From: Rhodothermus bifroesti
Lineage (GTDB): Bacteria; Bacteroidota; Rhodothermia; Rhodothermales; Rhodothermaceae
Assembly (NCBI RefSeq): GCF_017908595.1
Contig: NZ_JAGKTL010000004.1
Location: forward strand, 62,001-126,000
Length of the DNA: 64,000 bases
Direction: 5' to 3'
The translations under genes and the position numbers were made by a program. Numbering within the stretch: the first letter of the stretch is position 1; each line of letters starts with the position of its first letter. Below, one piece after another: positions 1 to 64,000 of this stretch. The notes beneath the pieces are model-generated. The model had not been told where the DNA came from. It did no database searches and saw only the letters and a program-made list of their open reading frames with translations.

Positions 1-2
1 TG

Positions 3-608
3 CAACCGGTAGCTTATCAGAACCGCCGTGGCGAGTGGATCTTGCACCCCGACATCAAGCTGTCGCTCTGGAAAGATTTGTTCGTGGCCGTTTCGCCAGC
101 CGAAATGTTTGCCCAGGACTCCACTGCAGCCCAGCAAGGAGGCGAGTTGGTAGTGGCTCGTGGCGACTCGGTTGTGCTCGGCCGCCAAGAGTTTGCACTG
201 CGCTTTGTAGGATTTGATACGCAGGTGGATACCAGCCTCGTGCCCGACAGCACCGCAATTGCTGTAGCCGCCGTTTTGCGCGTAACCAACCTGCGCACCG
301 AAGAAACCCGCACGCTGCGCCCCATCTATGTCGTTCTCCACGATCGCTCCGTGCAGTACGTCCAGACCCGCGTGCGCGACTGGAACCTTTCGGTCACGTT
401 TACTGGCATGAACGTCAGCTCAGGCGAAATTACGCTAGCCATTGAAGGTGTCGACGTCATGCCCGAAGACTGGGTTGTGGTACAGGCCTATGAGAAACCC
501 CTGATTAACCTGGTCTGGCTGGGCTTTCTGCTACTTAGCGGTGGCATTGGGCTCGCACTCGTACGCCGAGCTGGCGAGCTTCGCCAGACCCTCCGTCGCC
601 GCTTCTAG
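3..608 (+). CDS. CcmF-type cytochrome c heme lyase, C-terminal part (5' end outside window)
   Basis: The reading frame is open through the left edge of the window, so only about 200 C-terminal residues are present. The stretch HPDIKLSLWKDLFV resembles the CcmF/CycK/NrfE segment that follows the WWD heme-handling core in cytochrome c biogenesis proteins. It is followed by a beta-rich periplasmic part (about 130 residues) and one last membrane helix (LVWLGFLLLSGGIGLAL) with a basic tail. The known family role is ligating heme to apocytochromes on the outer face of the inner membrane. That role would fit the cytochrome c gene in the nos cluster of this window. Its 3' end overlaps the convergent gene by 78 bp. 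The family call rests on this fragment only, so a CcsA-like protein remains possible. Confidence 0.7.
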   Translation, partial: QPVAYQNRRGEWILHPDIKLSLWKDLFVAVSPAEMFAQDSTAAQQGGELVVARGDSVVLGRQEFALRFVGFDTQVDTSLVPDSTAIAVAAVLRVTNLRTEETRTLRPIYVVLHDRSVQYVQTRVRDWNLSVTFTGMNVSSGEITLAIEGVDVMPEDWVVVQAYEKPLINLVWLGFLLLSGGIGLALVRRAGELRQTLRRRF

Positions 609-971
609 GACTTCTTGCACCAGGCGCTGTCGAATTTCCTCGCGCCAGGCTTGGTTGAGCAGCGCATAGTCGCGCGCCTGCACCTCAGCATCCACATGCT
701 GCACGCACAAAAAGCCATAATCGACGGGCGACAGGCTATGCAGCGGGGCACTGCTCAGGTTAAGCAATCCACTACGCCCTAATCCCAAAAGGAACGAGCC
801 GTAGCGCTGGCCCAACACGCAAGCTGTTCCGTCGGCCAGCTCTAGCCGTCTCAAGTCTACATGGCGATACCATCCCGGATCAACCGCGTCCAGGTAAGCT
901 GCGCCACGAGCAGCCCGCTGGCGGGCTGCTTTCCAGGAAACTGCGTTGTCACGTCGTTTCCACCACAGCAT
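531..971 (-). CDS. Conserved hypothetical protein, about 146 aa
   Basis: I do not recognise a family. The start is taken at the ATG two bases after the stop codon of the upstream lipoprotein gene, which suggests translational coupling. A longer in-frame start would run into that gene. The protein is soluble, with a basic start (MLWWKRRDN), a central segment built round DPGWYRHVDL and GQRYGSFLLGLGRSG, and an acidic helical tail. There is no signal peptide and no membrane helix. The last 78 bp overlap the convergent cytochrome biogenesis gene, which is unusual and leaves the exact 3' end the weakest part of the call. Confidence 0.6.
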   Translation of the reverse strand: MLWWKRRDNAVSWKAARQRAARGAAYLDAVDPGWYRHVDLRRLELADGTACVLGQRYGSFLLGLGRSGLLNLSSAPLHSLSPVDYGFLCVQHVDAEVQARDYALLNQAWREEIRQRLVQEVLEAATEGLAKLASSAYECEPNATAK

Positions 972-973
972 GA

Positions 974-2110
974 CTAAGGACGGGTAAAGCTTAGGTCTAT
1001 TGGCTCGGGGTGTTCGACCCAATCTGCTACAAAAAGGTTCGTCTCGCGCGACGCTTCGCCTCGGGCATTGCGGTTTGAGGCAAAAACCAGCCGTCTGCCG
1101 TCGCGGGAAAACATCGGAAAAGCATCAAACGTGCCGGAGTGGGTTACCTGCGCTAAGCCAGTACCGTCCAGATGAATCAAAAATAGATCGAACAGACGCC
1201 CCCCTTTGGTGTGATGATTAGAGGCAAAGATAATGCGTTTCCCGTCGGGATGGAAGTAAGGCGCCCATTGGGCACCTGGGAGGTGGGTTACGCGCCGTGG
1301 GTTGCTGCCATCTGCATTAGCCACGTAGAGATCCATTTCGGAGGGTTCCACCAGTCCTTGCGCAAGCAACTGCCGATAACGTTTGGCCGCTTCACCAGTG
1401 GGTCGGCTAGCACGCCAGACAATTTGGCTGCCATCTGGGGAAAAGAATGCACCGCCGTCATAGCCCAGTTCCTGCGTCAGCTGAAGCAACGCGCCTGTTT
1501 GCAGGTCGTAGCGCCAAAGCTCCAGGTCGCCCGAGCGGCTCGAGGTGAAAACGATATAGCGGCCGTCGGGCGAAACCGTAGCCTCAGCATCGTAGCCAGG
1601 CCCGCCAATGAGCAGCTCAGGCGGCGCACCGGTAGTATCGGTAACGTAGATGTCGTATTCGTACAAAGACCAGACGTAGCGACCTTCGACCGAACGGAGA
1701 ACTGGCGGGCATTCAGGTCCGGCTGCATGCGTCGAAGCATAGAGCACGCGGCTGTTCGGGAGAAAATAAGCACATGTGGTGCGGCCGCGCCCGGTCGAAA
1801 GTAGTCGATAGCGCTGCCCATCGGCCAGCGGTTGCCCGTCGGCGCGCATTAGAAAAATCTGGTCACACCCTTGTGGATTGATGGCGGTCCAGTCACTTTG
1901 AAAAACCAAGTAACGATCATCATAACTCCAGTAGGCTTCAGCATTGTTGCCACCAAAGGTCAATTGACGGATGTTGCGCAAATGCACTTCGCCGGGAAAG
2001 CGCAGCGAATCGGTTGCAGGATCATAGTCTGCCCTCTTAGAAGATGAATTAGGCATGCAGGCGGGAAGGGTGCCCAAACAACACACTAGAACCAGTCGTA
2101 CTGACAGCAT
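974..2110 (-). CDS. TolB/PD40-like beta-propeller lipoprotein
   Basis: The N-terminus is a lipoprotein signal peptide with lipobox LPAC (Cys near residue 18), so the mature protein should be lipid-anchored. The rest consists of repeated PD40/WD40-like blades: NIRQLTFGGNNAEAYWSYD, AEATVSPDGRYIVFTSSRSG, GGAFFSPDGSQIVWRASRP, APYFHPDGKRIIFASNHH and DAFPMFSRDGRRLVFASNRN. SPDG...I.F.S repeats are typical of TolB-type propellers. Such domains bind peptides or partners in the envelope; no substrate can be read from the sequence. It is upstream of, and probably co-transcribed with, the 146-aa hypothetical gene, and divergent from the thioredoxin gene at 2192. Confidence 0.85.
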   Translation of the reverse strand: MLSVRLVLVCCLGTLPACMPNSSSKRADYDPATDSLRFPGEVHLRNIRQLTFGGNNAEAYWSYDDRYLVFQSDWTAINPQGCDQIFLMRADGQPLADGQRYRLLSTGRGRTTCAYFLPNSRVLYASTHAAGPECPPVLRSVEGRYVWSLYEYDIYVTDTTGAPPELLIGGPGYDAEATVSPDGRYIVFTSSRSGDLELWRYDLQTGALLQLTQELGYDGGAFFSPDGSQIVWRASRPTGEAAKRYRQLLAQGLVEPSEMDLYVANADGSNPRRVTHLPGAQWAPYFHPDGKRIIFASNHHTKGGRLFDLFLIHLDGTGLAQVTHSGTFDAFPMFSRDGRRLVFASNRNARGEASRETNLFVADWVEHPEPIDLSFTRP

Positions 2111-2191
2111 GGCATACCCGATGGTGTTGGTCCGAATCTTGACAGTTACCTATGCCGGTTTTCTTGATCCATTAACCAGCGTCGAAGAACA

Positions 2192-3025
2192 ATGCAAGGT
2201 ACAAACGTGGCCGTCTATGAGGTAACAGATTTTCAGCAGGACGTGCTGGAGGCCAGCTATCAGATACCGGTGCTAGTAGACTTCTGGGCGCCGTGGTGCG
2301 GTCCTTGCCGCATTTTGGGTCCGGTCTTGGAGCGGCTGGCGCGAAAACATGCTGGTCGTTGGAAGCTGGTCAAGGTCAATACCGATGAGCATCCAGAGCT
2401 GGCAATGGCCTACGGTATCCGGGGCATTCCAGCAGTTAAGCTTTTTGTCAACGGCGAGGTGGTTGGCGAGTTCGTGGGGGCTTTGCCGGAACATGCCGTT
2501 GAGCAGTGGTTGGCTGAGGTGTTGCCTAGCGAAACGAAAGCGTTGCTCGCGCAAGCCGAACAGCTTCTGGAGGAAGGCAAGCTGCGTGAAGCTGAACCCC
2601 TAGTGCGGCGGCTGCTGGCTGCAGCGCCCGAAGAAGACAAAGCGCGGGTGCTCCTAGCCCGCATTCGGATTTTTGACAATCCAGACGAAGCGGAGCGCCT
2701 GCTGGAAGGTCAAGATGTGGCCGAAGCTGGCTATCTGCAGCAAATTGAGGCCATTCGGACGTTGGCTCGGCTGCTGCGCCTAAAGCATCAGCCGGAGGCA
2801 CTGCCCGAAGGTCCAGGTCGCGCCTTCTATCTCGAAGCCATCGAGGCACTTGCGCGCAAAGACTTTGACACGGCTGTAGAGCGACTGATCGATGTGCTGC
2901 GTAAGGATCGTTATTACGACAACGACGGTGCTCGAAAAGCGGGCGTGGCGATCTTCACGCTTTTGGGCAGCCGTCACCCTGTCACGCAGCGCTGGCGCCG
3001 CACGTTTGACATGTGGCTCTACTGA
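2192..3025 (+). CDS. cnoX: CnoX/YbbN-like thioredoxin-TPR co-chaperone
   Basis: A thioredoxin domain occupies residues 1-110 with the full redox motif WCGPC (Cys36, Cys39) and the cis-proline loop GIPAV near residue 80. It is followed by an alpha-helical TPR-like region to residue 277, ending in the family tail NDGARKAGVAIFTLLGSRHP. This architecture matches YbbN/CnoX, a cytosolic chaperone-redox protein that protects clients from oxidation and hands them to GroEL or DnaK. E. coli YbbN lacks the CxxC pair, whereas this protein keeps it and so could also act as a reductase. It stands alone, divergent from the propeller lipoprotein and convergent with the M20 peptidase. Confidence 0.88.
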   Translation: MQGTNVAVYEVTDFQQDVLEASYQIPVLVDFWAPWCGPCRILGPVLERLARKHAGRWKLVKVNTDEHPELAMAYGIRGIPAVKLFVNGEVVGEFVGALPEHAVEQWLAEVLPSETKALLAQAEQLLEEGKLREAEPLVRRLLAAAPEEDKARVLLARIRIFDNPDEAERLLEGQDVAEAGYLQQIEAIRTLARLLRLKHQPEALPEGPGRAFYLEAIEALARKDFDTAVERLIDVLRKDRYYDNDGARKAGVAIFTLLGSRHPVTQRWRRTFDMWLY

Positions 3026-3029
3026 GGCC

Positions 3030-4514
3030 TCAAGGTCCGCTTAAGGCGCGCATGAGCGCATAATAAGTACGAACGGCTTGCACGTATTCGTCGATAGGCA
3101 CGCGCTCGTCAATGCCGTGCACGGTAGCCAGCAGTGCTGGCGTAACACGCACCCCGATAAAGCGATAGACATTGGGACTGAGGACCGTAAAGTAACGGGC
3201 ATCCGTTGCGCCGGGCACCAGGTACGGTGCCACAACAGGTGGCGATTCGGCCCGAGCGCGACGGATGCTCTGAGCAATGCGCTGAAAAGCTTCGCTGCTT
3301 ACATCAGATACCGGCGAAGGGTCAAAGGCCCCGGTTTCGGTCTGCCGCATCGTAATTGGCAAGCCCTTCAGCAGCTGTTGTACGTGCAGCGTAACACTTT
3401 CAACCGTCTCGCCTGGAAAAATACGGAAGTTCACCACAGCACGGGCGGTCGTCGGCAGCACGTTCTCTTTAACGCCAGCTTCTATGAAGGTGGGCGCAAA
3501 CGTAGTACGCAGGCTGGCATTGCCGGCAGGCGAACGCGCCAGCTGACGCGCCACAAGAGGCCCAAACAGCCACAGGTTGGCTAGCACCAGGCGCATATTC
3601 CAGGCGGTATAAGGCGCAAGGTGCTCTAGCAACCTACGGGTGGGTCCTTCCAGCCGAATCGGAAATGGGTTTTCAGCCAGCTGAACCAGTGCATAGCTCA
3701 ACACGCCAATAGCCGTCTGCGTAGGTGGCGTGGAAGCATGCCCACCCGGAGCTGTAGCCGTCAATTCCAGACTAAGATACCCCTTTTCAGCCACGCCTAC
3801 CAAAGCTACCGGTTGGCGGACGCCCGGGATCATATCTTCCACAATAAAACCACCTTCGTCAAGCACTGCGATCAAGACAACCCCGCGTGTAGCCAGCAGC
3901 TCGGCAATCTGGCGTGCCCCCTGCTGGCCGCCCACCTCTTCATCATGGCCAAAAGCCAAGTAGATTGTGCGTACCGGCTGGAAACCTTCGCCCAGCAAGG
4001 TCTCGGCGGCCTCTAAAATGCCCAGTACCCCAAGCTTATCATCAAGTGCTCCCCGTCCCCAAACATACCCGTCGGCCACAGTACCTGCAAAGGGCGGATG
4101 CGTCCACGCTTCAGGCTGAGCTGCTGGCACCACGTCTTGATGTCCCAAAAAGAGCACGGCTGGGAGCGTGGTATCTTGCCCTGGCCATGTGTAGAGTAAG
4201 CTTAAGCCGCCAACGACTTCTCGTTGCAGCTGGCGATGTACCCGCGGAAAATGATGCTTTAGATAGGTCTGAAAATCCCAAAAGGCTCCGCTATCGAGCT
4301 GCGCCGGGTCTTGATGCGTAATGGTAGGGAACTGCAGCGCCCCAGCAAAACGTTGGATCAACGCCGGGGTGTCTACGGCTACAGAGAGAGGCTCTGGCGG
4401 CACCATAAGCTCGGCCTGCTGCCCGACCTGCCAGGCGCGCACGAGCAAGAACATCGTTAGCACCAGCAGAAGACCGAGCGCGCCGACCAGCATCCGAAGC
4501 AGCAGTTTGCGCAT
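3030..4514 (-). CDS. M20-family metallopeptidase, PM20D1/CPS1-like, membrane-anchored
   Basis: Residues 8-26 form a single N-terminal membrane helix, so the catalytic part probably sits outside the cytoplasm. Zinc-ligand motifs of family M20 are all visible: LGHQDVVP (His125, Asp127), GRGALDDK (bridging Asp158) and FGHDEEVGG (catalytic and metal Glu192/193), with a dimerisation lid domain between about residues 230 and 350 and a final His in VHGIDERVP. The closest pattern is the vacuolar carboxypeptidase S / PM20D1 group, which hydrolyses or forms N-acyl amino acids and dipeptides. The real substrate is unknown. It is the last of a co-directional set (obg, dprA, this gene). Confidence 0.85.
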   Translation of the reverse strand: MRKLLLRMLVGALGLLLVLTMFLLVRAWQVGQQAELMVPPEPLSVAVDTPALIQRFAGALQFPTITHQDPAQLDSGAFWDFQTYLKHHFPRVHRQLQREVVGGLSLLYTWPGQDTTLPAVLFLGHQDVVPAAQPEAWTHPPFAGTVADGYVWGRGALDDKLGVLGILEAAETLLGEGFQPVRTIYLAFGHDEEVGGQQGARQIAELLATRGVVLIAVLDEGGFIVEDMIPGVRQPVALVGVAEKGYLSLELTATAPGGHASTPPTQTAIGVLSYALVQLAENPFPIRLEGPTRRLLEHLAPYTAWNMRLVLANLWLFGPLVARQLARSPAGNASLRTTFAPTFIEAGVKENVLPTTARAVVNFRIFPGETVESVTLHVQQLLKGLPITMRQTETGAFDPSPVSDVSSEAFQRIAQSIRRARAESPPVVAPYLVPGATDARYFTVLSPNVYRFIGVRVTPALLATVHGIDERVPIDEYVQAVRTYYALMRALSGP

Positions 4515-4592
4515 AGCCTTTTTAGGCAGTCTACTTAAAGGAAGATAGGCAGCGGCTTAGCGCTGCGCAACGCGCGGCCAAGGGATGTGGCT

Positions 4593-5708
4593 TTAGGCCA
4601 GCCGATAAAATTGCTTGCCAGCAAGTTGTCGCACTAGACCTTTAAATTCGAGCTGCAGCAGGTAGGCCAGCGCTGTTGAAGGGTCCATTCCGGTGCGTTC
4701 GCACAGGTTGTCGATATGCATGGGTTCTGGCCCAAGTGCCTCATAAAGCTGGCGCTCCAGACTGCCCAAGGAGGAAGCAGCACTAGGCGTCTGCGTGACG
4801 GTTTTGGTTGCCCCCACACCTAAGGCTTCAAGCACGTCGTCAGGTGTACGCACCAGTTGCGCCAGGCTATCCCGGATAAGCCGATTGGGGCCAGCGCTGG
4901 CGGGATTGTGCAAGGCGCCTGGAATAGCCAGCACGTCTCGGTTTTGCTCTAGTGCCAACCGCGCCGTGATGAGTGCACCACCGGTTTCATAGGCTTCGAC
5001 GATGAGCACTGCACGAACTAACCCACTAATGAGCCGGTTGCGACGTGGAAAGTTGGGTGCATCGGGAGCTGTCCCCAGAGGTAGCTCTGAAATCAAGGCA
5101 CCTTGTTTGAGGATGGCTCGAGCCAAGGAGGCATGCCGTTCTGGATAAATGCGGTCTACCCCGCAACCCAGCACGGCTAGCGTGCGCCCATGGGCCTCAA
5201 GCGCACCACGATGCGCCATAGCATCGATGCCGTAAGCCAGTCCACTCACAATGGTTACGCCCTGGCGGGCCAGCTCAGCAGCAAACTGCCGAGCCAAACG
5301 AAGGCCATAGTCCGTAGGCCGTCGCGTGCCTACAATAGCTACAGCCAGCGCATCGTCTGCCGTCAAGCTGCCGCGCACCCAAAGCAGTGCTGGGGGATCG
5401 TAAATCTGTCGCAGCGCCGCTGGAAAGCGTGCATCCCAGGCTGGAATCAGTGCTGCGCCAACACGCTCGGCCTGTTCAAACTGCGCATCGACAGCATCCC
5501 AGTCAGCAAACGCGGCAATCCGGCGGGCCGTTTCGGTTCCAATTCCCGGCACGCAAACCAGCGCTTGTAGCGGGGCATAGAGGGCTGCTTGCGCGGACCC
5601 AAAACGTGCCAGAAGCGCTCGAATCCGTCCAGGACCCACACCCGGTACCAACGAAAGCGCCACCAGTGCCCGCAGTTCTTCAGGCGAATTCTCCGAAAGG
5701 TTTGCCAT
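4593..5708 (-). CDS. dprA: DNA processing protein DprA/Smf
   Basis: DprA loads RecA onto incoming single-stranded DNA during natural transformation. The 371-residue protein has an N-terminal helix-hairpin-helix region (PGVGPGRIRALLARFG), the Rossmann-like DprA core (GTRRPTDYG, SGLAYGIDAMAHRGAL, LGCGVDRIYP, FPRRNRLISGL, TGGALITARLALEQ, IPG) and a C-terminal winged helix (residues 310-371). All core motifs are intact. It follows obg on the same strand; a 12-bp hairpin separates the two genes. No other competence gene is nearby, although a PilB-type ATPase occurs at 45.3 kb. Confidence 0.95.
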   Translation of the reverse strand: MANLSENSPEELRALVALSLVPGVGPGRIRALLARFGSAQAALYAPLQALVCVPGIGTETARRIAAFADWDAVDAQFEQAERVGAALIPAWDARFPAALRQIYDPPALLWVRGSLTADDALAVAIVGTRRPTDYGLRLARQFAAELARQGVTIVSGLAYGIDAMAHRGALEAHGRTLAVLGCGVDRIYPERHASLARAILKQGALISELPLGTAPDAPNFPRRNRLISGLVRAVLIVEAYETGGALITARLALEQNRDVLAIPGALHNPASAGPNRLIRDSLAQLVRTPDDVLEALGVGATKTVTQTPSAASSLGSLERQLYEALGPEPMHIDNLCERTGMDPSTALAYLLQLEFKGLVRQLAGKQFYRLA

Positions 5709-5713
5709 ATACC

Positions 5714-5747
5714 GCTTACAGGTTTTCTCTTTAAGAAACCTGTAAGC
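5714..5747. repeat. Inverted repeat between obg and dprA
   Basis: A perfect 12-bp inverted repeat with arms GCTTACAGGTTT (5714-5725) and AAACCTGTAAGC (5736-5747) surrounds a 10-nt loop. It lies entirely in the 47-bp gap between the obg stop codon and the dprA start. No U-run follows on the minus strand, so it is better read as an intercistronic mRNA hairpin (stability or partial termination) than as a full intrinsic terminator. Confidence 0.6.
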
Positions 5748-5755
5748 ATGGGGTG

Positions 5756-6784
5756 TTACGCAGCTGGTTCAGCCAAGTGGGCCATGCGTGCTGCTTGCAG
5801 TTGGCGCCACAGTCCCTCTTTCAGTGTCTCTAGGCCGATATGGGCCACAGCGCTCACAGGATAGACGGGTAGATCTGCAGGTAGCTCCGCCTGCAAAGCA
5901 GCAATGCGTTCTTCGCGTGCTGCTTCCGGGATTAAGTCGAGCTTGGTCAATGCAAGTGCCCGCGGCTTTTCCAGCAGTGCGGGATTGAATGCCTCAAGCT
6001 CAGCCAAAAGCGTGTTATAGATGGGTAGCACAGCTTCTTCGACAATAGGAATCACAAAAAGCAATACGGCATTCCGTTCGATATGTTTTAAAAAACGCAA
6101 TCCCAGACCGCGCCCTTCGTGCGCTCCCTCGATGATGCCTGGAAGGTCGGCCATGACAAACGACCGAAATTCGCCCACGTAGACCATCCCAAGCACAGGC
6201 TCTAGGGTAGTGAACGGATAGTCGGCAATCTTTGGACGCGCTGCAGAAATCGAGGCAATCAGTGTGCTTTTGCCTGCGTTTGGGAGGCCTACCAAGCCCA
6301 CATCGGCCAGGAGCTTAAGCTCTAGGGTAATGTGCTTTTCTTCACCTGGCTCACCAGGCTGGGCGTATCGGGGAGTTTGGTTAGTGGGTGACCTAAAAAA
6401 AGCATTTCCTTTTCCCCCACGCCCACCTTTGGCAAGCAGCAACCGTTGACCTGGCCGCAGCACTTCTCCAATGACCTCACCGGTTTCCGTAATGCGTGCT
6501 ACGGTACCCAACGGCACACGGATAATCACGTCGCGGCCGTCACGACCTTTTTGGTTTTTACCTGAGCCAGGCTGACCGTTTTCCGCAAAGTGATGTCGGT
6601 TGTAGCGCAGGTCCAGCAGCGTATAGAGATGCGGATCCCCTTCTAAATAGACAGATCCCCCATCACCACCGTCGCCGCCTGCAGGTCCACCCTTAGGGAT
6701 ATACTTTTCCCGTCGGAATGCAACAGCGCCGGCTCCGCCATGGCCACTGCGTACCGTAATGGTGACGTAATCGACAAACTTCAT
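5756..6784 (-). CDS. obg: GTPase Obg/CgtA
   Basis: Obg is a ribosome-associated GTPase involved in 50S maturation and stress signalling. The N-terminal glycine-rich Obg fold is clear (RSGHGGAGAVAFRREKYIPK, GGPAGGDGGDGGSV), followed by the G domain from about residue 160 with G1 GLPNAGKSTL, switch II DLPGIIEGAHEGRGLG and G4 TKLD. At 342 residues it ends soon after the G domain, so it lacks the long C-terminal OCT extension of some Obg proteins. It is transcribed away from rnhA, with 102 bp between the two start codons. Confidence 0.97.
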   Translation of the reverse strand: MKFVDYVTITVRSGHGGAGAVAFRREKYIPKGGPAGGDGGDGGSVYLEGDPHLYTLLDLRYNRHHFAENGQPGSGKNQKGRDGRDVIIRVPLGTVARITETGEVIGEVLRPGQRLLLAKGGRGGKGNAFFRSPTNQTPRYAQPGEPGEEKHITLELKLLADVGLVGLPNAGKSTLIASISAARPKIADYPFTTLEPVLGMVYVGEFRSFVMADLPGIIEGAHEGRGLGLRFLKHIERNAVLLFVIPIVEEAVLPIYNTLLAELEAFNPALLEKPRALALTKLDLIPEAAREERIAALQAELPADLPVYPVSAVAHIGLETLKEGLWRQLQAARMAHLAEPAA

Positions 6785-6886
6785 CCTTGCTCTTCCCGTC
6801 GATTGCAGCGTTCTGAACGCTTGGAAAGCAAGCAGGTTTTCCTGAACCCGCTACGCAGCGGTGCGTTCTAAGGCTAAAGCAGACCT

Positions 6887-7354
6887 ATGGCCAACGTGCA
6901 CCCCAAACGCGTTTTGATCTACACCGACGGAGCTTGCAGCGGCAACCCAGGTCCTGGCGGCTGGGCCGCTATCTTACGGTTCGGCCATCACGAAAAAGTG
7001 CTTACAGGTGCCGAGCCCCACACGACCAATAACCGGATGGAACTCACCGCAGCAATTGAGGCACTGCGTGCACTCAAAGAATCTTGCGACGTTGAGCTGC
7101 ACACGGATAGCGATTATCTCGTTCGTGCTGTTGAAGAAGGGTGGTTGGAGCGTTGGCAGCAAAATGGCTGGCGCACGGCCTCTCGCAAACCGGTAGAAAA
7201 TCAGGACCTGTGGCAAGCATTACTAGAAGTCATGCGCCGGCATCGGGTCCGTTTTGTTAAGGTCAAAGGTCATGCTGATGACGCGTTAAACAACCGTGCC
7301 GATCGATTGGCTGTAGAGGCTATGCGCAAGCTAGAAGCCGCTATGACCTCTTAA
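6887..7354 (+). CDS. rnhA: Ribonuclease HI
   Basis: RNase HI cleaves the RNA strand of RNA-DNA hybrids. The 155-residue length is normal, and the four catalytic carboxylates are in place: Asp14 in [12 protein letters not shown], Glu52 in [10 protein letters not shown], Asp74 in LHTDSDYLV and Asp139 in NNRADRLA. The basic handle region [18 protein letters not shown] is also present. The next gene starts only 6 bases downstream, so the two are likely one transcript. Confidence 0.97.
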
Positions 7355-7360
7355 GCGAGC

Positions 7361-8113
7361 ATGCGCACCGTTCACCTTCGGTTTTATGCTAGTTTGAACG
7401 ACTTTTTACCAACACGCTGGAAGCAGCGAACCTTTACATTGGGTTTTGCAGGGCAACCTACGGTGCGCGAAATCCTGGTTCAGCTTCAGATTCCTCCCCC
7501 AGAAGTCGGCTTCATTTTGGCTGAGAACCAGGCAGTAGACTTCGACTATCGCCCGCAAGAAGGTGAGCGTGTGAGTTTTTATCCGATCTTTTATGAACTC
7601 CTTCCAGGATCGCCGCTGAACGCGCTTCCTCCGGAGCGTCCGCCCCGTTTTTTGCTGGATACGCATTTAGGGCGGCTAGCGCGCTACCTGCGCATGTTGG
7701 GTTTTGACGCTGAACACTTTCCTGCACCTGACCCTGGTGATGGTGTGCTAGTGCACCGCGCTGCGCAAGAGGGGCGCGTTTTGCTCACCCGTGATCGCCG
7801 ACTTCTGGCCCGTAAAGCCGTCCGTTACGGCTATTTTGTACGGGCTACCGCACCCCAGGCGCAGCTGGTTGAAGTTGTAGACCGCTTTGCGCTACACACG
7901 TTGATCCATCCCTTTAGCCGATGCCTATGCTGCAACGTGCAACTCGAGCCGGTCGAGGCGCGCGCGGTAGCGGCCCAGCTTCCTACCGGAGTCCGTGGGC
8001 AGTACACGGACTTTTACCGGTGTCCCTCCTGTGATCGCGTCTACTGGGAAGGGTCGCATCACGCCCGCATGCAACGCCTGATCGATCAGGTGGTGCGCAG
8101 CCGCAGCACCTAG
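7361..8113 (+). CDS. Mut7-C RNase-fold protein with N-terminal ubiquitin-like domain
   Basis: Residues 1-80 look like a ThiS/ubiquitin-like beta-grasp domain (MRTVHLRFYASLNDFLP, FILAENQAVDFDYR). Residues 88-240 match the Mut7-C domain: FLLDTHLGRLARYLRMLGFD, LLTRDRRLLARK and a zinc ribbon with two Cys pairs (CLCC and CPSC). Mut7-C is a PIN-related putative RNase domain, and this two-domain form is known in bacteria but is functionally poorly described. It lies 6 bases after rnhA, which agrees with an RNA-processing role. Its stop overlaps the convergent yigZ stop by 4 bp. Confidence 0.85.
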   Translation: MRTVHLRFYASLNDFLPTRWKQRTFTLGFAGQPTVREILVQLQIPPPEVGFILAENQAVDFDYRPQEGERVSFYPIFYELLPGSPLNALPPERPPRFLLDTHLGRLARYLRMLGFDAEHFPAPDPGDGVLVHRAAQEGRVLLTRDRRLLARKAVRYGYFVRATAPQAQLVEVVDRFALHTLIHPFSRCLCCNVQLEPVEARAVAAQLPTGVRGQYTDFYRCPSCDRVYWEGSHHARMQRLIDQVVRSRST

Positions 8114-8730
8114 TCGATACGGCAGCATTGTCCTCGCCCGGCTAGGGCCTCAGCAAATGCTTCAGGAAAGGCGTGTGCGTGTGAGCGCGGCACTTCAATA
8201 AGCAGCTCGGTGGCAGCGCCGTATTGGGTTTCGCAAATCCGGGCACCGGTGCGTTCAAGCAGCCGCATTACCGGCGCTGTATCTGCATAAGCGAATTGTA
8301 ACCGAAAAAGCACCCTAACGTGCTGCTCTACCACGTGCACCTGATCTAAAGCCAAGGCCGCTGCCGCAGCATAAGCACGCGTAAGCCCACCGCGTCCTAA
8401 CTTAACGCCGCCGAAGTAACGGGTTACAACGACCAACGTGTTCGTTAGGCCATGGCTTTCGATTTGACGCAAAATCGGCAGACCGGCCGTACCTGAGGGT
8501 TCGCCATCGTCGCTGTAGCGGAACACAGCGCCTGTGGGTCCTAGCCGGTAAGCCATGCAATGGTGCGTGGCAGCATGCTCGCGCCGCCGCACAGCCTCAA
8601 GGTAAGCCCTTGCTTCCGCTTCAGAGTTTATGGGAAAAACCTCAGCAATAAAGCGCGACCCCTGCACACGCAGCTCAGCACACGCTGGTGCTAACGCGGT
8701 GCGATAGGTGTCACCTTCGGGACTATCCAT
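8110..8730 (-). CDS. yigZ: YigZ/IMPACT-family protein
   Basis: The N-terminal IMPACT domain (residues 1-120) carries the family signature: GSRFIAEVFP, ATHHCMAYRLG, DDGEPSGTAGLPIL, VVVTRYFGGVKLGRGGLTRA. A C-terminal DUF1949-like ferredoxin fold follows. Bacterial YigZ proteins are linked by family knowledge to ribosome or proline-dipeptide functions, but the biochemical role is not settled. It is the last gene of the minus-strand run psd-pssA-purS-clpS-yigZ, with a 132-bp gap after clpS that may hold its own promoter. Confidence 0.9.
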   Translation of the reverse strand: MDSPEGDTYRTALAPACAELRVQGSRFIAEVFPINSEAEARAYLEAVRRREHAATHHCMAYRLGPTGAVFRYSDDGEPSGTAGLPILRQIESHGLTNTLVVVTRYFGGVKLGRGGLTRAYAAAAALALDQVHVVEQHVRVLFRLQFAYADTAPVMRLLERTGARICETQYGAATELLIEVPRSHAHAFPEAFAEALAGRGQCCRID

Positions 8731-8862
8731 AAAGGTTACGCAACCAGCACAGCCTTATAGGGTCCAAAAAGGCAGCAAGCATGTGCGTGCCTGGGAACGA
8801 TCGTGCTAACGTCACAGCAACACCTAGCGCTACGCCTTACGGTCAGCGCTGCAACAGTAGGG

Positions 8863-9168
8863 TTACCCCTGAAGCTCTGTGATCAGCTGAATCTCGCGCA
8901 GCACACCCTGCACACGGAAGCATTCTTCAAAGGACCCTTCGTAGACAGCGGCCTTCCCTTCGGTATGCACCTTCCACGTAAGCGCCTCAGCTTCAGGCAA
9001 TGAACAGCCTGTAGCTTTCATAAGCTGAAAAATCACCTCGTCAAAGGTATGCACATCATCGTTGTAGAGGATCACGCGCCAAGGAGCATCCAATCGGGTT
9101 TCCTCAACGGTTTCAACCGTTACTTCCCTTTCTGGATTTGCGTGAGCCCACACGTGTTGCATCCCCAT
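8863..9168 (-). CDS. clpS: ATP-dependent Clp protease adaptor ClpS
   Basis: ClpS delivers N-degron substrates to ClpAP or ClpCP. The 101-residue protein has the family core: PWRVILYNDDVHTFDEVI, the substrate-pocket helix VIFQLMKATGC, and AEALTWKVHTEGKAAVYEG. The NDD motif and the hydrophobic pocket residues are kept, so it should recognise N-terminal aromatic or Leu residues. It follows purS by 17 bp. No clpA or clpC gene is in the window. Confidence 0.95.
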   Translation of the reverse strand: MGMQHVWAHANPEREVTVETVEETRLDAPWRVILYNDDVHTFDEVIFQLMKATGCSLPEAEALTWKVHTEGKAAVYEGSFEECFRVQGVLREIQLITELQG

Positions 9169-9185
9169 AGCGATGCTGTCGGATT

Positions 9186-9455
9186 TTACCCGGCAGGTGT
9201 AGCGACATCAAGCGGCGTAACCGTTACGTGAAAATCTTCCATGACCGGATTAGCCAGAAGTTTCTCAGCAGCCTCACGGGCAATGCGCTCGGCTGCTTGA
9301 GCAGTTGGCGTGTCAATCCAGAGCTCTACCACTTTGCCCATACGCACTTGCGTTACGGCAGCATAGCCTAGGTTGTGCAGCGCGTGGTGAACGGCCTGAC
9401 CTTGTGGGTCTAAGATAGACCTACGCAGCGTAACAATAACGGTTGCTTTAAACAT
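9186..9455 (-). CDS. purS: Phosphoribosylformylglycinamidine synthase subunit PurS
   Basis: PurS is the small structural subunit of the three-part FGAM synthase (PurS-PurQ-PurL) of de novo purine synthesis. The 89 residues fit the family: FKATVIVTLRRSILDPQGQA, VHHALHNLGY, VRMGKVVELWID and ANPVMEDFHVTV. The gene overlaps the end of pssA by 8 bp, a lipid-synthesis partner with no obvious functional link. purQ and purL are not in the window. Confidence 0.93.
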   Translation of the reverse strand: MFKATVIVTLRRSILDPQGQAVHHALHNLGYAAVTQVRMGKVVELWIDTPTAQAAERIAREAAEKLLANPVMEDFHVTVTPLDVATPAG

Positions 9456-10326
9456 GATGGCGGTTGGGGTTAGGATCCGGTTGTGGCGTTTCTGTTTCCA
9501 GCGGTGTGTTCAAAATGGCCTGTACCAGCTTGTAGATGGACCGGCCAACGCCGTGCAGGATATATGCCGTAAGCACCAGAAGCAAGCCAATCTGCTGCAA
9601 AAAGATAATAAGCACCAGGGCTAGTCCGTAAGCTATCGATTTGTGCGGATGGTGGCGCAGGTAGGCTAAGCTGGGGCGCGGAATTGCGTCAAAAGGGATG
9701 GTGGTAACCATCAAAGCGGAGAGCACAAAAACGATGGGGATCAGGACCGGGAAATTACCTGGGGCTAGCCTTCCTAGCAAATCTACGCCTTCCGCATTGA
9801 GCACCAAGGCCACGAGTGCAGCTGCTTGCGCAGGGATAGGAAGTCCTTGAAAGTACTCTCGCTTTTCACCGTCGAACTGCACATTAAAGCGCGCTAGGCG
9901 TACGGCGCCACAGACCGCGGGCAATGCTGCAATGATAAGCCCTAGAGCACCAAACTCCTTAAGGCTAAATGCATAGACCAGATAAGCTGGGGCCACGCCA
10001 AACGACACGATGTCGCTTAGGGAATCGAGCTCTACGCCAAAGGCACTGGTGCCATTGGTAAGCCGTGCCAGCATACCATCGAGCATATCAAAAAAGCCGG
10101 CCAGCACAATCAACCAGCAGGCATGATCGAAGCGGCCTTCATGGATTTGTGTGATGGCGAGAAAACCGCTGAAGAGGTTCATCAGTGTAAAGAACGAGGG
10201 CACAGCGGCACGTGGGATAGGCCGTCGACCGTGCTGGCGACGCAAGGCTCGGTAGGCCCGCAGGCGTGCCCGAAAGTGGCGTTGTTTTTGGCCGTGTCGG
10301 TCTCGGTTCCAGCGTGCCCGCAGCAT
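9448..10326 (-). CDS. pssA: CDP-diacylglycerol-serine O-phosphatidyltransferase
   Basis: An integral membrane enzyme that makes phosphatidylserine from CDP-diacylglycerol and L-serine. The CDP-alcohol phosphotransferase signature DG-x2-AR-x8-G-x3-D-x3-D is complete in DGMLARLTNGTSAFGVELD plus SLSD. About seven to eight hydrophobic segments follow an arginine-rich N-terminal tail of about 45 residues. It lies 9 bp downstream of psd on the same strand, so the two consecutive steps to phosphatidylethanolamine form one operon. Confidence 0.95.
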   Translation of the reverse strand: MLRARWNRDRHGQKQRHFRARLRAYRALRRQHGRRPIPRAAVPSFFTLMNLFSGFLAITQIHEGRFDHACWLIVLAGFFDMLDGMLARLTNGTSAFGVELDSLSDIVSFGVAPAYLVYAFSLKEFGALGLIIAALPAVCGAVRLARFNVQFDGEKREYFQGLPIPAQAAALVALVLNAEGVDLLGRLAPGNFPVLIPIVFVLSALMVTTIPFDAIPRPSLAYLRHHPHKSIAYGLALVLIIFLQQIGLLLVLTAYILHGVGRSIYKLVQAILNTPLETETPQPDPNPNRHHV

Positions 10327-10335
10327 AAAGATTGC

Positions 10336-11040
10336 CTATGGGTTGTGTTCGCGTTCTAAATGCGCTACTTCAGCCTCTGCAGCCGTAGGTAGCCATCCCA
10401 GCACGGTTTCGCCTGCCCGCACGCGATCGCCTACTTGCACCTTCAGCGTAACATGAGGAGGAACCAGCACATCCATCCGTGAGCCAAACTTAACGATCCC
10501 AAAACGCTGGCCAGCCTGAACTGCGTCGCCTTCTTTCAAATGAAAAACGATGCGGCGTGCCAAAACACCTGCAATCTGCTTAAACAAAATTTTGGTGCCA
10601 CTGGGGTGGCGAAGCCCAATCTCGGAACGCTCGTTCTTTTCACTTGCCTTGGGATGCCAAGCCACCAAATATGCCCCAGGCACGTAACGCACCCACTCGA
10701 TAACGCCCTCAGCCGGCACACGGTTGACGTGCACGTCCAGTGGCGAAAGAAAAATGGAGACGCGGCGCGCAGGTCCCTGCAAATATAACGGCTCATAATC
10801 AACCTCCACCACCTCGACCACCTTCCCATCGGCAGGAGCTAACACTAAGCGAGAAGCGTCCTGGGGCGGCTGGCGATCCGGATCCCGGAAGAAAAACACG
10901 ACAAACAAAAGCAGCAACACAGCACATCCTATGCCCACAAAGCGCCAAGCGCCAGGCAACCACACATAGGCACTCCCAGCAGCAAGCAACGACGTGAGCG
11001 CCGCTCCAGCAACTAGGGTATATCCTTCAGGGGCCAACAT
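10336..11040 (-). CDS. psd: Phosphatidylserine decarboxylase proenzyme
   Basis: Psd converts phosphatidylserine to phosphatidylethanolamine and processes itself to create a pyruvoyl cofactor. The self-cleavage site is the FGSRMD motif with Ser187, a variant of the LGST motif, as found in the short PSD-A type of about 230 residues. The N-terminus holds one or two membrane helices (residues 8-48). Other family motifs are ADGKVVEV, FLSPLDVHVNRVP and RHPSGTKI. It is the first gene of the psd-pssA-purS-clpS run and is divergent from mtaB. Confidence 0.95.
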   Translation of the reverse strand: MLAPEGYTLVAGAALTSLLAAGSAYVWLPGAWRFVGIGCAVLLLLFVVFFFRDPDRQPPQDASRLVLAPADGKVVEVVEVDYEPLYLQGPARRVSIFLSPLDVHVNRVPAEGVIEWVRYVPGAYLVAWHPKASEKNERSEIGLRHPSGTKILFKQIAGVLARRIVFHLKEGDAVQAGQRFGIVKFGSRMDVLVPPHVTLKVQVGDRVRAGETVLGWLPTAAEAEVAHLEREHNP

Positions 11041-11131
11041 GGACGTTTATCTGAGCTTAGGCTTACGTGAAACCCCTACCCGCCCTTCGCGTTCGCACCT
11101 TCGCTGTTAAAATTATGCGGCCTAAACGTCA

Positions 11132-12463
11132 ATGCCCCGCGTTTCGTTCTACACACTTGGCTGCAAGCTGAATTTTGCGGAAACCAGCACGTTGGAGCGC
11201 GATTTTCTGGCGCACCAGTATGAAGTTGTGCCGTTTGGTGAGCCGGCCGACGTAACGGTCATCAACACGTGTACGGTTACAGCCGAGGCTGAGCGCCAGT
11301 GCCGGCAAATTATTCGCCGCGCTATTCGCCAAAATCCAAACGCCTTTATCATCGTAACTGGCTGCTACGCGCAGCTTCGGCCAGAAGAAATTGCCCGCAT
11401 CGAAGGCGTCGACGTCGTACTGGGCGCGCGTGAGAAGTTTCATCTTTTTGAGCTTATTGAGCGCTTTCAAAAAGGGGAACAGACTCAGGTGGCCGTTTCC
11501 TGCATTGACGACCTCCAAGAGTTTGGCCCGGCATTTTCTTCTACAGAGCGCACGCGGGCTTTTCTTAAAATTCAGGACGGCTGCGACTATGTCTGCTCGT
11601 TCTGCACCATTCCCAAGGCACGAGGCCGCAGCCGTTCACAGCCCATTGAAGCTACGGTAGCGCAAGCACGACAGCTTGCCGAAATGGGTTTTCAGGAGAT
11701 CGTGCTTACAGGCGTCAATATCGGCCTCTATGGCCAAGAGTTTGGTGTAACGTTGCTTGATCTGCTCCGAGAGCTAGACCGTGTTGAGGGGATTGCGCGC
11801 TATCGCATTTCGTCTATTGAACCCAACTTGCTCAGCGACGCAATCATTGCGTTTGTAGCCAGCTCACGTGCCTTTATGCCTCATTTCCACATGCCGCTCC
11901 AAAGCGGCGATAATGTGGTACTGGCCAAAATGCGTCGGCGTTACCAGCGTGAGCTTTATGCCGAACGCGTCGCCCGCATCCGAGAGCTCCTGCCTGATGC
12001 TGCTATTGGCGTCGACGTGATTGTAGGCTTTCCAGCCGAAACAGCTGAACGCTTTGAAAACACCTACCGTTTTTTGAATGAGTTGCCCGTCACTTATCTG
12101 CACGTGTTTACCTACTCGGAGCGTCCCGGCACCGCGGCTGTAGTGCAGCTTGATCGTATGGGAGGCACACCTGTCCCCAAAGCCGAGCGCTCTCGCCGCA
12201 ATCGCATGCTGCAAATCCTTTCGCATAAAAAACAACACGCCTTCTACGCACAACATCAAGGACAAGTGCGACCGGTACTTTGGGAAGGCACAGAAAAGCA
12301 CGGTTGCATGTACGGCTACACCGACAACTACATTCGGGTGCAGCGTCCCTTTGATCCTCAACGGATAGGCCAAATCGAAAGGGTACGTTTAGGCGCTTTC
12401 GCTCCTGACGGCACGCTTATGGCCGAAGCGCCGGTAGAAAATTCAGCCGTTTTCGCATCCTAA
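11132..12463 (+). CDS. mtaB: tRNA t6A37 methylthiotransferase MtaB
   Basis: A radical-SAM enzyme that adds a methylthio group to t6A at position 37 of tRNAs. The N-terminal UPF0004 domain has cluster cysteines in TLGCKLN, INTCTVT and TGCYAQ. The radical-SAM cluster motif C-x3-C-x2-C is in DGCDYVCSFCTIP, followed by GVNIGLYG, ISSIEP, HMPLQSG and VGFPAET. A C-terminal TRAM domain covers about residues 370-430. YfiB/MtaB-type TLGCK at the start and the short TRAM separate it from MiaB and RimO. Confidence 0.93.
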   Translation: MPRVSFYTLGCKLNFAETSTLERDFLAHQYEVVPFGEPADVTVINTCTVTAEAERQCRQIIRRAIRQNPNAFIIVTGCYAQLRPEEIARIEGVDVVLGAREKFHLFELIERFQKGEQTQVAVSCIDDLQEFGPAFSSTERTRAFLKIQDGCDYVCSFCTIPKARGRSRSQPIEATVAQARQLAEMGFQEIVLTGVNIGLYGQEFGVTLLDLLRELDRVEGIARYRISSIEPNLLSDAIIAFVASSRAFMPHFHMPLQSGDNVVLAKMRRRYQRELYAERVARIRELLPDAAIGVDVIVGFPAETAERFENTYRFLNELPVTYLHVFTYSERPGTAAVVQLDRMGGTPVPKAERSRRNRMLQILSHKKQHAFYAQHQGQVRPVLWEGTEKHGCMYGYTDNYIRVQRPFDPQRIGQIERVRLGAFAPDGTLMAEAPVENSAVFAS

Positions 12464-12667
12464 AAGACATCTTCTAAGCGTGCTGCAGCGCTGCAAGCCA
12501 CCGGGCCGAGACGGCGAAGCATTTCGCTGCATTGTTTGCTTCCGGCACAGTGCTGCCCTAGCAAGTTTCTTTTTGGTGCACTGGCATGCGGCTTCTTCCC
12601 CAGCTTACCGGTCTTACGGAGTGGCAATGCTGGAGCTGGCGTTTGTCCAAAGGGTTTTTTATAACAA

Positions 12668-12704
12668 AGCGGGCCTGCACGGCCTTAAACCGTGCAGGCC
12701 CGCT
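12668..12704 (-). terminator. Intrinsic terminator of carAB
   Basis: A perfect 15-bp stem (12668-12682 with 12690-12704) closes a 7-nt loop. On the minus strand it begins 18 bp after the carB stop codon, and the 3' arm runs into TTTGTTAT, so it fits a rho-independent terminator for carAB. The remaining part of the 12464-12721 gap between mtaB and carB holds no convincing gene. Confidence 0.8.
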
Positions 12705-12721
12705 GCACCCCAAGGTCTGCT

Positions 12722-15562
12722 TTATCGACTCAGGTACAAATTGCGGATAGCGTAAGGCCGGCGAAAATGTTCATCCGTGAGCGTCTCGACAAATGCGATC
12801 GCCTCGCCGGTCGACTTCATTTCGGGGCCCAGCTCTTTCGGGACCTCGGGGAATTTATCCCAAGAAAAGACCGGCTCCTTGATGGCATAGCCTTTGAGTT
12901 TAGACTCCAGCAGGCCAGCTTCCCGAAACTCCCGGAGCTTGCGTCCTAGCATCAGCTGCGTGCCGATTTTTGCTACCGGCACACCAGTGGCCTTGGCCAC
13001 AAACGGCATGGTACGTGAAGCGCGCGGGTTGGCCTCGATCACGTAGACCACATTATCTTTGATCACCATTTGCACGTTGATCAAGCCCACGACGGCAAGC
13101 CGCCGAGCGATGTCTTCCGTATAGCGCCGAATCGTAGCCTGCACTTCTTCTGAGAGTGAGTAAGGCGGCAGCACAGCAGTTGAGTCGCCAGAATGCACAC
13201 CGGCTGGCTCGATATGCTGCATAATACCGGCGATCCAAACCTCTTCACCGTCGCAGGCCGCATCGACATCGACTTCAATGGCATTTTCCAGGAAGAGGTC
13301 AAGCAGGATTTCGTTGTCCGGAAGCAGCTTCAGGATGTTGCGCACGTAGCGCTCGACCTCTTCCTTATTGATGGCAATCCGCATACCCTGTCCGCCCAAA
13401 ACATAGCTAGGCCGGATCAGGATGGGATAGCCGATGCGTTCGGCTACCTCGACGGCTTCGGCCACCGTTCGCGCCGCCCCATAGGGGGGATAGGGGATTT
13501 CCAGTTCTCGCAGAATCCCAGAAAACTTACTTCGCTCTTCAGCCAGGTCCATCATGGGGAAGGGGGTTCCCAAAATCGGAATGCCGTGCTCATGCAGCTT
13601 CTTAGCCAGCTTGAGCGCGGTTTGCCCCCCAAGCTGCACGATTACGCCTTTAAGCTTACCGTGTTGGTTTTCGTGCTCGATGATATCGAGCACCCGCTCC
13701 CAGAAGATGGGTTCGAAGTAAAGTTTATCAGCCACGTCGAAGTCGGTCGACACCGTTTCTGGATTGCAGTTGATCATGATGGCCTCGTAGCCCATCTCCT
13801 TGGCGGCCAGCACGCCATGCACGCAGCAATAATCGAACTCAATGCCTTGACCGATGCGATTGGGTCCGGCACCCAAGATGATCACTTTTTCGCGATCGGT
13901 AACCTCACTTTCAGTTTCGGTCTCGTACGTGCTGTAATAATAGGGCGTTTGCGCAGGAAATTCAGCCGCACAGGTATCGACCAACTGGAAGGTGGGCGTA
14001 ATGCCCAGGGCCTTGCGGCGTGCCCGTACATCGTTTTCGGTCACATTGCCTTGGAGCAAGTAGGCAATTTGCACATCCGAGAAACCGTACTGCTTAGCCA
14101 GTCGCAGCAGGTTAGCATCGAGCTGGTCAAGCGTTCGCCGTTCCAGTTCCCGCTCGATTTTGACGAGGTCCTCAATTTGGTAAAGAAACCAGGGGTCAAT
14201 GTAGGTGATGTCGTGGATTTCTTCGACCGAAGCGCCTAGGCGAAAGGCATTCCGAATCTGGAGCGTGCGGTCCCAGTAGGGTTTTTTGAGGCGAGTACGC
14301 ACCTCTTCGCGCGGCGGGTCTTCCCGGTCAGCGCCTAGGCCAGCATAGCCATTCTCCAGGCTTTGCCAAGCCTTTTGGAGAGCTTCGGGGAAGGTGCGAC
14401 CGATGGCCATAACCTCGCCTACAGCCTTCATCTGGGTGGTAAGCTCTTCATCGACCCCTTCGAACTTCTCAAAATTCCAACGTGGAATTTTTACGACCAC
14501 GTAATCGATCGAAGGCTCAAAGCAGGCGCTTGTGGTGCCGGTCACATCGTTGGGCAGCTCATCAAGCGTATAGCCCACAGCCAAACGGGCCGCCACTTTG
14601 GCGATGGGATAGCCGGTAGCCTTTGAAGCCAGTGCCGAAGAGCGCGACATGCGCGGGTTGATTTCAACAGCAATCATACGGCCGGTGTGCGGCTCGACAG
14701 CAAACTGCACGTTGCATCCACCAGCGAACTTGCCAATTGAGCGCATCATCTTGATGGCAGCATCGCGCATGCGCTGGTACTGCTTATCGGTGAGCGTTTG
14801 CGCAGGTGCTACCGTAACCGAATCTCCTGTGTGAATGCCCATCGGGTCGAAGTTCTCGATGGGACAAACAATGATCACGTTATCGTTTGCATCGCGCAGC
14901 AGCTCCAGCTCGTACTCTTTCCAGCCGTAGACGCTTTCTTCGATCAGGACTTGGTGTACGGGCGAGAGCTCTAAGCCGCGCATTACTTTGCGATCAAATT
15001 CATCGATCGACCAAACAATGCCGCCGCCAGTGCCTCCCAAGGTAAACGAAGGTCGGATAACGACCGGCAACCCTCCCAGCTCTTGAAGGATTTCTTTAGC
15101 TTCAAGCAAGCTGCGCGCCGTCCGGCTTCGGGCTTGGTCGATCCCGATTTGTTCCATCAGATCACGAAATCGCTGGCGATCTTCGGTTATTTGAATCGCC
15201 TCGATATCCACGCCGATAATCTCGACGCCCATCGCCTCCCAGAAACCTTCTTCGTGAAGCTGAGCCGCTAGGTTAAGCGCGGTCTGGCCGCCCATAGTGG
15301 GCAGCACAGCATCGGGGCGCTCTTTTTCTACGATGCGTCGAATCGATTCAGGTGTTAGTTCCTGGAGGTAGACCCGATCGGCGGTGATCGGGTCGGTCAT
15401 GATCGTGGCTGGGTTTGAGTTGACCAAAATCACCTGGTAGCCTTCTTTACGTAGGGCACGCGCAGCCTGGCTACCTGAATAGTCAAATTCGCACGCCTGT
15501 CCGATAACAATCGGACCAGAGCCAATGAGCAGAATCCGCTGAATGTCGGTCCGCTTAGGCAT
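12722..15562 (-). CDS. carB: Carbamoyl-phosphate synthase large subunit, without C-terminal MGS domain
   Basis: CarB makes carbamoyl phosphate from ammonia, bicarbonate and two ATP for pyrimidines and arginine. Both ATP-grasp halves are intact: the first with GSGPIVIGQACEFDYSG and RPSFTLGGTGGG, the second with GAGPNRIGQGIEFDYC and RPSYVLGGQGM. The protein ends at residue 946, shortly after the LGPEMKSTGE motif that precedes the MGS-like allosteric domain in about 1070-residue CarB proteins. That regulatory domain (UMP, IMP and ornithine binding in E. coli) is absent, while the stop codon is followed by a clean terminator, so this is the natural end. Shorter CarB proteins of this type are known in parts of the Bacteroidota. 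Confidence 0.96.
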   Translation of the reverse strand: MPKRTDIQRILLIGSGPIVIGQACEFDYSGSQAARALRKEGYQVILVNSNPATIMTDPITADRVYLQELTPESIRRIVEKERPDAVLPTMGGQTALNLAAQLHEEGFWEAMGVEIIGVDIEAIQITEDRQRFRDLMEQIGIDQARSRTARSLLEAKEILQELGGLPVVIRPSFTLGGTGGGIVWSIDEFDRKVMRGLELSPVHQVLIEESVYGWKEYELELLRDANDNVIIVCPIENFDPMGIHTGDSVTVAPAQTLTDKQYQRMRDAAIKMMRSIGKFAGGCNVQFAVEPHTGRMIAVEINPRMSRSSALASKATGYPIAKVAARLAVGYTLDELPNDVTGTTSACFEPSIDYVVVKIPRWNFEKFEGVDEELTTQMKAVGEVMAIGRTFPEALQKAWQSLENGYAGLGADREDPPREEVRTRLKKPYWDRTLQIRNAFRLGASVEEIHDITYIDPWFLYQIEDLVKIERELERRTLDQLDANLLRLAKQYGFSDVQIAYLLQGNVTENDVRARRKALGITPTFQLVDTCAAEFPAQTPYYYSTYETETESEVTDREKVIILGAGPNRIGQGIEFDYCCVHGVLAAKEMGYEAIMINCNPETVSTDFDVADKLYFEPIFWERVLDIIEHENQHGKLKGVIVQLGGQTALKLAKKLHEHGIPILGTPFPMMDLAEERSKFSGILRELEIPYPPYGAARTVAEAVEVAERIGYPILIRPSYVLGGQGMRIAINKEEVERYVRNILKLLPDNEILLDLFLENAIEVDVDAACDGEEVWIAGIMQHIEPAGVHSGDSTAVLPPYSLSEEVQATIRRYTEDIARRLAVVGLINVQMVIKDNVVYVIEANPRASRTMPFVAKATGVPVAKIGTQLMLGRKLREFREAGLLESKLKGYAIKEPVFSWDKFPEVPKELGPEMKSTGEAIAFVETLTDEHFRRPYAIRNLYLSR

Positions 15563-15602
15563 ACTTTTTTGCGGTTTGTGCTTGTGTTGGGCGGGGTGAC
15601 AT

Positions 15603-16742
15603 TTAAGCTAAGACCTTCTGGGGCAGCACCACCTGGCGATGTGCCGCAATCAGTGCAAGAAATTCATCGAAGAGGTAGCGGCTGTCGTGCGGCCCAGGCG
15701 AAGCTTCGGGGTGATACTGTACCGAAAGCCCGGCAAACGACTTAAAGCGTAGCCCCTCGACGGTTTGATCGTTGAGGTTTACATGCGACACGTCAGCGTG
15801 GCGCGGATCTACCGATGCGGGGTCGACAGCGAAACCGTGATTCTGCGTGGTTACTTCTACGCGTCCAGTGCGCAAGTTCTTGACCGGATGGTTGGCGCCG
15901 CGGTGGCCGACGTACATCTTGTATACCTTAAAGCCTAAGGCCAACGCCATCAGCTGGTGGCCTAAGCAAATGCCAAAAATGGGCAGACCCGTCTGGATGG
16001 CTTCGCGCACGCGTGCAATGGCCTCAGGCATTGCCCGAGGGTCACCTGGGCCGTTTGAGAAAAACAGCCCGTCGGGTTCCCAGGCAAGCACTTCGTTGAG
16101 CGGCGCATAACCTGGGAAAACCCGCACCGTGCAGTCCCGCGCTTGAAACATGCGCAGGATGTTTAGCTTGCAGCCGTAGTCAAAAACGGCAATGCGCGGC
16201 CCTGAGCCGCTCGAGAAGTCGTAAGGATGCTTCGGCATCACATAGGAGGCCAGCTCCAAACCGCTCATCGAAGGCAGGCTCCGGGCTTTTTCGACCAGGC
16301 GCTCGTCGTCTAGGTCGATCGAAGAGATGACCGCGTTCATGACCCCTTGGGTACGGATATGGCGCACCAATCGTCGGGTGTCGACACCGGAAATGCCTAC
16401 CAGCTCATGACGTCGCATCCAGTCTTCCAGGGAGCCATCGGCCAAACGGTTCGAGTAGCGATGCGAGAAGGCACGGACCACTAGGCCAGCGACCATAGGA
16501 CGGGCTGCCTCCATGTCGATGTCCATTACCCCATAGTTACCAATATGGGGATAGGTCATCATCATGATCTGACCGTAGTAGGAAGGGTCAGTCATGATTT
16601 CCTGGTAGCCCGTCATGCTGGTATTGAAGCAGAGCTCCCCGCCGGTTTCGCCCCGGTGTCCGATAGCAATGCCAGTCACCACGGTACCATCTTCCAGAGC
16701 GAGTTTGCAGGGGTCCGGTGTCGGGTGCACTAAGGGTATCAT
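15603..16742 (-). CDS. carA: Carbamoyl-phosphate synthase small subunit
   Basis: CarA is the glutamine amidotransferase subunit that feeds ammonia to CarB. The N-terminal CarA domain (LALEDGTVVTG, FNTSMTGYQEIMTDPSY) is followed by a class I amidotransferase with nucleophile Cys around residue 257 in FGICLGHQLMALA, and the His-Glu pair in QYHPEASPGP. The ATG at 16742 is preferred; a GTG nine bases upstream is also in frame, and neither has a clear Shine-Dalgarno sequence. carB starts 40 bp downstream. A terminator-like hairpin sits in the leader, about 43-68 bases before the ATG. Confidence 0.96.
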   Translation of the reverse strand: MIPLVHPTPDPCKLALEDGTVVTGIAIGHRGETGGELCFNTSMTGYQEIMTDPSYYGQIMMMTYPHIGNYGVMDIDMEAARPMVAGLVVRAFSHRYSNRLADGSLEDWMRRHELVGISGVDTRRLVRHIRTQGVMNAVISSIDLDDERLVEKARSLPSMSGLELASYVMPKHPYDFSSGSGPRIAVFDYGCKLNILRMFQARDCTVRVFPGYAPLNEVLAWEPDGLFFSNGPGDPRAMPEAIARVREAIQTGLPIFGICLGHQLMALALGFKVYKMYVGHRGANHPVKNLRTGRVEVTTQNHGFAVDPASVDPRHADVSHVNLNDQTVEGLRFKSFAGLSVQYHPEASPGPHDSRYLFDEFLALIAAHRQVVLPQKVLA

Positions 16743-16784
16743 GACGGCCACAATGGGTTTGAGGTTAAGGGGAACGGGTACAAA

Positions 16785-16810
16785 AAAGCCTTCCCCCTTG
16801 GGAAGGCTTT
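16785..16810 (-). terminator. Terminator hairpin in the carA leader (candidate attenuator)
   Basis: An 11-bp perfect stem with arms AAAGCCTTCCC and GGGAAGGCTTT and a 4-nt loop is followed on the minus strand by a run of T. It has the form of an intrinsic terminator but lies upstream of carA in the direction of transcription, with no gene to terminate before it. This placement fits a transcription attenuator for carAB, or the end of a small leader RNA. The flanking 16743-17045 region (303 bases) has no other gene apart from the mini-ORF at 16948-16974. Confidence 0.6.
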
Positions 16811-16947
16811 AGCCACCATCGAATCGTCGAAATACCGCGTGTTCAGATCCAGAACCGTCCACCGTTTAATGCCGTTTCGGCGAGCAAACGATTGTGCGGC
16901 ATGTAGGTTTCGGGAAGATACAACGTTTGCTTTAAGGAAACCAACCG

Positions 16948-16974
16948 TCAGCGCTTCCTAAGGTTTTTTTTCAT
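16948..16974 (-). CDS. Candidate 8-residue leader peptide upstream of carA
   Basis: On the minus strand an ATG opens an 8-codon frame, MKKNLRKR, ending in TGA about 140 bases before the leader terminator. Five of its eight residues are Lys or Arg, and CarAB supplies the arginine pathway, so it could be a stalling peptide in attenuation. The bases of its codons CTT AGG AAG (16954-16962) can pair with 8 of 9 bases of the terminator's 5' arm and loop (16797-16805). No clear ribosome binding site precedes it. This is inference from position and sequence alone. Confidence 0.3.
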   Translation of the reverse strand: MKKNLRKR

Positions 16975-17045
16975 GAAGTTCCGTTGCATTTGTTGAACGG
17001 AACGCGCACGGACCGGTTCAAGATAGGGTTATCTCCAAGATCCCT

Positions 17046-17717
17046 ATGTTTTTCGTACGCTTTTATCGCGAGCGCGCTGCTTACCCCTTGCGCCTTATGG
17101 CCAGCCTGGCCTTTACGCTGGGGCTTTTGTTGCTTCTGATCCATGCCTGGCCTAGCAGGCATCAAGTACACGCACCGGTAGCTTCGAACCTGACCTCCGA
17201 AGTTATTGCTTTGGAGATCATGGTACCCACTCGGCAGGCCCGTTCTGCTCCCCCTCCCCCAGCCCCTCCAATTCCCGTTGTCGTACCAGAAGAAGTGCTG
17301 CTTGAAGAAATAGACATCACCCAGGAGCTGATTCCGTTTGAGGGTGCGGGCACGGGTCAAACCCTGGGAGAAGAAGCTGCTGAGGCGTCAGGGGTGGGGG
17401 CTACGCGAGCTGCACTTGAGATTGGGCCCAAACCCATTCGCTTTGTGGAGCCAGAATACACGCGCGAGGCGCGGCGCGCTCGCATTCGAGCTGAAATTGT
17501 GGTTGAGGTGCAGGTTACCGCTTCTGGTGAAGTCCAGCGCGCTACGGTTGTCGAGCGCTATTTACTTTTTCCTCAGCGCCAAGCGGTCGATACGATTGGC
17601 TACGGCCTGGAAGCAGCAGCACTCGCGGCTGCCCGAAACTGGCGCTTTCGACCGGCAATACGCCAAAACCGTCCTGTAAGCAGCACCACCCGCATTACGT
17701 TTACTTTTGGCCAATAA
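17046..17717 (+). CDS. tonB: Energy transducer TonB
   Basis: TonB passes proton-motive energy from the inner membrane to outer-membrane transporters. Residues 15-35 form the single N-terminal membrane helix (LRLMASLAFTLGLLLLLIHA), residues 60-80 are a short proline-rich segment (APPPPAPPIPVV), and residues 135-223 form the TonB C-terminal domain with the YTREARRARIRAEI and ARNWRFRPA motifs. The 223-residue length is normal. No exbB or exbD is adjacent. It is divergent from carA. Confidence 0.88.
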   Translation: MFFVRFYRERAAYPLRLMASLAFTLGLLLLLIHAWPSRHQVHAPVASNLTSEVIALEIMVPTRQARSAPPPPAPPIPVVVPEEVLLEEIDITQELIPFEGAGTGQTLGEEAAEASGVGATRAALEIGPKPIRFVEPEYTREARRARIRAEIVVEVQVTASGEVQRATVVERYLLFPQRQAVDTIGYGLEAAALAAARNWRFRPAIRQNRPVSSTTRITFTFGQ

Positions 17718-17722
17718 GGCCT

Positions 17723-17896
17723 TTAGTCCAAATCGACCCAGCGTGCATCTTCAATCTCTTCCCAGGGACGGCGCCGCTGCTGCCTCTCGGAAGGCAAAGC
17801 GGGCGGCTGTAGGTCTTCCAACATCGCGCGTACCAAGTTTCGCCCGCTGCGCCAAATCAAGTAAAGCAAGACAATCCAGACAACCAGCTTTAACAT
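17723..17896 (-). CDS. Small membrane protein, 57 aa
   Basis: This short frame begins (ATG at 17896) two bases past the end of the deoxynucleoside kinase gene on the same strand. It encodes one N-terminal membrane helix (MLKLVVWIVLLYLIW), a basic stop-transfer RSGRN, a proline- and arginine-rich linker, and an acidic, aromatic tail PWEEIEDARWVDLD. Single-helix microproteins with an EEIEDARF-like tail occur downstream of housekeeping genes in Bacteroidota-type genomes. Function is unknown. The helix-plus-tail design and tight spacing are what support it as a real gene. Confidence 0.6.
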   Translation of the reverse strand: MLKLVVWIVLLYLIWRSGRNLVRAMLEDLQPPALPSERQQRRRPWEEIEDARWVDLD

Positions 17897-17898
17897 CG

Positions 17899-18585
17899 CT
17901 ATTCTTCTATTGCCCGCGCAGGCCGAGGGTTAAAGTAAGTGATACCGCCATAGCGGCGGCGTTCTAAAATCTGTCGCACCAGTTCCTCGAGGTCCTCTTG
18001 ATGCCGCACGAAGTCGATCTGTGTGGCATTCACGATCAACAGGGGCCCTTTAGTGTAATGGAAAAAATAGTGGTCATAAGCTTCGCAGAGCGCCTCCAAA
18101 TAGTGCCGCTCGATGCGCTGCTCATAAGGTCTTCCTCGCTTACGAATATTTTCCAGCAACCGATCCGGTGTAGACTGCAGGTAAACAACCAGGTCCGGTG
18201 TAGGCACGTTCGGCTCCATAAGGGTATAGAGCGTCTCATACAGGTGCCATTCGTCTCCTTTGAGGTTGATACGGGCAAAAATGCGGTCTTTATCAAACGC
18301 ATAGTCACTCACGACAAACGGATAAAACAAGTCCCGGAGCAGCAGCTGCTTTTGCTGCCGAAAGCGACTGGCGAGAAAACTGAGCTGCGTGTGAAAGGCC
18401 CAGCGTTCGGGGTCCTCATAGAACCGCGGCAAGAAGGGGTTGTCTTCAAAAGCTTCGAGCACGAGTCGGCCGCCAAACCTTTCGGCCAGCAAACGTGCCA
18501 GCGTAGTTTTCCCTACCCCAATAACGCCTTCAATGACTAGGTAACGTAAGTCTTCTGGGACGTGCGGCGGCGTCGAGGCAGTCAT
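17899..18585 (-). CDS. Deoxynucleoside kinase (dCK/dGK family)
   Basis: A cytosolic salvage enzyme that phosphorylates deoxynucleosides. The P-loop GVIGVGKTTLARLL (residues 20-33), the substrate motif FYEDPERWAFHTQ, the SDYAFDKDRIFA segment that replaces the usual DRS motif, and the lid region IRKRGRPYEQRI identify the dCK/dGK/TK2 superfamily. At 228 residues it has normal length. Specificity (dA, dG or dC) cannot be read from sequence. It follows folK on the minus strand (19 bp gap) and precedes the 57-aa membrane protein. Confidence 0.9.
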   Translation of the reverse strand: MTASTPPHVPEDLRYLVIEGVIGVGKTTLARLLAERFGGRLVLEAFEDNPFLPRFYEDPERWAFHTQLSFLASRFRQQKQLLLRDLFYPFVVSDYAFDKDRIFARINLKGDEWHLYETLYTLMEPNVPTPDLVVYLQSTPDRLLENIRKRGRPYEQRIERHYLEALCEAYDHYFFHYTKGPLLIVNATQIDFVRHQEDLEELVRQILERRRYGGITYFNPRPARAIEE

Positions 18586-18604
18586 GATGGGTGTAGGCTT
18601 GTGC

Positions 18605-19117
18605 TTAGCTTTCTAGCAAAACGCCCAGACGGTGCAAGGGTGCCCGATCAGGACAACGTGCCAGTAGCATCGCCACGGAGGTGCAAAACGGGGCGGGAAC
18701 ATAAAACTCAGGCGCTAAATCTGCCCAGGGCTGCAGCACAAACCGGCGTTCGCTTAGTCGCGGATGTGGAATCGTTAGCGTAGCCTGGCAAAGCGTTCGC
18801 TGCCCGTAGGCCAGAATGTCCAAATCCAGTGGGCGAGGCGACCAAGGCGCGGTGCGCTGCCGTCCTGCTGCTGCTTCTAGCTGGAGACACAAAGCCAGCA
18901 GGGCTTCTGGTTCCAGCAAGGTACGTACCCAGACGACCGCGTTGAGATAATCGGGCTGCGGCTCGTCTGCTAAGGTATGGGCTGCACTTTCATAGACCGG
19001 TGAACACGCAACCAGCTCGATGGCTGGATGGCGACGTAAGGCCGCCACAGCAGCCTGCAATTGCACAAGACGGTTACCTAGATTGGCTCCTAGCCCTAGA
19101 AAAACGGACTCACGCAT
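18605..19117 (-). CDS. folK: 2-amino-4-hydroxy-6-hydroxymethyldihydropteridine pyrophosphokinase
   Basis: FolK transfers pyrophosphate from ATP to the pterin precursor in folate synthesis. Family motifs are present: FLGLGANLGNRLVQL at the N-terminus, the middle RPLDLDILAYG metal-binding motif and IPHPRLSERRFVLQPWADLAP. The ATG at 19117 puts MRESVFLGLG at the start, as in other FolK proteins; a 21-codon upstream extension is in frame but unlikely. It is the first gene of folK, deoxynucleoside kinase, microprotein. Confidence 0.94.
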   Translation of the reverse strand: MRESVFLGLGANLGNRLVQLQAAVAALRRHPAIELVACSPVYESAAHTLADEPQPDYLNAVVWVRTLLEPEALLALCLQLEAAAGRQRTAPWSPRPLDLDILAYGQRTLCQATLTIPHPRLSERRFVLQPWADLAPEFYVPAPFCTSVAMLLARCPDRAPLHRLGVLLES

Positions 19118-19203
19118 GCATTGCAAACTCAACGCGGGCATCAGCCGAGGCCTGATGGCTTGCCCAGCCTTACTTGACACGTAGCCTGGAGTTTCACGAA
19201 AGA

Positions 19204-19237
19204 AAAAGCCTACAGCCTTGCAAAGCTGTAGGCTTTT
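19204..19237. terminator. Bidirectional terminator-like hairpin upstream of folK
   Basis: A perfect 13-bp stem, arms AAAAGCCTACAGC (19204-19216) and GCTGTAGGCTTTT (19225-19237), with an 8-nt loop. It is T-rich on both sides: TTTTC on the plus strand, TTTTTCTTTC on the minus strand. It lies in the region between two divergent genes, where no neighbouring coding transcript needs a terminator. Confidence 0.65.
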
Positions 19238-19318
19238 CTCCCCATCCTGCGCGCAGCTGCAACCGTTCTCCTATGCGCACGGCAGACTTCGATGGGCAGG
19301 CACTTGTTTAATCTATCG

Positions 19319-19356
19319 GCCCTAGAGCGCTTTTCTTAAGCGCTTTTTCCTAGGGG
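19319..19356. terminator. Nested inverted repeat / terminator before the SemiSWEET gene
   Basis: An inner stem AGCGCTT-TTCTT-AAGCGCT (19326-19344) is followed on the plus strand by TTTT, and an outer repeat CCCTAG/CTAGGG encloses it. On the plus strand it reads as an intrinsic terminator that would end a transcript starting in the intergenic region between 19117 and 19421. Together with the hairpin at 19204-19237 it brackets about 80 bp. Confidence 0.55.
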
Positions 19357-19420
19357 TTACCCTGCAAAGTGCTTGCAAAGGGCGTAATTTTGCATGCGCT
19401 ATGACGTAGCTATCTGCACT

Positions 19421-19717
19421 ATGCGTATGGATTTCACGCTTGGCCTTGGCTTACTTGCGGCTACCCTAACGACTTTAGCTTTCTTGCCCCAGGTCGTCCG
19501 AACCTGGCGGCGTCGTACAGCCGACGACCTGTCGGCCGGAACGTTTTTGCTCCTTTTCACCGGGATTGTGCTTTGGCTGCTGTACGGCATTTTGCGCAAA
19601 GATCCGGTGATCATTCTGGCCAATGCCATTGGCATGACCCTGGTAGGAAGTCTATTGGTGATGATCTGGCGTTTTCGACGTCGCTCGCTTAGTGGCCTCC
19701 CACAAAGACCGTCTTGA
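19421..19717 (+). CDS. SemiSWEET-type sugar transporter
   Basis: A 98-residue, three-helix membrane protein. Helix 1 carries the PQ-loop motif TLAFLPQVVRTWRRR, followed by the polar loop TADDLSAGTF, helix 2 LLLFTGIVLWLLYGIL and helix 3 VIILANAIGMTLVGSLLVMIW with the conserved Asn. This is the bacterial SemiSWEET pattern (MtN3/saliva), which works as a dimer to move sugars down their gradient. The ATG at 19421 is chosen; one at 19394 is in frame but would add an unlikely N-terminus. The 3' end overlaps the convergent dehydrogenase gene by 29 bp. Confidence 0.88.
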   Translation: MRMDFTLGLGLLAATLTTLAFLPQVVRTWRRRTADDLSAGTFLLLFTGIVLWLLYGILRKDPVIILANAIGMTLVGSLLVMIWRFRRRSLSGLPQRPS

Positions 19718-21083
19718 TATTTACGAATTCTCGTATGCCAAAGACCGAAAGTTCTCGACCGTAACCGCTTTCTTTGACGCCACCAAACGGCAAGCGGGGA
19801 TCGCTCCGCACAAAGTCGTTCACAAAGCAGCATCCCGCCTCCAGCGCTTCACGCGCAATCCGTTCTCCCCGTGCTTCATCGCGGGTAAATACCGCTGCTC
19901 CCAAACCAAAAACAGTGTCGTTAGCTACCTGGATGGCCTCAGCTTCATCCCGCACTGGAATCACGGCAGCTACAGGACCAAATAGCTCTTCCTCATAAGC
20001 AGGAGCGCCTTTAGGCACATCGGTCAGCACCGTGGGCGGATAGTAAGCACCTGGCCCTTCTGGGATAACGCCCCCAAGGAGCAGCCGAGCCCCACGCTGC
20101 AGGCTCTCCTGGACCTGGCGGTGCAATGCATCCCGCAGGTCATGACGTGCCAGTGGTCCCACCTCGGTCCCCTCATCCATCGGATCGCCTACCCGAGCTG
20201 CCCGCATATGCTCAACCAGTAGCTGTTCAAACGGCTCACGCACCGCTTCGACCACAATAAACCGTTTGGCGGCAATGCAACTCTGGCCAGAATTGATCAA
20301 CCGGCTTTTGGCGCAAATGGCAGCAGCCTGCGCCACATCGGCATCTTCTAGGATGAGATACGGGTCACTACCGCCCAGCTCCAGCACGGTTTTTTTGAGT
20401 GCTGCCCCTGCTTGGGCAGCTACGGCGCGCCCAGCTGGCGTGCTCCCGGTCAGCGTTACTGCCCGAATGCGCGGATGCACAATGACCTGCTCCACCTGAT
20501 CGCTGCGGATAAGAAGCGTGCGAAACAGGTGTTCGGGAAAGCCTGCCTCCCGAAACAATGCTTCAAGTGCTAACGCACAACCCGGCACGTTCGAGGCATG
20601 CTTCAACACGGCCGCATTACCAGCCATTAGGCTTGGCGCAGCAAAGCGAAACACTTGCCAGAAAGGGAAATTCCAGGGCATGATGGCCAAGATAACGCCT
20701 AGCGGTTCAAAAGCCACGTAGCTTTTGCGCGCATCGGTCGCAACTGGCATCGGAGCCAGAAAATCCGCTGCTTGCTCAGCATAATACGTGCACACCCAAG
20801 CACATTTTTGCACTTCGGCCCGGCCATCCCGAATGGGTTTACCCATCTCTTCGGCCATCAGGCGTGCGTAATGATCTGCGCGTTCCCGCAGCAGCGCTGC
20901 TAATCGAAGCATAAGCCGAGCGCGGTCTCCAATGGACACCCGTCGCCATGCCAGGAACGCTTCGTGCGCTTGCTCAATAGCCTGCTCGACCTCGTCCCAC
21001 GTCATGCCCTCGTACACCCGAAGCTGCTTCCCTGTAACTGGGGAAATCACAGGAAACGCGCTGCGCACCGTCACTTCACCCAT
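19689..21083 (-). CDS. NAD(P)-dependent succinate-semialdehyde / aldehyde dehydrogenase
   Basis: An aldehyde dehydrogenase of 464 residues. Visible are MPWNFPFWQVFRFAAPSLMA (cofactor-binding start), LTGSTPAGR, the general-base Glu in LELGGSDPYLILEDAD, and the nucleophile Cys in NSGQSCIAAKRF. NSGQSC and the SDP variant of the ELGG segment resemble the Sad/YneI and GabD-like succinate-semialdehyde dehydrogenases, but substrate cannot be fixed by sequence. It is divergent from the first Rrf2 regulator with 143 bp between starts. Confidence 0.88.
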   Translation of the reverse strand: MGEVTVRSAFPVISPVTGKQLRVYEGMTWDEVEQAIEQAHEAFLAWRRVSIGDRARLMLRLAALLRERADHYARLMAEEMGKPIRDGRAEVQKCAWVCTYYAEQAADFLAPMPVATDARKSYVAFEPLGVILAIMPWNFPFWQVFRFAAPSLMAGNAAVLKHASNVPGCALALEALFREAGFPEHLFRTLLIRSDQVEQVIVHPRIRAVTLTGSTPAGRAVAAQAGAALKKTVLELGGSDPYLILEDADVAQAAAICAKSRLINSGQSCIAAKRFIVVEAVREPFEQLLVEHMRAARVGDPMDEGTEVGPLARHDLRDALHRQVQESLQRGARLLLGGVIPEGPGAYYPPTVLTDVPKGAPAYEEELFGPVAAVIPVRDEAEAIQVANDTVFGLGAAVFTRDEARGERIAREALEAGCCFVNDFVRSDPRLPFGGVKESGYGRELSVFGIREFVNIKTVFVGGH

Positions 21084-21202
21084 GGTTTTACCTCAAGCTC
21101 GTTGAACAGATAACCCTAAAAGTATATGGATGAAACGCCTAATCGATCCCCTTATGGGAACTTACATTGGGTTTAGGCAATTGTGTGCCCGTTACTTTTT
21201 AG

Positions 21203-21226
21203 GACAAATGTATCCCTAAGCCTAAA
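21203..21226. promoter_or_regulatory. Conserved block upstream of the first Rrf2 gene (candidate operator, copy 1)
   Basis: The sequence GACAAA-N2-TATCC-N-TAA-N-CCTAA ends directly at the ATG at 21227. A near-identical block sits before the second Rrf2 gene at 21867-21889. The overlapping element TTAGG-N11-CCTAA (21199-21219) is an inverted repeat. Position and duplication suggest an operator for autoregulation by Rrf2 proteins. Confidence 0.5.
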
Positions 21227-21664
21227 ATGTCTACCATGTTTTCCCGAGCTTGCGAATACGGTTTACGGGCTGTCTTATATCTAGCAACGCTGAACCATAA
21301 CGGGTACATTTCCATTCGTGAAATTGGGGAACAGCTTCAAATCTCAGTGCCCTTCCTAACCAAAATCTTCCAAAAGCTTACGCAGGCCGGCCTGATGCAG
21401 TCGCTGCGCGGCCCTAGTGGAGGCGTCATGTTTGCCCGCTCGCCCGAAGAGATTACGCTGTTTGACGTCATTGTGGCTATCGACGGCCCGGCCCTGTTTA
21501 CCGAGTGCGTGCTCGGCCTACCAGGATGTGGCGAAGCCGTTCCTTGTCCTCTGCACGAACGCTGGAAAGATGTGCGCAACCCGATCCGCAACCTGTTTGC
21601 CACTACCACGCTAGCCGATATGGCCCGCCGCATTCGCGAGGCCAACTTGCGCCTTATACCTTAA
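21227..21664 (+). CDS. Rrf2-family regulator with C-x6-C-x5-C cluster motif (first copy)
   Basis: A winged-helix Rrf2 protein: recognition part IREIGEQLQISVPFLTKIFQKL and wing LRGPSGGVMFARSPEEI. Cys94, Cys101 and Cys107 (CVLGLPGCGEAVPC) form the three-cysteine loop that holds a [2Fe-2S] or [4Fe-4S] cluster in IscR, NsrR and RsrR. A start at the ATG at 21236 (MFSRACEYGL) aligns better with family members than 21227. Family knowledge makes it a sensor of nitric oxide, redox state or iron. Its place before the nos cluster suggests it controls nitrous oxide reduction, possibly together with its paralogue at 21890. Confidence 0.9.
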   Translation: MSTMFSRACEYGLRAVLYLATLNHNGYISIREIGEQLQISVPFLTKIFQKLTQAGLMQSLRGPSGGVMFARSPEEITLFDVIVAIDGPALFTECVLGLPGCGEAVPCPLHERWKDVRNPIRNLFATTTLADMARRIREANLRLIP

Positions 21665-21759
21665 GCTCCATGCACTTCCTGCTAAAAAGCCGCAAAAGCT
21701 CGGTGAATCTCACTTTTTAAGACTTTTAACTCCTATTTTCCTTTTATCAACGCTAGTAC

Positions 21760-21786
21760 GCTGCCTGTAGGGGTTTACCTGGCAGC
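21760..21786. repeat. Short inverted repeat in the gap between the two Rrf2 genes
   Basis: Arms GCTGCC (21760-21765) and GGCAGC (21781-21786), with a further possible AGG/CCT pair inside. It is the only structure I see in the 225-bp, relatively AT-rich gap 21665-21889, apart from the conserved block just before the second Rrf2 gene. No U-run follows. The gap otherwise probably holds the promoter of the nos transcript. Confidence 0.35.
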
Positions 21787-21866
21787 ACATGTAGCAGTTT
21801 GCCGACAACGCATGGCTAACAAGCCCTGACAACAAAAAAGCCGCGCAGTACAAATTTTATGTCAAA

Positions 21867-21889
21867 GACAAAATTATCCTTAAACCTAA
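21867..21889. promoter_or_regulatory. Conserved block upstream of the second Rrf2 gene (candidate operator, copy 2)
   Basis: The same block as at 21203-21226, differing at four positions and one base shorter, again ending exactly before the start codon. The two coding regions themselves have diverged strongly, so conservation of this noncoding block is best explained by a shared binding site. The upstream AATTTTATG sequence is AT-rich and may hold the promoter. Confidence 0.5.
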
Positions 21890-22330
21890 ATGATCAGTCA
21901 GAGTGGTCGACAGGCGCTAGCAGCAATGCAACTGCTGGCGCAGCACAATGGGCGGCGTTTTCTAACCGTTCGCCAGGTCAGTCAACGTATTGGGGCTTCT
22001 CCCCATACCCTAGCGCGCATCGTGCTACGCCTAACAGCTGCTGGGCTGACCGATACGCTACGCGGCCCAGGTGGAGGTGTTCGCCTGGCCAAAGCTGCTC
22101 AGCAAATCACCCTGCTCGAGGTGGTAGAGGCTGTCGATGGGCCTCGCGTGTTCGAGCGTTGCCTGGTGGGCTTTGGACCTTGCAACGAAGCCCACCCCTG
22201 CCCGCTGCATCTGCTTTGGTTTCCATGCCGCCAGCAACTTCGGCAACTGCTGGCCGAAATGACCCTGGAAGATTTGCTCCATCCTCACGCTTCCCGTAAA
22301 CCTTCCACAACAAGTCCTTCAGAGAAATGA
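21890..22330 (+). CDS. Rrf2-family regulator with C-x6-C-x5-C cluster motif (second copy)
   Basis: A second Rrf2 protein of 146 residues with helix-turn-helix VRQVSQRIGASPHTLARIVL, wing LRGPGGGVRLAKAAQQI and the cluster loop CLVGFGPCNEAHPC (Cys91, Cys98, Cys104), with the same spacing as the upstream paralogue. The N-terminal region is less conserved than in the first copy. Its stop codon overlaps the start of the cytochrome c gene (ATGA), so it is translationally coupled to the nos operon. It is therefore a strong candidate for the dedicated nos regulator, sensing nitric oxide or redox state through the cluster. Confidence 0.88.
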   Translation: MISQSGRQALAAMQLLAQHNGRRFLTVRQVSQRIGASPHTLARIVLRLTAAGLTDTLRGPGGGVRLAKAAQQITLLEVVEAVDGPRVFERCLVGFGPCNEAHPCPLHLLWFPCRQQLRQLLAEMTLEDLLHPHASRKPSTTSPSEK

Positions 22331-22791
22331 AAACGTTGGTTTGGTCTCTTGCAGCTTGTATGATGAGCCTGACGTTGACGGCCTGTGGCCCTCAGCAAAC
22401 AAATTCCTCCAACCCTTCGGCAGCCGCATCGACGGCACAAGACCCTGAAGCACTGGCTGCCGAAATCGGTCCAGTTAAGCAGCTAACCCTAGCTGAGCAG
22501 CTTGATGCAGCGCTAGCGCAGCAAGGCGAGCAGCTCTTTAACACCTACTGCATCGCCTGCCATCGACTCGAGGAGCGCTTCATCGGTCCGCCGCTGGGCA
22601 ACGTTACCCAGCGACGCGGTCCGGTGTACCTCATGAACATGATGCTCAACCCCAATGGGATGATCCAGCGCCATCCCGTGGTCAAACAGCTCGTATCGGA
22701 GTACGGCACGCTCATGACGGATCTTAGCCTGACCGAAGAGCAAGCCCGTGCCATTCTCGAATACCTGCGCCAGGTTGGCGCAACCTCTTGA
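22327..22791 (+). CDS. Lipoprotein c-type cytochrome of the nos operon
   Basis: The signal peptide ends in lipobox LTAC (Cys20), so the protein should be membrane-anchored on the periplasmic side. One heme c site, CIACH (Cys75, Cys78, His79), is followed by the IGPPLGNVTQR segment, and a distal Met is available in GTLMTDLSL. At 154 residues with one heme it is a small class I cytochrome. Clade II nos clusters often carry small cytochromes (NosC) thought to pass electrons to NosZ. Being the first structural gene before nosZ supports that role. Confidence 0.87.
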   Translation: MKTLVWSLAACMMSLTLTACGPQQTNSSNPSAAASTAQDPEALAAEIGPVKQLTLAEQLDAALAQQGEQLFNTYCIACHRLEERFIGPPLGNVTQRRGPVYLMNMMLNPNGMIQRHPVVKQLVSEYGTLMTDLSLTEEQARAILEYLRQVGATS

Positions 22792-22830
22792 TGCATTCCA
22801 CCTTCAAACCTAAGCCTAGGAGGTAAGGCC

Positions 22831-24813
22831 ATGAAACGCAATGTGCTCTGGCTAGCTAGCATAGCCGCTGCGGCTGTGCTCTTGGTTGGATGTCGCGGCG
22901 GTGCGCAGCGCGGCGGTGAGCTAATCAGCGATGACCCCATGGAGATCGCTCGGGCACGCGGCCTTAGCCCGGCCGACGTCGTCGCGGCAGTCAAAACGTA
23001 TCAGCCCACAGGTAAGCATGACGAGTATCTCCTGTTCGCCTCGGGGGGACACTCAGGACAGGTGCTGGTCATTGGGGTTCCCTCGATGCGCCTGCTTAAG
23101 GTTATCGGCGTCTTTACACCAGAACCCTGGCAGGGCTGGGGTTTCTCTAAAGAAACCCGTGAAGTCCTCCGGCAAGGCGCCTTTGAGGGTAAAGAGCTTA
23201 CCTGGGGCGACGTGCACCACCCCGCGCTTTCTGAAACCAACGGCGATTATGACGGCCAATTCCTATTTGTCAACGACAAGGCAAATTCCCGCATCGCCGT
23301 GATCGATCTGCGTGACTTTGAGACCAAGCAGATCGTCAAAAACCCACTTTCGTTAAGTGACCACGGCGGTGCTTTTGTAACCCCAAATACCGAGTGGGTC
23401 ATCGAAGGCGGGCAGTATGCAGCACCGTTCGAGGGATATGCCCCGATTGAACAGTATCAGGGACAATATCGAGGGCTGGTCACCTTCTGGAAGTTTGATC
23501 GGCAACGGGGACGCATCCTGCCCGAACAGTCTTTTGCGCTGGAACTACCCCCCTATTGGCAGGACTTGTGCGATGCTGGTAAAGGCGTAAGTGAGGGCTG
23601 GGTATTTTGCAATTCTTTGAATACCGAAATGGCTACAGGTGGCGTCGAGAAGGGCAATCCGCCTTTTGAAGCTGGTGTCTCGCAGCGCGACATGGACTAC
23701 CTGCATGTTATCAACCTGCGTAAGGCAGCTGAGCTGGTAGCAGCAGGACGCACGCGCACAATCAAAGGCTTCAAAGTTCTACCGATCGAAACCGCCGTTG
23801 CCGAGGGCGTGCTTTACTTTATCCCTGAACCCAAGAGCCCACATGGCATCGACGTCTCTCCGGATGGGAACTACTTGGTTGTCTCCGGAAAGCTTGACCC
23901 CCATGCCACCGTCTTCAGCTTTGAGAAAATCCAAAATGCTATTGCCAGCCAGCGCTTTTCAGGCCGGGATGACTATAGCGTGCCGATTTTGGACTTTGAC
24001 GCCGTCGTAGAAAGCCAAATTGAGCTTGGGCTGGGTCCGCTGCACACCCAGTTTGATCCTAACGGATACGCCTACACCAGCCTCTTTTTGGAAAGCGCTG
24101 TCGTGCGCTGGACGCTGGGTGGACCCTGGACCGAAAAGCATGGCCGAGATCCCTGGAGCGTAGTGGACAAAATCTCGGTCCACTATAACATCGGCCACTT
24201 GGTGGCTGCAGAAGGCGATAACGTCAACCCTGACGGCCGCTATCTGGTGGCCATGAACAAGTGGTCGGTGGACCGCTTTAGCAACGTTGGACCGCTCCTG
24301 CCCCAAAACTTCCAGCTGATCGACATCAGTAATCCCCAGGGGCCAATGCAGCTCCTCTACGATATGCCTATTGGCATCGGAGAGCCACACTATGCTCAGA
24401 TCATCAAGGCCGACAAAATCCAGGCATGGGAGGTTTATCCTGAGGTCGGTTGGGAGCCGACAACACAAGCTGCCCATCCCCATGCGGTCAAACCAGGTCA
24501 AGAGCGCATTGAGCGCCGAGGCAATACGGTAGAAATCTGGATGACGGCCACCCGTAGCCATTTTACCCCAGAGCATGTGGAAGTGCGTAAAGGCGACCGC
24601 GTGATCTGGCACATCACAAGCATTGAGCGCGCGCGGGATGCCACGCACGGCTTTGCGCTGCCCGGCTACAATGTCAATTTGAGCCTAGAGCCGGGCGAAA
24701 CGCAAACGATTGAATTTGTAGCTGACCGCGACGGCGTGTTTACCTTCTACTGCACCGAATTTTGCTCGGCACTCCACTTGGAAATGGTCGGCTACTTCTT
24801 GGTGCGTCCGTAA
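22831..24813 (+). CDS. nosZ: Nitrous oxide reductase, clade II, lipoprotein type
   Basis: NosZ reduces N2O to N2 using copper centres CuZ and CuA. The N-terminus is a Sec-type lipoprotein signal (lipobox LVGC, Cys21) with no twin-arginine motif, which is typical of clade II. The N-terminal seven-bladed propeller shows CuZ histidine motifs such as DVHHP (His129, His130), SDHGG (His178) and PHGIDVSPDG. The C-terminal cupredoxin domain has the full CuA set: His606, Cys641, Cys645, His649 and Met652 in CTEFCSALHLEM. A strong ribosome site AGGAGGT lies before the ATG, rare in this window. A perfect hairpin follows the gene. Confidence 0.97.
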   Translation: MKRNVLWLASIAAAAVLLVGCRGGAQRGGELISDDPMEIARARGLSPADVVAAVKTYQPTGKHDEYLLFASGGHSGQVLVIGVPSMRLLKVIGVFTPEPWQGWGFSKETREVLRQGAFEGKELTWGDVHHPALSETNGDYDGQFLFVNDKANSRIAVIDLRDFETKQIVKNPLSLSDHGGAFVTPNTEWVIEGGQYAAPFEGYAPIEQYQGQYRGLVTFWKFDRQRGRILPEQSFALELPPYWQDLCDAGKGVSEGWVFCNSLNTEMATGGVEKGNPPFEAGVSQRDMDYLHVINLRKAAELVAAGRTRTIKGFKVLPIETAVAEGVLYFIPEPKSPHGIDVSPDGNYLVVSGKLDPHATVFSFEKIQNAIASQRFSGRDDYSVPILDFDAVVESQIELGLGPLHTQFDPNGYAYTSLFLESAVVRWTLGGPWTEKHGRDPWSVVDKISVHYNIGHLVAAEGDNVNPDGRYLVAMNKWSVDRFSNVGPLLPQNFQLIDISNPQGPMQLLYDMPIGIGEPHYAQIIKADKIQAWEVYPEVGWEPTTQAAHPHAVKPGQERIERRGNTVEIWMTATRSHFTPEHVEVRKGDRVIWHITSIERARDATHGFALPGYNVNLSLEPGETQTIEFVADRDGVFTFYCTEFCSALHLEMVGYFLVRP

Positions 24814-24816
24814 ACC

Positions 24817-24853
24817 CTTGGGGGTCGGGGCCTGGAAAACCCCGACCCCCAAG
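24817..24853 (+). terminator. Strong hairpin after nosZ
   Basis: A perfect 14-bp GC-rich stem (24817-24830 with 24840-24853) and a 9-nt loop begin three bases after the nosZ stop codon. Only TTTACC follows, so it could act as a leaky terminator or a 3' stabilising structure. Either would give more nosZ message than message for the downstream accessory genes of the same operon. Confidence 0.7.
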
Positions 24854-24876
24854 TTTACCCCAATAAGACAGGAATC

Positions 24877-25539
24877 ATGACGTGGCTGTCTAAAATCATC
24901 GGACCGCGCATCCCAGATTCGGTCCTGCAGCGTGAGCGGCGTCATTTCCGACGGCCGACACTGCTGCTCAGCGCAGCGGCCCTGCTGCTACTCATCTCGA
25001 TCTTTTTCCCTTACTGGCGCATCCGGCTTTATGCACCCCAATACCCCGGCGGCCTGGTGGCTAAGGTATACGTGAACCGTGTCGAGGGCGACGTGCGCGA
25101 AATCGACGGCCTAAACCATTATATCGGCATGCGGCCGCTTGAAGAAGCGGCCCAGCTTGAACGCTCCTTAAGCATTTTTCTGATTGCAGCCATGGCACTT
25201 TTGGTAGGCGGAGCGATTTACATTCATTCCCCGTGGGCGGCTGTACTGAGCCTACCTGCTTTACTTTACCCACTGGTCTTTTTGGCCGACCTGTACTATT
25301 GGCTTTGGAGCTTCGGGACCAACCTGGATCCTAAGGCCCCCTTAAGCAGCTCCGTCAAACCGTTTGTTCCTCCTCTGCTGGGCGAAGGACAGGTAGGGCA
25401 GTTTCGCGTCGTCGCTTTCTGGGACATAGGGCTTTGGATGGCCATTGCGGCCTCCATTTTGATCGCTCTTGGCCTGTATTACCACCGCAAGGCTTACAAG
25501 CCGTTTTACGATGCCTATGTGGCTCAGGCGAGCACATAA
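24877..25539 (+). CDS. NosB-like integral membrane protein of clade II nos clusters
   Basis: A 220-residue protein with about four membrane helices (residues 28-46, 97-115, 118-142, 184-203). Between helices 1 and 2 lies a periplasmic segment with PQYPGGLVAKVYVNRVEGDV and the motif DGLNHYIGMRPLEE. A membrane gene at this place, between nosZ and nosD, is characteristic of clade II clusters, where it is called nosB in Wolinella-type systems; its biochemical function is not known. The assignment rests mainly on position and the LNHYIGM segment. The end overlaps the nosD start by 23 bp. Confidence 0.65.
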   Translation: MTWLSKIIGPRIPDSVLQRERRHFRRPTLLLSAAALLLLISIFFPYWRIRLYAPQYPGGLVAKVYVNRVEGDVREIDGLNHYIGMRPLEEAAQLERSLSIFLIAAMALLVGGAIYIHSPWAAVLSLPALLYPLVFLADLYYWLWSFGTNLDPKAPLSSSVKPFVPPLLGEGQVGQFRVVAFWDIGLWMAIAASILIALGLYYHRKAYKPFYDAYVAQAST

Positions 25540-26881
25540 AACGTGGGGCCTGCTTGTGGTCGTGCTGCTTGCGCTGCCTCTCAAGGCGCAGCCGGTTGCC
25601 TCATTGCAGGACCTGCTCAACCAAGCCCAAGCAGGGGATACGCTGCGCATCAAAAGCGGCCTCTACGCCGGTCCGGTGCGTATTACCAAACCTATGGTTT
25701 TGCTAGGTGAGCAAACGCCCATAATCGACGGTCAAGGGCGCGGCACTGTGGTTACCATCGAAGCACCCGATGTCGTCCTGCAGGGCTTTGTCATTCGCAA
25801 CTCAGGCCGCGTGCTCGACCAAGACGATGCCGGCATTCTTGTTAGCGCCCCCCGCGTGACCATAGCCGACAACCGAATTGAGCATGTACTGTTTGGGATC
25901 TACCTGCGCCAGGCCGACTCCTGCCGCATCGAACGCAACACAATTACCGGAGACCCTAGCCTCGAAACAGCGCGCCGGGGCGATCTTATCCGTCTCTGGT
26001 ACAGCCATAATGTCCACATCTTGAACAACAGGATTCAACACGGACGCGATGTGGTCATCTGGTTTTCTAAAGGTGTTGTGCTGAAAGGGAACACAGTCAC
26101 CCTGAGTCGCTACGGCCAACATTTCATGTACAGCGATAGCGCCCTCATCGAGCAAAACCGCATGTTGCACAATTCAGTGGGCGCCTACCTGATGTACAGT
26201 CGGCACCTTGTGTTTCGAAAAAACCTGTTGGCCTATAACCGGCATGCCTCAGGGATTGGCATTGGCCTGAAAGACATGGACCACGTCGTGCTCGAAAGCA
26301 ACGCGGTCATCGACAACCAGGTGGGCATTTTTGTGGACTCCAGCCCACGGGCTCTGGATGCTCAAATCCACTACAACCAAAACGTACTGGCCTATAACGA
26401 CGTTGGCTTGCAAACTTTAGGTCCAGCACCCCGGAGTCTATTTGAAAACAATAGTTTTATCGAAAACTACGAACAGATAGATATCCTGGGGGGCGGCCAG
26501 TTCACGGAAAGCATTGGAAGCTTTTGGCGACAGAATTACTGGAGCGATTATCGTGGCTATGATGCAGACCGTGATGGGTTGGGCGAAGTGCCTTATCAGG
26601 CCGTAGCTTTGTTCGACGCGCTCACGGACCAAACGCCGGCCTTGCGCTGGTTTGCGTTTAGTCCCGTCGTCCAAGCGCTGGAACTGGCCGCGCGCGCCTT
26701 CCCCGTGATGCGCCCTGTCCCCAAGCTTACCGACCCACAGCCGCGGCTGCGGCCGATACTTCCAGAGGGCCTGCCCGCAGCCAAGCAGCAGCCTAGCACG
26801 GCACTGGCGCTAGCTGGCTTGGGTTTGCTGCTACTAAGCATCCTAGTGATGGGCAAAGCCCGCTTGCAACCTTTAAGATGA
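25517..26881 (+). CDS. nosD: NosD, periplasmic copper-site maturation protein
   Basis: NosD works with the NosFY transporter to assemble the CuZ centre of NosZ. A signal peptide (MWLRRAHKTWGLLVVVLLAL, cleavage near AQ) is followed by a right-handed beta-helix of CASH/NosD repeats, as in VTIADNRIEHVLFGIYLRQA, VHILNNRIQH and VVLESNAVIDNQVGIFVD. The C-terminus has an extra membrane helix (LALAGLGLLLLSILVMG) with a short basic tail, so the protein may stay anchored. Starts at 25511 and 25517 are both possible; both overlap the upstream gene. Confidence 0.92.
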   Translation: MWLRRAHKTWGLLVVVLLALPLKAQPVASLQDLLNQAQAGDTLRIKSGLYAGPVRITKPMVLLGEQTPIIDGQGRGTVVTIEAPDVVLQGFVIRNSGRVLDQDDAGILVSAPRVTIADNRIEHVLFGIYLRQADSCRIERNTITGDPSLETARRGDLIRLWYSHNVHILNNRIQHGRDVVIWFSKGVVLKGNTVTLSRYGQHFMYSDSALIEQNRMLHNSVGAYLMYSRHLVFRKNLLAYNRHASGIGIGLKDMDHVVLESNAVIDNQVGIFVDSSPRALDAQIHYNQNVLAYNDVGLQTLGPAPRSLFENNSFIENYEQIDILGGGQFTESIGSFWRQNYWSDYRGYDADRDGLGEVPYQAVALFDALTDQTPALRWFAFSPVVQALELAARAFPVMRPVPKLTDPQPRLRPILPEGLPAAKQQPSTALALAGLGLLLLSILVMGKARLQPLR

Positions 26882-26888
26882 ACGTGAT

Positions 26889-27758
26889 ATGGCGCTACTG
26901 CAGATTGAGCGTCTTACGAAGCGTTTTGGCGCCGCCAAAGTACTTCAGGAATTGTCGGTCACTGTCGAGACTGGCGAGCAACTGGCCTTATGGGGGCCTA
27001 ACGGTGCTGGTAAGACCACACTACTTCGGTGCATCCTAGGCCTGCTCCCTTTTGAAGGCACAATTCGCCTAAATGGCTACGACGTCCGGCGACAAGGGAA
27101 AGCCGCGCGCCGGCTTATTGGCTTTGTACCCCAGGAGGTGGCGTTTTACCCAACGCTAACTGTGGGCGAAACCGCAGCTTTTTTTGCACGCTTGCGCGGC
27201 TTGGATCTCCAAGCAACCCGCCCACTTCTAGAACAAGTGGGCTTAGCAGACCGCATGCACCAGCCAACGCGCACGCTCTCCGGGGGACAACGGCAACGAC
27301 TAGCCTTGGCGCTGGCCCTACTTGGCGACCCCCCTTTGTTGCTGCTCGATGAGCCTACAGCCAGCCTAGACGTGCGCAGCCGCAGCGAGTTTCTTACTTA
27401 TTTAGAAGCCTTAAAACAGCAAGGCAAAACGCTGATTTTTGCCACGCACCGCTTTGAAGAAGTTGAGCAGCTGGCCGGACGCGTCTTGTTCCTTGAAAAC
27501 GGTCGTTTAAAAGCCGATACAAGCCCGACTTTGCTCAAAAAACACCTGTTTCACGTTGTTCCGCACGTGCGCCTGCGGTTGCATCTTCCTGAAACCCAAC
27601 ACGCCGACGCATTGCAGACGTTGCGCACGCAAGGATTTGAAGCCCGCACGAATGGCCACGGTCTGGAGGTGCGGGTTCCTTTTGACCAAAAAGCTTCTCC
27701 CTTACTTCTGCTTAGCCAAGCTGGCTTTGAAATCACGGACTTTGAGCTTCATGCCTAA
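26889..27758 (+). CDS. nosF: NosF, ABC transporter ATP-binding protein
   Basis: Cytoplasmic ATPase of the NosDFY complex needed for CuZ maturation. Motifs: Walker A GPNGAGKTTL (from residue 36), Q-loop VPQE, ABC signature LSGGQRQRL, Walker B LLLLDEPTASLD and switch His in FATHRFEE. A C-terminal extension of about 85 residues after the ABC domain is usual for NosF. It lies 7 bp after nosD and 8 bp before nosY. Confidence 0.93.
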   Translation: MALLQIERLTKRFGAAKVLQELSVTVETGEQLALWGPNGAGKTTLLRCILGLLPFEGTIRLNGYDVRRQGKAARRLIGFVPQEVAFYPTLTVGETAAFFARLRGLDLQATRPLLEQVGLADRMHQPTRTLSGGQRQRLALALALLGDPPLLLLDEPTASLDVRSRSEFLTYLEALKQQGKTLIFATHRFEEVEQLAGRVLFLENGRLKADTSPTLLKKHLFHVVPHVRLRLHLPETQHADALQTLRTQGFEARTNGHGLEVRVPFDQKASPLLLLSQAGFEITDFELHA

Positions 27759-27766
27759 CCACAGCC

Positions 27767-28615
27767 ATGATCTTGCTGCATAACGTTACGCCGAAAGTTT
27801 TTGGGTTGTTAGCCCGTAAAGAGCTGCACGACGCACTGCGCAACCGGTGGTTTGTGCTCTATACGCTGGTTTTTTCTCTGCTAGCGCTGGTGCTTTCTTG
27901 GATGGGCCTGGCCAGCGGACAGCTCTACGGACTAGCCGGTTTTGGACGCACAACCGCAAGTCTCATCAACTTGGTTATGCTCATTGTGCCCCTAATGGGA
28001 CTAACGCTGGGCGCGCTAAGCTTAGCTCTCGAGCGCGAGCAAGGCACCCTGCTCTATGTACTGGCCCAACCGATCACGCCCGCCGAGGTCCTACTGGGCA
28101 AACTGCTCGGGCTGGCGACAGCCCTTACGGCTACGCTGAGCATTGGTTTTGGCCTGAGCGGACTGGTGCTTGCTTGGCGAGGCAGCACCATAGGGCTAGG
28201 AGCCTTCCTGGGGTTGCTGGGATTAGCGATCTTGCTAGCACTTTTCAGCCTGAGCTTGGGATTATTGTTTTCGAGTGCTCTCCCCCGCACTGCCGCAGCC
28301 CTTGGCAGCGCGCTGTTTGCCTGGCTACTGCTGGTTTTCTTGGGAGATCTGGGTCTGCTAGGCTCGGCCTTGGTCCTGCGCATGCCTATTGAAGCGCTTT
28401 TTACACTTTCGCTGTTAAATCCGCTTCAGGTGTTTAAGCTTGCGGCCATTTTGCTCCTGCAAAGCGACCTTCAGGTGCTAGGTCCAGCTGGACAGTATGC
28501 CATGCATATCTACGGCCTGCGCCTACTCCCCCTTTCGATTGGACTGTTGGGTCTATGGACCTTGGTGCCTTTATTGCCCGCTCACCTATTTTTCCATCGC
28601 CGCGGTGCGCTATGA
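27767..28615 (+). CDS. nosY: NosY, ABC transporter permease
   Basis: Membrane partner of NosF, ABC-2 type, about six helices: FVLYTLVFSLLALVLSWMG, LINLVMLIVPLMGLTLGALS, ALTATLSIGFGLSGLVLA, GLAILLALFSLSLGLLF, ALFAWLLLVFLGDLG and a final helix near residue 260. The motif LEREQGTLLYVLAQPITPAE after helix 2 is typical of NosY. Its stop codon overlaps the nosL start (ATGA), showing translational coupling. Confidence 0.92.
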   Translation: MILLHNVTPKVFGLLARKELHDALRNRWFVLYTLVFSLLALVLSWMGLASGQLYGLAGFGRTTASLINLVMLIVPLMGLTLGALSLALEREQGTLLYVLAQPITPAEVLLGKLLGLATALTATLSIGFGLSGLVLAWRGSTIGLGAFLGLLGLAILLALFSLSLGLLFSSALPRTAAALGSALFAWLLLVFLGDLGLLGSALVLRMPIEALFTLSLLNPLQVFKLAAILLLQSDLQVLGPAGQYAMHIYGLRLLPLSIGLLGLWTLVPLLPAHLFFHRRGAL

Positions 28616-29052
28616 AACGTTGGTTTGTGCTTCTGTTGCTGTTTGGCAGCTGCCAAAGCGGGGCAGATTTGGACCAGCCACCCACGTTTCGCTTTGGCTA
28701 TGACAGCTGCGACTATTGCCGCATGCTGATTACCGAGCCGCGCTACGCAGCTGCCCTACGCCTGATCGATGGCCAGGCTCGGCGCTTTGACGACATCGGC
28801 TGCCTTTTGCACTACTTGCAAGCACACCCTAGCGAACCCCAGGCACACATTTGGGTGAACGATTACTTGCAGGAACGCTGGCTGCGCGCCGAAGTGGCGC
28901 TGTACGTACAAAGCGACCGGCTAACTACACCCATGGGCTATGGCATCGTGGCCTTAGCCGATTCGATAGCTGCCGAAAGCCTAGCCCAACAGCTCCATGC
29001 TCCTGTGCTGCGTTTTGAGCAGCTTCGGGCTGGATTCCTCCCCCACCCGTAG
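28612..29052 (+). CDS. nosL: NosL, copper chaperone lipoprotein
   Basis: NosL delivers Cu(I) to NosZ through the NosDFY complex. The 146-residue protein has a lipoprotein signal (lipobox FGSC, Cys14) and the Cu(I)-binding motif CDYCRM (Cys33, Cys36, Met38), followed by the conserved RFDDIGCLLHYL and PMGYGIVA segments. It is the last gene of the nos operon; the convergent CBS-domain gene ends only 1 bp further on. Confidence 0.94.
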   Translation: MKRWFVLLLLFGSCQSGADLDQPPTFRFGYDSCDYCRMLITEPRYAAALRLIDGQARRFDDIGCLLHYLQAHPSEPQAHIWVNDYLQERWLRAEVALYVQSDRLTTPMGYGIVALADSIAAESLAQQLHAPVLRFEQLRAGFLPHP

Positions 29053-29053
29053 C

Positions 29054-29491
29054 CTACCGACCTGCCACAATCAAGTCGCGCAACATTTGGGTTTCCTCTT
29101 CGAGCTCTTCAAGCCGAGATTTAACGATATCCCCAATACTGATTAGGCCTACAAGACGCCCATCTTCCACCACCGGGAGATGCCGCACGCGGCGGTATGT
29201 CATTTGGGCCATTACATCGCGGATGGAATCCTCAGGCTTGCAAAAATGCACTGGACTGGTCATCCATCGACGAACTGGATCTTCCAAGACGGTAGCACCC
29301 TTTTCAGCCAACCCACGCACAACATCCCGCTCGGAAAAAATGCCAATCATCCGCGCCCGATCATCAACGACAGGCATCGCACCAATTTGGTGCTGCCGCA
29401 ACCGACGCACTGCTTCAATGACCGGCGTGCCCGCATCAACCGTAATCACTTGAAAGCCTTTGCGTTTAAGCACAGAACGGACGTTCCTCAT
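29054..29491 (-). CDS. CBS-pair domain protein
   Basis: A 145-residue protein consisting of two CBS motifs: GTPVIEAVRRLRQHQIGAMPVVDD with GIFSERDVVRG, and DSIRDVMAQMTYRRVRHLPVVED with LVGLISIGDIVKSRLEE. Stand-alone CBS pairs bind adenosine nucleotides and act as regulatory modules; the partner is unknown. The ATG has a good ribosome site AGGAGG, partly locked in a 9-bp hairpin (29499-29530). It faces nosL tail to tail. Confidence 0.9.
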   Translation of the reverse strand: MRNVRSVLKRKGFQVITVDAGTPVIEAVRRLRQHQIGAMPVVDDRARMIGIFSERDVVRGLAEKGATVLEDPVRRWMTSPVHFCKPEDSIRDVMAQMTYRRVRHLPVVEDGRLVGLISIGDIVKSRLEELEEETQMLRDLIVAGR

Positions 29492-29498
29492 GGCGTCC

Positions 29499-29530
29499 TC
29501 CTACAACGTTTTGCGGACGGGGTTGTAGGA
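29499..29530 (-). promoter_or_regulatory. 5'-leader hairpin covering the ribosome site of the CBS gene
   Basis: Arms TCCTACAAC and GTTGTAGGA form a 9-bp stem with a 14-nt loop on the minus-strand transcript. The last four bases of the 3' arm (AGGA) are the first part of the Shine-Dalgarno sequence AGGAGG (29497-29502), which lies 5 bases before the ATG. Folding would hide the ribosome site, so it could be a translational switch, for example responding to temperature. Confidence 0.5.
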
Positions 29531-29611
29531 CCCTATACGCCTAAATTTCGCGTAGGATCTACCCAAGTTGTTTTTGTTTAAGCGGTTTGTTACCTTCGCT
29601 CTGCATCGCAA

Positions 29612-30688
29612 ATGCGTATGCTAGCCGTGCTTCCTGAAGCCCTAACGCTGACGCTGCGCCCACAATCCCGTCTGGATTTTATCGACATCACGGCGCTTTT
29701 GTACAAACAGGCTCCAGCGTTTCTCCAGACCTACCGCTACGGCCTTTATTATTCCTACCATACAACAGCAGGCTACCCAGAACAGCGGCTATGCGAACGA
29801 CTAGGTTATCGACGCGAGGCACTGGAGGCCTTTTTTCAAACGTTTCAACATCTTTTTCCTCCGGAAGCCGGCTATCGCCATGACCGCCTGGAGCTCCGCC
29901 AAGAGTTGAGCGAAATACAACGCCGGCAAGAACCCCGCAACGCAGACGCACACCTGACCTTTATTGGAGCTGGACTGCTGCCTGGGGCCGTCTACCGTCA
30001 CCTGCCGGGCAAACCTGTCTATTTTGTTGACCTCGATGGCGTCTATGAAGGCCACATGCGGACCCGCACCACCACCGTGGTTGGCTTTAACCGCGCTGAG
30101 CTATTGGCGCGGCAACACTTCCCCCTCCCTATGCCTTGCCATCGCATTGCTTCGGTTAACCTGTGCGACAGTACGCTGGGCTTTTGGGAAGCACTGCAAA
30201 GCTGGCTTCGAACATACCCTGTATCCTACGGCCGCCTGGATCTGATGCTCCCCGCCGAAGAAACCCATGCCGCATTGACCGTCAACGAATACGAAACCCT
30301 ACTTATGCGCCACGACCTGGCCGAAGTACTCCGCAACCCGTTTCGCTTTATGGCCCAAACAGGCTTACATGCCCTGCAGAACCCGCACGCTGTTCCGGCC
30401 AAAGTACTTAACTATGCAAAATACGACCTGCTGCGCCTAACCAACGAGCTCATCGACAAACTACACCTGCAGGAATCCTTACTCGAACGCGTCTTGAACA
30501 AATTTCTGGCCCTATCCGCTGCACGCTTTCTACGCATGAAACGCTCGGTTACCCTACTCATCGGCCCCAATGACCAAGGCCAGCCTTCGCTCCATCGGGG
30601 CCGCTACCAAACCCCTATCCTGATCCAGTGGGAGCGTGCGCCGCACGACAGGCGCATTGTGGAAGCCCGCCTTTATCAGTTTCGCTAA
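29612..30688 (+). CDS. Protein with divergent YjbQ/UPF0047-like N-terminal domain and unknown C-terminal half
   Basis: Residues 1-165 resemble the YjbQ/UPF0047 fold: YYSYHTTAGY (His50), GYRHDRLEL (His90), RNADAHLTFIGAGLLPGA (Asn110, His114) and a final strand pair ending in TRTTTVVGF. UPF0047 proteins are about 135 residues; here the identity is weak, and residues 165-358 add a mostly helical region I do not recognise (SYGRLDLMLPAEETHAALTV, LNYAKYDLLRLTNELIDKL). Proteins of the family can have weak thiamine-phosphate synthase activity, but no function can be assigned to this one. It is monocistronic and divergent from the CBS gene. Confidence 0.75.
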   Translation: MRMLAVLPEALTLTLRPQSRLDFIDITALLYKQAPAFLQTYRYGLYYSYHTTAGYPEQRLCERLGYRREALEAFFQTFQHLFPPEAGYRHDRLELRQELSEIQRRQEPRNADAHLTFIGAGLLPGAVYRHLPGKPVYFVDLDGVYEGHMRTRTTTVVGFNRAELLARQHFPLPMPCHRIASVNLCDSTLGFWEALQSWLRTYPVSYGRLDLMLPAEETHAALTVNEYETLLMRHDLAEVLRNPFRFMAQTGLHALQNPHAVPAKVLNYAKYDLLRLTNELIDKLHLQESLLERVLNKFLALSAARFLRMKRSVTLLIGPNDQGQPSLHRGRYQTPILIQWERAPHDRRIVEARLYQFR

Positions 30689-30691
30689 GCC

Positions 30692-31024
30692 TTACAACCC
30701 AAACGACTCGCCACAGGCACACGTACGCACCGCTTGGGGGTTAATGAAGTGAAATCCGCGCCCTTCAAGCCCATCGGTAAAATCCAGCGTAGTCCCCTGA
30801 AGATATAAATAGCTGCGCCGATCAATGATAACCTGAATACCGTCAAACGTGGACCTAAGGTCATCCGCTTGCGGCGCAGTATCCCACCCCAGCTCATACG
30901 TCAATCCCGAGCAGCCGCCAGGCACCACCGCAATCCGAAGCCACGTCTGCCCCAAATCCACCCCTTCCTGCGCTGCCACCTCCCGAATGCGCGCTAAAGC
31001 GCGTTGCGTAATCTGCAACTCCAT
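30692..31024 (-). CDS. A-type Fe-S cluster carrier (IscA/SufA/ErpA family)
   Basis: The 110-residue protein shows the A-type pattern: first Cys in VVPGGCSGLTYELGW and the C-terminal pair in TCACGESF, together holding or passing [2Fe-2S]/[4Fe-4S] clusters. IscA, SufA and ErpA cannot be told apart with confidence here. It is transcribed divergently from the suf operon across a 269-bp region that holds the candidate sigma-54 promoter of sufB, so the two may be co-regulated. Confidence 0.92.
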   Translation of the reverse strand: MELQITQRALARIREVAAQEGVDLGQTWLRIAVVPGGCSGLTYELGWDTAPQADDLRSTFDGIQVIIDRRSYLYLQGTTLDFTDGLEGRGFHFINPQAVRTCACGESFGL

Positions 31025-31153
31025 AGGATTTTCACAATAGCAACGTACACCATGAATCCTAGCCCTTTACCACAAAGGGCAACCTTGCACACGCTCGCCA
31101 GTTCCCAATCGAGGGAACGTTCTGTCAACCTTATGGTTTGTAGCTAAGCGTTG

Positions 31154-31182
31154 ACACTCCAGAGTGTAAACTTTCATTTACA
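31154..31182. promoter_or_regulatory. Overlapping palindromes upstream of the suf operon (candidate activator or operator site)
   Basis: Two overlapping inverted repeats: ACACTC-CA-GAGTGT (31154-31167) and TGTAAA-N6-TTTACA (31165-31182). They lie about 75-105 bp upstream of the start expected from the sigma-54-like element at 31232-31247, where enhancer sites for sigma-54 activators usually sit. A TTGACA sequence (31151-31156) overlaps the first palindrome, so a sigma-70-type promoter with an operator is the alternative reading. Confidence 0.45.
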
Positions 31183-31231
31183 TCTGTTATATTACGGCCT
31201 CTTTTATAGGCCACAGTCCTGCTTTGACAGG

Positions 31232-31247
31232 TGGCATGCGGCTTGCC
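31232..31247 (+). promoter_or_regulatory. Candidate sigma-54 promoter of the suf operon
   Basis: TGGCATG-CGGC-TTGC matches the -24/-12 consensus TGGCACG-N4-TTGC with one mismatch (T for C) and has the required 10 bases between the GG and GC doublets. The predicted start is near 31258, 36 bases before the sufB ATG. It is flanked by an imperfect direct repeat, CCTGC-TTT-GACAG (31218-31230) and CCTGC-AAA-GACAG (31246-31258). A sigma-54 activator gene closes the downstream operon. Confidence 0.6.
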
Positions 31248-31293
31248 TGCAAAGACAGTCCTACCGATGGCACCCTAACTGTTTCGAGGTCTT

Positions 31294-32754
31294 ATGAGCG
31301 ACACGGCATACCTACACGAAGTAGCCCAGAGCGATTACAAATACGGCTTTACGACCGATATCGAGGTCGAGAAAGCCCCCCCGGGCTTAAGTGAAGCGAC
31401 AATCCACTACATTGCGGACCGGCGCGGGGAACCCGACTGGATGCGGGAGTGGCGGCTGCGGGCTTTCCGTCATTTTATGAGTCTGCTGGAACGGTATGAG
31501 GAGACTTATCCCCGCTGGGCGCACCTCAAATACCCGGATATCGACTTTCAGGCGATCAGCTACTACGCGGCACCCCAGCGCAAACCACGCTACAAAAGTC
31601 TCGACGAAGTAGATCCTAAAATTTTGGAGACGTTCCGCAAGCTGGGGATTCCGCTGGACGAGCAGATGCGCCTGGCGGGCGTGGCTGTCGATGCGGTGAT
31701 GGACAGCGTGTCGGTAGCCACCACGCTTAAAGATGAGTTAACCAAACATGGCATCATTTTTTGCTCGATGGGCGAAGCGATCGAGCATTACCCTGAACTG
31801 GTCCAGAAATACCTGGGCTCGGTGGTTCCCTACACAGACAATTTCTTTGCTGCGCTAAACTCGGCGGTCTTCTCGGACGGGTCGTTTGTCTACGTGCCGA
31901 AAGGGGTGCGCTGCCCTGTAGAGCTCAGCACCTACTTCCGCATCAACGCGCAGGGTACGGGCCAGTTTGAGCGCACGCTGATTATTGCCGATGAGGGTGC
32001 TTATGTAAGCTATCTTGAGGGCTGCACGGCCCCAATGCGCGATGAGCACCAGCTTCACGCAGCTGTAGTAGAGCTCATTGCGCTCAAGGATGCAGAGATT
32101 AAATATTCGACCGTACAGAACTGGTATCCTGGGGATGCGGAAGGCAAAGGTGGTGTGTACAACTTTGTCACCAAGCGTGGCATCTGCCTAGGTGAGAATG
32201 CCAAAATTTCTTGGACGCAAGTTGAAACCGGCTCGGCCATCACTTGGAAGTATCCTAGCGTCATCCTCAAGGGGGATAATTCGGTCGGAGAATTCTACTC
32301 GGTAGCCTTTACCAAGGGCTATCAGCAGGCCGACACCGGTACCAAGATGATTCACCTAGGCCGCAACACGCGCAGCACGATTATTTCTAAGGGCATTGCA
32401 GCGGGCTACTCCAACAACAGCTACCGCGGCTTAGTCAAAGTAGCCCGTACCGCTGAAAATGCCCGCAATTTTTCCCAGTGCGATTCGATGCTTCTGGGAG
32501 ACCGGTGCGGTGCTCACACGTTCCCTTACCTAGAAATCGAAAATCCCACGGCTCAGGTCGAGCACGAGGCTACGACTTCGAAGATCGGCGAAGACCAGAT
32601 CTTCTACTGCCTGCAGCGTGGCCTAAGCGAAGAGACCGCGATTAAACTGATCGTCAACGGCTTTTGCAAAGAAGTGCTAGCCCATCTGCCTATGGAATTC
32701 GCCATGGAGGCTCAAAAACTGCTGGCCATCGAGCTAGAAGGCAGTGTGGGCTAA
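31294..32754 (+). CDS. sufB: Fe-S cluster assembly scaffold SufB
   Basis: SufB is the scaffold subunit of the SufBCD complex, where sulfur from SufS/SufE and iron are built into a cluster. The 486-residue protein has the family core: [61 protein letters not shown] and [20 protein letters not shown], followed by [16 protein letters not shown]. Conserved cysteines include those in EGC and SQCDS. It opens the operon sufB-C-D-S-E-T. Confidence 0.97.
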
Positions 32755-32796
32755 TCGGTTAGTGCATTCCCTTAAACCCTAAAGAACCTTATCCCT

Positions 32797-33561
32797 ATGG
32801 CACTCCTAGAGATTCGAAACCTACATGCACGCATCGAGGACAAAGAAATCCTCAAAGGTGTCAACCTGACGGTCAATGCGGGCGAAGTGCACGCCATCAT
32901 GGGCCCCAACGGCTCAGGCAAGAGCACATTGGCCTCGGTCTTGGCTGGCCGCGAAGACTACGAGGTCACCGAGGGCGAGGTGCTCTACGACGGCAAGAAT
33001 CTGCTGGAAATGGAGCCCGACGAGCGAGCCCGTGAAGGCGTTTTCTTGGCCTTTCAGTACCCGGTCGAGCTCCCGGGCGTCAACATGGCAACGTTTTTGC
33101 GTGAGGCCCTGAAGGCTATCCGCGAGCATCGTGGCCTGCCGCCCCTGGGTCCGGCCGAGTTTCTGCAGCTTTTGAAGGAAAAAGCCGAACTCGTGGGGCT
33201 TGATCCCAGCCTAAAGCAGCGCTCGGTCAATGAAGGCTTTTCGGGTGGAGAAAAAAAGCGGAGCGAGATCTTTCAGCTCGCCTTGCTTGAGCCGCGGCTG
33301 GCCATCCTGGACGAAACCGACTCCGGGCTCGACATCGATGCGCTGCGCACAGTAGCCGACGGCGTCAACCGGCTACGTACTCCAGATCGGGCCTTTGTCG
33401 TGATCACACACTACCAGCGCTTGCTCAACTACATCGTGCCTGACTACGTCCACGTTATGGTCGATGGCCGGATTGTACGCTCCGGCGATAAAAACCTGGC
33501 GTTGGAACTCGAAGAAAAAGGCTACGACTGGATCCGCGAAGAAATCGGATTTCCTGCCTGA
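32797..33561 (+). CDS. sufC: Fe-S assembly ATPase SufC
   Basis: ABC-type ATPase that drives conformational change in SufBCD. Motifs: Walker [17 protein letters not shown], signature [12 protein letters not shown] (the SufC form), Walker [17 protein letters not shown] and switch [13 protein letters not shown]. At 254 residues it is of normal length. It lies 42 bp after sufB. Confidence 0.97.
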
Positions 33562-33588
33562 ATACGCTGCAAGTTATTGGATAGATCT

Positions 33589-34923
33589 ATGACCACCCTA
33601 ACAGCAACTTCAACGCGTCCTGAAGCACGCTTCCTGCATGCCTTTGAGCTGCAGGGCGATGCTGCATTCAACGGTAGTCATGCTTACCTTTCGGAGCTTC
33701 GGCGTAAGGCCATTGCGCGATTTGAGGCCCTAGGCTTTCCTAGCCGCAAAGCCGAAGCCTGGAAATACACCCCGATTGCTCGGGCACTGCAGCATGCCTA
33801 CACCATTCAACCAGCGCCCCCACGACCCAAACTTAGCGAAGCGGACTTAGCGCGGTACGCTATTCCGGAACTCGATGCCTATCGTGTCGTGCTCGTGAAC
33901 GGCCAATGGGTACCGGAGCTCTCCACGCCGGCCGCAGCACTGCCCCAAGGCGCTGTCCTTACCAGCCTGCAGCATGCAGCACAAGCCTATCCCCAACTGT
34001 TTACGGCCTACTTTGCCCACAGCCTGGACTACGAAAACGAGCCGTTCTTAGCGCTCAATTTGGCCTTTGCACGGGATGGGCTCTTTTTCTACCTCCCACC
34101 CCACACTGCTTTAGACCGGCCAGTGCACGTGGTGCACTTGATCGATGTTGAGGAAGACCTTTTCTTGCAGCCACACCACGTCATTGCCATAGCCCCGGGC
34201 GCATCGCTCCAACTCCTCTACAGCGGTCATACCCGGAGTGCTACACGCACCTTCACCAATGCGGTAACCGAGGTTTTTGTCGGGCGTGGTGCCCAGCTTG
34301 CGCACTACGATCTACGCCTGGAGGGTGAGACGGCCTCGGGCATCTACAGTACGCAAGCTTATTTAGAACAGGAAGGTCGCTACACCAACCATACGCTGAC
34401 GCTAGGCGGCGCTTTGGTGCGCAACAACGTGTACGTTCGTTTCGATGGCGAAGCAGGTGAGACGCACCTTTATGGGCTTTTCCTAGGGCGCGGCACCATG
34501 CACATCGATAACCACACGATGATCGACCATGCTGTCCCCAACTGCGTTAGCAACGAACTCTACAAAGGTATCTTAGACGAACGTGCTATAGGCGTCTTCA
34601 ACGGCAAGGTGCTCGTCCGACCTCATGCCCAGAAAACCAATGCGTACCAGTCAAACAAAAGCATTCTGCTGACCGAAGAAGCCCGCATGTACTCCAAGCC
34701 CGAACTGGAAATCTACGCTGACGACGTGCGCTGCACCCACGGCGCTGCCTGCGGTCAGCTGAACGAAGAGGGCATCTTTTACCTGCGGGCCCGCGGGCTT
34801 ACCGCGCAAAAAGCTCGGGCCCTAATGCTACTTGCCTTTGCCCGTGACGTACTTGACCAAATTGCCCTAGAACCCCTACGTGCTTACCTTGACGACCTGG
34901 TAGCCCAGCGATTTGGCGCCTAA
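33589..34923 (+). CDS. sufD: Fe-S assembly protein SufD
   Basis: SufD pairs with SufB on SufC and is needed for iron entry. The 444-residue protein carries the SUF-BD beta-helix and the C-terminal signature [20 protein letters not shown], with [38 protein letters not shown] and CTHG. The N-terminal helical part includes [14 protein letters not shown]. The ATG at 33589 is chosen; a TTG 12 bases upstream is in frame. Confidence 0.95.
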
Positions 34924-34928
34924 ACTCA

Positions 34929-36197
34929 ATGGTTTGCCTTATGCCTGCCCCTGTTGACCTTACTGGACTCGAGACGCGCTTCGACGTAGCACGCGTGCGT
35001 GTAGACTTTCCAGCACTGCACCAACGCGTCTACGACGGGCGTCCGCTCGTGTACCTGGACAATGCGGCAACCACCCAGAAACCTCAGGTGGTGATTGATC
35101 GCATTCGGGATTTTTACACCCGAGAAAACGCCAATGTCCACCGCGGCGTCCACTACCTGAGCCAACAGGCTTCTGATGCTTATGACGAAGCCCGCCGCCT
35201 GGTGGCTGCTTTTATTGGGGCGCCAGATCCGGCACAGGTCATCTTTACGCGCGGCACGACCGAAAGCATTAATCTCGTAGCGGCTACGTTTGGTCGCCAG
35301 CGCGTGCGCGCAGGGGACGAAATCGTGCTCTCCACCATGGAGCACCACTCCAACATCGTCCCCTGGCAGATGCTGTGTGAAGAAAAAGGCGCGCGGCTGC
35401 GCATCGTGCCCGTAGACGCTCGCGGCGTGCTCGATCTAGAAGCACTGGAGCGGCTCTTAAATGAACGTACACGACTGGTCGCCATCGCCCACGTATCCAA
35501 TGCCCTGGGCACGGTTAATCCGGTTCAAGAAATCATCCGAATAGCACACGCCCGGGGCATCCCGGTGCTGGTCGATGGCGCGCAAGCCGTGCAGCATTTG
35601 AAGGTCAACGTAGCTGAGCTAGATTGCGACTTTTACTGCTTCTCGGGGCACAAAGTCTACGGACCCACAGGCATCGGTGTTCTCTACGGCAAAGCCGAGT
35701 GGCTTGAAGCTATGCCTCCTTACCAAGGTGGAGGCGATATGATCGAGCGCGTCACCTTTGAACGAACAACCTACAACCGACTCCCCTATAAGTTCGAAGC
35801 AGGCACGCCGCACATTGCCGGTGCCCTTGGGCTGGAAGCAGCGCTCATCTACCTAGATCGCTTAGGACGCGAAGCAGTCATCCACTACGAAGCAGAATTG
35901 CTCCGCTACGCAACCCAGCGGCTCCAAGAGGTACCGGGCTTACGCCTTGTAGGCACTGCTCCCGAAAAGGTTAGTGTGCTCTCATTTGTCATAGAAGGCA
36001 TTCACCCCTATGATGCAGGCACGCTACTAGATCAAATGGGAATTGCTGTACGCACCGGGCATCACTGCACACAACCGCTTATGGATTATCTGGGTTTGCC
36101 AGGCACCATTCGGGCTTCGTTGGCACTCTACAATACCCGCGAAGAGATCGACGTGCTCGTCGACGCCCTACTACGCATTCAAAAACTGCTGCGCTGA
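34929..36197 (+). CDS. sufS: Cysteine desulfurase SufS
   Basis: PLP enzyme that takes sulfur from cysteine for cluster assembly. Visible are [57 protein letters not shown], the PLP Lys242 in [17 protein letters not shown], and the catalytic Cys380 in [14 protein letters not shown] on the short group II loop. The start at 34929 (ATG) or at 34941 (ATG, MPAPVD) cannot be separated by sequence; no clear ribosome site is seen. The gene starts 5 bp after sufD and ends 2 bp before sufE. Confidence 0.96.
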
Positions 36198-36199
36198 TT

Positions 36200-36643
36200 A
36201 TGGCTGAAGCTGCTGCCGATACCATCGAAGCCCGTGCCCGCCAGATCGTCGAGGAATTTTCCCTGTTCGACGACTGGATGGGGAAATACGAATACTTGAT
36301 CGAGTTGGGCAAAACGCTCCCGCTCATTGAGCCGGAGTACAAAACCGATGTATTCCGGATTCACGGCTGCCAGTCGCAGGTGTGGATTCGCCCGGAGTTT
36401 CGCAACGGACGGCTTTATTTTCGCGGCGACAGCGACGCCTTGATTACCAAAGGCTTGGTAGCCCTGCTGATCCGTGTTCTTTCAGGACAGCCCCCCGAGG
36501 CCATCCTCAATGCGCGCCTGGACTTTCTGGACGAGATCGGGCTGAAGGCTCACCTGTCGCCAACCCGAAAAAACGGCCTGGCTGCCATGATTGAACAAAT
36601 GCGTCGCTACGCCCAAGCTTACCTACAAACTTCGCGTAACTAA
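36200..36643 (+). CDS. sufE: Sulfur acceptor protein SufE
   Basis: SufE takes the persulfide from SufS. The 147-residue protein has the family core DDWMGKYEYLIELGKTLP, the acceptor Cys57 in RIHGCQSQVWI, and GDSDALITKGLVALLI with a final GLAAMIEQMR helix. It follows sufS by two bases, in line with its function as its partner. Confidence 0.95.
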   Translation: MAEAAADTIEARARQIVEEFSLFDDWMGKYEYLIELGKTLPLIEPEYKTDVFRIHGCQSQVWIRPEFRNGRLYFRGDSDALITKGLVALLIRVLSGQPPEAILNARLDFLDEIGLKAHLSPTRKNGLAAMIEQMRRYAQAYLQTSRN

Positions 36644-36660
36644 ACCTCGGCGGTTACCCC

Positions 36661-36996
36661 ATGTACGTAGCTATCGACAATCAGCTTGGTGATAAGGAAC
36701 TGGAGCAGGCAGTCATTGAAGCCCTACGCAGCGTCTACGACCCCGAAATCCCGGTCAATATTTACGACCTAGGTTTGATCTATGAAATCCGGATCTTTGA
36801 AGACCGGAGCATCTACGTCAAAATGACGCTGACAGCGCCGGGGTGCCCGGTAGCGGGTTCATTGCCTGGACAGGTGGAGATGCGCTTGCAAGAAGTGCCT
36901 GGTGTAAAAGAAGCACGCGTAGAGCTGACGTTCGATCCCCCTTATACCATTGAACGAATGTCAGATGAAGCCCGGCTGGCCCTGGGCTGGATGTGA
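36661..36996 (+). CDS. sufT: SufT/MIP18-like DUF59 Fe-S assembly protein
   Basis: A small 111-residue MIP18/DUF59 protein: VIEALRSVYDPEIPVNIYDLGLIY, KMTLTAPGCPVAGSLPGQV (Cys62) and VELTFDPPYTIERMSDEARL. In operons with SufBCDSE this type is named SufT and is linked to maturation of Fe-S proteins. It lies 17 bp after sufE and 15 bp before the sigma-54 activator, so all seem to be one transcript. Confidence 0.9.
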   Translation: MYVAIDNQLGDKELEQAVIEALRSVYDPEIPVNIYDLGLIYEIRIFEDRSIYVKMTLTAPGCPVAGSLPGQVEMRLQEVPGVKEARVELTFDPPYTIERMSDEARLALGWM

Positions 36997-37011
36997 AGCA
37001 GCCTTGCCCAA

Positions 37012-39999
37012 GTGATGCGACACGCGCAAACCATAGCACTAGCACGTAGCCTACTTGCCGAAGGACGCAGCAGGGAAGTAGCCCGCATGTTGGAGCCGCT
37101 GATTTCCCCCTTGCCAGAGAACCCCGCAGCGGCAGAGCCGAGCCAGTATGTGATGCGCGCCCTGCTGGCACGGGTTCGGTTGCTACGCCAAGGTGCTGTT
37201 GAAGCCGCGCGCGTGCTGCTGGGGCCGTTGGCCGACCTCCCCGTCCGCGAACGCCTATCTCCAGAGCTTCGCGCTGAAATCGCACTTTGGCTAGGCTGGC
37301 GCTATGCTTGGCCAGACGCTAGCGACAGTGACCCAGCCCGTGCCTTTAACCTGTTTGTTGAAGCCGAACGGCATTTTACGGATGAGCTGCGCTTGAGCGG
37401 GCATCTCTGGGTCCGCATTGGCCAGGCATTGGCCTACCTAACAATCGATGAATATTCCCTAGCCCTTCAGGCGCTCGACGAAGCCGCTGCACTTAAGGAA
37501 CGGCTCCCTGATCTTGAAGCAGATGTATGGATTCATGACCTGCGGGTTCAAAGCTATGTGCTCACCGGACGTTACCGCGCCGCCCAACGCCATCTAGAAC
37601 AGCTTACCGGACTTGTTGAACAGCTTCGGGAACCCTTGCTCCAGGGCCGTGCAGCAGCCTACCAGGCACTACTCGAGCAAGCCCGCGGTGGGTCGCCCGC
37701 AACCACCCTAGAAGCTGCCGAAGCCGCCGAGGCCTGGCTAGGCGGTCCAGAACCGACCTACCTCTGCTGGCAAGCTCGGAGCTGCTGGCTGGCTACCCTG
37801 CGTCGTACCGGACAGTGGACCGAAGCACACCACCTGGCACAACGCTGGCTGGCCACAAGTGCAGGGCCAGCCGCACATCCTGTACGGCTCGAAGCGGCTC
37901 AACTAGCCCTGCTTCAAGAAGACGCAGCACGTAGCGCCGACCTGATCGCACAGGTGCTCACCGTGCCTTGCCCAACGCATCCTCGACTCTATGCCGCGCG
38001 CGCAGCCTTGCTGGAGAGCCAACGTTACCTGCAGTCCAAACAGCCCGAGCGCGCACGCGAATGGGCCGAACGTGCCTACCAGGCAGCCCATGAACTACGA
38101 CTAGAGCCGCTTATCCTGGAAGCCCTACTGCTTCAGGCACGTATTGCCTTAGCCAGCGGCAATGCCAAGCAAGCCCAAAGCTTCCTCCATCAGGCGGAGA
38201 CCTTTGGGGATTATTTTAGCCTGCTTCCCTGGGCTGCCCACCGGTTTTGGCTTCTGGCTGAGCTGGCTCGTGCTGAAGCGCGAAAGGATGAAGCCCGTGT
38301 GCAATACGTACAAGCCCTCTCGGCTTTCTCTCTACTTACTGATCGGTATCACACCGCACGCCTGCAGCTTGAAGTCGCCCGCCTGACGCAGGACTTTGAT
38401 CCGGCACAGGCCCGGGCATTGCTGGAAGCCGCAGCTCAGGTCTTTGCGCAGCTTGGCGTCGAAACCGCACGCCAAGAAGCGCAAAACACCCTCCTTGCTT
38501 TGCCGCATCATCCGATTTTTGCCGTACACACCCCTGAAGCTCAATTTGGCGCAGCTCTGGCGCATGCGGCACTTTCGGTCGATCTGGTAGCGGAAACCTG
38601 GCTTCAAGTGCTGGAACAACTCTGGCCAGGACGCTGGCTGGCGGTCTACCGTTATCTCCCTGGCACAGGATGGCAGGCCTTGCAACACCACGGAGAGCTG
38701 CCCGCAACCCTGACCTTCCCTCACCCCGACCAGGCCACGTACTACACGCAGCAAGCCGCCTGGCTACGGCTACGCCCGCTCCCCGGTGTCGCTTTCTTTA
38801 CGGCCGCTGCGGTTACCCCAGAAGAGCGCGCAGCTTGGCAAACCCTGCTTGAACGCCTTAAACCTTGGCTTCCGGTGGTCACGTTAGCCTTCGAGCATGC
38901 CCTCTTGCGGGCTAACCGGCTTGGTGAAGCAGGGAATGGTCATGCCCCTGAAACCGCTGAGCTGCCTTCACCACTGCCCGAACTGGTCTATGCTAGCTCG
39001 GCCCTACGTGCCTTGATTGGACAAATTTACCGTATTCGCAGCAGCCACAGTCCGGTGCTCATTACCGGCGAAAGTGGCACAGGCAAAGAGCTCATCGCAC
39101 GCGCCATCCATGCCACCAGTGATCGTAGACACGCTCCTTTTGTAGCGTTCAACTGCGCCAACGTACCCCCAGAGCTTATCGATAGCCATCTTTTCGGCCA
39201 TGAAAAAGGCGCGTTTACTGGAGCGCTGCAGGCTAATCCCGGTGTTATCCGTGCTGCCGAAGGCGGCACTCTTTTTCTGGATGAAATTGGCGATCTACCG
39301 CTAGAAGTACAACCTAAGTTGCTACGGTTTTTGCAAGAAGGCGAAATCTTTCCCCTAGGAGCTCGGCGGCCACTACGGGTTAACGTACGTGTGATTGCGG
39401 CTACGCACCAAAACCTGGAGGAATTAGTACGCCGAGGCGCATTTCGGGAAGACCTGTACTACCGGCTAAACGTCATTCCTCTACATGTGCCACCCCTACG
39501 CGAGCGTCGCGAAGACATTCCAGTGCTGGTGCGGCACTTCCTAAACACCTTGCGACCTCCAGGCGCTCCAGCCGCCTCCATCACCGCCCGGGCCATGGAG
39601 GCCCTTTTGCGCTACAACTGGCCCGGCAACGTACGTCAGCTCCGCAACGAAATCGAACGCGCCTTGGCTTTTGTCGCCAGCGAGCCGGCTCCGTTAATCG
39701 ACCTGAAGGACTTATCCCCTACCGTACAGCAAACCCTAACAGACACTCCGGCACACCTGCCAATACTGTCACGACAGACGCCAACCCTCGAGGCGGGACA
39801 ACCCTTAGAGGCGGTATTGGCAGGCACCGAAAAAGCCTTGATCGAGCGCGTACTGGCCGAGCACCGCGGCCGCATCTCAGCTGCAGCCCGCAGCTTAGGC
39901 CTAACCCGGCAAGGGCTCTACAAAAAAATGAAACGCCTGGGCATTAATCCTGCCCGCTTCCAGCAAACCGCTGTCCCGAATGCAACCGCATCCGCATAG
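37012..39999 (+). CDS. Sigma-54-dependent transcriptional activator with TPR-like N-terminus and GAF-like region
   Basis: A 995-residue activator. Residues 1-480 are long helical repeats of TPR type, residues 490-625 look like a GAF-type sensory region, residues 655-880 form the sigma-54 AAA+ domain and residues 950-983 a Fis-type helix-turn-helix (RISAAARSLGLTRQGLYKKM). AAA+ motifs: Walker A GESGTGKE (about 684), sigma-54 contact loop GAFTGA (about 733), Walker B LFLDEIGDLP and NWPGNVRQL (about 869), all intact. There is no receiver domain, so it is not a classical response regulator. It starts 15 bp after sufT (GTG at 37012 or ATG at 37015), while a sigma-54-like promoter lies before sufB. 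Confidence 0.92.
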   Translation: MMRHAQTIALARSLLAEGRSREVARMLEPLISPLPENPAAAEPSQYVMRALLARVRLLRQGAVEAARVLLGPLADLPVRERLSPELRAEIALWLGWRYAWPDASDSDPARAFNLFVEAERHFTDELRLSGHLWVRIGQALAYLTIDEYSLALQALDEAAALKERLPDLEADVWIHDLRVQSYVLTGRYRAAQRHLEQLTGLVEQLREPLLQGRAAAYQALLEQARGGSPATTLEAAEAAEAWLGGPEPTYLCWQARSCWLATLRRTGQWTEAHHLAQRWLATSAGPAAHPVRLEAAQLALLQEDAARSADLIAQVLTVPCPTHPRLYAARAALLESQRYLQSKQPERAREWAERAYQAAHELRLEPLILEALLLQARIALASGNAKQAQSFLHQAETFGDYFSLLPWAAHRFWLLAELARAEARKDEARVQYVQALSAFSLLTDRYHTARLQLEVARLTQDFDPAQARALLEAAAQVFAQLGVETARQEAQNTLLALPHHPIFAVHTPEAQFGAALAHAALSVDLVAETWLQVLEQLWPGRWLAVYRYLPGTGWQALQHHGELPATLTFPHPDQATYYTQQAAWLRLRPLPGVAFFTAAAVTPEERAAWQTLLERLKPWLPVVTLAFEHALLRANRLGEAGNGHAPETAELPSPLPELVYASSALRALIGQIYRIRSSHSPVLITGESGTGKELIARAIHATSDRRHAPFVAFNCANVPPELIDSHLFGHEKGAFTGALQANPGVIRAAEGGTLFLDEIGDLPLEVQPKLLRFLQEGEIFPLGARRPLRVNVRVIAATHQNLEELVRRGAFREDLYYRLNVIPLHVPPLRERREDIPVLVRHFLNTLRPPGAPAASITARAMEALLRYNWPGNVRQLRNEIERALAFVASEPAPLIDLKDLSPTVQQTLTDTPAHLPILSRQTPTLEAGQPLEAVLAGTEKALIERVLAEHRGRISAAARSLGLTRQGLYKKMKRLGINPARFQQTAVPNATASA

Positions 40000-40019
40000 A
40001 CCAGCCTAACCTGCTTACC

Positions 40020-40442
40020 ATGCAACCCACGCGAAGCCCCGACGCCAGGCCAGCCATCGACGAAGTGCTCTCGATCCGTTTGGACCACGCCGCCATCATG
40101 ACCACCCAACTGGAGGCGGCCATCGACTTTTACGTTCGATTTTTAGGACTGCAGCTGCACTGCATCGAAGAAGACCCCATTCGTCGCGGGCGACGCCGCG
40201 CATTGCTTACCGACGTCCACGATCGCGAAGTGCTCGAACTGATTGAGATGCCTGAGCTAGCCCACCCTACCATCCCAGGCCGAGGAGGGCTACACCATTT
40301 AGGCTTTCGCCTGCCACGGGCCGACTGGCAAGCGCTGCGCGCCCGACTGGATGCTGCCGGCTATCCCTACCAAGAAATGCAGCAGCGCCTGTTTGTACGG
40401 GACGCCGACGGCCTGGTGCTGGAGATCGAGCCCTTACCTTAA
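40020..40442 (+). CDS. VOC-family (glyoxalase/dioxygenase fold) protein
   Basis: A 140-residue VOC metalloprotein fold with two beta-alpha-beta-beta-beta units. Likely metal ligands are the His in RLDHAAIMTTQLEAAIDFYV, the His pair in GGLHHLGFRLP and the Glu in DGLVLEIEPLP. Glyoxalase I, epimerase and resistance proteins share this fold, so the reaction is open. It starts 20 bp after the sigma-54 activator and overlaps the convergent TPM gene by 4 bp. Confidence 0.85.
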   Translation: MQPTRSPDARPAIDEVLSIRLDHAAIMTTQLEAAIDFYVRFLGLQLHCIEEDPIRRGRRRALLTDVHDREVLELIEMPELAHPTIPGRGGLHHLGFRLPRADWQALRARLDAAGYPYQEMQQRLFVRDADGLVLEIEPLP

Positions 40443-41122
40443 GTATCGGTCGATCGTTTTTGCTGTACTGTGCGAATTCGCAGCGCATCGTCTAGCTCAT
40501 TAACGTCGCTTGGCCGCACCGTCACGCCGTGCTCGGCCAGTAGCTGACCACACCGGTCAACAGCCGCTACTATACCGTCCACCAGTTGCCCTCGACGAAT
40601 ACCCTGGCGAACTAAATCAACCACTTCTGCCCAGGTATCCGGATCCACCCGTTGGTTGATCCCTGCATCGCCCACTACCTCAACCCAATGCTCAAACAGG
40701 GAAACAAAAATCAAAATACCAGTCCGATCCTGCGTACGAAACACCTCTTCTTCTACAAAAGCCTCAAGCGCGCGCAGATGCACCTGCTCTGCCAAACGGG
40801 CTTCTCCAATAAGCCAACGCTGGAAGGGCTCGACATAGGCAGCCGCTAATCCCCCTAAACTGCCTGCTAGTAACGTCAAAAGCGCCACGCCCCAACCTGT
40901 ATGGAACCACGTCGCACCCCAACCTGTGTAGGCAAAAACAAAGATCAGCGACAGCAAAAGCATCAGCGCCATGCAAAGCGCAGCGCCCTTCCAAAGAGCT
41001 TCAGGATAGCTTCCACTGCGCACGACCACCACGGGCACAATCTCACCCGCTGTCTGCTGTTCAGCTGCCACTACAGCAGCCCGCACACGTTCAAAATCGG
41101 CCTCGGAAAAACGTATCGGCAT
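40439..41122 (-). CDS. TPM-domain membrane protein (TLP18.3/Psb32/MOLO-1 family)
   Basis: The TPM domain is split round a membrane hairpin: residues 1-40 start it (FSEADFERVRAAVVAAEQQTAGEIVPVVVV), residues 47-95 hold two membrane helices, and residues 110-215 complete it (EEEVFRTQDRTGILIFVSLFEHWVEVVGD, then INQRVDPDTWAEVVDLVRQG). TPM domains have been linked to phosphatase-like or envelope assembly functions, but none is certain here. It lies 3 bp after the zinc-ribbon/TPR gene. Confidence 0.82.
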   Translation of the reverse strand: MPIRFSEADFERVRAAVVAAEQQTAGEIVPVVVVRSGSYPEALWKGAALCMALMLLLSLIFVFAYTGWGATWFHTGWGVALLTLLAGSLGGLAAAYVEPFQRWLIGEARLAEQVHLRALEAFVEEEVFRTQDRTGILIFVSLFEHWVEVVGDAGINQRVDPDTWAEVVDLVRQGIRRGQLVDGIVAAVDRCGQLLAEHGVTVRPSDVNELDDALRIRTVQQKRSTDT

Positions 41123-41125
41123 AGG

Positions 41126-42112
41126 CTATGGGGTTGAGGTTTCTAATCGGTGAATAATCTGCAGAATGGTATCCGCCTGAGCATAAAGGGGTGAGCGTGG
41201 CCCCACCAAACGCTGCACCTTCAGAAACTGTGCCCGCGCCTCCTCAAGCCGATTAATCTGCAGCAGCATAATGCCTAGGTTAAAGTTGGCTTGCACATGC
41301 GTTGAGTCCTTGGCCAACACCATGCGCGTCTGATTGACTGCTTCCATCGGATTGTTGGGATCATAGAGATAGGCAATAGCCATATCGGCCCGCACGTCCA
41401 GGTTATCTGGCTCTTTTTCGAGAACACGCTGGTAAGCCGCAATCACGCGCTGGGCCAGTGCAGCTTTGGCCGGACCATCGACCATTTCCATCCAGTCGTA
41501 GAACAAATTACCCGCTCGTCGCCAAGCTTCTGGGGTGTCAAACGCTTGCGCCAATTCTTCTTGCACCAGAGCCGCTCGGTCTGGACGACCGATGCCAATG
41601 AGTAAGTTCACCAGGGCCTGTTGCTTGGCCAAGCGCTCTTTGCCTTTTAAGCGTGCTATTTCTGCCTCTAGCGCAGCTACCTGATCAGCGACCACGGACG
41701 GAATTGGCCCAGGTTCTGGCAAAGGCAAAAGCGCCCGAGCGGCCTGAGCCTTATCTACCGGAGGCAATCCACCTCGCCCCCCGCTGGCCAGCGTGATCAA
41801 ATACAACGCAACAACCAGCAGCAGTCCCCCACCCACAATGAACAAAATCTGCAACGCCTGCAATCCACCGCTTGAAGCTGCCACTCGCGCTGAAGACTGC
41901 CGTAGGGGCCGCTCCTGAGGCGCTAGCGGCCGCGCTTTAGACAGCATTGCCCCACATCGGGTGCAATAACGGGCCTCCGCTGCATTAGCCTGACCACACG
42001 CCAAACAAACCCTTACCTCACTCCGCACCGGCGTGCCGCAAAGATCACACACCTGTACCCCAGGCCGCAGCCGCGCCCCACAGCTTTCACAAACCGCAGA
42101 CGTTTCCTCCAT
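41126..42112 (-). CDS. Double zinc-ribbon protein with membrane helix and TPR domain
   Basis: Residues 8-58 carry two zinc-ribbon units with four CxxC pairs (CESCGARL, CDLCGTP, CLACGQ, CTRCGAML). One membrane helix follows (LQALQILFIVGGGLLLVVALYL), then a coiled-coil stretch and about three TPR units to residue 328 (AYQRVLEKEPDNLDVRADMA, HVQANFNLGIMLLQINRLEE). The zinc ribbons should face the cytoplasm and the TPR part the periplasm. Its partner is probably the TPM gene directly behind it. Confidence 0.85.
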   Translation of the reverse strand: MEETSAVCESCGARLRPGVQVCDLCGTPVRSEVRVCLACGQANAAEARYCTRCGAMLSKARPLAPQERPLRQSSARVAASSGGLQALQILFIVGGGLLLVVALYLITLASGGRGGLPPVDKAQAARALLPLPEPGPIPSVVADQVAALEAEIARLKGKERLAKQQALVNLLIGIGRPDRAALVQEELAQAFDTPEAWRRAGNLFYDWMEMVDGPAKAALAQRVIAAYQRVLEKEPDNLDVRADMAIAYLYDPNNPMEAVNQTRMVLAKDSTHVQANFNLGIMLLQINRLEEARAQFLKVQRLVGPRSPLYAQADTILQIIHRLETSTP

Positions 42113-42252
42113 AACAGCAAAATCCTCCTTCTAAGCTTGCTATGCTGAACGCACCGATTCCCCAGGAGTTCATGCTGCAAAATCCTGACGCCAACGCTAT
42201 CTTTGGAGCACTTCTTACTTTTTTGCGCCCACTGACGCAAATTCGCTAACCG

Positions 42253-45200
42253 ATGCTGCACGTACGCTTTACCGGGACCATCGCGTTCGGACTACTTCTG
42301 GCGCTTCCATTGCGCAGCCAAACCTCCCCCCTTTGGCAACAGCAGGTACACTACCACATCGATGTCCACCTCGACACCAAGCGCCACCAGCTTCGCGGCA
42401 CAAGCCGCATTACCTATTTCAACCTGTCTCCAGATACCCTGCAGCACGTTTTTTTCCATCTTTACTTCAATGCCTTCCAGCCTCAGTCGATGATGGCCGA
42501 GCGCAACCGGCATTTGCCCGATCCAGACCGGCGCGTCGTGCCTAAAATCTGGCAGCTAACCCCTGAAACGCAGGGCTTCTATCACGTAACCCAGCTCAGC
42601 CAAGAAAATCAACCCTTACAGTTTTGGATTACCGACACCGTATTGAAAGCCCGCCTAGCCCGTCCTCTAGCCCCAGGCGACTCGACGGTCTTCGAAATGC
42701 ACTTTCTTGCACAAGTTCCGCTCCAAACGCGACGCAGTGGGCGGGACAACACTGAAGGCATCGCTTACTCTATGAGCCAGTGGTATCCCAAGCTTGCTGC
42801 CTACGACAGTCGCGGATGGCACCCGGATCCGTATATCGGTCGGGAATTTTACGGCCCCTTTGGCACCTTCGACGTGCGCATTACGCTTCCGGCCTGCTAC
42901 ACGGTTGGAGCAACCGGCGTGCTGGTCAACGCCCATGAAATTGGCCGCGGCTACGACGCCATCTCAACCCAAGCGTGGACGCGCTTTGATCCACGCGAAA
43001 CTGGCCTAAAATGCACCCCTGGGGACTCGCTCACTTGGCACTTTACAGCCGAAAATGTGCATGACTTCGCCTGGGCAGCCGACCCTGACTACATCCATGA
43101 AGCCTGGCACGACGATAGCCTAAACGTCACCTACCATTTGCTTTTTCAGCCCGACGTGGCCGAACGCTGGCGCCCAATGCGCCAATGGGTCCCTTGGCTC
43201 ATGCGCTACTACAGTCGCCGCATCGGCCCCTATCCTTACCCGCAATTTACCGTGGCCCAAGCTGGCGATGGCGGCATGGAATACCCCATGATCAATTTCA
43301 TCACAGGCCGCCGCAGCCCTTTTTCCCTCCTTAGCGTCACCGCTCACGAAGCTGCACACGAATGGTTTTACGGCGTTCTGGCCTCCAACGAAAACGCCTA
43401 TGCCTGGATGGACGAAGGCTTTACAAGCTTTATCACTACCCAAGCCATTGCCCACTTTGTAGGCCAAGAACCCAACCACCAGGAAGCTGCACTCAACGTA
43501 GTACGCTTGCAACAACTGGGAGTGTACGAACGCCTAAATACCCCTGCTGACTGGTTTGCTACAAACGTGGCCTATGGCATCGCAGCTTACGCAGGAGGCG
43601 AAATGCTCCTAGACCTGCTGGGCTACGTCATCTCGGATTCACTGCGCGATGCTTTTCTACAAGCCTACTATCAGGCCTATCGCTTCCGCCATCCCAATCC
43701 CTACGATGTCGAAAAGGTGGCAGAGCAACTTAGCGGCCTGCGCTTGGATTGGTTCTTTGAACAACTGCTCAACCGCACCTACACCTGCGACGATGCCATT
43801 ACAGCCTTGCGCCAAACCGCAACTCCCGAGGGCTGGCGCGTCGCGCTACACCTCAGGCGCCGCGGAACCTTGTTGCTGCCTGTCGATCTGCGACTAACCC
43901 TGGCTGATGGACAAACGCAATGGGTGCACGTCCCGCTAGACCTTATGCAGGGCGCTAAGCCAGTACCCAAAGACTGGATCGTAGCCCAACCCTGGCTTTG
44001 GACTTTCCCGCACTACACACTCGTACTGACGCTTCCGGCACGGGTCGTGCGCGCTGAGCTGGATCCGCTGATGCGCACGCCAGATCACAACCGCTTGAAC
44101 AACACTTGGCCGCTTCCACTTCGGTTTTCCTTCTTGCAGCCGCTCTCCTTCGACTGGTCGGCCTACCGGGCTTCTTGGCGCCCCCTGATCTCGTACGCCC
44201 ATGATTTTGGACCAGGCTTGGGCCTGCAGCTTCGCGGCCGTTATTTCTTTGATCGCCACGAAAGCCTATTCACCTTAAAGCTGTGGCCTACCGTGCTGCT
44301 CAGTAATGGGCAGCGGCCAAGTCGCCCCTGGGTGCAGGATCGTAAAGCCTGGTGGAGCGGACTCGACTATACGTTCCGCTACAGTGATCGGCTAACGCCT
44401 CAGGCGCGCTGGCACCTACAACTCGAAAAGCAGCTCGGCCTTCTAGAAAACCAGCTGGCGATCACCTATACCTTAGGTCGATGGGCTGCCTTAGGGCGCG
44501 ACTACGGCCAGCTGACCTTGCGTTTAACACATCAGTATAGCCCCTTAACCCGTGCTTTCTCCTTCGAAGGCGCGCCCGTATGGACTCCGGGCATGCACTT
44601 AATATGGACCCACCTCGGCTACACGTTTAGCCGCCCCGAAGGCTGGCTGCACGCACTGATCGAAACGGGCGAGGGCTCCAATGGCAGCGGTGGAACCCTA
44701 GGTGTCGTAGACCTTGGATGGCGTCCTATACGCAAGCGCCTACAGTTCACCCTGCACGGGCAGCTCGGCTGGGGCGATGGGCAATTGCCCCCAAGCCGGC
44801 TGTTTCGACTAGGCAGTGCGCCCGTTGAAGTGGCCTGGCGCCACGCCGGCTTTCGGAACATAGCCGCAGCGTTTGCCAACGCCCGAAAATCGATCCATTT
44901 GGTTCCTCTGGAAGCACCAGGACCCGTGGCCTACTGGCATTCCACAACGCGCGACCCGTTACGCATCAGTGGCAACGTGCTCCTGGCCGGCAACGTGATC
45001 CTTGGCTGGGCACCTTTTTTACAGGGCATTGGGCGGCCGCTGCGACTCGAAGGGTTTGGAAGCATCGGCCAAACATGGTTTACCGAACCCACGCTTGCCA
45101 GCCGGTATCCGTTCGCCTGGAATCGGTTTTTGGCTGATGCTGGCATCGGTGTGCATTACGCCTTTAGCGAACTGCCAGCCCTTAGTCGCTGGCGCGATCA

Positions 45201-45327
45201 GTCCGAAGTGCTGCGCGACGTGCAACTGCAGCTTCGCTTTCCACTGTGGGTCAGCCATCCGAAGCTCTTGGGGGAGCATCGTCCCCTTAGATGGCGCTGG
45301 ATGCTTGGGATCAGCGTTTCACGCTAA
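42253..45327 (+). CDS. M1-family metallopeptidase with long C-terminal beta-barrel-like region
   Basis: A signal peptide (residues 1-23) is followed by an M1 aminopeptidase fold: N-terminal beta domain, exopeptidase-type motif GGMEYP near residue 341, and the zinc site HEAAH (His365, Glu366, His369) with the third ligand Glu388 exactly 18 residues on. About 400 residues remain after residue 616, much longer than a usual M1 C-terminus. They alternate polar and aromatic residues in many short strands (GLGLQLRGRYFFDRHESLFT, YGQLTLRLTHQYSP, DVQLQLRFPLWV, RWRWMLGISVSR), like an outer-membrane barrel. The catalytic part would then sit in the periplasm or on the cell surface. Confidence 0.9.
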   Translation: MLHVRFTGTIAFGLLLALPLRSQTSPLWQQQVHYHIDVHLDTKRHQLRGTSRITYFNLSPDTLQHVFFHLYFNAFQPQSMMAERNRHLPDPDRRVVPKIWQLTPETQGFYHVTQLSQENQPLQFWITDTVLKARLARPLAPGDSTVFEMHFLAQVPLQTRRSGRDNTEGIAYSMSQWYPKLAAYDSRGWHPDPYIGREFYGPFGTFDVRITLPACYTVGATGVLVNAHEIGRGYDAISTQAWTRFDPRETGLKCTPGDSLTWHFTAENVHDFAWAADPDYIHEAWHDDSLNVTYHLLFQPDVAERWRPMRQWVPWLMRYYSRRIGPYPYPQFTVAQAGDGGMEYPMINFITGRRSPFSLLSVTAHEAAHEWFYGVLASNENAYAWMDEGFTSFITTQAIAHFVGQEPNHQEAALNVVRLQQLGVYERLNTPADWFATNVAYGIAAYAGGEMLLDLLGYVISDSLRDAFLQAYYQAYRFRHPNPYDVEKVAEQLSGLRLDWFFEQLLNRTYTCDDAITALRQTATPEGWRVALHLRRRGTLLLPVDLRLTLADGQTQWVHVPLDLMQGAKPVPKDWIVAQPWLWTFPHYTLVLTLPARVVRAELDPLMRTPDHNRLNNTWPLPLRFSFLQPLSFDWSAYRASWRPLISYAHDFGPGLGLQLRGRYFFDRHESLFTLKLWPTVLLSNGQRPSRPWVQDRKAWWSGLDYTFRYSDRLTPQARWHLQLEKQLGLLENQLAITYTLGRWAALGRDYGQLTLRLTHQYSPLTRAFSFEGAPVWTPGMHLIWTHLGYTFSRPEGWLHALIETGEGSNGSGGTLGVVDLGWRPIRKRLQFTLHGQLGWGDGQLPPSRLFRLGSAPVEVAWRHAGFRNIAAAFANARKSIHLVPLEAPGPVAYWHSTTRDPLRISGNVLLAGNVILGWAPFLQGIGRPLRLEGFGSIGQTWFTEPTLASRYPFAWNRFLADAGIGVHYAFSELPALSRWRDQSEVLRDVQLQLRFPLWVSHPKLLGEHRPLRWRWMLGISVSR

Positions 45328-45333
45328 ACAGCC

Positions 45334-47229
45334 TCAGATCTGAAAGGCAACAGTGGCCATCATCTCCTCCACGGTAGTTTCGCCCAAAAGCACCACTTCA
45401 CGGGCAGCCTCTTGGAGGGTCTGCATACCTTCCCTAATGGCCTGCGCGCGCAGCGCGTCTTCGTCGATCACCCCCTGGGCCTCGACAATCATGTGGCGAA
45501 TCGTCCGGGAAAACCAGAGCGTCTCCGTAATGGCCCGACGGCCTTTGTAGCCTACGCCTTTACACACGGGGCAACGCGCGTTCTGCGCCGCCTTGTAAAA
45601 CGTCGTGTGCGCGATCTCTTCTTCAGTAAAGCCCAATCGCATCAGCAACACAGGGTCTGGGTCTGGATCAGGCACCCGGCATTTAGGACAGACTTTTCGG
45701 ATCAGGCGCTGGGCTACCACCAGATTGATCGCATAGGCAATCAAAAACGGCTCAATCCCCATCTTGTAAAGCCGGCTCACCGCACTGGGCGCATCGTTGG
45801 TGTGCAACGTCGAAAACGTCAAATGCCCTGTGTTGGCCAGCTTGATGGCCAGCTCCGCCGTCTGCCGGTCGCGCATCTCACCCACCATCACAATGTCTGG
45901 GTCGTGCCGCAATATTGCCCGCAGGGCATCCTCAAGCCCCAGCTTGTGGTTGAGCTTGATCTGCCGCACCCCAGGAATGATGTACTCCACCGGATCTTCT
46001 ACCGTAAGAACGTTTTTACGCGGGCTGACGACCTGGTGGAGGGCGGCGTAGAGCGTGGTGCTCTTGCCGCTACCGGTGGGCCCCGTGACGATCACCATAC
46101 CGTAAGGCTGACGGATAGCCCATTCAAACCGCTCCAGTGCACGTTCCGATAGCCCAAGCAGGCGCAGGTCTTTGATGACCTTGCGGTCGTCAAGCACGCG
46201 AATGACAATCGACTCAGCGCGTATGTCGTAGCTAGCCGTTGCGATAGGCAATACCGAGACCCGGAAGCGAATCAGGTGGTCGTCAATTCGGCGCTGGATA
46301 AAGCCATCCTGCGCCTTATCCCGCTCGAAGCGATCTACCCCACCCGACTGGTCTTTGACAACAGCCAGAAACGCTTCGGGATGCACTTTGTCTTCGACGT
46401 GCCAGCAATTCAGCTCACCGTCGATGCGAAAGTGGATTTCAACCTTGCGTTCGTGGTTGGGGAAGATGTGGATGTCGGAGGCGCCTTGGCGGACAGCTTC
46501 CACCAGCGTGGCCTCGAAGAGGTTGATCAGCTTGGAGCGGTTGATCTCGGCCTCGAGGGCCTCTTCGTCGATCAGCTCGGTTTCGGTGTCGTAGCTGGTG
46601 CCTAGGTCAAAGGCAGCTTCTTCACGCACGCGCTCCAGGTATTCGTTGCTGCGCACAAAGGCTTCTTGAAAAAGCTGCTCGATAACGCTGCAAGGCGCAT
46701 AGCACAGCTCAAAACGGTGCAGCCCCAGTTGCCCTAAGCGTCGGTGCAAATCAGAGCGCGTTGGGTCGTGCGTGGCCAAAATCCAGCGTGGATATTCCAG
46801 CTTGGGATCTACATCTTGACCGATAGGCAACACCCGTTCGCGTGCCAACCATTCCCATTGTTCTTGAGAGAAACGCGACTTTATGCTTTTCAAGAACTCG
46901 AGCACTTCCCCACGCTGCACCCGGGCCATGCGAAAGCCGTACACCTCTGCAGCCGTAGCATAAACAACCTCAGGGTTGACGCCCTCAAGCTCAGCGAGCA
47001 CGCGCCATAAGGGCTTAGGTTGACTGTCCTTGGATTTGCGCCAGCGCTCCCATGCCTCGCGGACCTGCTCTTCGCGGACCAGCTCCTGAAACAGGAGCAT
47101 AATCACCACAGGATCTGAAAGGTTCAGGATCGAAAACGTTTCTGCTTCCGACGCGTTGTCGGCAGCAACCGCTGTTATCGAAGGGGCCACAAAGGGGAGC
47201 TTAAAAGAAGGGGATTGCGGCTCGGGCAT
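45334..47229 (-). CDS. pilB: Type IV pilus / type II secretion assembly ATPase (PilB/GspE family)
   Basis: A hexameric ATPase that powers pilus extension or type II secretion. The N-terminal MshE/GspE-N region covers residues 1-200; the core has Walker A GPTGSGKSTTLYAAL, the Asp box VLTVEDPVEYIIPG, Walker B DPDIVMVGEMRD and the His box TGHLTFSTLHTNDA. A four-cysteine zinc site (CPKC, CPVC) lies near residues 520-560, as in PilB/GspE. The ATG at 47229 is preferred over a GTG at 47235. No other pilus gene is nearby. Confidence 0.92.
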   Translation of the reverse strand: MPEPQSPSFKLPFVAPSITAVAADNASEAETFSILNLSDPVVIMLLFQELVREEQVREAWERWRKSKDSQPKPLWRVLAELEGVNPEVVYATAAEVYGFRMARVQRGEVLEFLKSIKSRFSQEQWEWLARERVLPIGQDVDPKLEYPRWILATHDPTRSDLHRRLGQLGLHRFELCYAPCSVIEQLFQEAFVRSNEYLERVREEAAFDLGTSYDTETELIDEEALEAEINRSKLINLFEATLVEAVRQGASDIHIFPNHERKVEIHFRIDGELNCWHVEDKVHPEAFLAVVKDQSGGVDRFERDKAQDGFIQRRIDDHLIRFRVSVLPIATASYDIRAESIVIRVLDDRKVIKDLRLLGLSERALERFEWAIRQPYGMVIVTGPTGSGKSTTLYAALHQVVSPRKNVLTVEDPVEYIIPGVRQIKLNHKLGLEDALRAILRHDPDIVMVGEMRDRQTAELAIKLANTGHLTFSTLHTNDAPSAVSRLYKMGIEPFLIAYAINLVVAQRLIRKVCPKCRVPDPDPDPVLLMRLGFTEEEIAHTTFYKAAQNARCPVCKGVGYKGRRAITETLWFSRTIRHMIVEAQGVIDEDALRAQAIREGMQTLQEAAREVVLLGETTVEEMMATVAFQI

Positions 47230-47344
47230 ATGCACTCAACTCTACTGGCTGTAGCCTTCCTAGAAGGAATCGGCTTTTTCGCGTTTTTCTAAACTCCTTA
47301 CTGCTCACCTAACGCGAAGAAGAGGCGGAGCGTTGAGGAGCATT

Positions 47345-48112
47345 TTACTCGGCATAAATCATTTTACGTGTCATGCCACCGTCGACGATGAAGGTTTGTC
47401 CGGTGATGAATCCGGCCTCATCAGAAAGTAAAAACGCCACCAGCGCTGCCACGTCTTCCGGTTTTCCCACCCTACCTACAGGGTGCTGCGCATGATCGAT
47501 GGGACGCAGCGGATCGCTTTGACGACGGCTTCGCTTCTGCCAAGCGCGCACATCGATCCAGCCGGGGGCCACGGCATTAACGCGCACTTCTGGTCCTAAG
47601 CTGATGGCCATGGCGTGCGTTAGGGCCACTACGCCTCCTTTGGAGGCAGCATAAGCTTCCGTATGCGGCTCTGACTGAAATGCCCGTGTGGAAGCGATAT
47701 TGACAATAGCGCCCTTGGTACGCCGCAAATGGGGCACAGCAGCCCGCGCGCATAAAAAACACCCCGTCAGGTTCACATCAAGTATGCGCTGCCATGCTGC
47801 AAGCGGCAGTGTTTCAAGGGGACTTTGGTAAGGGTGCGCAATTCCCGCATTGTTGACCAGGGCATCCAACCGACCAAAAGCAGCTACAACTTCGGCCACT
47901 GTTTGATTGACCTCTGTTTCTTGACTTACGTCTCCGGTAAAGACGCGGATTTTTCCTGTAGTACCGAGTGCTTCCTGGAGCTCGGCATTGGCTTCGACAT
48001 CCAGATCCAGGCTAGCTACATACCAGCCGTCATGCAACAGGCGCTCGACAATAGCCCTTCCAATACCTTGGGCCCCACCCGTAACCAGAGCTACGCGTTT
48101 TGCTTCAGTCAT
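47345..48112 (-). CDS. Short-chain dehydrogenase/reductase
   Basis: A 255-residue classical SDR: cofactor motif [11 protein letters not shown], an acidic residue after strand 2 (SLDLD) suggesting NAD preference, NNAG, catalytic Ser in [15 protein letters not shown] (Tyr-x3-Lys) and a C-terminal [11 protein letters not shown]. The substrate is unknown; glucose or sugar-alcohol dehydrogenase-like members look similar. It is divergent from the thioesterase gene (79 bp gap). Confidence 0.88.
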
Positions 48113-48191
48113 AGGTTCACGTGTTTTTGGTTTATGGAAAGCATGCGGCAGGTTACCTTATGGAAGCGGGTAAACGACAAGGAATCTGTCG

Positions 48192-48938
48192 ATGGAAGCA
48201 GCGCTTGTATGGAACGAGTCGTTTCGGGTACGTTCGTTTGAAGTAGCACCTGACGGTCGTCTTACGCTGCCTTTTTTGTTTGGCTATTTGCAAGAGGCTG
48301 CCAGTAACCACGCCAAGGCCTTAGGGGTTGCATTCATTGAAATCGAAGGGCGTGCAGTTTTTTGGATGCTCCACCACATAGACGTTCGCATCTACCAGCG
48401 TCCTGCCTGGGCCGAGACAGTTACCGTAGCGAGCTGGCCTTGTGGGCATCAAGGGCTAAAAGCTTTTCGGGCTTTTGCGCTGCGCGATGCAGAGCAGCAT
48501 CTGTTAAGCGAAGCCATTTCTGCGTGGCTACTGGTCGACCCCAAGCGCCGTCGGCCTGTACGCTTGCCCGAAGCCGTACTTCAGCTGCGTCCTACAGGCT
48601 TACCCTCTGATGCGGCCACAACCGTCTTGCCCGACATGCCGCCTACACCTCCTTGGGAAGCAACCTTCGGCGTAAGCTATAGCGACTTGGACCTCAACGC
48701 ACACGCCAACAACACCCGGTACGTGGCCTGGTTGCTCAATGCCCTACCTACAGCTTACCCGGAACAAGCGCTGCGCCGGATCCAACTTACATTCCGAAGC
48801 GAAGCCTACTTGGGGGATCAGGTCATGGTCCAAAGCTGGCCTCTGAGCGATGGCTCTCTTCGCCACAGCTTTCGGCGACTCAACGACGGACGCCTTCTGG
48901 CCGAAGGCCGTACCGAATGGTCACGCTTAGATCAGTGA
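48192..48938 (+). CDS. Acyl-ACP thioesterase (FatA/hotdog family)
   Basis: A 248-residue protein with two hotdog domains of the bacterial acyl-ACP thioesterase type: FLFGYLQEAASNHAKALG, FWMLHHIDVRIYQRPAWAET, and DLDLNAHANNTRYVAWLLNA with the conserved Asp-Asn-His set. It releases fatty acids from acyl carrier protein. It overlaps the convergent SDR by 12 bp. Chain-length preference is not visible. Confidence 0.88.
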   Translation: MEAALVWNESFRVRSFEVAPDGRLTLPFLFGYLQEAASNHAKALGVAFIEIEGRAVFWMLHHIDVRIYQRPAWAETVTVASWPCGHQGLKAFRAFALRDAEQHLLSEAISAWLLVDPKRRRPVRLPEAVLQLRPTGLPSDAATTVLPDMPPTPPWEATFGVSYSDLDLNAHANNTRYVAWLLNALPTAYPEQALRRIQLTFRSEAYLGDQVMVQSWPLSDGSLRHSFRRLNDGRLLAEGRTEWSRLDQ

Positions 48939-49703
48939 GCGGGACTGCCCGCCATCTACGTTTAGGCAGGCTCCCGTAATCAGACTGGCTCGTTCCGAAA
49001 CGAGAAACGTCACTACGTCGGCCACTTCTTCGACCGTGCCAAAGCGTCCCATGGGTAGGTGTTGTGCAATAAAATGCCGCATACCCTCTGGATCCTCCTG
49101 CATGCGACGGTCCCAGCTTCCCCCTGGGAAGCGAATGGAGCCTGGCGCTACGGTATTGACCCGTATGTTATAGGGTGCTAGCTCCAGCGCTAGAATTTTG
49201 GCTGCGCTGATTAAAGCCGACTTTGTAGCATTATAGATAGAAAGCCCCGCTCCCCCAGCCTCGCGCCCAAAAATAGAAGCAATAAAAACTATGGCCCCAC
49301 CCCCTTGTCGTTTCATTACGGGAATGACCGCTCGGGCGCACCTCAGGTGTGCCCGCAGGTTCAGTTCGATCAAATCTGACCAGTCCGTTTCGGTGGTCTC
49401 TTCAAACAACCCACGCCGGTTACCCCCGGCATTGCCAACCAGAATATCCACGCGACCAAAGCGCGCCAGCGCAGCAGCTACCAGTTGGTCTCCAGCCTCG
49501 GGGTGGGTGACGTCCAAAACCAGTGCTTCGACCTCAGCACCCTGATCTTGCAAAGCTTGCGTTGTAGCTTGCAAAGCCTCGGCCCCACGCGCACACAATA
49601 CCAATCGGCATCCCTCAGCCGCCAGGCTACGTGCAATTCCTTGACCGATTCCACGGCTGGCTCCAGTCACAATCGCCACTTTCCCTTGAAGTTTAAGATC
49701 CAT
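48927..49703 (-). CDS. Short-chain dehydrogenase/reductase, 3-oxoacyl-ACP reductase-like
   Basis: A 258-residue SDR: TGASRGIGQGIARSLAAEG, VGNAGGN, catalytic Ser in FIASIFGREAG and YNATK (Tyr-x3-Lys), ending ITGACLNVDGGQS. The residues after strand 2 (CARG) fit NADPH binding, and the general pattern resembles FabG-like reductases. Adjacency to an acyl-ACP thioesterase suggests a lipid role, but this is context only. It is divergent from xseB with 59 bp between starts. Confidence 0.87.
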   Translation of the reverse strand: MDLKLQGKVAIVTGASRGIGQGIARSLAAEGCRLVLCARGAEALQATTQALQDQGAEVEALVLDVTHPEAGDQLVAAALARFGRVDILVGNAGGNRRGLFEETTETDWSDLIELNLRAHLRCARAVIPVMKRQGGGAIVFIASIFGREAGGAGLSIYNATKSALISAAKILALELAPYNIRVNTVAPGSIRFPGGSWDRRMQEDPEGMRHFIAQHLPMGRFGTVEEVADVVTFLVSERASLITGACLNVDGGQSRSLI

Positions 49704-49762
49704 TCCAACACCACATTTTTTATTTTCCCAACTGAAGAAAAAAATCTAACCCCTGAGGATCA

Positions 49763-49975
49763 ATGGCTGAGGCAACAAACCTTTCCTTTGAAGCAGCATT
49801 AGAACGCCTGGAAGAAATCGTCCGCCTCCTCGAAAATGGTCAACTAGCGCTGGAGGACTCTATTTCGGCCTATGAAGAAGGCATGCGCTTAGCACGTTAT
49901 TGTTTGACCCAACTTCGAGCAGCCGAGCTCCGTATTCAGGAGCTTTCCGTCGATGGCAAAGACGTTCTAGAATAA
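49763..49975 (+). CDS. xseB: Exodeoxyribonuclease VII small subunit
   Basis: XseB joins several copies per XseA to form exonuclease VII. The 70 residues match the family: LSFEAALERLEEIVRLLENG, QLALEDSISAYEEGMRLARY and CLTQLRAAELRIQEL. The large subunit gene is not in the window. The next gene starts 13 bp further. Confidence 0.94.
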   Translation: MAEATNLSFEAALERLEEIVRLLENGQLALEDSISAYEEGMRLARYCLTQLRAAELRIQELSVDGKDVLE

Positions 49976-49988
49976 TTTATCTGAGGTC

Positions 49989-50492
49989 ATGATGTGGTTT
50001 TCAGAACTACCCGACGAAGCCCGCTTGTGGATTTACGCTGCTCACCGCACGCTCTCTCAAGCAGAATCGCAGATGCTTTTAGCACAACTCGGGCCTTTTT
50101 TGAAGGCCTGGCAAGCACATGGGCTGCCCGTACGTGGTCAAGCCGACGTTTTGCACCAGCGCTTTTTACTGCTGGCAGGCCACGTAGCAGAAGGGGAAAT
50201 CTCTGGCTGCAGTATCGACGCCTCAGCGCGCGCGGTTCATGCCGCAGGAGAAGCCTTGGGGATTCAGTGGCTTTCGCCACTTTGGGTCTTTTACCGTGAC
50301 CCTTCTGGGCAAGTTGTGCACACCTCTCGAGGCCAGTTCCGCCAGCGCATTGCTGCAGGAAAGGTAACCCCGGAAACGCCTGTCTTTGATTTATCCCTGA
50401 CCACCTTAGGCGCTCTTCGGCAACATGGCTTTGAAAAGCCTGCAGCGCAAAGCTGGGTTGCCCGATGGTTTACCTTGAAGCCCCCGGCCTAA
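49989..50492 (+). CDS. Conserved Bacteroidota-type protein of unknown function, 167 aa
   Basis: A soluble protein with a conserved pattern: ARLWIYAAHRTLSQAE, a long helix ending FLKAWQAHGLPV, the motif GEISGCSIDASARAVH, and a C-terminal domain (PLWVFYRDPSGQV, then ITAGKV-like KVTPETPVFDL). I recall homologues in Bacteroidota that were sometimes misannotated as ABC transporter ATPases, but no P-loop is visible. The SGCSID cysteine is the most striking conserved residue. It is probably co-transcribed with xseB; function is unknown. Confidence 0.8.
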   Translation: MMWFSELPDEARLWIYAAHRTLSQAESQMLLAQLGPFLKAWQAHGLPVRGQADVLHQRFLLLAGHVAEGEISGCSIDASARAVHAAGEALGIQWLSPLWVFYRDPSGQVVHTSRGQFRQRIAAGKVTPETPVFDLSLTTLGALRQHGFEKPAAQSWVARWFTLKPPA

Positions 50493-50629
50493 CATTGACG
50501 CTCGCGCCAAGCGCGGCATACCCTTTGTTGCTAAAGGGTTACCCTTTGAGCTCTGGATAACGGAAACCCCGGAAGCGCATGCATCGTCGGAAGTCTTCAC
50601 AGAGGTACGAACCAACAGCATCAAGCACA

Positions 50630-51607
50630 ATGCGGCCTGTTATTCTGCTGGGAATTTTACTGATAGGAAGCATAACACTGCCCTTGCAAGCGCAGGACTA
50701 CATTAGCCAGACCGCTTTGGAGGACATTCTGAATAACCAAAACGATGATCTTGATGCTATCCCCGAGGTACACTATCGGTACTATGTCCTGCATCACAGT
50801 TCAGGGAATAACGTCCTGGCGCGCAATACGCTTTACAAAGAGCTTGGTGATGGGGACTTAGAACTAGGGCAAAAGCGTGCTCGTCTGGTTGAGCTGCTCA
50901 ATCGCGTGCTGATTCGCAACCTCAATATTGGCGATACACTGGTCATCCCTAGCCGATTCGATCTGGATTTCCGGGCCTACTCACCTTTTCCGCGGTACTA
51001 TCCAGGGGGACGAGATTTTGATAAGCTGTTCATTATGGACAAAACCGTACAGGCCTTTGCGGCTTACGAATACGGAAAACTGGTGCGCTGGGGCGTTATC
51101 AACACGGGGTCTCCAGAAAACCCTACGCCTAACGGCCGCTTCAACTTCAACTGGAAGGAAGAGTACCGCATCTCTTCGCTAAGCCCACCAGGCGAGCCGT
51201 GGGAGATGTACTGGGTCTTCAACTTTCATGATGCACGGGGCATTCACGTCCATCAATATCCAATGCCCACCGGTGGACCTACCAGTCGTGGATGTGTGCG
51301 CTTAATTGATGCAGATGCCAAGTGGGTATTTTTCTGGGCAGATCCCTGGAAGACAACGGCTGGAGGCACTGGTGTGGGTTCACGGAATGGCCGAATCCTC
51401 AAGCAGGGAACTACCGTGCTGGTCATTGGAGAAGATCCTGTAGGCAGACCTCGGCCTTTCCTCTTTAAGAAGCAATACCCGGTGTTAAAGCTTGTGGAGT
51501 TGCCTGCGCATCCTTACGACGTACCTCCAGGAACGCCCCAGCAGGAATACTTTGACCGTCTTCGGGCAGCTGCAGCGCAGGTTTCTCCTAGCTCATCGCG
51601 GCGTTAA
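50630..51607 (+). CDS. L,D-transpeptidase (YkuD domain)
   Basis: A signal peptide (MRPVILLGILLIGSITLPLQ, cleaved after AQA) supports the ATG at 50630; a longer in-frame start at 50579 would hide it. Residues 140-265 form a YkuD domain with the catalytic site HVHQYPMPTGGPTSRGCVRL, His and Cys in place. Such enzymes make 3-3 cross-links in peptidoglycan or attach lipoproteins to it. The N-terminal 120 residues are mixed helical and resemble no domain I can name. Confidence 0.9.
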   Translation: MRPVILLGILLIGSITLPLQAQDYISQTALEDILNNQNDDLDAIPEVHYRYYVLHHSSGNNVLARNTLYKELGDGDLELGQKRARLVELLNRVLIRNLNIGDTLVIPSRFDLDFRAYSPFPRYYPGGRDFDKLFIMDKTVQAFAAYEYGKLVRWGVINTGSPENPTPNGRFNFNWKEEYRISSLSPPGEPWEMYWVFNFHDARGIHVHQYPMPTGGPTSRGCVRLIDADAKWVFFWADPWKTTAGGTGVGSRNGRILKQGTTVLVIGEDPVGRPRPFLFKKQYPVLKLVELPAHPYDVPPGTPQQEYFDRLRAAAAQVSPSSSRR

Positions 51608-51659
51608 GAAGCTGCGCGTTTGAGACGAAGGCGGGGCAGTGCTGGGCCTGGTTGCCTAA

Positions 51660-52721
51660 TCAGCGCACTGGAAGAAACAGCCGTTCCCACCGCGGCCGGT
51701 GCTGCTCCGCGTCCCAGGAAAAGTAGACCAGCAGCGCTTTGCCTACCACATGATCGGCGGGCACCAAGCCCCAAGCTCGGCTGTCGAGGGAGTTATCGCG
51801 GTTGTCACCAAGCACAAAGTAATAGTCCTGTTGGATAATGCAAAAGCGCCCCGGCTGGCCATCGATCATAAACAGCCCATTGGGGAGTGGATAGACCTGA
51901 TGGTTTTCAAAGCGCGTTAGCAGTTCGCGATAAAACGGCCAGGTGCGTGGAGAAAGCCAGAGCGTGTCGCCGCGGCCAGGAATGTAGTAAGGGCCAAAGT
52001 CTTCTTGTTGCCGGGCCAGCTGGGCAGCTTCTCCGCTGAGCAGGGCAGCCGTTGTATAGGGCCGGAGCATTTCCACTTCAGGGCGCTGGGCAATAGTCCG
52101 CGCTGCAGCCATTGTGGCATCAAAGAAAAAGAGCCCGGCATGAAAAGCCGAGCGTGAAATGTTGCGTGCGCCAGCCGCTTCAAGCGAATCTAGGGATAGC
52201 TCAGTGCCTGTCCGCAGCTGCAACAGCCAACGCTGCTGGGCCTGTTCTGGTGCAGCTATAGGTATGCGGTTAACATACACAATTTTATCATGAATCCAGA
52301 GCGTGTCGCCCGGAAGCCCCACCACGCGTTTGATATAATGGGTTTTGCGATCGACCGGACCGGTTTCAACGGGGTAGTTGAACACGATCACGTCGCCCCG
52401 TTGGATGTGCGTAAAGCCAGGCAAGCGGAAATAGGGTAGCCTGATACCGGGGATATACCATGCGCTAAAGGGCAGCCCTAGCGACAGGGGCAACCGTGCG
52501 CCATAGTGCAGCTTAGAAACCAGCACAAAATCTCCGGCCTGCAGCGTCTGTTCCATGGAAGCCGAGGGAATCCGATAGGCTTCCAAGGCCAAAAGGCGAA
52601 TCAGTAAGGCTAGTCCTGTGGCCAGCAGTAATGCAACCAGCCAGTCACGCCCTCGTCTACGCCAGCGCGCACCCTCAGCCACTGTCTCTCTCTCCCGAGC
52701 AACAAAGACCTCCTGCGCCAT
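51660..52721 (-). CDS. lepB: Signal peptidase I, second copy in the pair
   Basis: One N-terminal membrane helix (residues 27-48) precedes the catalytic Ser55 in PSASMEQTLQAGDF, and the general-base Lys lies in [29 protein letters not shown] closes the core. Between the Lys box and the GDNRDNS box is an insert of about 110 residues not found in typical LepB. The ATG at 52721 fits better than a GTG at 52730. It follows the paralogue at 52734 by 12 bp. Confidence 0.92.
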   Translation of the reverse strand: MAQEVFVARERETVAEGARWRRRGRDWLVALLLATGLALLIRLLALEAYRIPSASMEQTLQAGDFVLVSKLHYGARLPLSLGLPFSAWYIPGIRLPYFRLPGFTHIQRGDVIVFNYPVETGPVDRKTHYIKRVVGLPGDTLWIHDKIVYVNRIPIAAPEQAQQRWLLQLRTGTELSLDSLEAAGARNISRSAFHAGLFFFDATMAAARTIAQRPEVEMLRPYTTAALLSGEAAQLARQQEDFGPYYIPGRGDTLWLSPRTWPFYRELLTRFENHQVYPLPNGLFMIDGQPGRFCIIQQDYYFVLGDNRDNSLDSRAWGLVPADHVVGKALLVYFSWDAEQHRPRWERLFLPVR

Positions 52722-52733
52722 CAGCACCACGAC

Positions 52734-53867
52734 TTAATGAATGCGCGTAAACAACCGTTCAAAGCGCGGCAAATGGTGTTCGCCATCCCAAGAAAAATAT
52801 ACAAACAAGGCTTTCCCCACGATATGATCCATTGGGACGAATCCCCAGAAACGACTGTCTTCAGAGTTATCCCGGTTATCACCCATAACAAAGTAGTAAT
52901 CCTGCGTAAACGTGTAGGTGGTCGCTGGCTGTCCGTCAATCAGAAAGGTTCCGTCCGGCTCCCTGCCTGTAGTATGTCCTTCGTAGCGTCGGATAACGGG
53001 TTCGACGATCGGCCAGTTGGCTTCTGTAAGGGCAATCGTTTGTCCGCGTGCTGGAATAATAATGGGACCGTATTGATCGGGAGAGTATCCTTTCCCTGGT
53101 GGATACATAAGTTCACTATACTGAGGGCCACTAGGCAGCACAAAAGGCTCAATGCGTTCCACGTAAGGCCAACTAGCCATGGCTGCAGCTGCGGCCGAGG
53201 TGGCCACCAGAAGCACTTGGCGCGGATCTGGTGTAGGTTGTATTTCTTCAATGCCAAGCTCTCGCAACCGCACTTCCGGCAATACCACACGCGGGTCGGT
53301 CTTGATGACGCGCCATAGCTGCTGCATGGTTGGCCTAAGGGGCTGGGGTTCGCCGTTGACGTATACCATCTTGTTTTGAATCCAAAGCGTGTCGCCTGGC
53401 AATCCGATCACCCGCTTGATATAGTGCGTTTTCCGATCGATCGGCAAATCTTCAGGGGGGTAATTAAAGACGACCACATCTCCCCGTTGAATGGAGGTAA
53501 AACCTGGCAGCCGCGTATGCGGCAGCGTAAGTCCCTTGACGTAGATTTTGGTAAACGGAATGCCCAAAGAGATGGGCGTGCGCACGCCGTAGTGCAGCTT
53601 AGAAACAAACAGATAGTCGCCCACCAGCAGGGTTTTTTCCATAGAAGGTGTGGGAATGCGGAAAAGGTCGAAAAAGAACGTGCGCACCACGAGCATAACC
53701 ACCAGCGTGAAGCCCAACGCTTCCAGCCATTCCCGCAATTTGCTTTTGGGTGGGCGCGACTGGCCGTCAGTGCTGGGCCCTAACGGAACATCCGAGCGAC
53801 GCTGCTGCCTCTTGGCGCGCCGCGTTGCCGATTCAGGTTGCGTCGAGGCCAAGGTTAGGTTCCTCAT
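52734..53867 (-). CDS. lepB: Signal peptidase I, first copy in the pair
   Basis: A 377-residue LepB with a basic N-terminal tail, one membrane helix (residues 50-66), catalytic Ser75 in [14 protein letters not shown], base Lys in [15 protein letters not shown] and box [14 protein letters not shown]. It resembles the copy at 51660 closely in the core but differs in the N-terminus and the insert of about 110 residues, so the pair is an old duplication. Both seem active. They may divide substrates or back each other up. Confidence 0.92.
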
Positions 53868-53912
53868 GTTTGTCTAGGAAACGACGAAGAAACGCCGCTC
53901 GTAGGCTTCGGT

Positions 53913-54734
53913 TCACTCTGTGGAAATCACAGGAGGTCTTCCCTGAAGGCTTCGCGGCGCACGCATAGGACGTAGCCAGAAGTCCCGTCCGTCAAAGCCG
54001 GTTACATACCAGGTGTCTGTTTCTTTTTGGAAGTAGTAGTCCGCAAAAGCTGCGCGGCGCGGATCTGTGATCAGTCGGTCCAAAAGGGCTGCCCGCAGCT
54101 GCTTGAGCTGCTCTCGATAGCGCGGTGCACTGGCCACCACGATGCCCCGCTCAAAAGGTCCGTTAACATCCAGCACGCGTAGTGGGATAGAATCGTTGAG
54201 CACAAACCAATACTCAAACTGGATGTATTCCTCTCGTGGGCGGCGTTGGTAAAGCTCGGTCTCGGCTAGCGTGCGGGTTGGAGCTCCGAAATGCGCCTGC
54301 AGTCGGGCCCGAAGCTCAGGCGTAGGTAGCGTATCCAGTGGCGTCCAGCCTTGACTTCCCAAGTAAGCCCAGCCATCTTGGCCAAAGCGTCGTTGAAACC
54401 ACGCCTGCTCGTAACGACGCACCACATGGTAGTGATGCAACGCAAAGGGTGTCCTTGACGCAGAGGCAGGGGGAGCTTTAGGTGCCAGCACTGGATAGCG
54501 GACGTGTAGCGCAAGAGGAAGCGGCTCAGGCGGACGCACTGGCAGCCGGAACCGATTACGTGCTGCTTCCTGCTGCAGCCAAGCAGCGTGATAAGACCAC
54601 ACCAACTGGCGATGAGCTTCAATGCGGCGCAATAGTTGCGTCAACTCGGCCTCCTGTGCCCAGGCCCACCGTAACCCTAGGCTAAGCGTCCATCCCAGGC
54701 CCCAGCATAGCCACCATGTACGTGCAGACCGCAT
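53913..54734 (-). CDS. Exported hypothetical protein, 273 aa
   Basis: A signal peptide ([20 protein letters not shown], cleavage after AWAQ) starts a protein with no recognised domain. The N-terminal 60 residues are helical, a proline-rich segment follows, and the second half is beta-rich with EEYIQFEYWFVLNDSIPLRV, LDVNGPFERGIVVAS, YREQLKQLRAALLDRL and a tail rich in Arg and Pro. Its ATG overlaps the lepA stop (TGATG), so it is translationally coupled to lepA. A role in the envelope is plausible from the signal peptide and the nearby signal peptidases. Confidence 0.8.
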   Translation of the reverse strand: MRSARTWWLCWGLGWTLSLGLRWAWAQEAELTQLLRRIEAHRQLVWSYHAAWLQQEAARNRFRLPVRPPEPLPLALHVRYPVLAPKAPPASASRTPFALHHYHVVRRYEQAWFQRRFGQDGWAYLGSQGWTPLDTLPTPELRARLQAHFGAPTRTLAETELYQRRPREEYIQFEYWFVLNDSIPLRVLDVNGPFERGIVVASAPRYREQLKQLRAALLDRLITDPRRAAFADYYFQKETDTWYVTGFDGRDFWLRPMRAPRSLQGRPPVISTE

Positions 54735-56539
54735 CAGTCATTGACCGACAAGACAGCCAGGAATGCTTCCTGCGGGACTTCTACCCGGCCCACTTGTTTC
54801 ATGCGCTTTTTGCCCTCTTTTTGGCGCTCCAACAATTTACGCTTACGCGTTACGTCACCGCCATAACATTTGGCAGTAACGTCTTTGCGTAAGGCTTTGA
54901 TTGTTTCTCGGGCAATCACGCGTGAACCAATTGCTGCCTGCACAGCTACGTCAAAAAGTTGCCGTGGAATCAATTCTTTTAGGCGTTGCGTCAGCTTGCG
55001 CCCCATCTCGTAGGCCTTACTGCGATGCACTACCGTCGAGAGCGCATCGACGGGCTCACCATTGATCAATATGTCCAGTCGCACCAGATCGCTAGGCCGG
55101 TAGTCAAGCACCTCGTAATCAAACGAGGCATATCCTCGACTTAGACTTTTTAGCTTATCGTAAAAGTCGAAAATGATTTCGGCCAGGGGCAGCTCATACT
55201 GTAGGTTGACACGCGTGCGGTCGAGATACTGCTGGTTCACATACACGCCCCGTCGATCTTGGCACAGTTGCATCAAGGCGCCCACGTATTCGGTCGGCGT
55301 AATGATATCGGCGCGCACGTAAGGCTCGCGAATCTCGGCAATCTTACCTGCTTCTGGCATTTGACTGGGGTTGTCGATGGTCAGCACTTCGCCCGACTTT
55401 AGCACTACCTGATACTCAACGTTTGGCACAGTCGTTACGATGTCCATGCCAAACTCACGTGCCAAGCGTTCTTGTACGATTTCCATGTGCAGTAGGCCAA
55501 GAAAGCCTACGCGGAAACCAAATCCCAGCGCGGCCGACGTTTCTGGAATAAAGGTGAGTGAGGCATCGTTAAGCTGCAGTTTTTCAAGCGAAGTGCGCAG
55601 CTCTTCGTACTTGTCTGGGTCGGTCGGGAAAACCCCACTGAATACCATGGGTTTGACCTGCCGAAAGCCTGGGATGGGCTCGGCGGCAGGACGATGGGCA
55701 TGGGTGATGGTATCGCCTACCCGAGCCGAGCGAATATCTTTAATGGATCCAATGATGTAGCCGACTTCTCCAGCCCGCAATGTCTCCACTGGGTAACGAT
55801 CTAGGCGCAAAATGCCGATTTCTTCGGCCAGGTATTCTCGATCGTTCGACATAAAGCGAATGCGGTCGCCGGTACGGAGCGTACCGTCAAAGACGCGCAC
55901 GTAGACAATAGCGCCTCGGTAGGTGTTGAACACCGAATCAAACACCAGTGCCCGTAGCGGCGCCTCCGGGTCACCCTTAGGAGGTGGAATGCGCTGCACC
56001 AGGCGTTCCAACAGTTCTGGCACCCCCTCGCCGGTCTTTGCACTGATGCGCAGGATGTCTTCCGCCGGCTCACCAATGAGATCTTCAATCGATTGCGCCA
56101 CCTCGTCGGGCCGTGCATTAGGCAAGTCGACCTTGTTGAGTACGGGGATAATTTCTAGATCGTGCCCCAAAGCCAGGTACAAATTCGAGATCGTTTGCGC
56201 CTCGATCCCCTGCGAGGCGTCGACAACCAGGATGGCGCCTTCGCATGCCTTAAGTGCCCGTGACACCTCGTAGGTAAAGTCAACGTGGCCTGGGGTATCG
56301 ATCAAGTTGAGCACGTACTCTTGTCCATCGCGGGCGCGGTATGTCATGCGCACAGCGTGGCTTTTAATTGTAATCCCCCGCTCCCGCTCCAGGTCCATGC
56401 TATCAAGCACCTGGTCTTGTAACTCTCGCTCCGAGAGCGTACCGGTCAGCTCCAAGAGCCGGTCAGCCAGCGTGCTCTTGCCGTGGTCGATATGGGCAAT
56501 GATGCAAAAATTGCGGATATAGTCGCGGTAGGCGTTCAT
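54734..56539 (-). CDS. lepA: Elongation factor 4 (LepA)
   Basis: Ribosomal back-translocase GTPase. Motifs: [16 protein letters not shown] (G1), the switch I segment [30 protein letters not shown] (G3) and NKVDLP (G4), then the LepA-specific C-terminal domain ending [20 protein letters not shown]. At about 601 residues it has the normal length; starts at 56539 and 56548 are both possible. It is downstream of lspA in the same direction. Confidence 0.97.
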
Positions 56540-56620
56540 CGTTGCCATCCACCACTGGAAGCCCAGAAAACTTGCTCCAATAAAACCTCCTATGCCTTGG
56601 GGTTCCCTACGCACCCGCGT

Positions 56621-57217
56621 TTATTTGTCTTCCACAGAAGGACCCGAAACGGGTGCTTCGATCGGAGCAGTAAGCGACGCTTGCTGCTGCCAGCGCGCAT
56701 GAAAGGCTTTTTGGAAAAGAAACAGACCTACGACACCTACGACAATGGCCATGTCGGCCACGTTCCAGATTGGAAACAGGGCTACATAGGCGCCGCCAAT
56801 CCAGGGAATGGATTCAGGTAAATACCCACGCCAAAGGTCAACGTGGATAAAATCGACAACGCGGCCGTGAAAAAATCCGGCATAGCCGTAGAGCAGGCCA
56901 TAAAACATGCGATCAATGATGTTGCCCAGTGCACCGCCTAGAATAACCGCTAAGCTAGCCCGATAAGGGCCGTATCCTTGGCGAATGCGGTACAGATACC
57001 AGGCAATGAGCACCGTGGCGATCACGGCCAGCACCGTGATCGTTCCTTGAGGACCAAAATTGATCCCAAAGGCCATCCCGGGATTTTCGGTATACGTCAA
57101 CTTGAGCCAGTCCCCCAGAACCGGGATCGACTCGCCTGGATACATGGTCTGTACGACCAGCACCTTGGTAAGCTGGTCAAGGAGCACAACAAACAGCGTA
57201 ATCCAAAGGATGCGCAT
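56621..57217 (-). CDS. lspA: Lipoprotein signal peptidase (signal peptidase II)
   Basis: Aspartyl protease that removes signal peptides from prolipoproteins. Four membrane helices and both active-site regions are present: GGALGNIIDRMFYG with the first Asp and IWNVADMAIVVG with the second, plus GRVVDFI. A C-terminal tail of about 25 residues carries acidic and basic stretches. Several lipoproteins in this window (NosZ, NosL, the nos cytochrome, the propeller protein) would be its substrates. Confidence 0.95.
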   Translation of the reverse strand: MRILWITLFVVLLDQLTKVLVVQTMYPGESIPVLGDWLKLTYTENPGMAFGINFGPQGTITVLAVIATVLIAWYLYRIRQGYGPYRASLAVILGGALGNIIDRMFYGLLYGYAGFFHGRVVDFIHVDLWRGYLPESIPWIGGAYVALFPIWNVADMAIVVGVVGLFLFQKAFHARWQQQASLTAPIEAPVSGPSVEDK

Positions 57218-57245
57218 AAACAGCCGGGCGCTGCAGACGGTGAGG

Positions 57246-57695
57246 TTATTTCTTTTGTTTCAGCTTAGCTTCAATTGAGACTTCGGTATGGGGCACGGCT
57301 TCCAGTCGCTCTTTGGGGATAGGTTTTCCGGTTACCTTGCAAATACCGTAGGTCTTGTTTTTAATTCGCTCCAGCGCCCGATCCAGATACCCGATGTATT
57401 TTTGCTGGCGTGCGATCATTAAAAACAGTTTTTCGCGCTCCATCGCGTCCGTGCCCGCATCGGCCATATGAAAACTATAGGGCGAATCGTTGCCTGCCTG
57501 CTCCCGGGTGTCTTCCAGCTGCGCTTTCATGCGCTCAATATCTTCTACCGCCTGGCGCCGGCGTTCCAGGATAAGCTGTCGGAAGTATTCCAGCTCTTCG
57601 TCCGTAAAAGGCGTGCGGCGCACTTCAGCGGTTTCTTGTTCTTGCGGCGTTTTTTCAGGCGTCGCCGCGGCTTCCTGCTCATGCCGCTTTTCCAT
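57246..57695 (-). CDS. DksA/TraR-family protein with degenerate zinc finger
   Basis: A 149-residue protein with the DksA-like coiled coil (residues 35-105) and C-terminal globular part. The usual zinc finger C-x2-C-x17-C-x2-C is reduced to one Cys in YGICKVTGKPIPKERLEAVPHT; other cysteines are replaced by Gly, Thr or His. This pattern is common in Bacteroidota homologues. DksA proteins modulate RNA polymerase with ppGpp. It lies between ileS and lspA on the same strand. Confidence 0.88.
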   Translation of the reverse strand: MEKRHEQEAAATPEKTPQEQETAEVRRTPFTDEELEYFRQLILERRRQAVEDIERMKAQLEDTREQAGNDSPYSFHMADAGTDAMEREKLFLMIARQQKYIGYLDRALERIKNKTYGICKVTGKPIPKERLEAVPHTEVSIEAKLKQKK

Positions 57696-57761
57696 AGTGG
57701 TATCGCTTTCGGGTTGATCGTTTTAGGGAGTAGCCCCAAGCGCTCAAGGATTTTTCCTCTG

Positions 57762-60700
57762 TTAAGCCGAGACGCGCTGGATGCCTACGGTCAACGTTGT
57801 CTCGTCGATGGCGAACGTCTCAACTACCTCACCTGCCGGCTGGTCGGAGGGGTGCAACGCCACGGCCAGTGTCTCGTTCCGGATCCAGTCGGCATGCTGC
57901 GCAAGTGCCTTGGCGAGTAATCCATCAGCACGATAGGTCACATGAATTCGATCGGTTACCTCAAAATCGGCCTTCTTACGCAGATTTTGAATCCGATTAA
58001 TCGCTTCTCGGGCTAGGCCTTCTAGGATTAAGGCCTCATCACGCGACGTATCGAGGGCTACGGTCACACCACTTTCCTGCCCTACTAGCCAGCCTTCCAG
58101 TCCTTCACTGCGGATCTCCAGATCTTCTGGCCCAAGTTCGATTGTCTGACCATCCACCTGCATGCTCAGGTGGCCTGTTTGCACGTAGTGTTCGATAGCT
58201 TCTTCAGTCAGTTGGGCTACCTGAGCAGCCACGCTTTTCATCAGCTTACCAAGCCGTTTACCTAAGCGAGCGTAGTTTGGCTTTGCTGCACGGCGTACCA
58301 AGTGGCTGGTCCCCTCGACGTATTCAATTGTTTTTACGTTCACCTCTTCTAAGATCAGCGGGCGCACTGACTCGACCACTTCGCGGGAAACACCTGGACT
58401 GGTCACTACCAGAATGCGGGGAAGCGGCTGGCGCACGTTGATGCGGGCCTGATTGCGCAACGCCAGCACAATCGACACAATGGTACGGGCCAGCTCCATG
58501 CGTTGCTCTAGCGCTGCATCGATAGCAGCCGTCTCGACCTTTGGGAAATCCGCCAAGTGCACCGATTCGGCGCCCGGCATCTCGCTACCTTCTTGCAACG
58601 CCCGATAGAGCCAATCACTGAAAAACGGTGCGATCGGCGCCATCAGACAAGCGGTGGTTAGCAAACATTCATAGAGGGTCTGATAGGCCGCTTGCTTATC
58701 ACGCTCGTTTTCCTGCTCGCCCGTGCGTGCACTCCAAAAACGCCGCCGCGAACGACGAATGTACCAGTTCGACAGCTCCTCTACAAAACGCTCGATAGCC
58801 CGTGCCGCTCGTGTGGGATGGTAGGCTTCGTAAGCTGCCTCAACCTCGGCTACGGTGCTGTTGAGCCGACTGATAATCCATCGGTCGAGTTCAACACGCT
58901 CGGCCACCGGCATCCGCACTTTAGGATACGTAAAACCATCAACATTGGCGTATGTCGCAAAAAAAGCATAAACGTTTTCCAGCGTGTTGAAAAAGCGACG
59001 GCATGTGGCCTCCAGCTCACGCTCCGAAAAACGCAGGTTTTCCCAAGGGGGAGCGTTACTGATCATGTACCAACGCACCGGATCGGCCCCGTAGCGCTCG
59101 ACGACGTCGAAGGGATCCACTACATTCCCCTTCGACTTGGACATTTTTTCGCCTTTCTCGTCAAGCACCAAACCATTGACCACAACGTGTTTGAAGGCCA
59201 CACTGTCCATCACCATGGTAGCAATGGCATGCAGCGTGTAAAACCAACCCCGCGTCTGATCCACCCCTTCAGCAATGAAATCCGCAGGGAACGTCCGCCA
59301 GAAAGCCTCTTGATTTTCGAATGGATAATGCCACTGGGCATAGGGCATAGCCCCCGAGTCAAACCAAACATCAATCAAATCGGGTACGCGCCGCATGGTG
59401 CCCCCATCTGGCGCAGGCCACGTGAGCCGGTCAACATAAGGCCGGTGCAGGTCGAGCTGCCCTGTTTCAGGGTTATAGGCTTCTGGAGGGAACGTCCCGC
59501 CCAACTTTTGGCGCAACTCTTCGATTGAGCCAATGACCTCAATGTAGTCTGGATTGCGGTCGCTTTGCCAGATAGGCAGCGGCGTCCCCCAGTAGCGCCG
59601 TCGGCTTAGCGCCCAGTCCACATTGCCGCGCAGCCACTCGCCAAAACGCCCTTCTCCAATGGCCGGGGGATGCCAGTGAATGGTCTCATTGAGCGCAATC
59701 ATGCGGTCTTTGACCGCTGTAGTGCGGATGAACCAGCTTTCGACCGGATAATTCATCAGTGGTGTGCCTTTACGCCAATCATGCGGGTAGTTGTGCCGGT
59801 ACGTTTCCTGGCGAAAAAGCAAACCGCGCTGGCGTAAGTCTCTTGCAATTACCCGGTCAGCATCTTTGAACCAAAGGCCTGCTACCAGGGGTGCTTCTTG
59901 CGTAAACGTACCTTCTGGCGTAATGGGGTTGATGAGCGGCAGGCCTTCGCGTTGGGCTACTTCGTAGTCTTCAGCGCCAAACGCCGGAGCAAGGTGCACC
60001 ACACCTGTCCCTTCTTCCGTTGATACAAAATCAGCAGCCACTACACGCCAAAGCGTGCCTTGTGGAAAACGTGCTTTAAAATAGGGGAATAGCGGCTCGT
60101 AAGTCTGGCCCACCAGTGATGCTCCAGAAAAAGAAGCCACCACTTCCACGTTCTCATCCCGCAGCACCTCAAGCCGATCATAGGCTAGGATCAGATACTC
60201 GGTCCCTTGGTCTGGATCTTCTCTCCGAACCTTCACATAGGTGAGGTGAGGGCCGACAGCCAAGGCCACGTTCGAAATGAGCGTCCATGGCGTCGTTGTC
60301 CAAGCCAAGAAGTAGGTCCGATCCGCCCCTTGAACAGGGAAGCGCACAAAGACGCTCGGATCATCTACTTCTTTATACCCTAAGCTCACTTCGTGTGACG
60401 AAAGGACCGTGCCTGTACCAGGGCTATACCATTGAATTTTGTAGCCTTTATAGAGCAGCCCTTTTTCGTAGATCTGCTTGATCAACCACCAGACGGTCTC
60501 GATATATTTGTTCTCAAACGTAATATAGGGGTGCTCCAGATCCACCCAGTAGCCAATGCGCTCAGTCAGCTCGTCCCAGAGCGCTTTGTAGCGCAGCACG
60601 CTGCGGCGGCAGGCAGCGTTGTATTGCTCAACACCGTAGGCTTCAACTTGCGCGCGGCTTTCCAGGCCCAGCTCCTTTTCAACTTCGATTTCTACGGGAA

Positions 60701-60971
60701 GTCCATGCGTATCCCATCCGGCTTTCCGCTCCACGCGGAAGCCCTTCATCGTTTTGTAACGACAAAAGATGTCCTTAATCGTACGAGCAAGTACGTGATG
60801 AATTCCAGGTTTACCATTGGCCGTAGGCGGTCCCTCATAAAAGGAGAACGTCGGAGCACCTTCGCGCTGCGCAATACTGCGCGCAAAAATTTGGTGGGTT
60901 TTCCACCAGTTTAGTATTTCACGTTCAATATCCGGATAATGAAACTGAGCAACCTGTTTAAAGCGCTTCAT
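57762..60971 (-). CDS. ileS: Isoleucyl-tRNA synthetase, eukaryote-like type
   Basis: Charges tRNA-Ile. At about 1069 residues it has the class I core with signature 1 in NGKPGIHHVLARTIKD (in place of HIGH the motif reads GIHH), the editing domain (residues 190-390), GNVDWALSRRRYWGTPLPIW and signature 2 KMSKSKGN. This GIHH form and the long C-terminal anticodon-binding region match the IleS2 group, which contains eukaryote-like and many Bacteroidota enzymes. The ATG at 60971 is chosen as it gives MKRFKQVAQFHY. Confidence 0.96.
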   Translation of the reverse strand: MKRFKQVAQFHYPDIEREILNWWKTHQIFARSIAQREGAPTFSFYEGPPTANGKPGIHHVLARTIKDIFCRYKTMKGFRVERKAGWDTHGLPVEIEVEKELGLESRAQVEAYGVEQYNAACRRSVLRYKALWDELTERIGYWVDLEHPYITFENKYIETVWWLIKQIYEKGLLYKGYKIQWYSPGTGTVLSSHEVSLGYKEVDDPSVFVRFPVQGADRTYFLAWTTTPWTLISNVALAVGPHLTYVKVRREDPDQGTEYLILAYDRLEVLRDENVEVVASFSGASLVGQTYEPLFPYFKARFPQGTLWRVVAADFVSTEEGTGVVHLAPAFGAEDYEVAQREGLPLINPITPEGTFTQEAPLVAGLWFKDADRVIARDLRQRGLLFRQETYRHNYPHDWRKGTPLMNYPVESWFIRTTAVKDRMIALNETIHWHPPAIGEGRFGEWLRGNVDWALSRRRYWGTPLPIWQSDRNPDYIEVIGSIEELRQKLGGTFPPEAYNPETGQLDLHRPYVDRLTWPAPDGGTMRRVPDLIDVWFDSGAMPYAQWHYPFENQEAFWRTFPADFIAEGVDQTRGWFYTLHAIATMVMDSVAFKHVVVNGLVLDEKGEKMSKSKGNVVDPFDVVERYGADPVRWYMISNAPPWENLRFSERELEATCRRFFNTLENVYAFFATYANVDGFTYPKVRMPVAERVELDRWIISRLNSTVAEVEAAYEAYHPTRAARAIERFVEELSNWYIRRSRRRFWSARTGEQENERDKQAAYQTLYECLLTTACLMAPIAPFFSDWLYRALQEGSEMPGAESVHLADFPKVETAAIDAALEQRMELARTIVSIVLALRNQARINVRQPLPRILVVTSPGVSREVVESVRPLILEEVNVKTIEYVEGTSHLVRRAAKPNYARLGKRLGKLMKSVAAQVAQLTEEAIEHYVQTGHLSMQVDGQTIELGPEDLEIRSEGLEGWLVGQESGVTVALDTSRDEALILEGLAREAINRIQNLRKKADFEVTDRIHVTYRADGLLAKALAQHADWIRNETLAVALHPSDQPAGEVVETFAIDETTLTVGIQRVSA

Positions 60972-61083
60972 GCTCACGTTTATCAATATCTACGTCCTAA
61001 GCTGCGTTTAAAATTACGCATTCTAGATGCCTAGCGCCGAAGGCCTTCCCGTTAAGAATGCGGGAGAAACGTTCAGACGGGCT

Positions 61084-61761
61084 TTACTCAATGCCAAGCT
61101 CAAAGCGGGCGCGTAGGCGCACAACGTGCAATGCCAAGGCATTGCGCAATTCGTAAAGCGCCTCATAAAAAGCGAAGTAGTGCGTAGCCTTCATGTACGG
61201 GGCTTGGCGCATTTCAGCGAGCATGTCGAGCGCTGCGTTGGCAGCGGCCAGCGCATCGCGGGTGCAGACAATATTACCCCCTAAGGTCTCGCGCTCGTAG
61301 CCCAACAGATGCCCTTGTGCCAAATGCCAGGGAATCTGAAGCACCTGCGCGCAAAAGTGCACCAGCGTACTATCTTTCATGTGGCCTGGCAAAGCATCGG
61401 CCCAAGACAGAATGCGTTCCCCCAACCTCGTAGCCTGGGCATGCAGGGCATAGTAGGCCGCACTTTCGGGTAGAGCGAACGGCTCGTCTTCTTCCTCCCC
61501 ATAAGGTGCTTCTGGGAACAACTCATCTCTTAGCTGTGAGACATGGCCAATGGCTTCTTCATCCCAGCCTTGCGCCCTCAAAAAAGCTTGCAGGCGCATG
61601 CGCCAGTGCTGGATAGCCTCCGAGGTACGGGGCTCAGGATAGGGATGCTGCCGCACAAAAGCAAAGTAGTCCTCCAGCAAGCGATGCATGCGGGACCGCT
61701 CTGCGCGCAAATAGGCCTCCCATCGCGCTTCGTCCCATAACTCATCTTCCCAGGCCCCCAT
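61084..61761 (-). CDS. Hypothetical protein, 225 aa
   Basis: I do not recognise the family. The start at 61761 (MGAWEDELWDEARWEAY) lies 13 bp after the purine nucleoside phosphorylase gene and avoids overlap. The protein is almost wholly helical, with an acidic linker near residue 90 (PYGEEEDEPFALP). The C-terminal part, ILSWADALPGHMKDSTLVHF and a following helix set ending YEALYELRNALALHVVRLRA, recalls helical-bundle folds with few cysteines or metal ligands. It looks like a real gene by codon use and position. Confidence 0.7.
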   Translation of the reverse strand: MGAWEDELWDEARWEAYLRAERSRMHRLLEDYFAFVRQHPYPEPRTSEAIQHWRMRLQAFLRAQGWDEEAIGHVSQLRDELFPEAPYGEEEDEPFALPESAAYYALHAQATRLGERILSWADALPGHMKDSTLVHFCAQVLQIPWHLAQGHLLGYERETLGGNIVCTRDALAAANAALDMLAEMRQAPYMKATHYFAFYEALYELRNALALHVVRLRARFELGIE

Positions 61762-61774
61762 AGTAGCCTTAAGA

Positions 61775-62644
61775 TTAACTTGAAGACGCCGTGATCTGCT
61801 GCCCAACCGTTTCAACCACCGCTTTCATCAAGCGCGTTAAGCGTGGCTGCGCTTCGTTAGCAGCCTCAATAACAGACGCTAACGATAGCGGCTCTAGTGC
61901 ATCAGGGAAGCACTCGTCGGTAATGACAGAAATCGCCATCACGCGCAAGTTCATGTGCCGCGCCACAATCACTTCAGGAACCGTACTCATCCCTACCGCA
62001 TCGGCACCAATCAGGCGCAGAAACCGATACTCGGCTTTCGTTTCCAGGTTAGGACCTAGCACAGCCACGTACACACCCTGCTGCAACTTAATGCCCAATT
62101 CCAACGCTTTTGCTTCAGCCAAGCGGCGCAACTCCGGGTCGTATGGCTCACTCATATCTGGAAAACGCGGCCCCCAGTCTGCCACGTTCGGCCCCAGCAA
62201 GGGGTTTTGGCCTTGCAGATTAATGTGATCTGTAATCAGCATCAGGTCGCCCCGGCGAAAAAGCGGATTCATGCCGCCTGCAGCATTCGAGATCAGCAGC
62301 GTGTCGATGCCCAGCGTGGCCAGCACACGCACAGGGAAGGTTACCTGTTGTGGGGTGTAGCCTTCGTACAAGTGGAAGCGCCCTTGCAAAGCATAGACCG
62401 GTACGCCGCTCAGATGGCCCACAAGCAAACGCCCGTGATGGGATTCAACGGTCGAGAGCGGAAAATGCGGGATCTCCTCGTAAGGGATCACCACGTCGGG
62501 CTCAACTTCGCGGGCCAACTCTCCTAACCCAGTACCCAGAATAATCCCAATTTGCGGCTGCAAACGGGTGCGTGTGCGGATATAGGCTGCAGCCGCTTCT
62601 ACCTGAGCGCGATAGGCTTGAACGTCAAACAGCTGGTTCTGCAT
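61775..62644 (-). CDS. punA: Purine nucleoside phosphorylase, type I
   Basis: Phosphorolysis of inosine and guanosine in purine salvage. Family motifs: IGIILGTGLGELA, FPLSTVESHHGRLLVG (phosphate His), ISNAAGGMNPLF, NLQGQNPLLGPN and TVPEVIVARHMNLRVMAIS with Asn/Glu recognition residues of the trimeric PNP group. Length (289) is normal. It is followed by the 225-aa hypothetical and preceded by the DivIVA gene (2 bp gap). Confidence 0.93.
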   Translation of the reverse strand: MQNQLFDVQAYRAQVEAAAAYIRTRTRLQPQIGIILGTGLGELAREVEPDVVIPYEEIPHFPLSTVESHHGRLLVGHLSGVPVYALQGRFHLYEGYTPQQVTFPVRVLATLGIDTLLISNAAGGMNPLFRRGDLMLITDHINLQGQNPLLGPNVADWGPRFPDMSEPYDPELRRLAEAKALELGIKLQQGVYVAVLGPNLETKAEYRFLRLIGADAVGMSTVPEVIVARHMNLRVMAISVITDECFPDALEPLSLASVIEAANEAQPRLTRLMKAVVETVGQQITASSS

Positions 62645-62646
62645 AG

Positions 62647-63471
62647 TTAGTCTAGGTCTTTAAGGATTCGACGCAGTTTTTCGTATTCTTCTTGGCGTTC
62701 TTCCGCTTCTGAGGCAGGCGATTCGCCTTTTGCCGGTTGCTGCGGTGGAGGTCCCACGATGGTGTGCACTTTCCAGGCCCGCGGGGGCTCAGCTGGCGTC
62801 TCAGGTGAAGGTTCTGTGACGGGCGGTTGCGTCTGGAAAGTAGCAAAGCGCGGGATCATAGCCTCAGAAGCCTCTTCCACCACATCCGGGCCGGCAGCTT
62901 CTGCTTCGTCTTCCGCTGGAGCTTCCGGTGTCGTGGAGACATGCGCTGCCTCGGCTTCAGGCGTGGTCGCAACCTCGGGCACCGGTACTTCTGGCTGCGG
63001 AGGTAAGGCAAGGATTTCTTGCTCTCGTGCCTCAAATTTGCAAAGCACTTCGAGCTCTGCATTGAGCCAAGCCCTCAGCCGTGCTAGGAGCGCATCCCGA
63101 CGCTCTACCAGGTCGGCCAGCTGTTGTTGCAACCGATGGCGCTCTTGTTCGGCCTTCCATCGGATCTCATCGGCCTGTGCGCGGGCTTCGTCCAGCAGCA
63201 ATTGGGCACGCTGCTCGGCCTGCTCCAGCGTTTGCCGGGCATTTTCTCGGGCCAATTGGAGGGCCTGCTGCAGTGCCTCTTCGATATGCTGGTAGTGTGC
63301 TAGCTTTTCTTCAAGTTCCCGGACGCGCTCCGCCTGGCGGCGATGCTCTTCAAGCAGGGACTGCCACTGCTCGGCTACTGTCTGCAAGAAAGCCTGCACT
63401 TCGGTGACTTCGTAGCCCCGAAACGCGCGCGTAAACTCTTGCTTGCGAATGTCCAGCGGAGTGAGTTTCAT
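62647..63471 (-). CDS. DivIVA-domain coiled-coil protein
   Basis: The first 60 residues show the DivIVA signature (MKLTPLDIRKQEFTRAFRG, then YEVTEVQAFL), followed by a long coiled coil (residues 45-140) and an acidic, proline-rich low-complexity tail to residue 275. DivIVA/GpsB-type proteins mark membrane curvature or organise division and envelope synthesis. The ATG at 63471 is right for this signature. It sits beside a YggS-family gene, a pairing also common in the division clusters of Gram-positive bacteria. Confidence 0.87.
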   Translation of the reverse strand: MKLTPLDIRKQEFTRAFRGYEVTEVQAFLQTVAEQWQSLLEEHRRQAERVRELEEKLAHYQHIEEALQQALQLARENARQTLEQAEQRAQLLLDEARAQADEIRWKAEQERHRLQQQLADLVERRDALLARLRAWLNAELEVLCKFEAREQEILALPPQPEVPVPEVATTPEAEAAHVSTTPEAPAEDEAEAAGPDVVEEASEAMIPRFATFQTQPPVTEPSPETPAEPPRAWKVHTIVGPPPQQPAKGESPASEAEERQEEYEKLRRILKDLD

Positions 63472-63540
63472 GATGTCGACCTCGGATGGCTGGCATAATA
63501 GGAAGATAGGAAAAAAAGCCCTCCGCTGCACCCCATCTCC

Positions 63541-64000
63541 TTAGACAAGGCGCGGACCAAATAGCGCACTGCCAATGCGCACATGCGTTGCGCCTTCTTC
63601 AATAGCCACCTCAAAATCCCCACTCATGCCCATAGACAGATACCGGAGCTGCACCCGTGGATTACGCCGCGCGTCATACGTTTGGGCTAGCTGTCGCAAT
63701 AAGCGAAATTGCGGACGCACGGCTTCGGGATCGTCGGTTGGGGCAGCCAGTGTCATCAGGCCACAAATTTCCAGGTGTTCGAAGGGCGCCAGCGCGTCCA
63801 AAAAGTCATGCACAGCCTCGGGAGGCAAACCGAATTTTGTAGACTCTCCGGAAACGTTCACTTCTACCAGGCAAGGCAACCGGCGCTCAGCCTGTGCTGC
63901 CCGCTGCTCTAAGGTTTCGGCCAGACGCAAATTGTCCAGGCTGTGCAGCCAGTCTGCATGAGCCACGACCTCCTTAGCCTTGTTGCGTTGCAAATGGCCA
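63541..64000 (-). CDS. yggS: YggS/PROSC-family PLP-binding protein (5' end outside window)
   Basis: The frame runs off the right edge, so only the last 153 residues are present. They start with GHLQRNKAKEVV, followed by VEVNVSGESTKFGL, GLMTLAAP and LSMGMSGDFEVAIEEGATHVRIGSALFG, which together form the PROSC core with the phosphate-binding SMGMSGD. Such proteins maintain the balance of pyridoxal phosphate. Only the N-terminal PLP-lysine part is missing from view. Confidence 0.93.
   Translation of the reverse strand, partial: GHLQRNKAKEVVAHADWLHSLDNLRLAETLEQRAAQAERRLPCLVEVNVSGESTKFGLPPEAVHDFLDALAPFEHLEICGLMTLAAPTDDPEAVRPQFRLLRQLAQTYDARRNPRVQLRYLSMGMSGDFEVAIEEGATHVRIGSALFGPRLV

Follow-up and report, generated by a model that had tools for sequence, protein, structure and literature searches.

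A diverged pair of Rrf2 regulators and a predicted palindromic operator at the clade II nos operon of Rhodothermus bifroesti

How is nitrous-oxide respiration controlled in bacteria with a clade II nos operon, and what do the two Rrf2 genes standing before such an operon in Rhodothermus bifroesti contribute? Organisms with clade II nosZ are a major biological N2O sink, and we know of no account of how nos is controlled in most of them. Members of the Rrf2 family usually sense nitric oxide (NO) or redox state. An Rrf2 gene beside clade II nos has been described from metagenomes of Ushuaia Bay and from related genomes, where its role was considered hard to predict (PMC6264515), and from Melioribacter roseus (PMC3534657). 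These uncharacterised regulators resemble ours in that the same gene adjoins the same operon; neither account gives an operator, a regulon, a signal or a second paralogue, and our search of the openly accessible (non-subscription) literature found no report of the operator, regulon or Rrf2 pair presented below. We describe here the genes and sites found in 64,000 nt of contig NZ_JAGKTL010000004.1 (the window; Table 1) and their counterparts in related genomes.

Table 1. Genes and predicted operators at the nos locus, in window coordinates
Feature	Coordinates	Strand	Description
Predicted operator O1	21196..21221	+	Core GGA-N8-TCC, upstream of gene 1; includes most of the block at 21203-21225
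Rrf2 gene 1	21236..21664	+	142 aa, MFSRACEYGLRA..., orthologue of the class-wide nos-linked Rrf2
Predicted operator O2	21714..21739	+	TTTTTAAGACTTTTAACTCCTATTTT, between the rrf2 genes; not in the first-pass annotation
Predicted operator O3	21860..21885	+	Abuts the gene 2 start codon; includes most of the block at 21867-21889
Rrf2 gene 2	21890..22330	+	146 aa, diverged paralogue; ATGA overlap with the next gene
c-type cytochrome lipoprotein	22327..22791	+	First structural gene of the nos operon
nosZ	22831..24813	+	Sec-type (clade II) nitrous-oxide reductase; TIGR04246, 871.5 bits (cut-off 625)
nosD, then ABC ATPase and permease genes (nosF/nosY-like), nosL	25469..29052	+	Maturation genes 3' of nosZ

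The combination of a TIGR04246 NosZ with nosD and nosL places the operon among the clade II (Sec-type) nos clusters; nosD and nosL were assigned by profile, nosF and nosY by position and translated sequence. The first-pass annotation had described gene 2 as translationally coupled to this operon, and indeed gene 2 and the cytochrome c gene share an ATGA at 22327-22330, an overlap also present in the relatives that we read. The start of gene 1 is most likely the codon at 21236 (MFSRACEY), because the alternative ATG at 21227 is missing from six sister genomes; O1 would therefore end ∼17 nt before the start. Both products score well above the thresholds of the Rrf2 superfamily (PF02082, 118.1 bits for gene 1 and 108.2 for gene 2, cut-off 30; TIGR00738, 114.2 and 96.8 bits, cut-off 73.3). 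They are the only two Rrf2 genes of the genome, and the six sister genomes likewise hold only this Rrf2 pair above the family cut-off.

Reading the two translations confirmed that both proteins carry C-x6-C-x5-C (-x2-H), as C91-VLGLPG-C98-GEAVP-C104-PL-H107 in gene 1 and C91-LVGFGP-C98-NEAHP-C104-PL-H107 in gene 2, with a first gap one residue longer than that of Escherichia coli IscR (C92-x5-C98-x5-C104-x2-H107). The suggestion that this spacing is a special feature had to be given up: it is the rule in the subfamily (87 of 98 aligned homologues), and C91, C98 and C104 occur in nearly all relatives of both proteins. In some nos-linked Rrf2 proteins of relatives the C-x6-C-x5-C pattern was not found and the operator described below is retained; these are possible cluster-free derivatives.

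The two proteins share 40% identity and have evolved at different rates. Gene 1, whose closest named loci are from Rhodothermus metagenome-assembled genomes (MAGs; 89-91% protein identity), evolves slowly (dN/dS 0.03-0.04) and is nested in the tree among the nos regulators of the class; gene 2 is a genus-wide paralogue on a long branch without a firm place, faster-evolving yet under purifying selection (dN/dS 0.13-0.19). Near its N-terminus, gene 1 has Cys6 and Glu7-x3-Arg11, with Glu7 replaced by Val, Ile, Gln or His in most of the class. Cys6, Glu7 and Arg11 are all missing from gene 2, which retains C91, C98, C104 and H107. The two genes are thus not the equal partners they had been taken for. 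On conservation and phylogeny, gene 1 is the predicted class-wide nos regulator and gene 2 a faster-evolving extra paralogue. A few other genera likewise have Rrf2 pairs at nos; at five loci outside Rhodothermus a second Rrf2 gene lies near nos or elsewhere, mostly with the same operator. Their branches are long, and they apparently arose by separate duplications.

The 23-nt block that the first-pass annotation had noticed before both Rrf2 genes is present as exact matches at 21203-21225 and 21867-21889, against 0.00 matches expected in the window (100 shuffles). Scanning the 2.88-Mb genome for further copies gave no third at fewer than three mismatches, and the two matches with three mismatches equal the control level. 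Absence of the block from relatives would have spoken against the earlier reading; instead, both copies are kept in all seven Rhodothermus genomes. Outside the genus, matches to the literal pattern at up to three mismatches fell to control level, and a palindromic matrix was required. Elsewhere in the class, the upstream regions of ∼60 Rrf2 genes linked to nos in other genera proved to share a palindrome of which the block is an off-centre reading (TTAGGACAAATGTATCCCTAA and CAAAGACAAAATTATCCTTAA). The palindrome has a near-invariant GA-N8-TC core and a consensus of about TTAAGA-N8-TCTTAA (matrix consensus near TTAAGAYAAANNNRTCTTAA); its Rhodothermus form is TTAGGA-N8-TCCYTAA.

We built the operator matrix from 54 sites at nos-linked Rrf2 genes of other genera, none of them from Rhodothermus. 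Applied to the window, the 26-bp matrix gave 22.0 bits for O2, 17.7 for O3 and 16.5 for O1, compared with 9.9 for the fourth-best site and 6.9 for the best site of the reversed control. With both the 20- and the 26-bp matrix, the three are the top three of 63,981 positions and stand well clear of the next one, and with a 16-bp core matrix they all fall within the top four. All three sites are present in the seven Rhodothermus genomes.

Could the blocks simply be common promoter or leader elements unconnected to Rrf2? They do lie directly upstream of genes, O3 right at a start codon, but no other gene in the window has a site of comparable score, the block has two exact copies genome-wide, the arms of the palindrome change together and the site is much commoner where Rrf2 is present, so that we regard this explanation as very improbable. 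A role as promoter element only was ruled out by the palindromy and the co-occurrence with Rrf2. As a coding or leader-peptide feature the block also failed: at gene 1 it can be read through in frame downstream of a TAG, yet the ATG preceding it lacks conservation, and the reading frames differ between genes 1 and 2. A search for sigma-70 promoters at O1-O3 in Rhodothermus gave none that was convincing. Between O2 and O3, five loci of sister species have a hairpin (GTGTARGG-N5-CCYTACAC) with one covarying pair, and the window has a different short stem in its place (GCTGCC...GGCAGC, 21765-21790). Fold z-scores of this region were about -1.6 to -2.7 in four relatives and 0.4 in the window; the hairpin may belong to the 5' UTR of the transcript that carries gene 2 and nos.

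Across the class, a second site follows within 400 nt of the rrf2 stop codon, before the nos genes, at 46 of 60 loci (1.3% in shuffled sequence), and the loci of the other genera usually hold one Rrf2 gene each. By this comparison, one site before rrf2 and one after it is the usual class-wide layout, which O1 and O2 fit; O2 would occupy the ancestral position of the second operator, and gene 2 with O3 would be an addition between O2 and the cytochrome gene. At 18 loci a TTGACA-like -35 box precedes the site by a constant 27-28 nt, with the operator starting in the -10 element and covering the start site. Because the operator abuts the -10 at these loci, the geometry suggests that of a repressor.

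Presence of the site also follows the gene. A site of at least 17 bits was found at 31 of 39 nos loci with Rrf2 versus 6 of 18 without, and at none of the reversed controls. That six loci without an adjacent Rrf2 gene nonetheless carry a site means that an Rrf2 protein encoded elsewhere, or another factor, could act there. Together with the pair being the only members of their family in the genome, this co-occurrence supports Rrf2 as the probable regulator of the operator. Five nos loci from two genera combine strong operator sites with no adjacent Rrf2 gene; their regulator may be encoded elsewhere in those genomes.

It might be gene 2, not gene 1, that regulates O2 and O3, through separate sites or as heterodimers, with the similar blocks being relics of a tandem duplication. 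The recognition helices differ (PHTLARIVLRLT in gene 2 vs VPFLTKIFQKLT in gene 1), and O3 has its own conserved variant, GAYAAATGAATCC, in six species. However, O3 retains the GA-N8-TC core, O2 also stands at this position in genera with the gene 1 type only, and no further strong site found among the scored candidates of the genome demands a second specificity; we consider a leading role of gene 2 improbable.

Evidence on the signal comes from the other candidate targets. The search before nor genes that had been suggested revealed a conserved site of 18.8 bits (ATTAGTACTAATTAATCCTAAT, contig 1 position 652322), equal in score to the window operators, before an eNOR-like NO-reductase operon (contig 1, 647000-654000). 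It lies ∼50 nt before a short gene that is followed by genes for a COX2-like subunit and a heme-copper subunit I, and it is kept in four sister genomes. In this B-family subunit I, HGSQQ aligns to HPIVY of the ba3 enzyme, so that Gln replaces the active-site Tyr, which is the defining trait of eNOR; an eNOR of Rhodothermus profundi is listed in the same study (PMC8756737). The substitution and the cupredoxin (COX2-like) subunit gene upstream both fit eNOR. The operon suggests that the organism reduces NO and N2O; nirS, like the porin described next, is absent from the R. bifroesti genome.

In six sister Rhodothermus species, the promoter of a porin gene (PF13372, alginate-export family) contains the operator, and its arms change together (TTTAGGAT...ATCCTAA vs TTTAAGAC...GTCTTAA). 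In other genera RIC/YtfE is preceded by the motif in four genomes (two confirmed by profile), and so are a NirK-like gene, a copper-receptor-like gene of the TonB type and additional Rrf2 genes; some matches in other genomes precede genes without a known NO link. The RIC gene of R. bifroesti (contig 3) has no operator near its start. The matrix search scored part of its candidates, 150 of 391 in the R. bifroesti genome, so the list of targets is incomplete. Two sets of sites were left aside. The nirS promoters of five sister species show the site in half-conserved form only (PWM 4.6-8.4), possibly as a variant with GA-N10-TC spacing, which we considered weak and did not count, and in sister genomes the sites beside an oxidase operon that contains COX2 were weak too.

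As it stands, this regulon supports a self-regulating Rrf2 repressor that would respond to NO or denitrification. The same circuit could instead read general redox state, O2 or Fe-S supply in the manner of IscR or RsrR; the genome having no other Rrf2 gene, the pair would then double as sensors of Fe-S status. C91, C98, C104 and H107 correspond to the IscR ligand set, IscR is the equivalog with the best scores, although these fall far short of its cut-off, and IscR and CymR, with NsrR behind them, are among the nearest solved structures. Yet the sites precede nos, eNOR-like, RIC, NirK-like and copper-receptor genes, whereas the suf genes at ∼31.3-36.2 kb of the window are without a high-scoring site, the best matches in the window being O1-O3 only. 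On balance, a general redox signal appears unlikely.

We therefore favour, at a probability of roughly 60%, a model in which gene 1 encodes an Fe-S Rrf2 repressor of its own gene, the nos operon and the eNOR-like operon that is released by NO or a redox signal, with gene 2 fine-tuning the response. The gene 1 protein would be a homodimeric Rrf2-family repressor with a cross-subunit iron-sulfur site at C91/C98/C104 (plus H107 and/or Glu7). Its holo form would bind the TTAAGA-N8-TCTTAA palindromes (TTAGGA-N8-TCCYTAA in Rhodothermus) where they overlap promoters. Bound to O1 it would repress gene 1 itself, and bound to O2 and O3 the gene 2-cytochrome c-nosZDFYL operon; its targets would also include one or more further NO-related operons, among them that of the eNOR-like NO reductase. 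The cluster would be damaged by NO or by a linked redox or Fe-S state, and the protein would leave the DNA, turning on NO and N2O reduction together in the way of NsrR elsewhere. Gene 2, duplicated, diverged and now apparently the first gene of the nos operon, would most likely provide a second, differently responding repressor that fine-tunes the same sites. We propose a cluster-dependent gene 1 repressor and a differently responding gene 2 because Glu7-x3-Arg11 and H107 are present in gene 1, and Cys6, Glu7 and Arg11 are missing from gene 2. Of the earlier picture of a cross-regulating pair that senses NO or redox state for N2O respiration, we retain the operator-like sites before both genes, the association with clade II nos and, as likely, an NO or denitrification signal, and we do not retain the equal partnership; cross-regulation by gene 2 would be compatible with the sites.

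More tentatively, and with the odds somewhat against it, the TTAAGA-N8-TCTTAA sites may mark an undescribed Rrf2 regulon through which the Rhodothermota, and perhaps the Bacteroidota, natively control N2O and NO reduction in response to NO. In Rhodothermus, two proteins would share this control over a region with three operators, one having kept the NsrR-like N-terminal residues and one having lost them, forming a two-threshold switch for N2O respiration. A defined candidate operator, regulator and regulon make nos control in clade II organisms testable in a tractable thermophile (a genetic system is reported for Rhodothermus marinus), and the operator motif can help to annotate the regulation of nos in genomic and metagenomic sequence. 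With the paired paralogues, nature also provides a case in which to follow the divergence of Rrf2 sensing once a gene has duplicated.

Among characterised members of the family, RsrR, CymR and RirA share the family and the general fold with our pair and differ in cysteine pattern and targets; CymR is not known to carry a cluster. IscR is similar in its C-C-C-H ligand positions (92/98/104/107 vs 91/98/104/107 here) and in its HTH and wing (LRGPSGGV), but its first cysteine gap is x5 rather than x6. The pair scores 81.5 (gene 1) and 72.4 bits (gene 2) against the IscR equivalog, below the cut-off of 207.55, and no linkage of the operator to isc or suf was found within the window. NsrR of E. coli and Streptomyces coelicolor has the same Rrf2 fold and three cysteines, and a YGLRA helix as here; gene 1 has Glu7-x3-Arg11 where E. 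coli NsrR has Asp8-x3-Arg12, and Asp8 is the fourth cluster ligand of S. coelicolor NsrR (PMC5411485). The pattern of autoregulation is also similar, as are the targets, which in relatives include RIC/YtfE and genes for nitrite and NO reductases. RIC (dnrN) belongs to the classical targets of NsrR (PMC1274295), and the sites before the eNOR-like operon here and before RIC and NirK-like genes in relatives agree with the dnrN/RIC, nor and nir members of an NsrR regulon of NO and nitrite genes, which also has hmp and hcp. The two systems differ in that the NsrR operator is gATGyAT-N5-ATrCATc (PMC1274295) rather than TTAAGA-N8-TCTTAA or GGA-N8-TCC, in the additional conserved His107 and in the predicted main target, clade II nos, and the pair reaches only 56.7 (gene 1) and 41.8 bits (gene 2) against the NsrR equivalog NF008240 (cut-off 182). 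Because both proteins fall below the NsrR and IscR equivalog cut-offs and the operator is unlike the NsrR consensus, we file the pair as a putative Rrf2 regulator that works like NsrR and is not NsrR itself.
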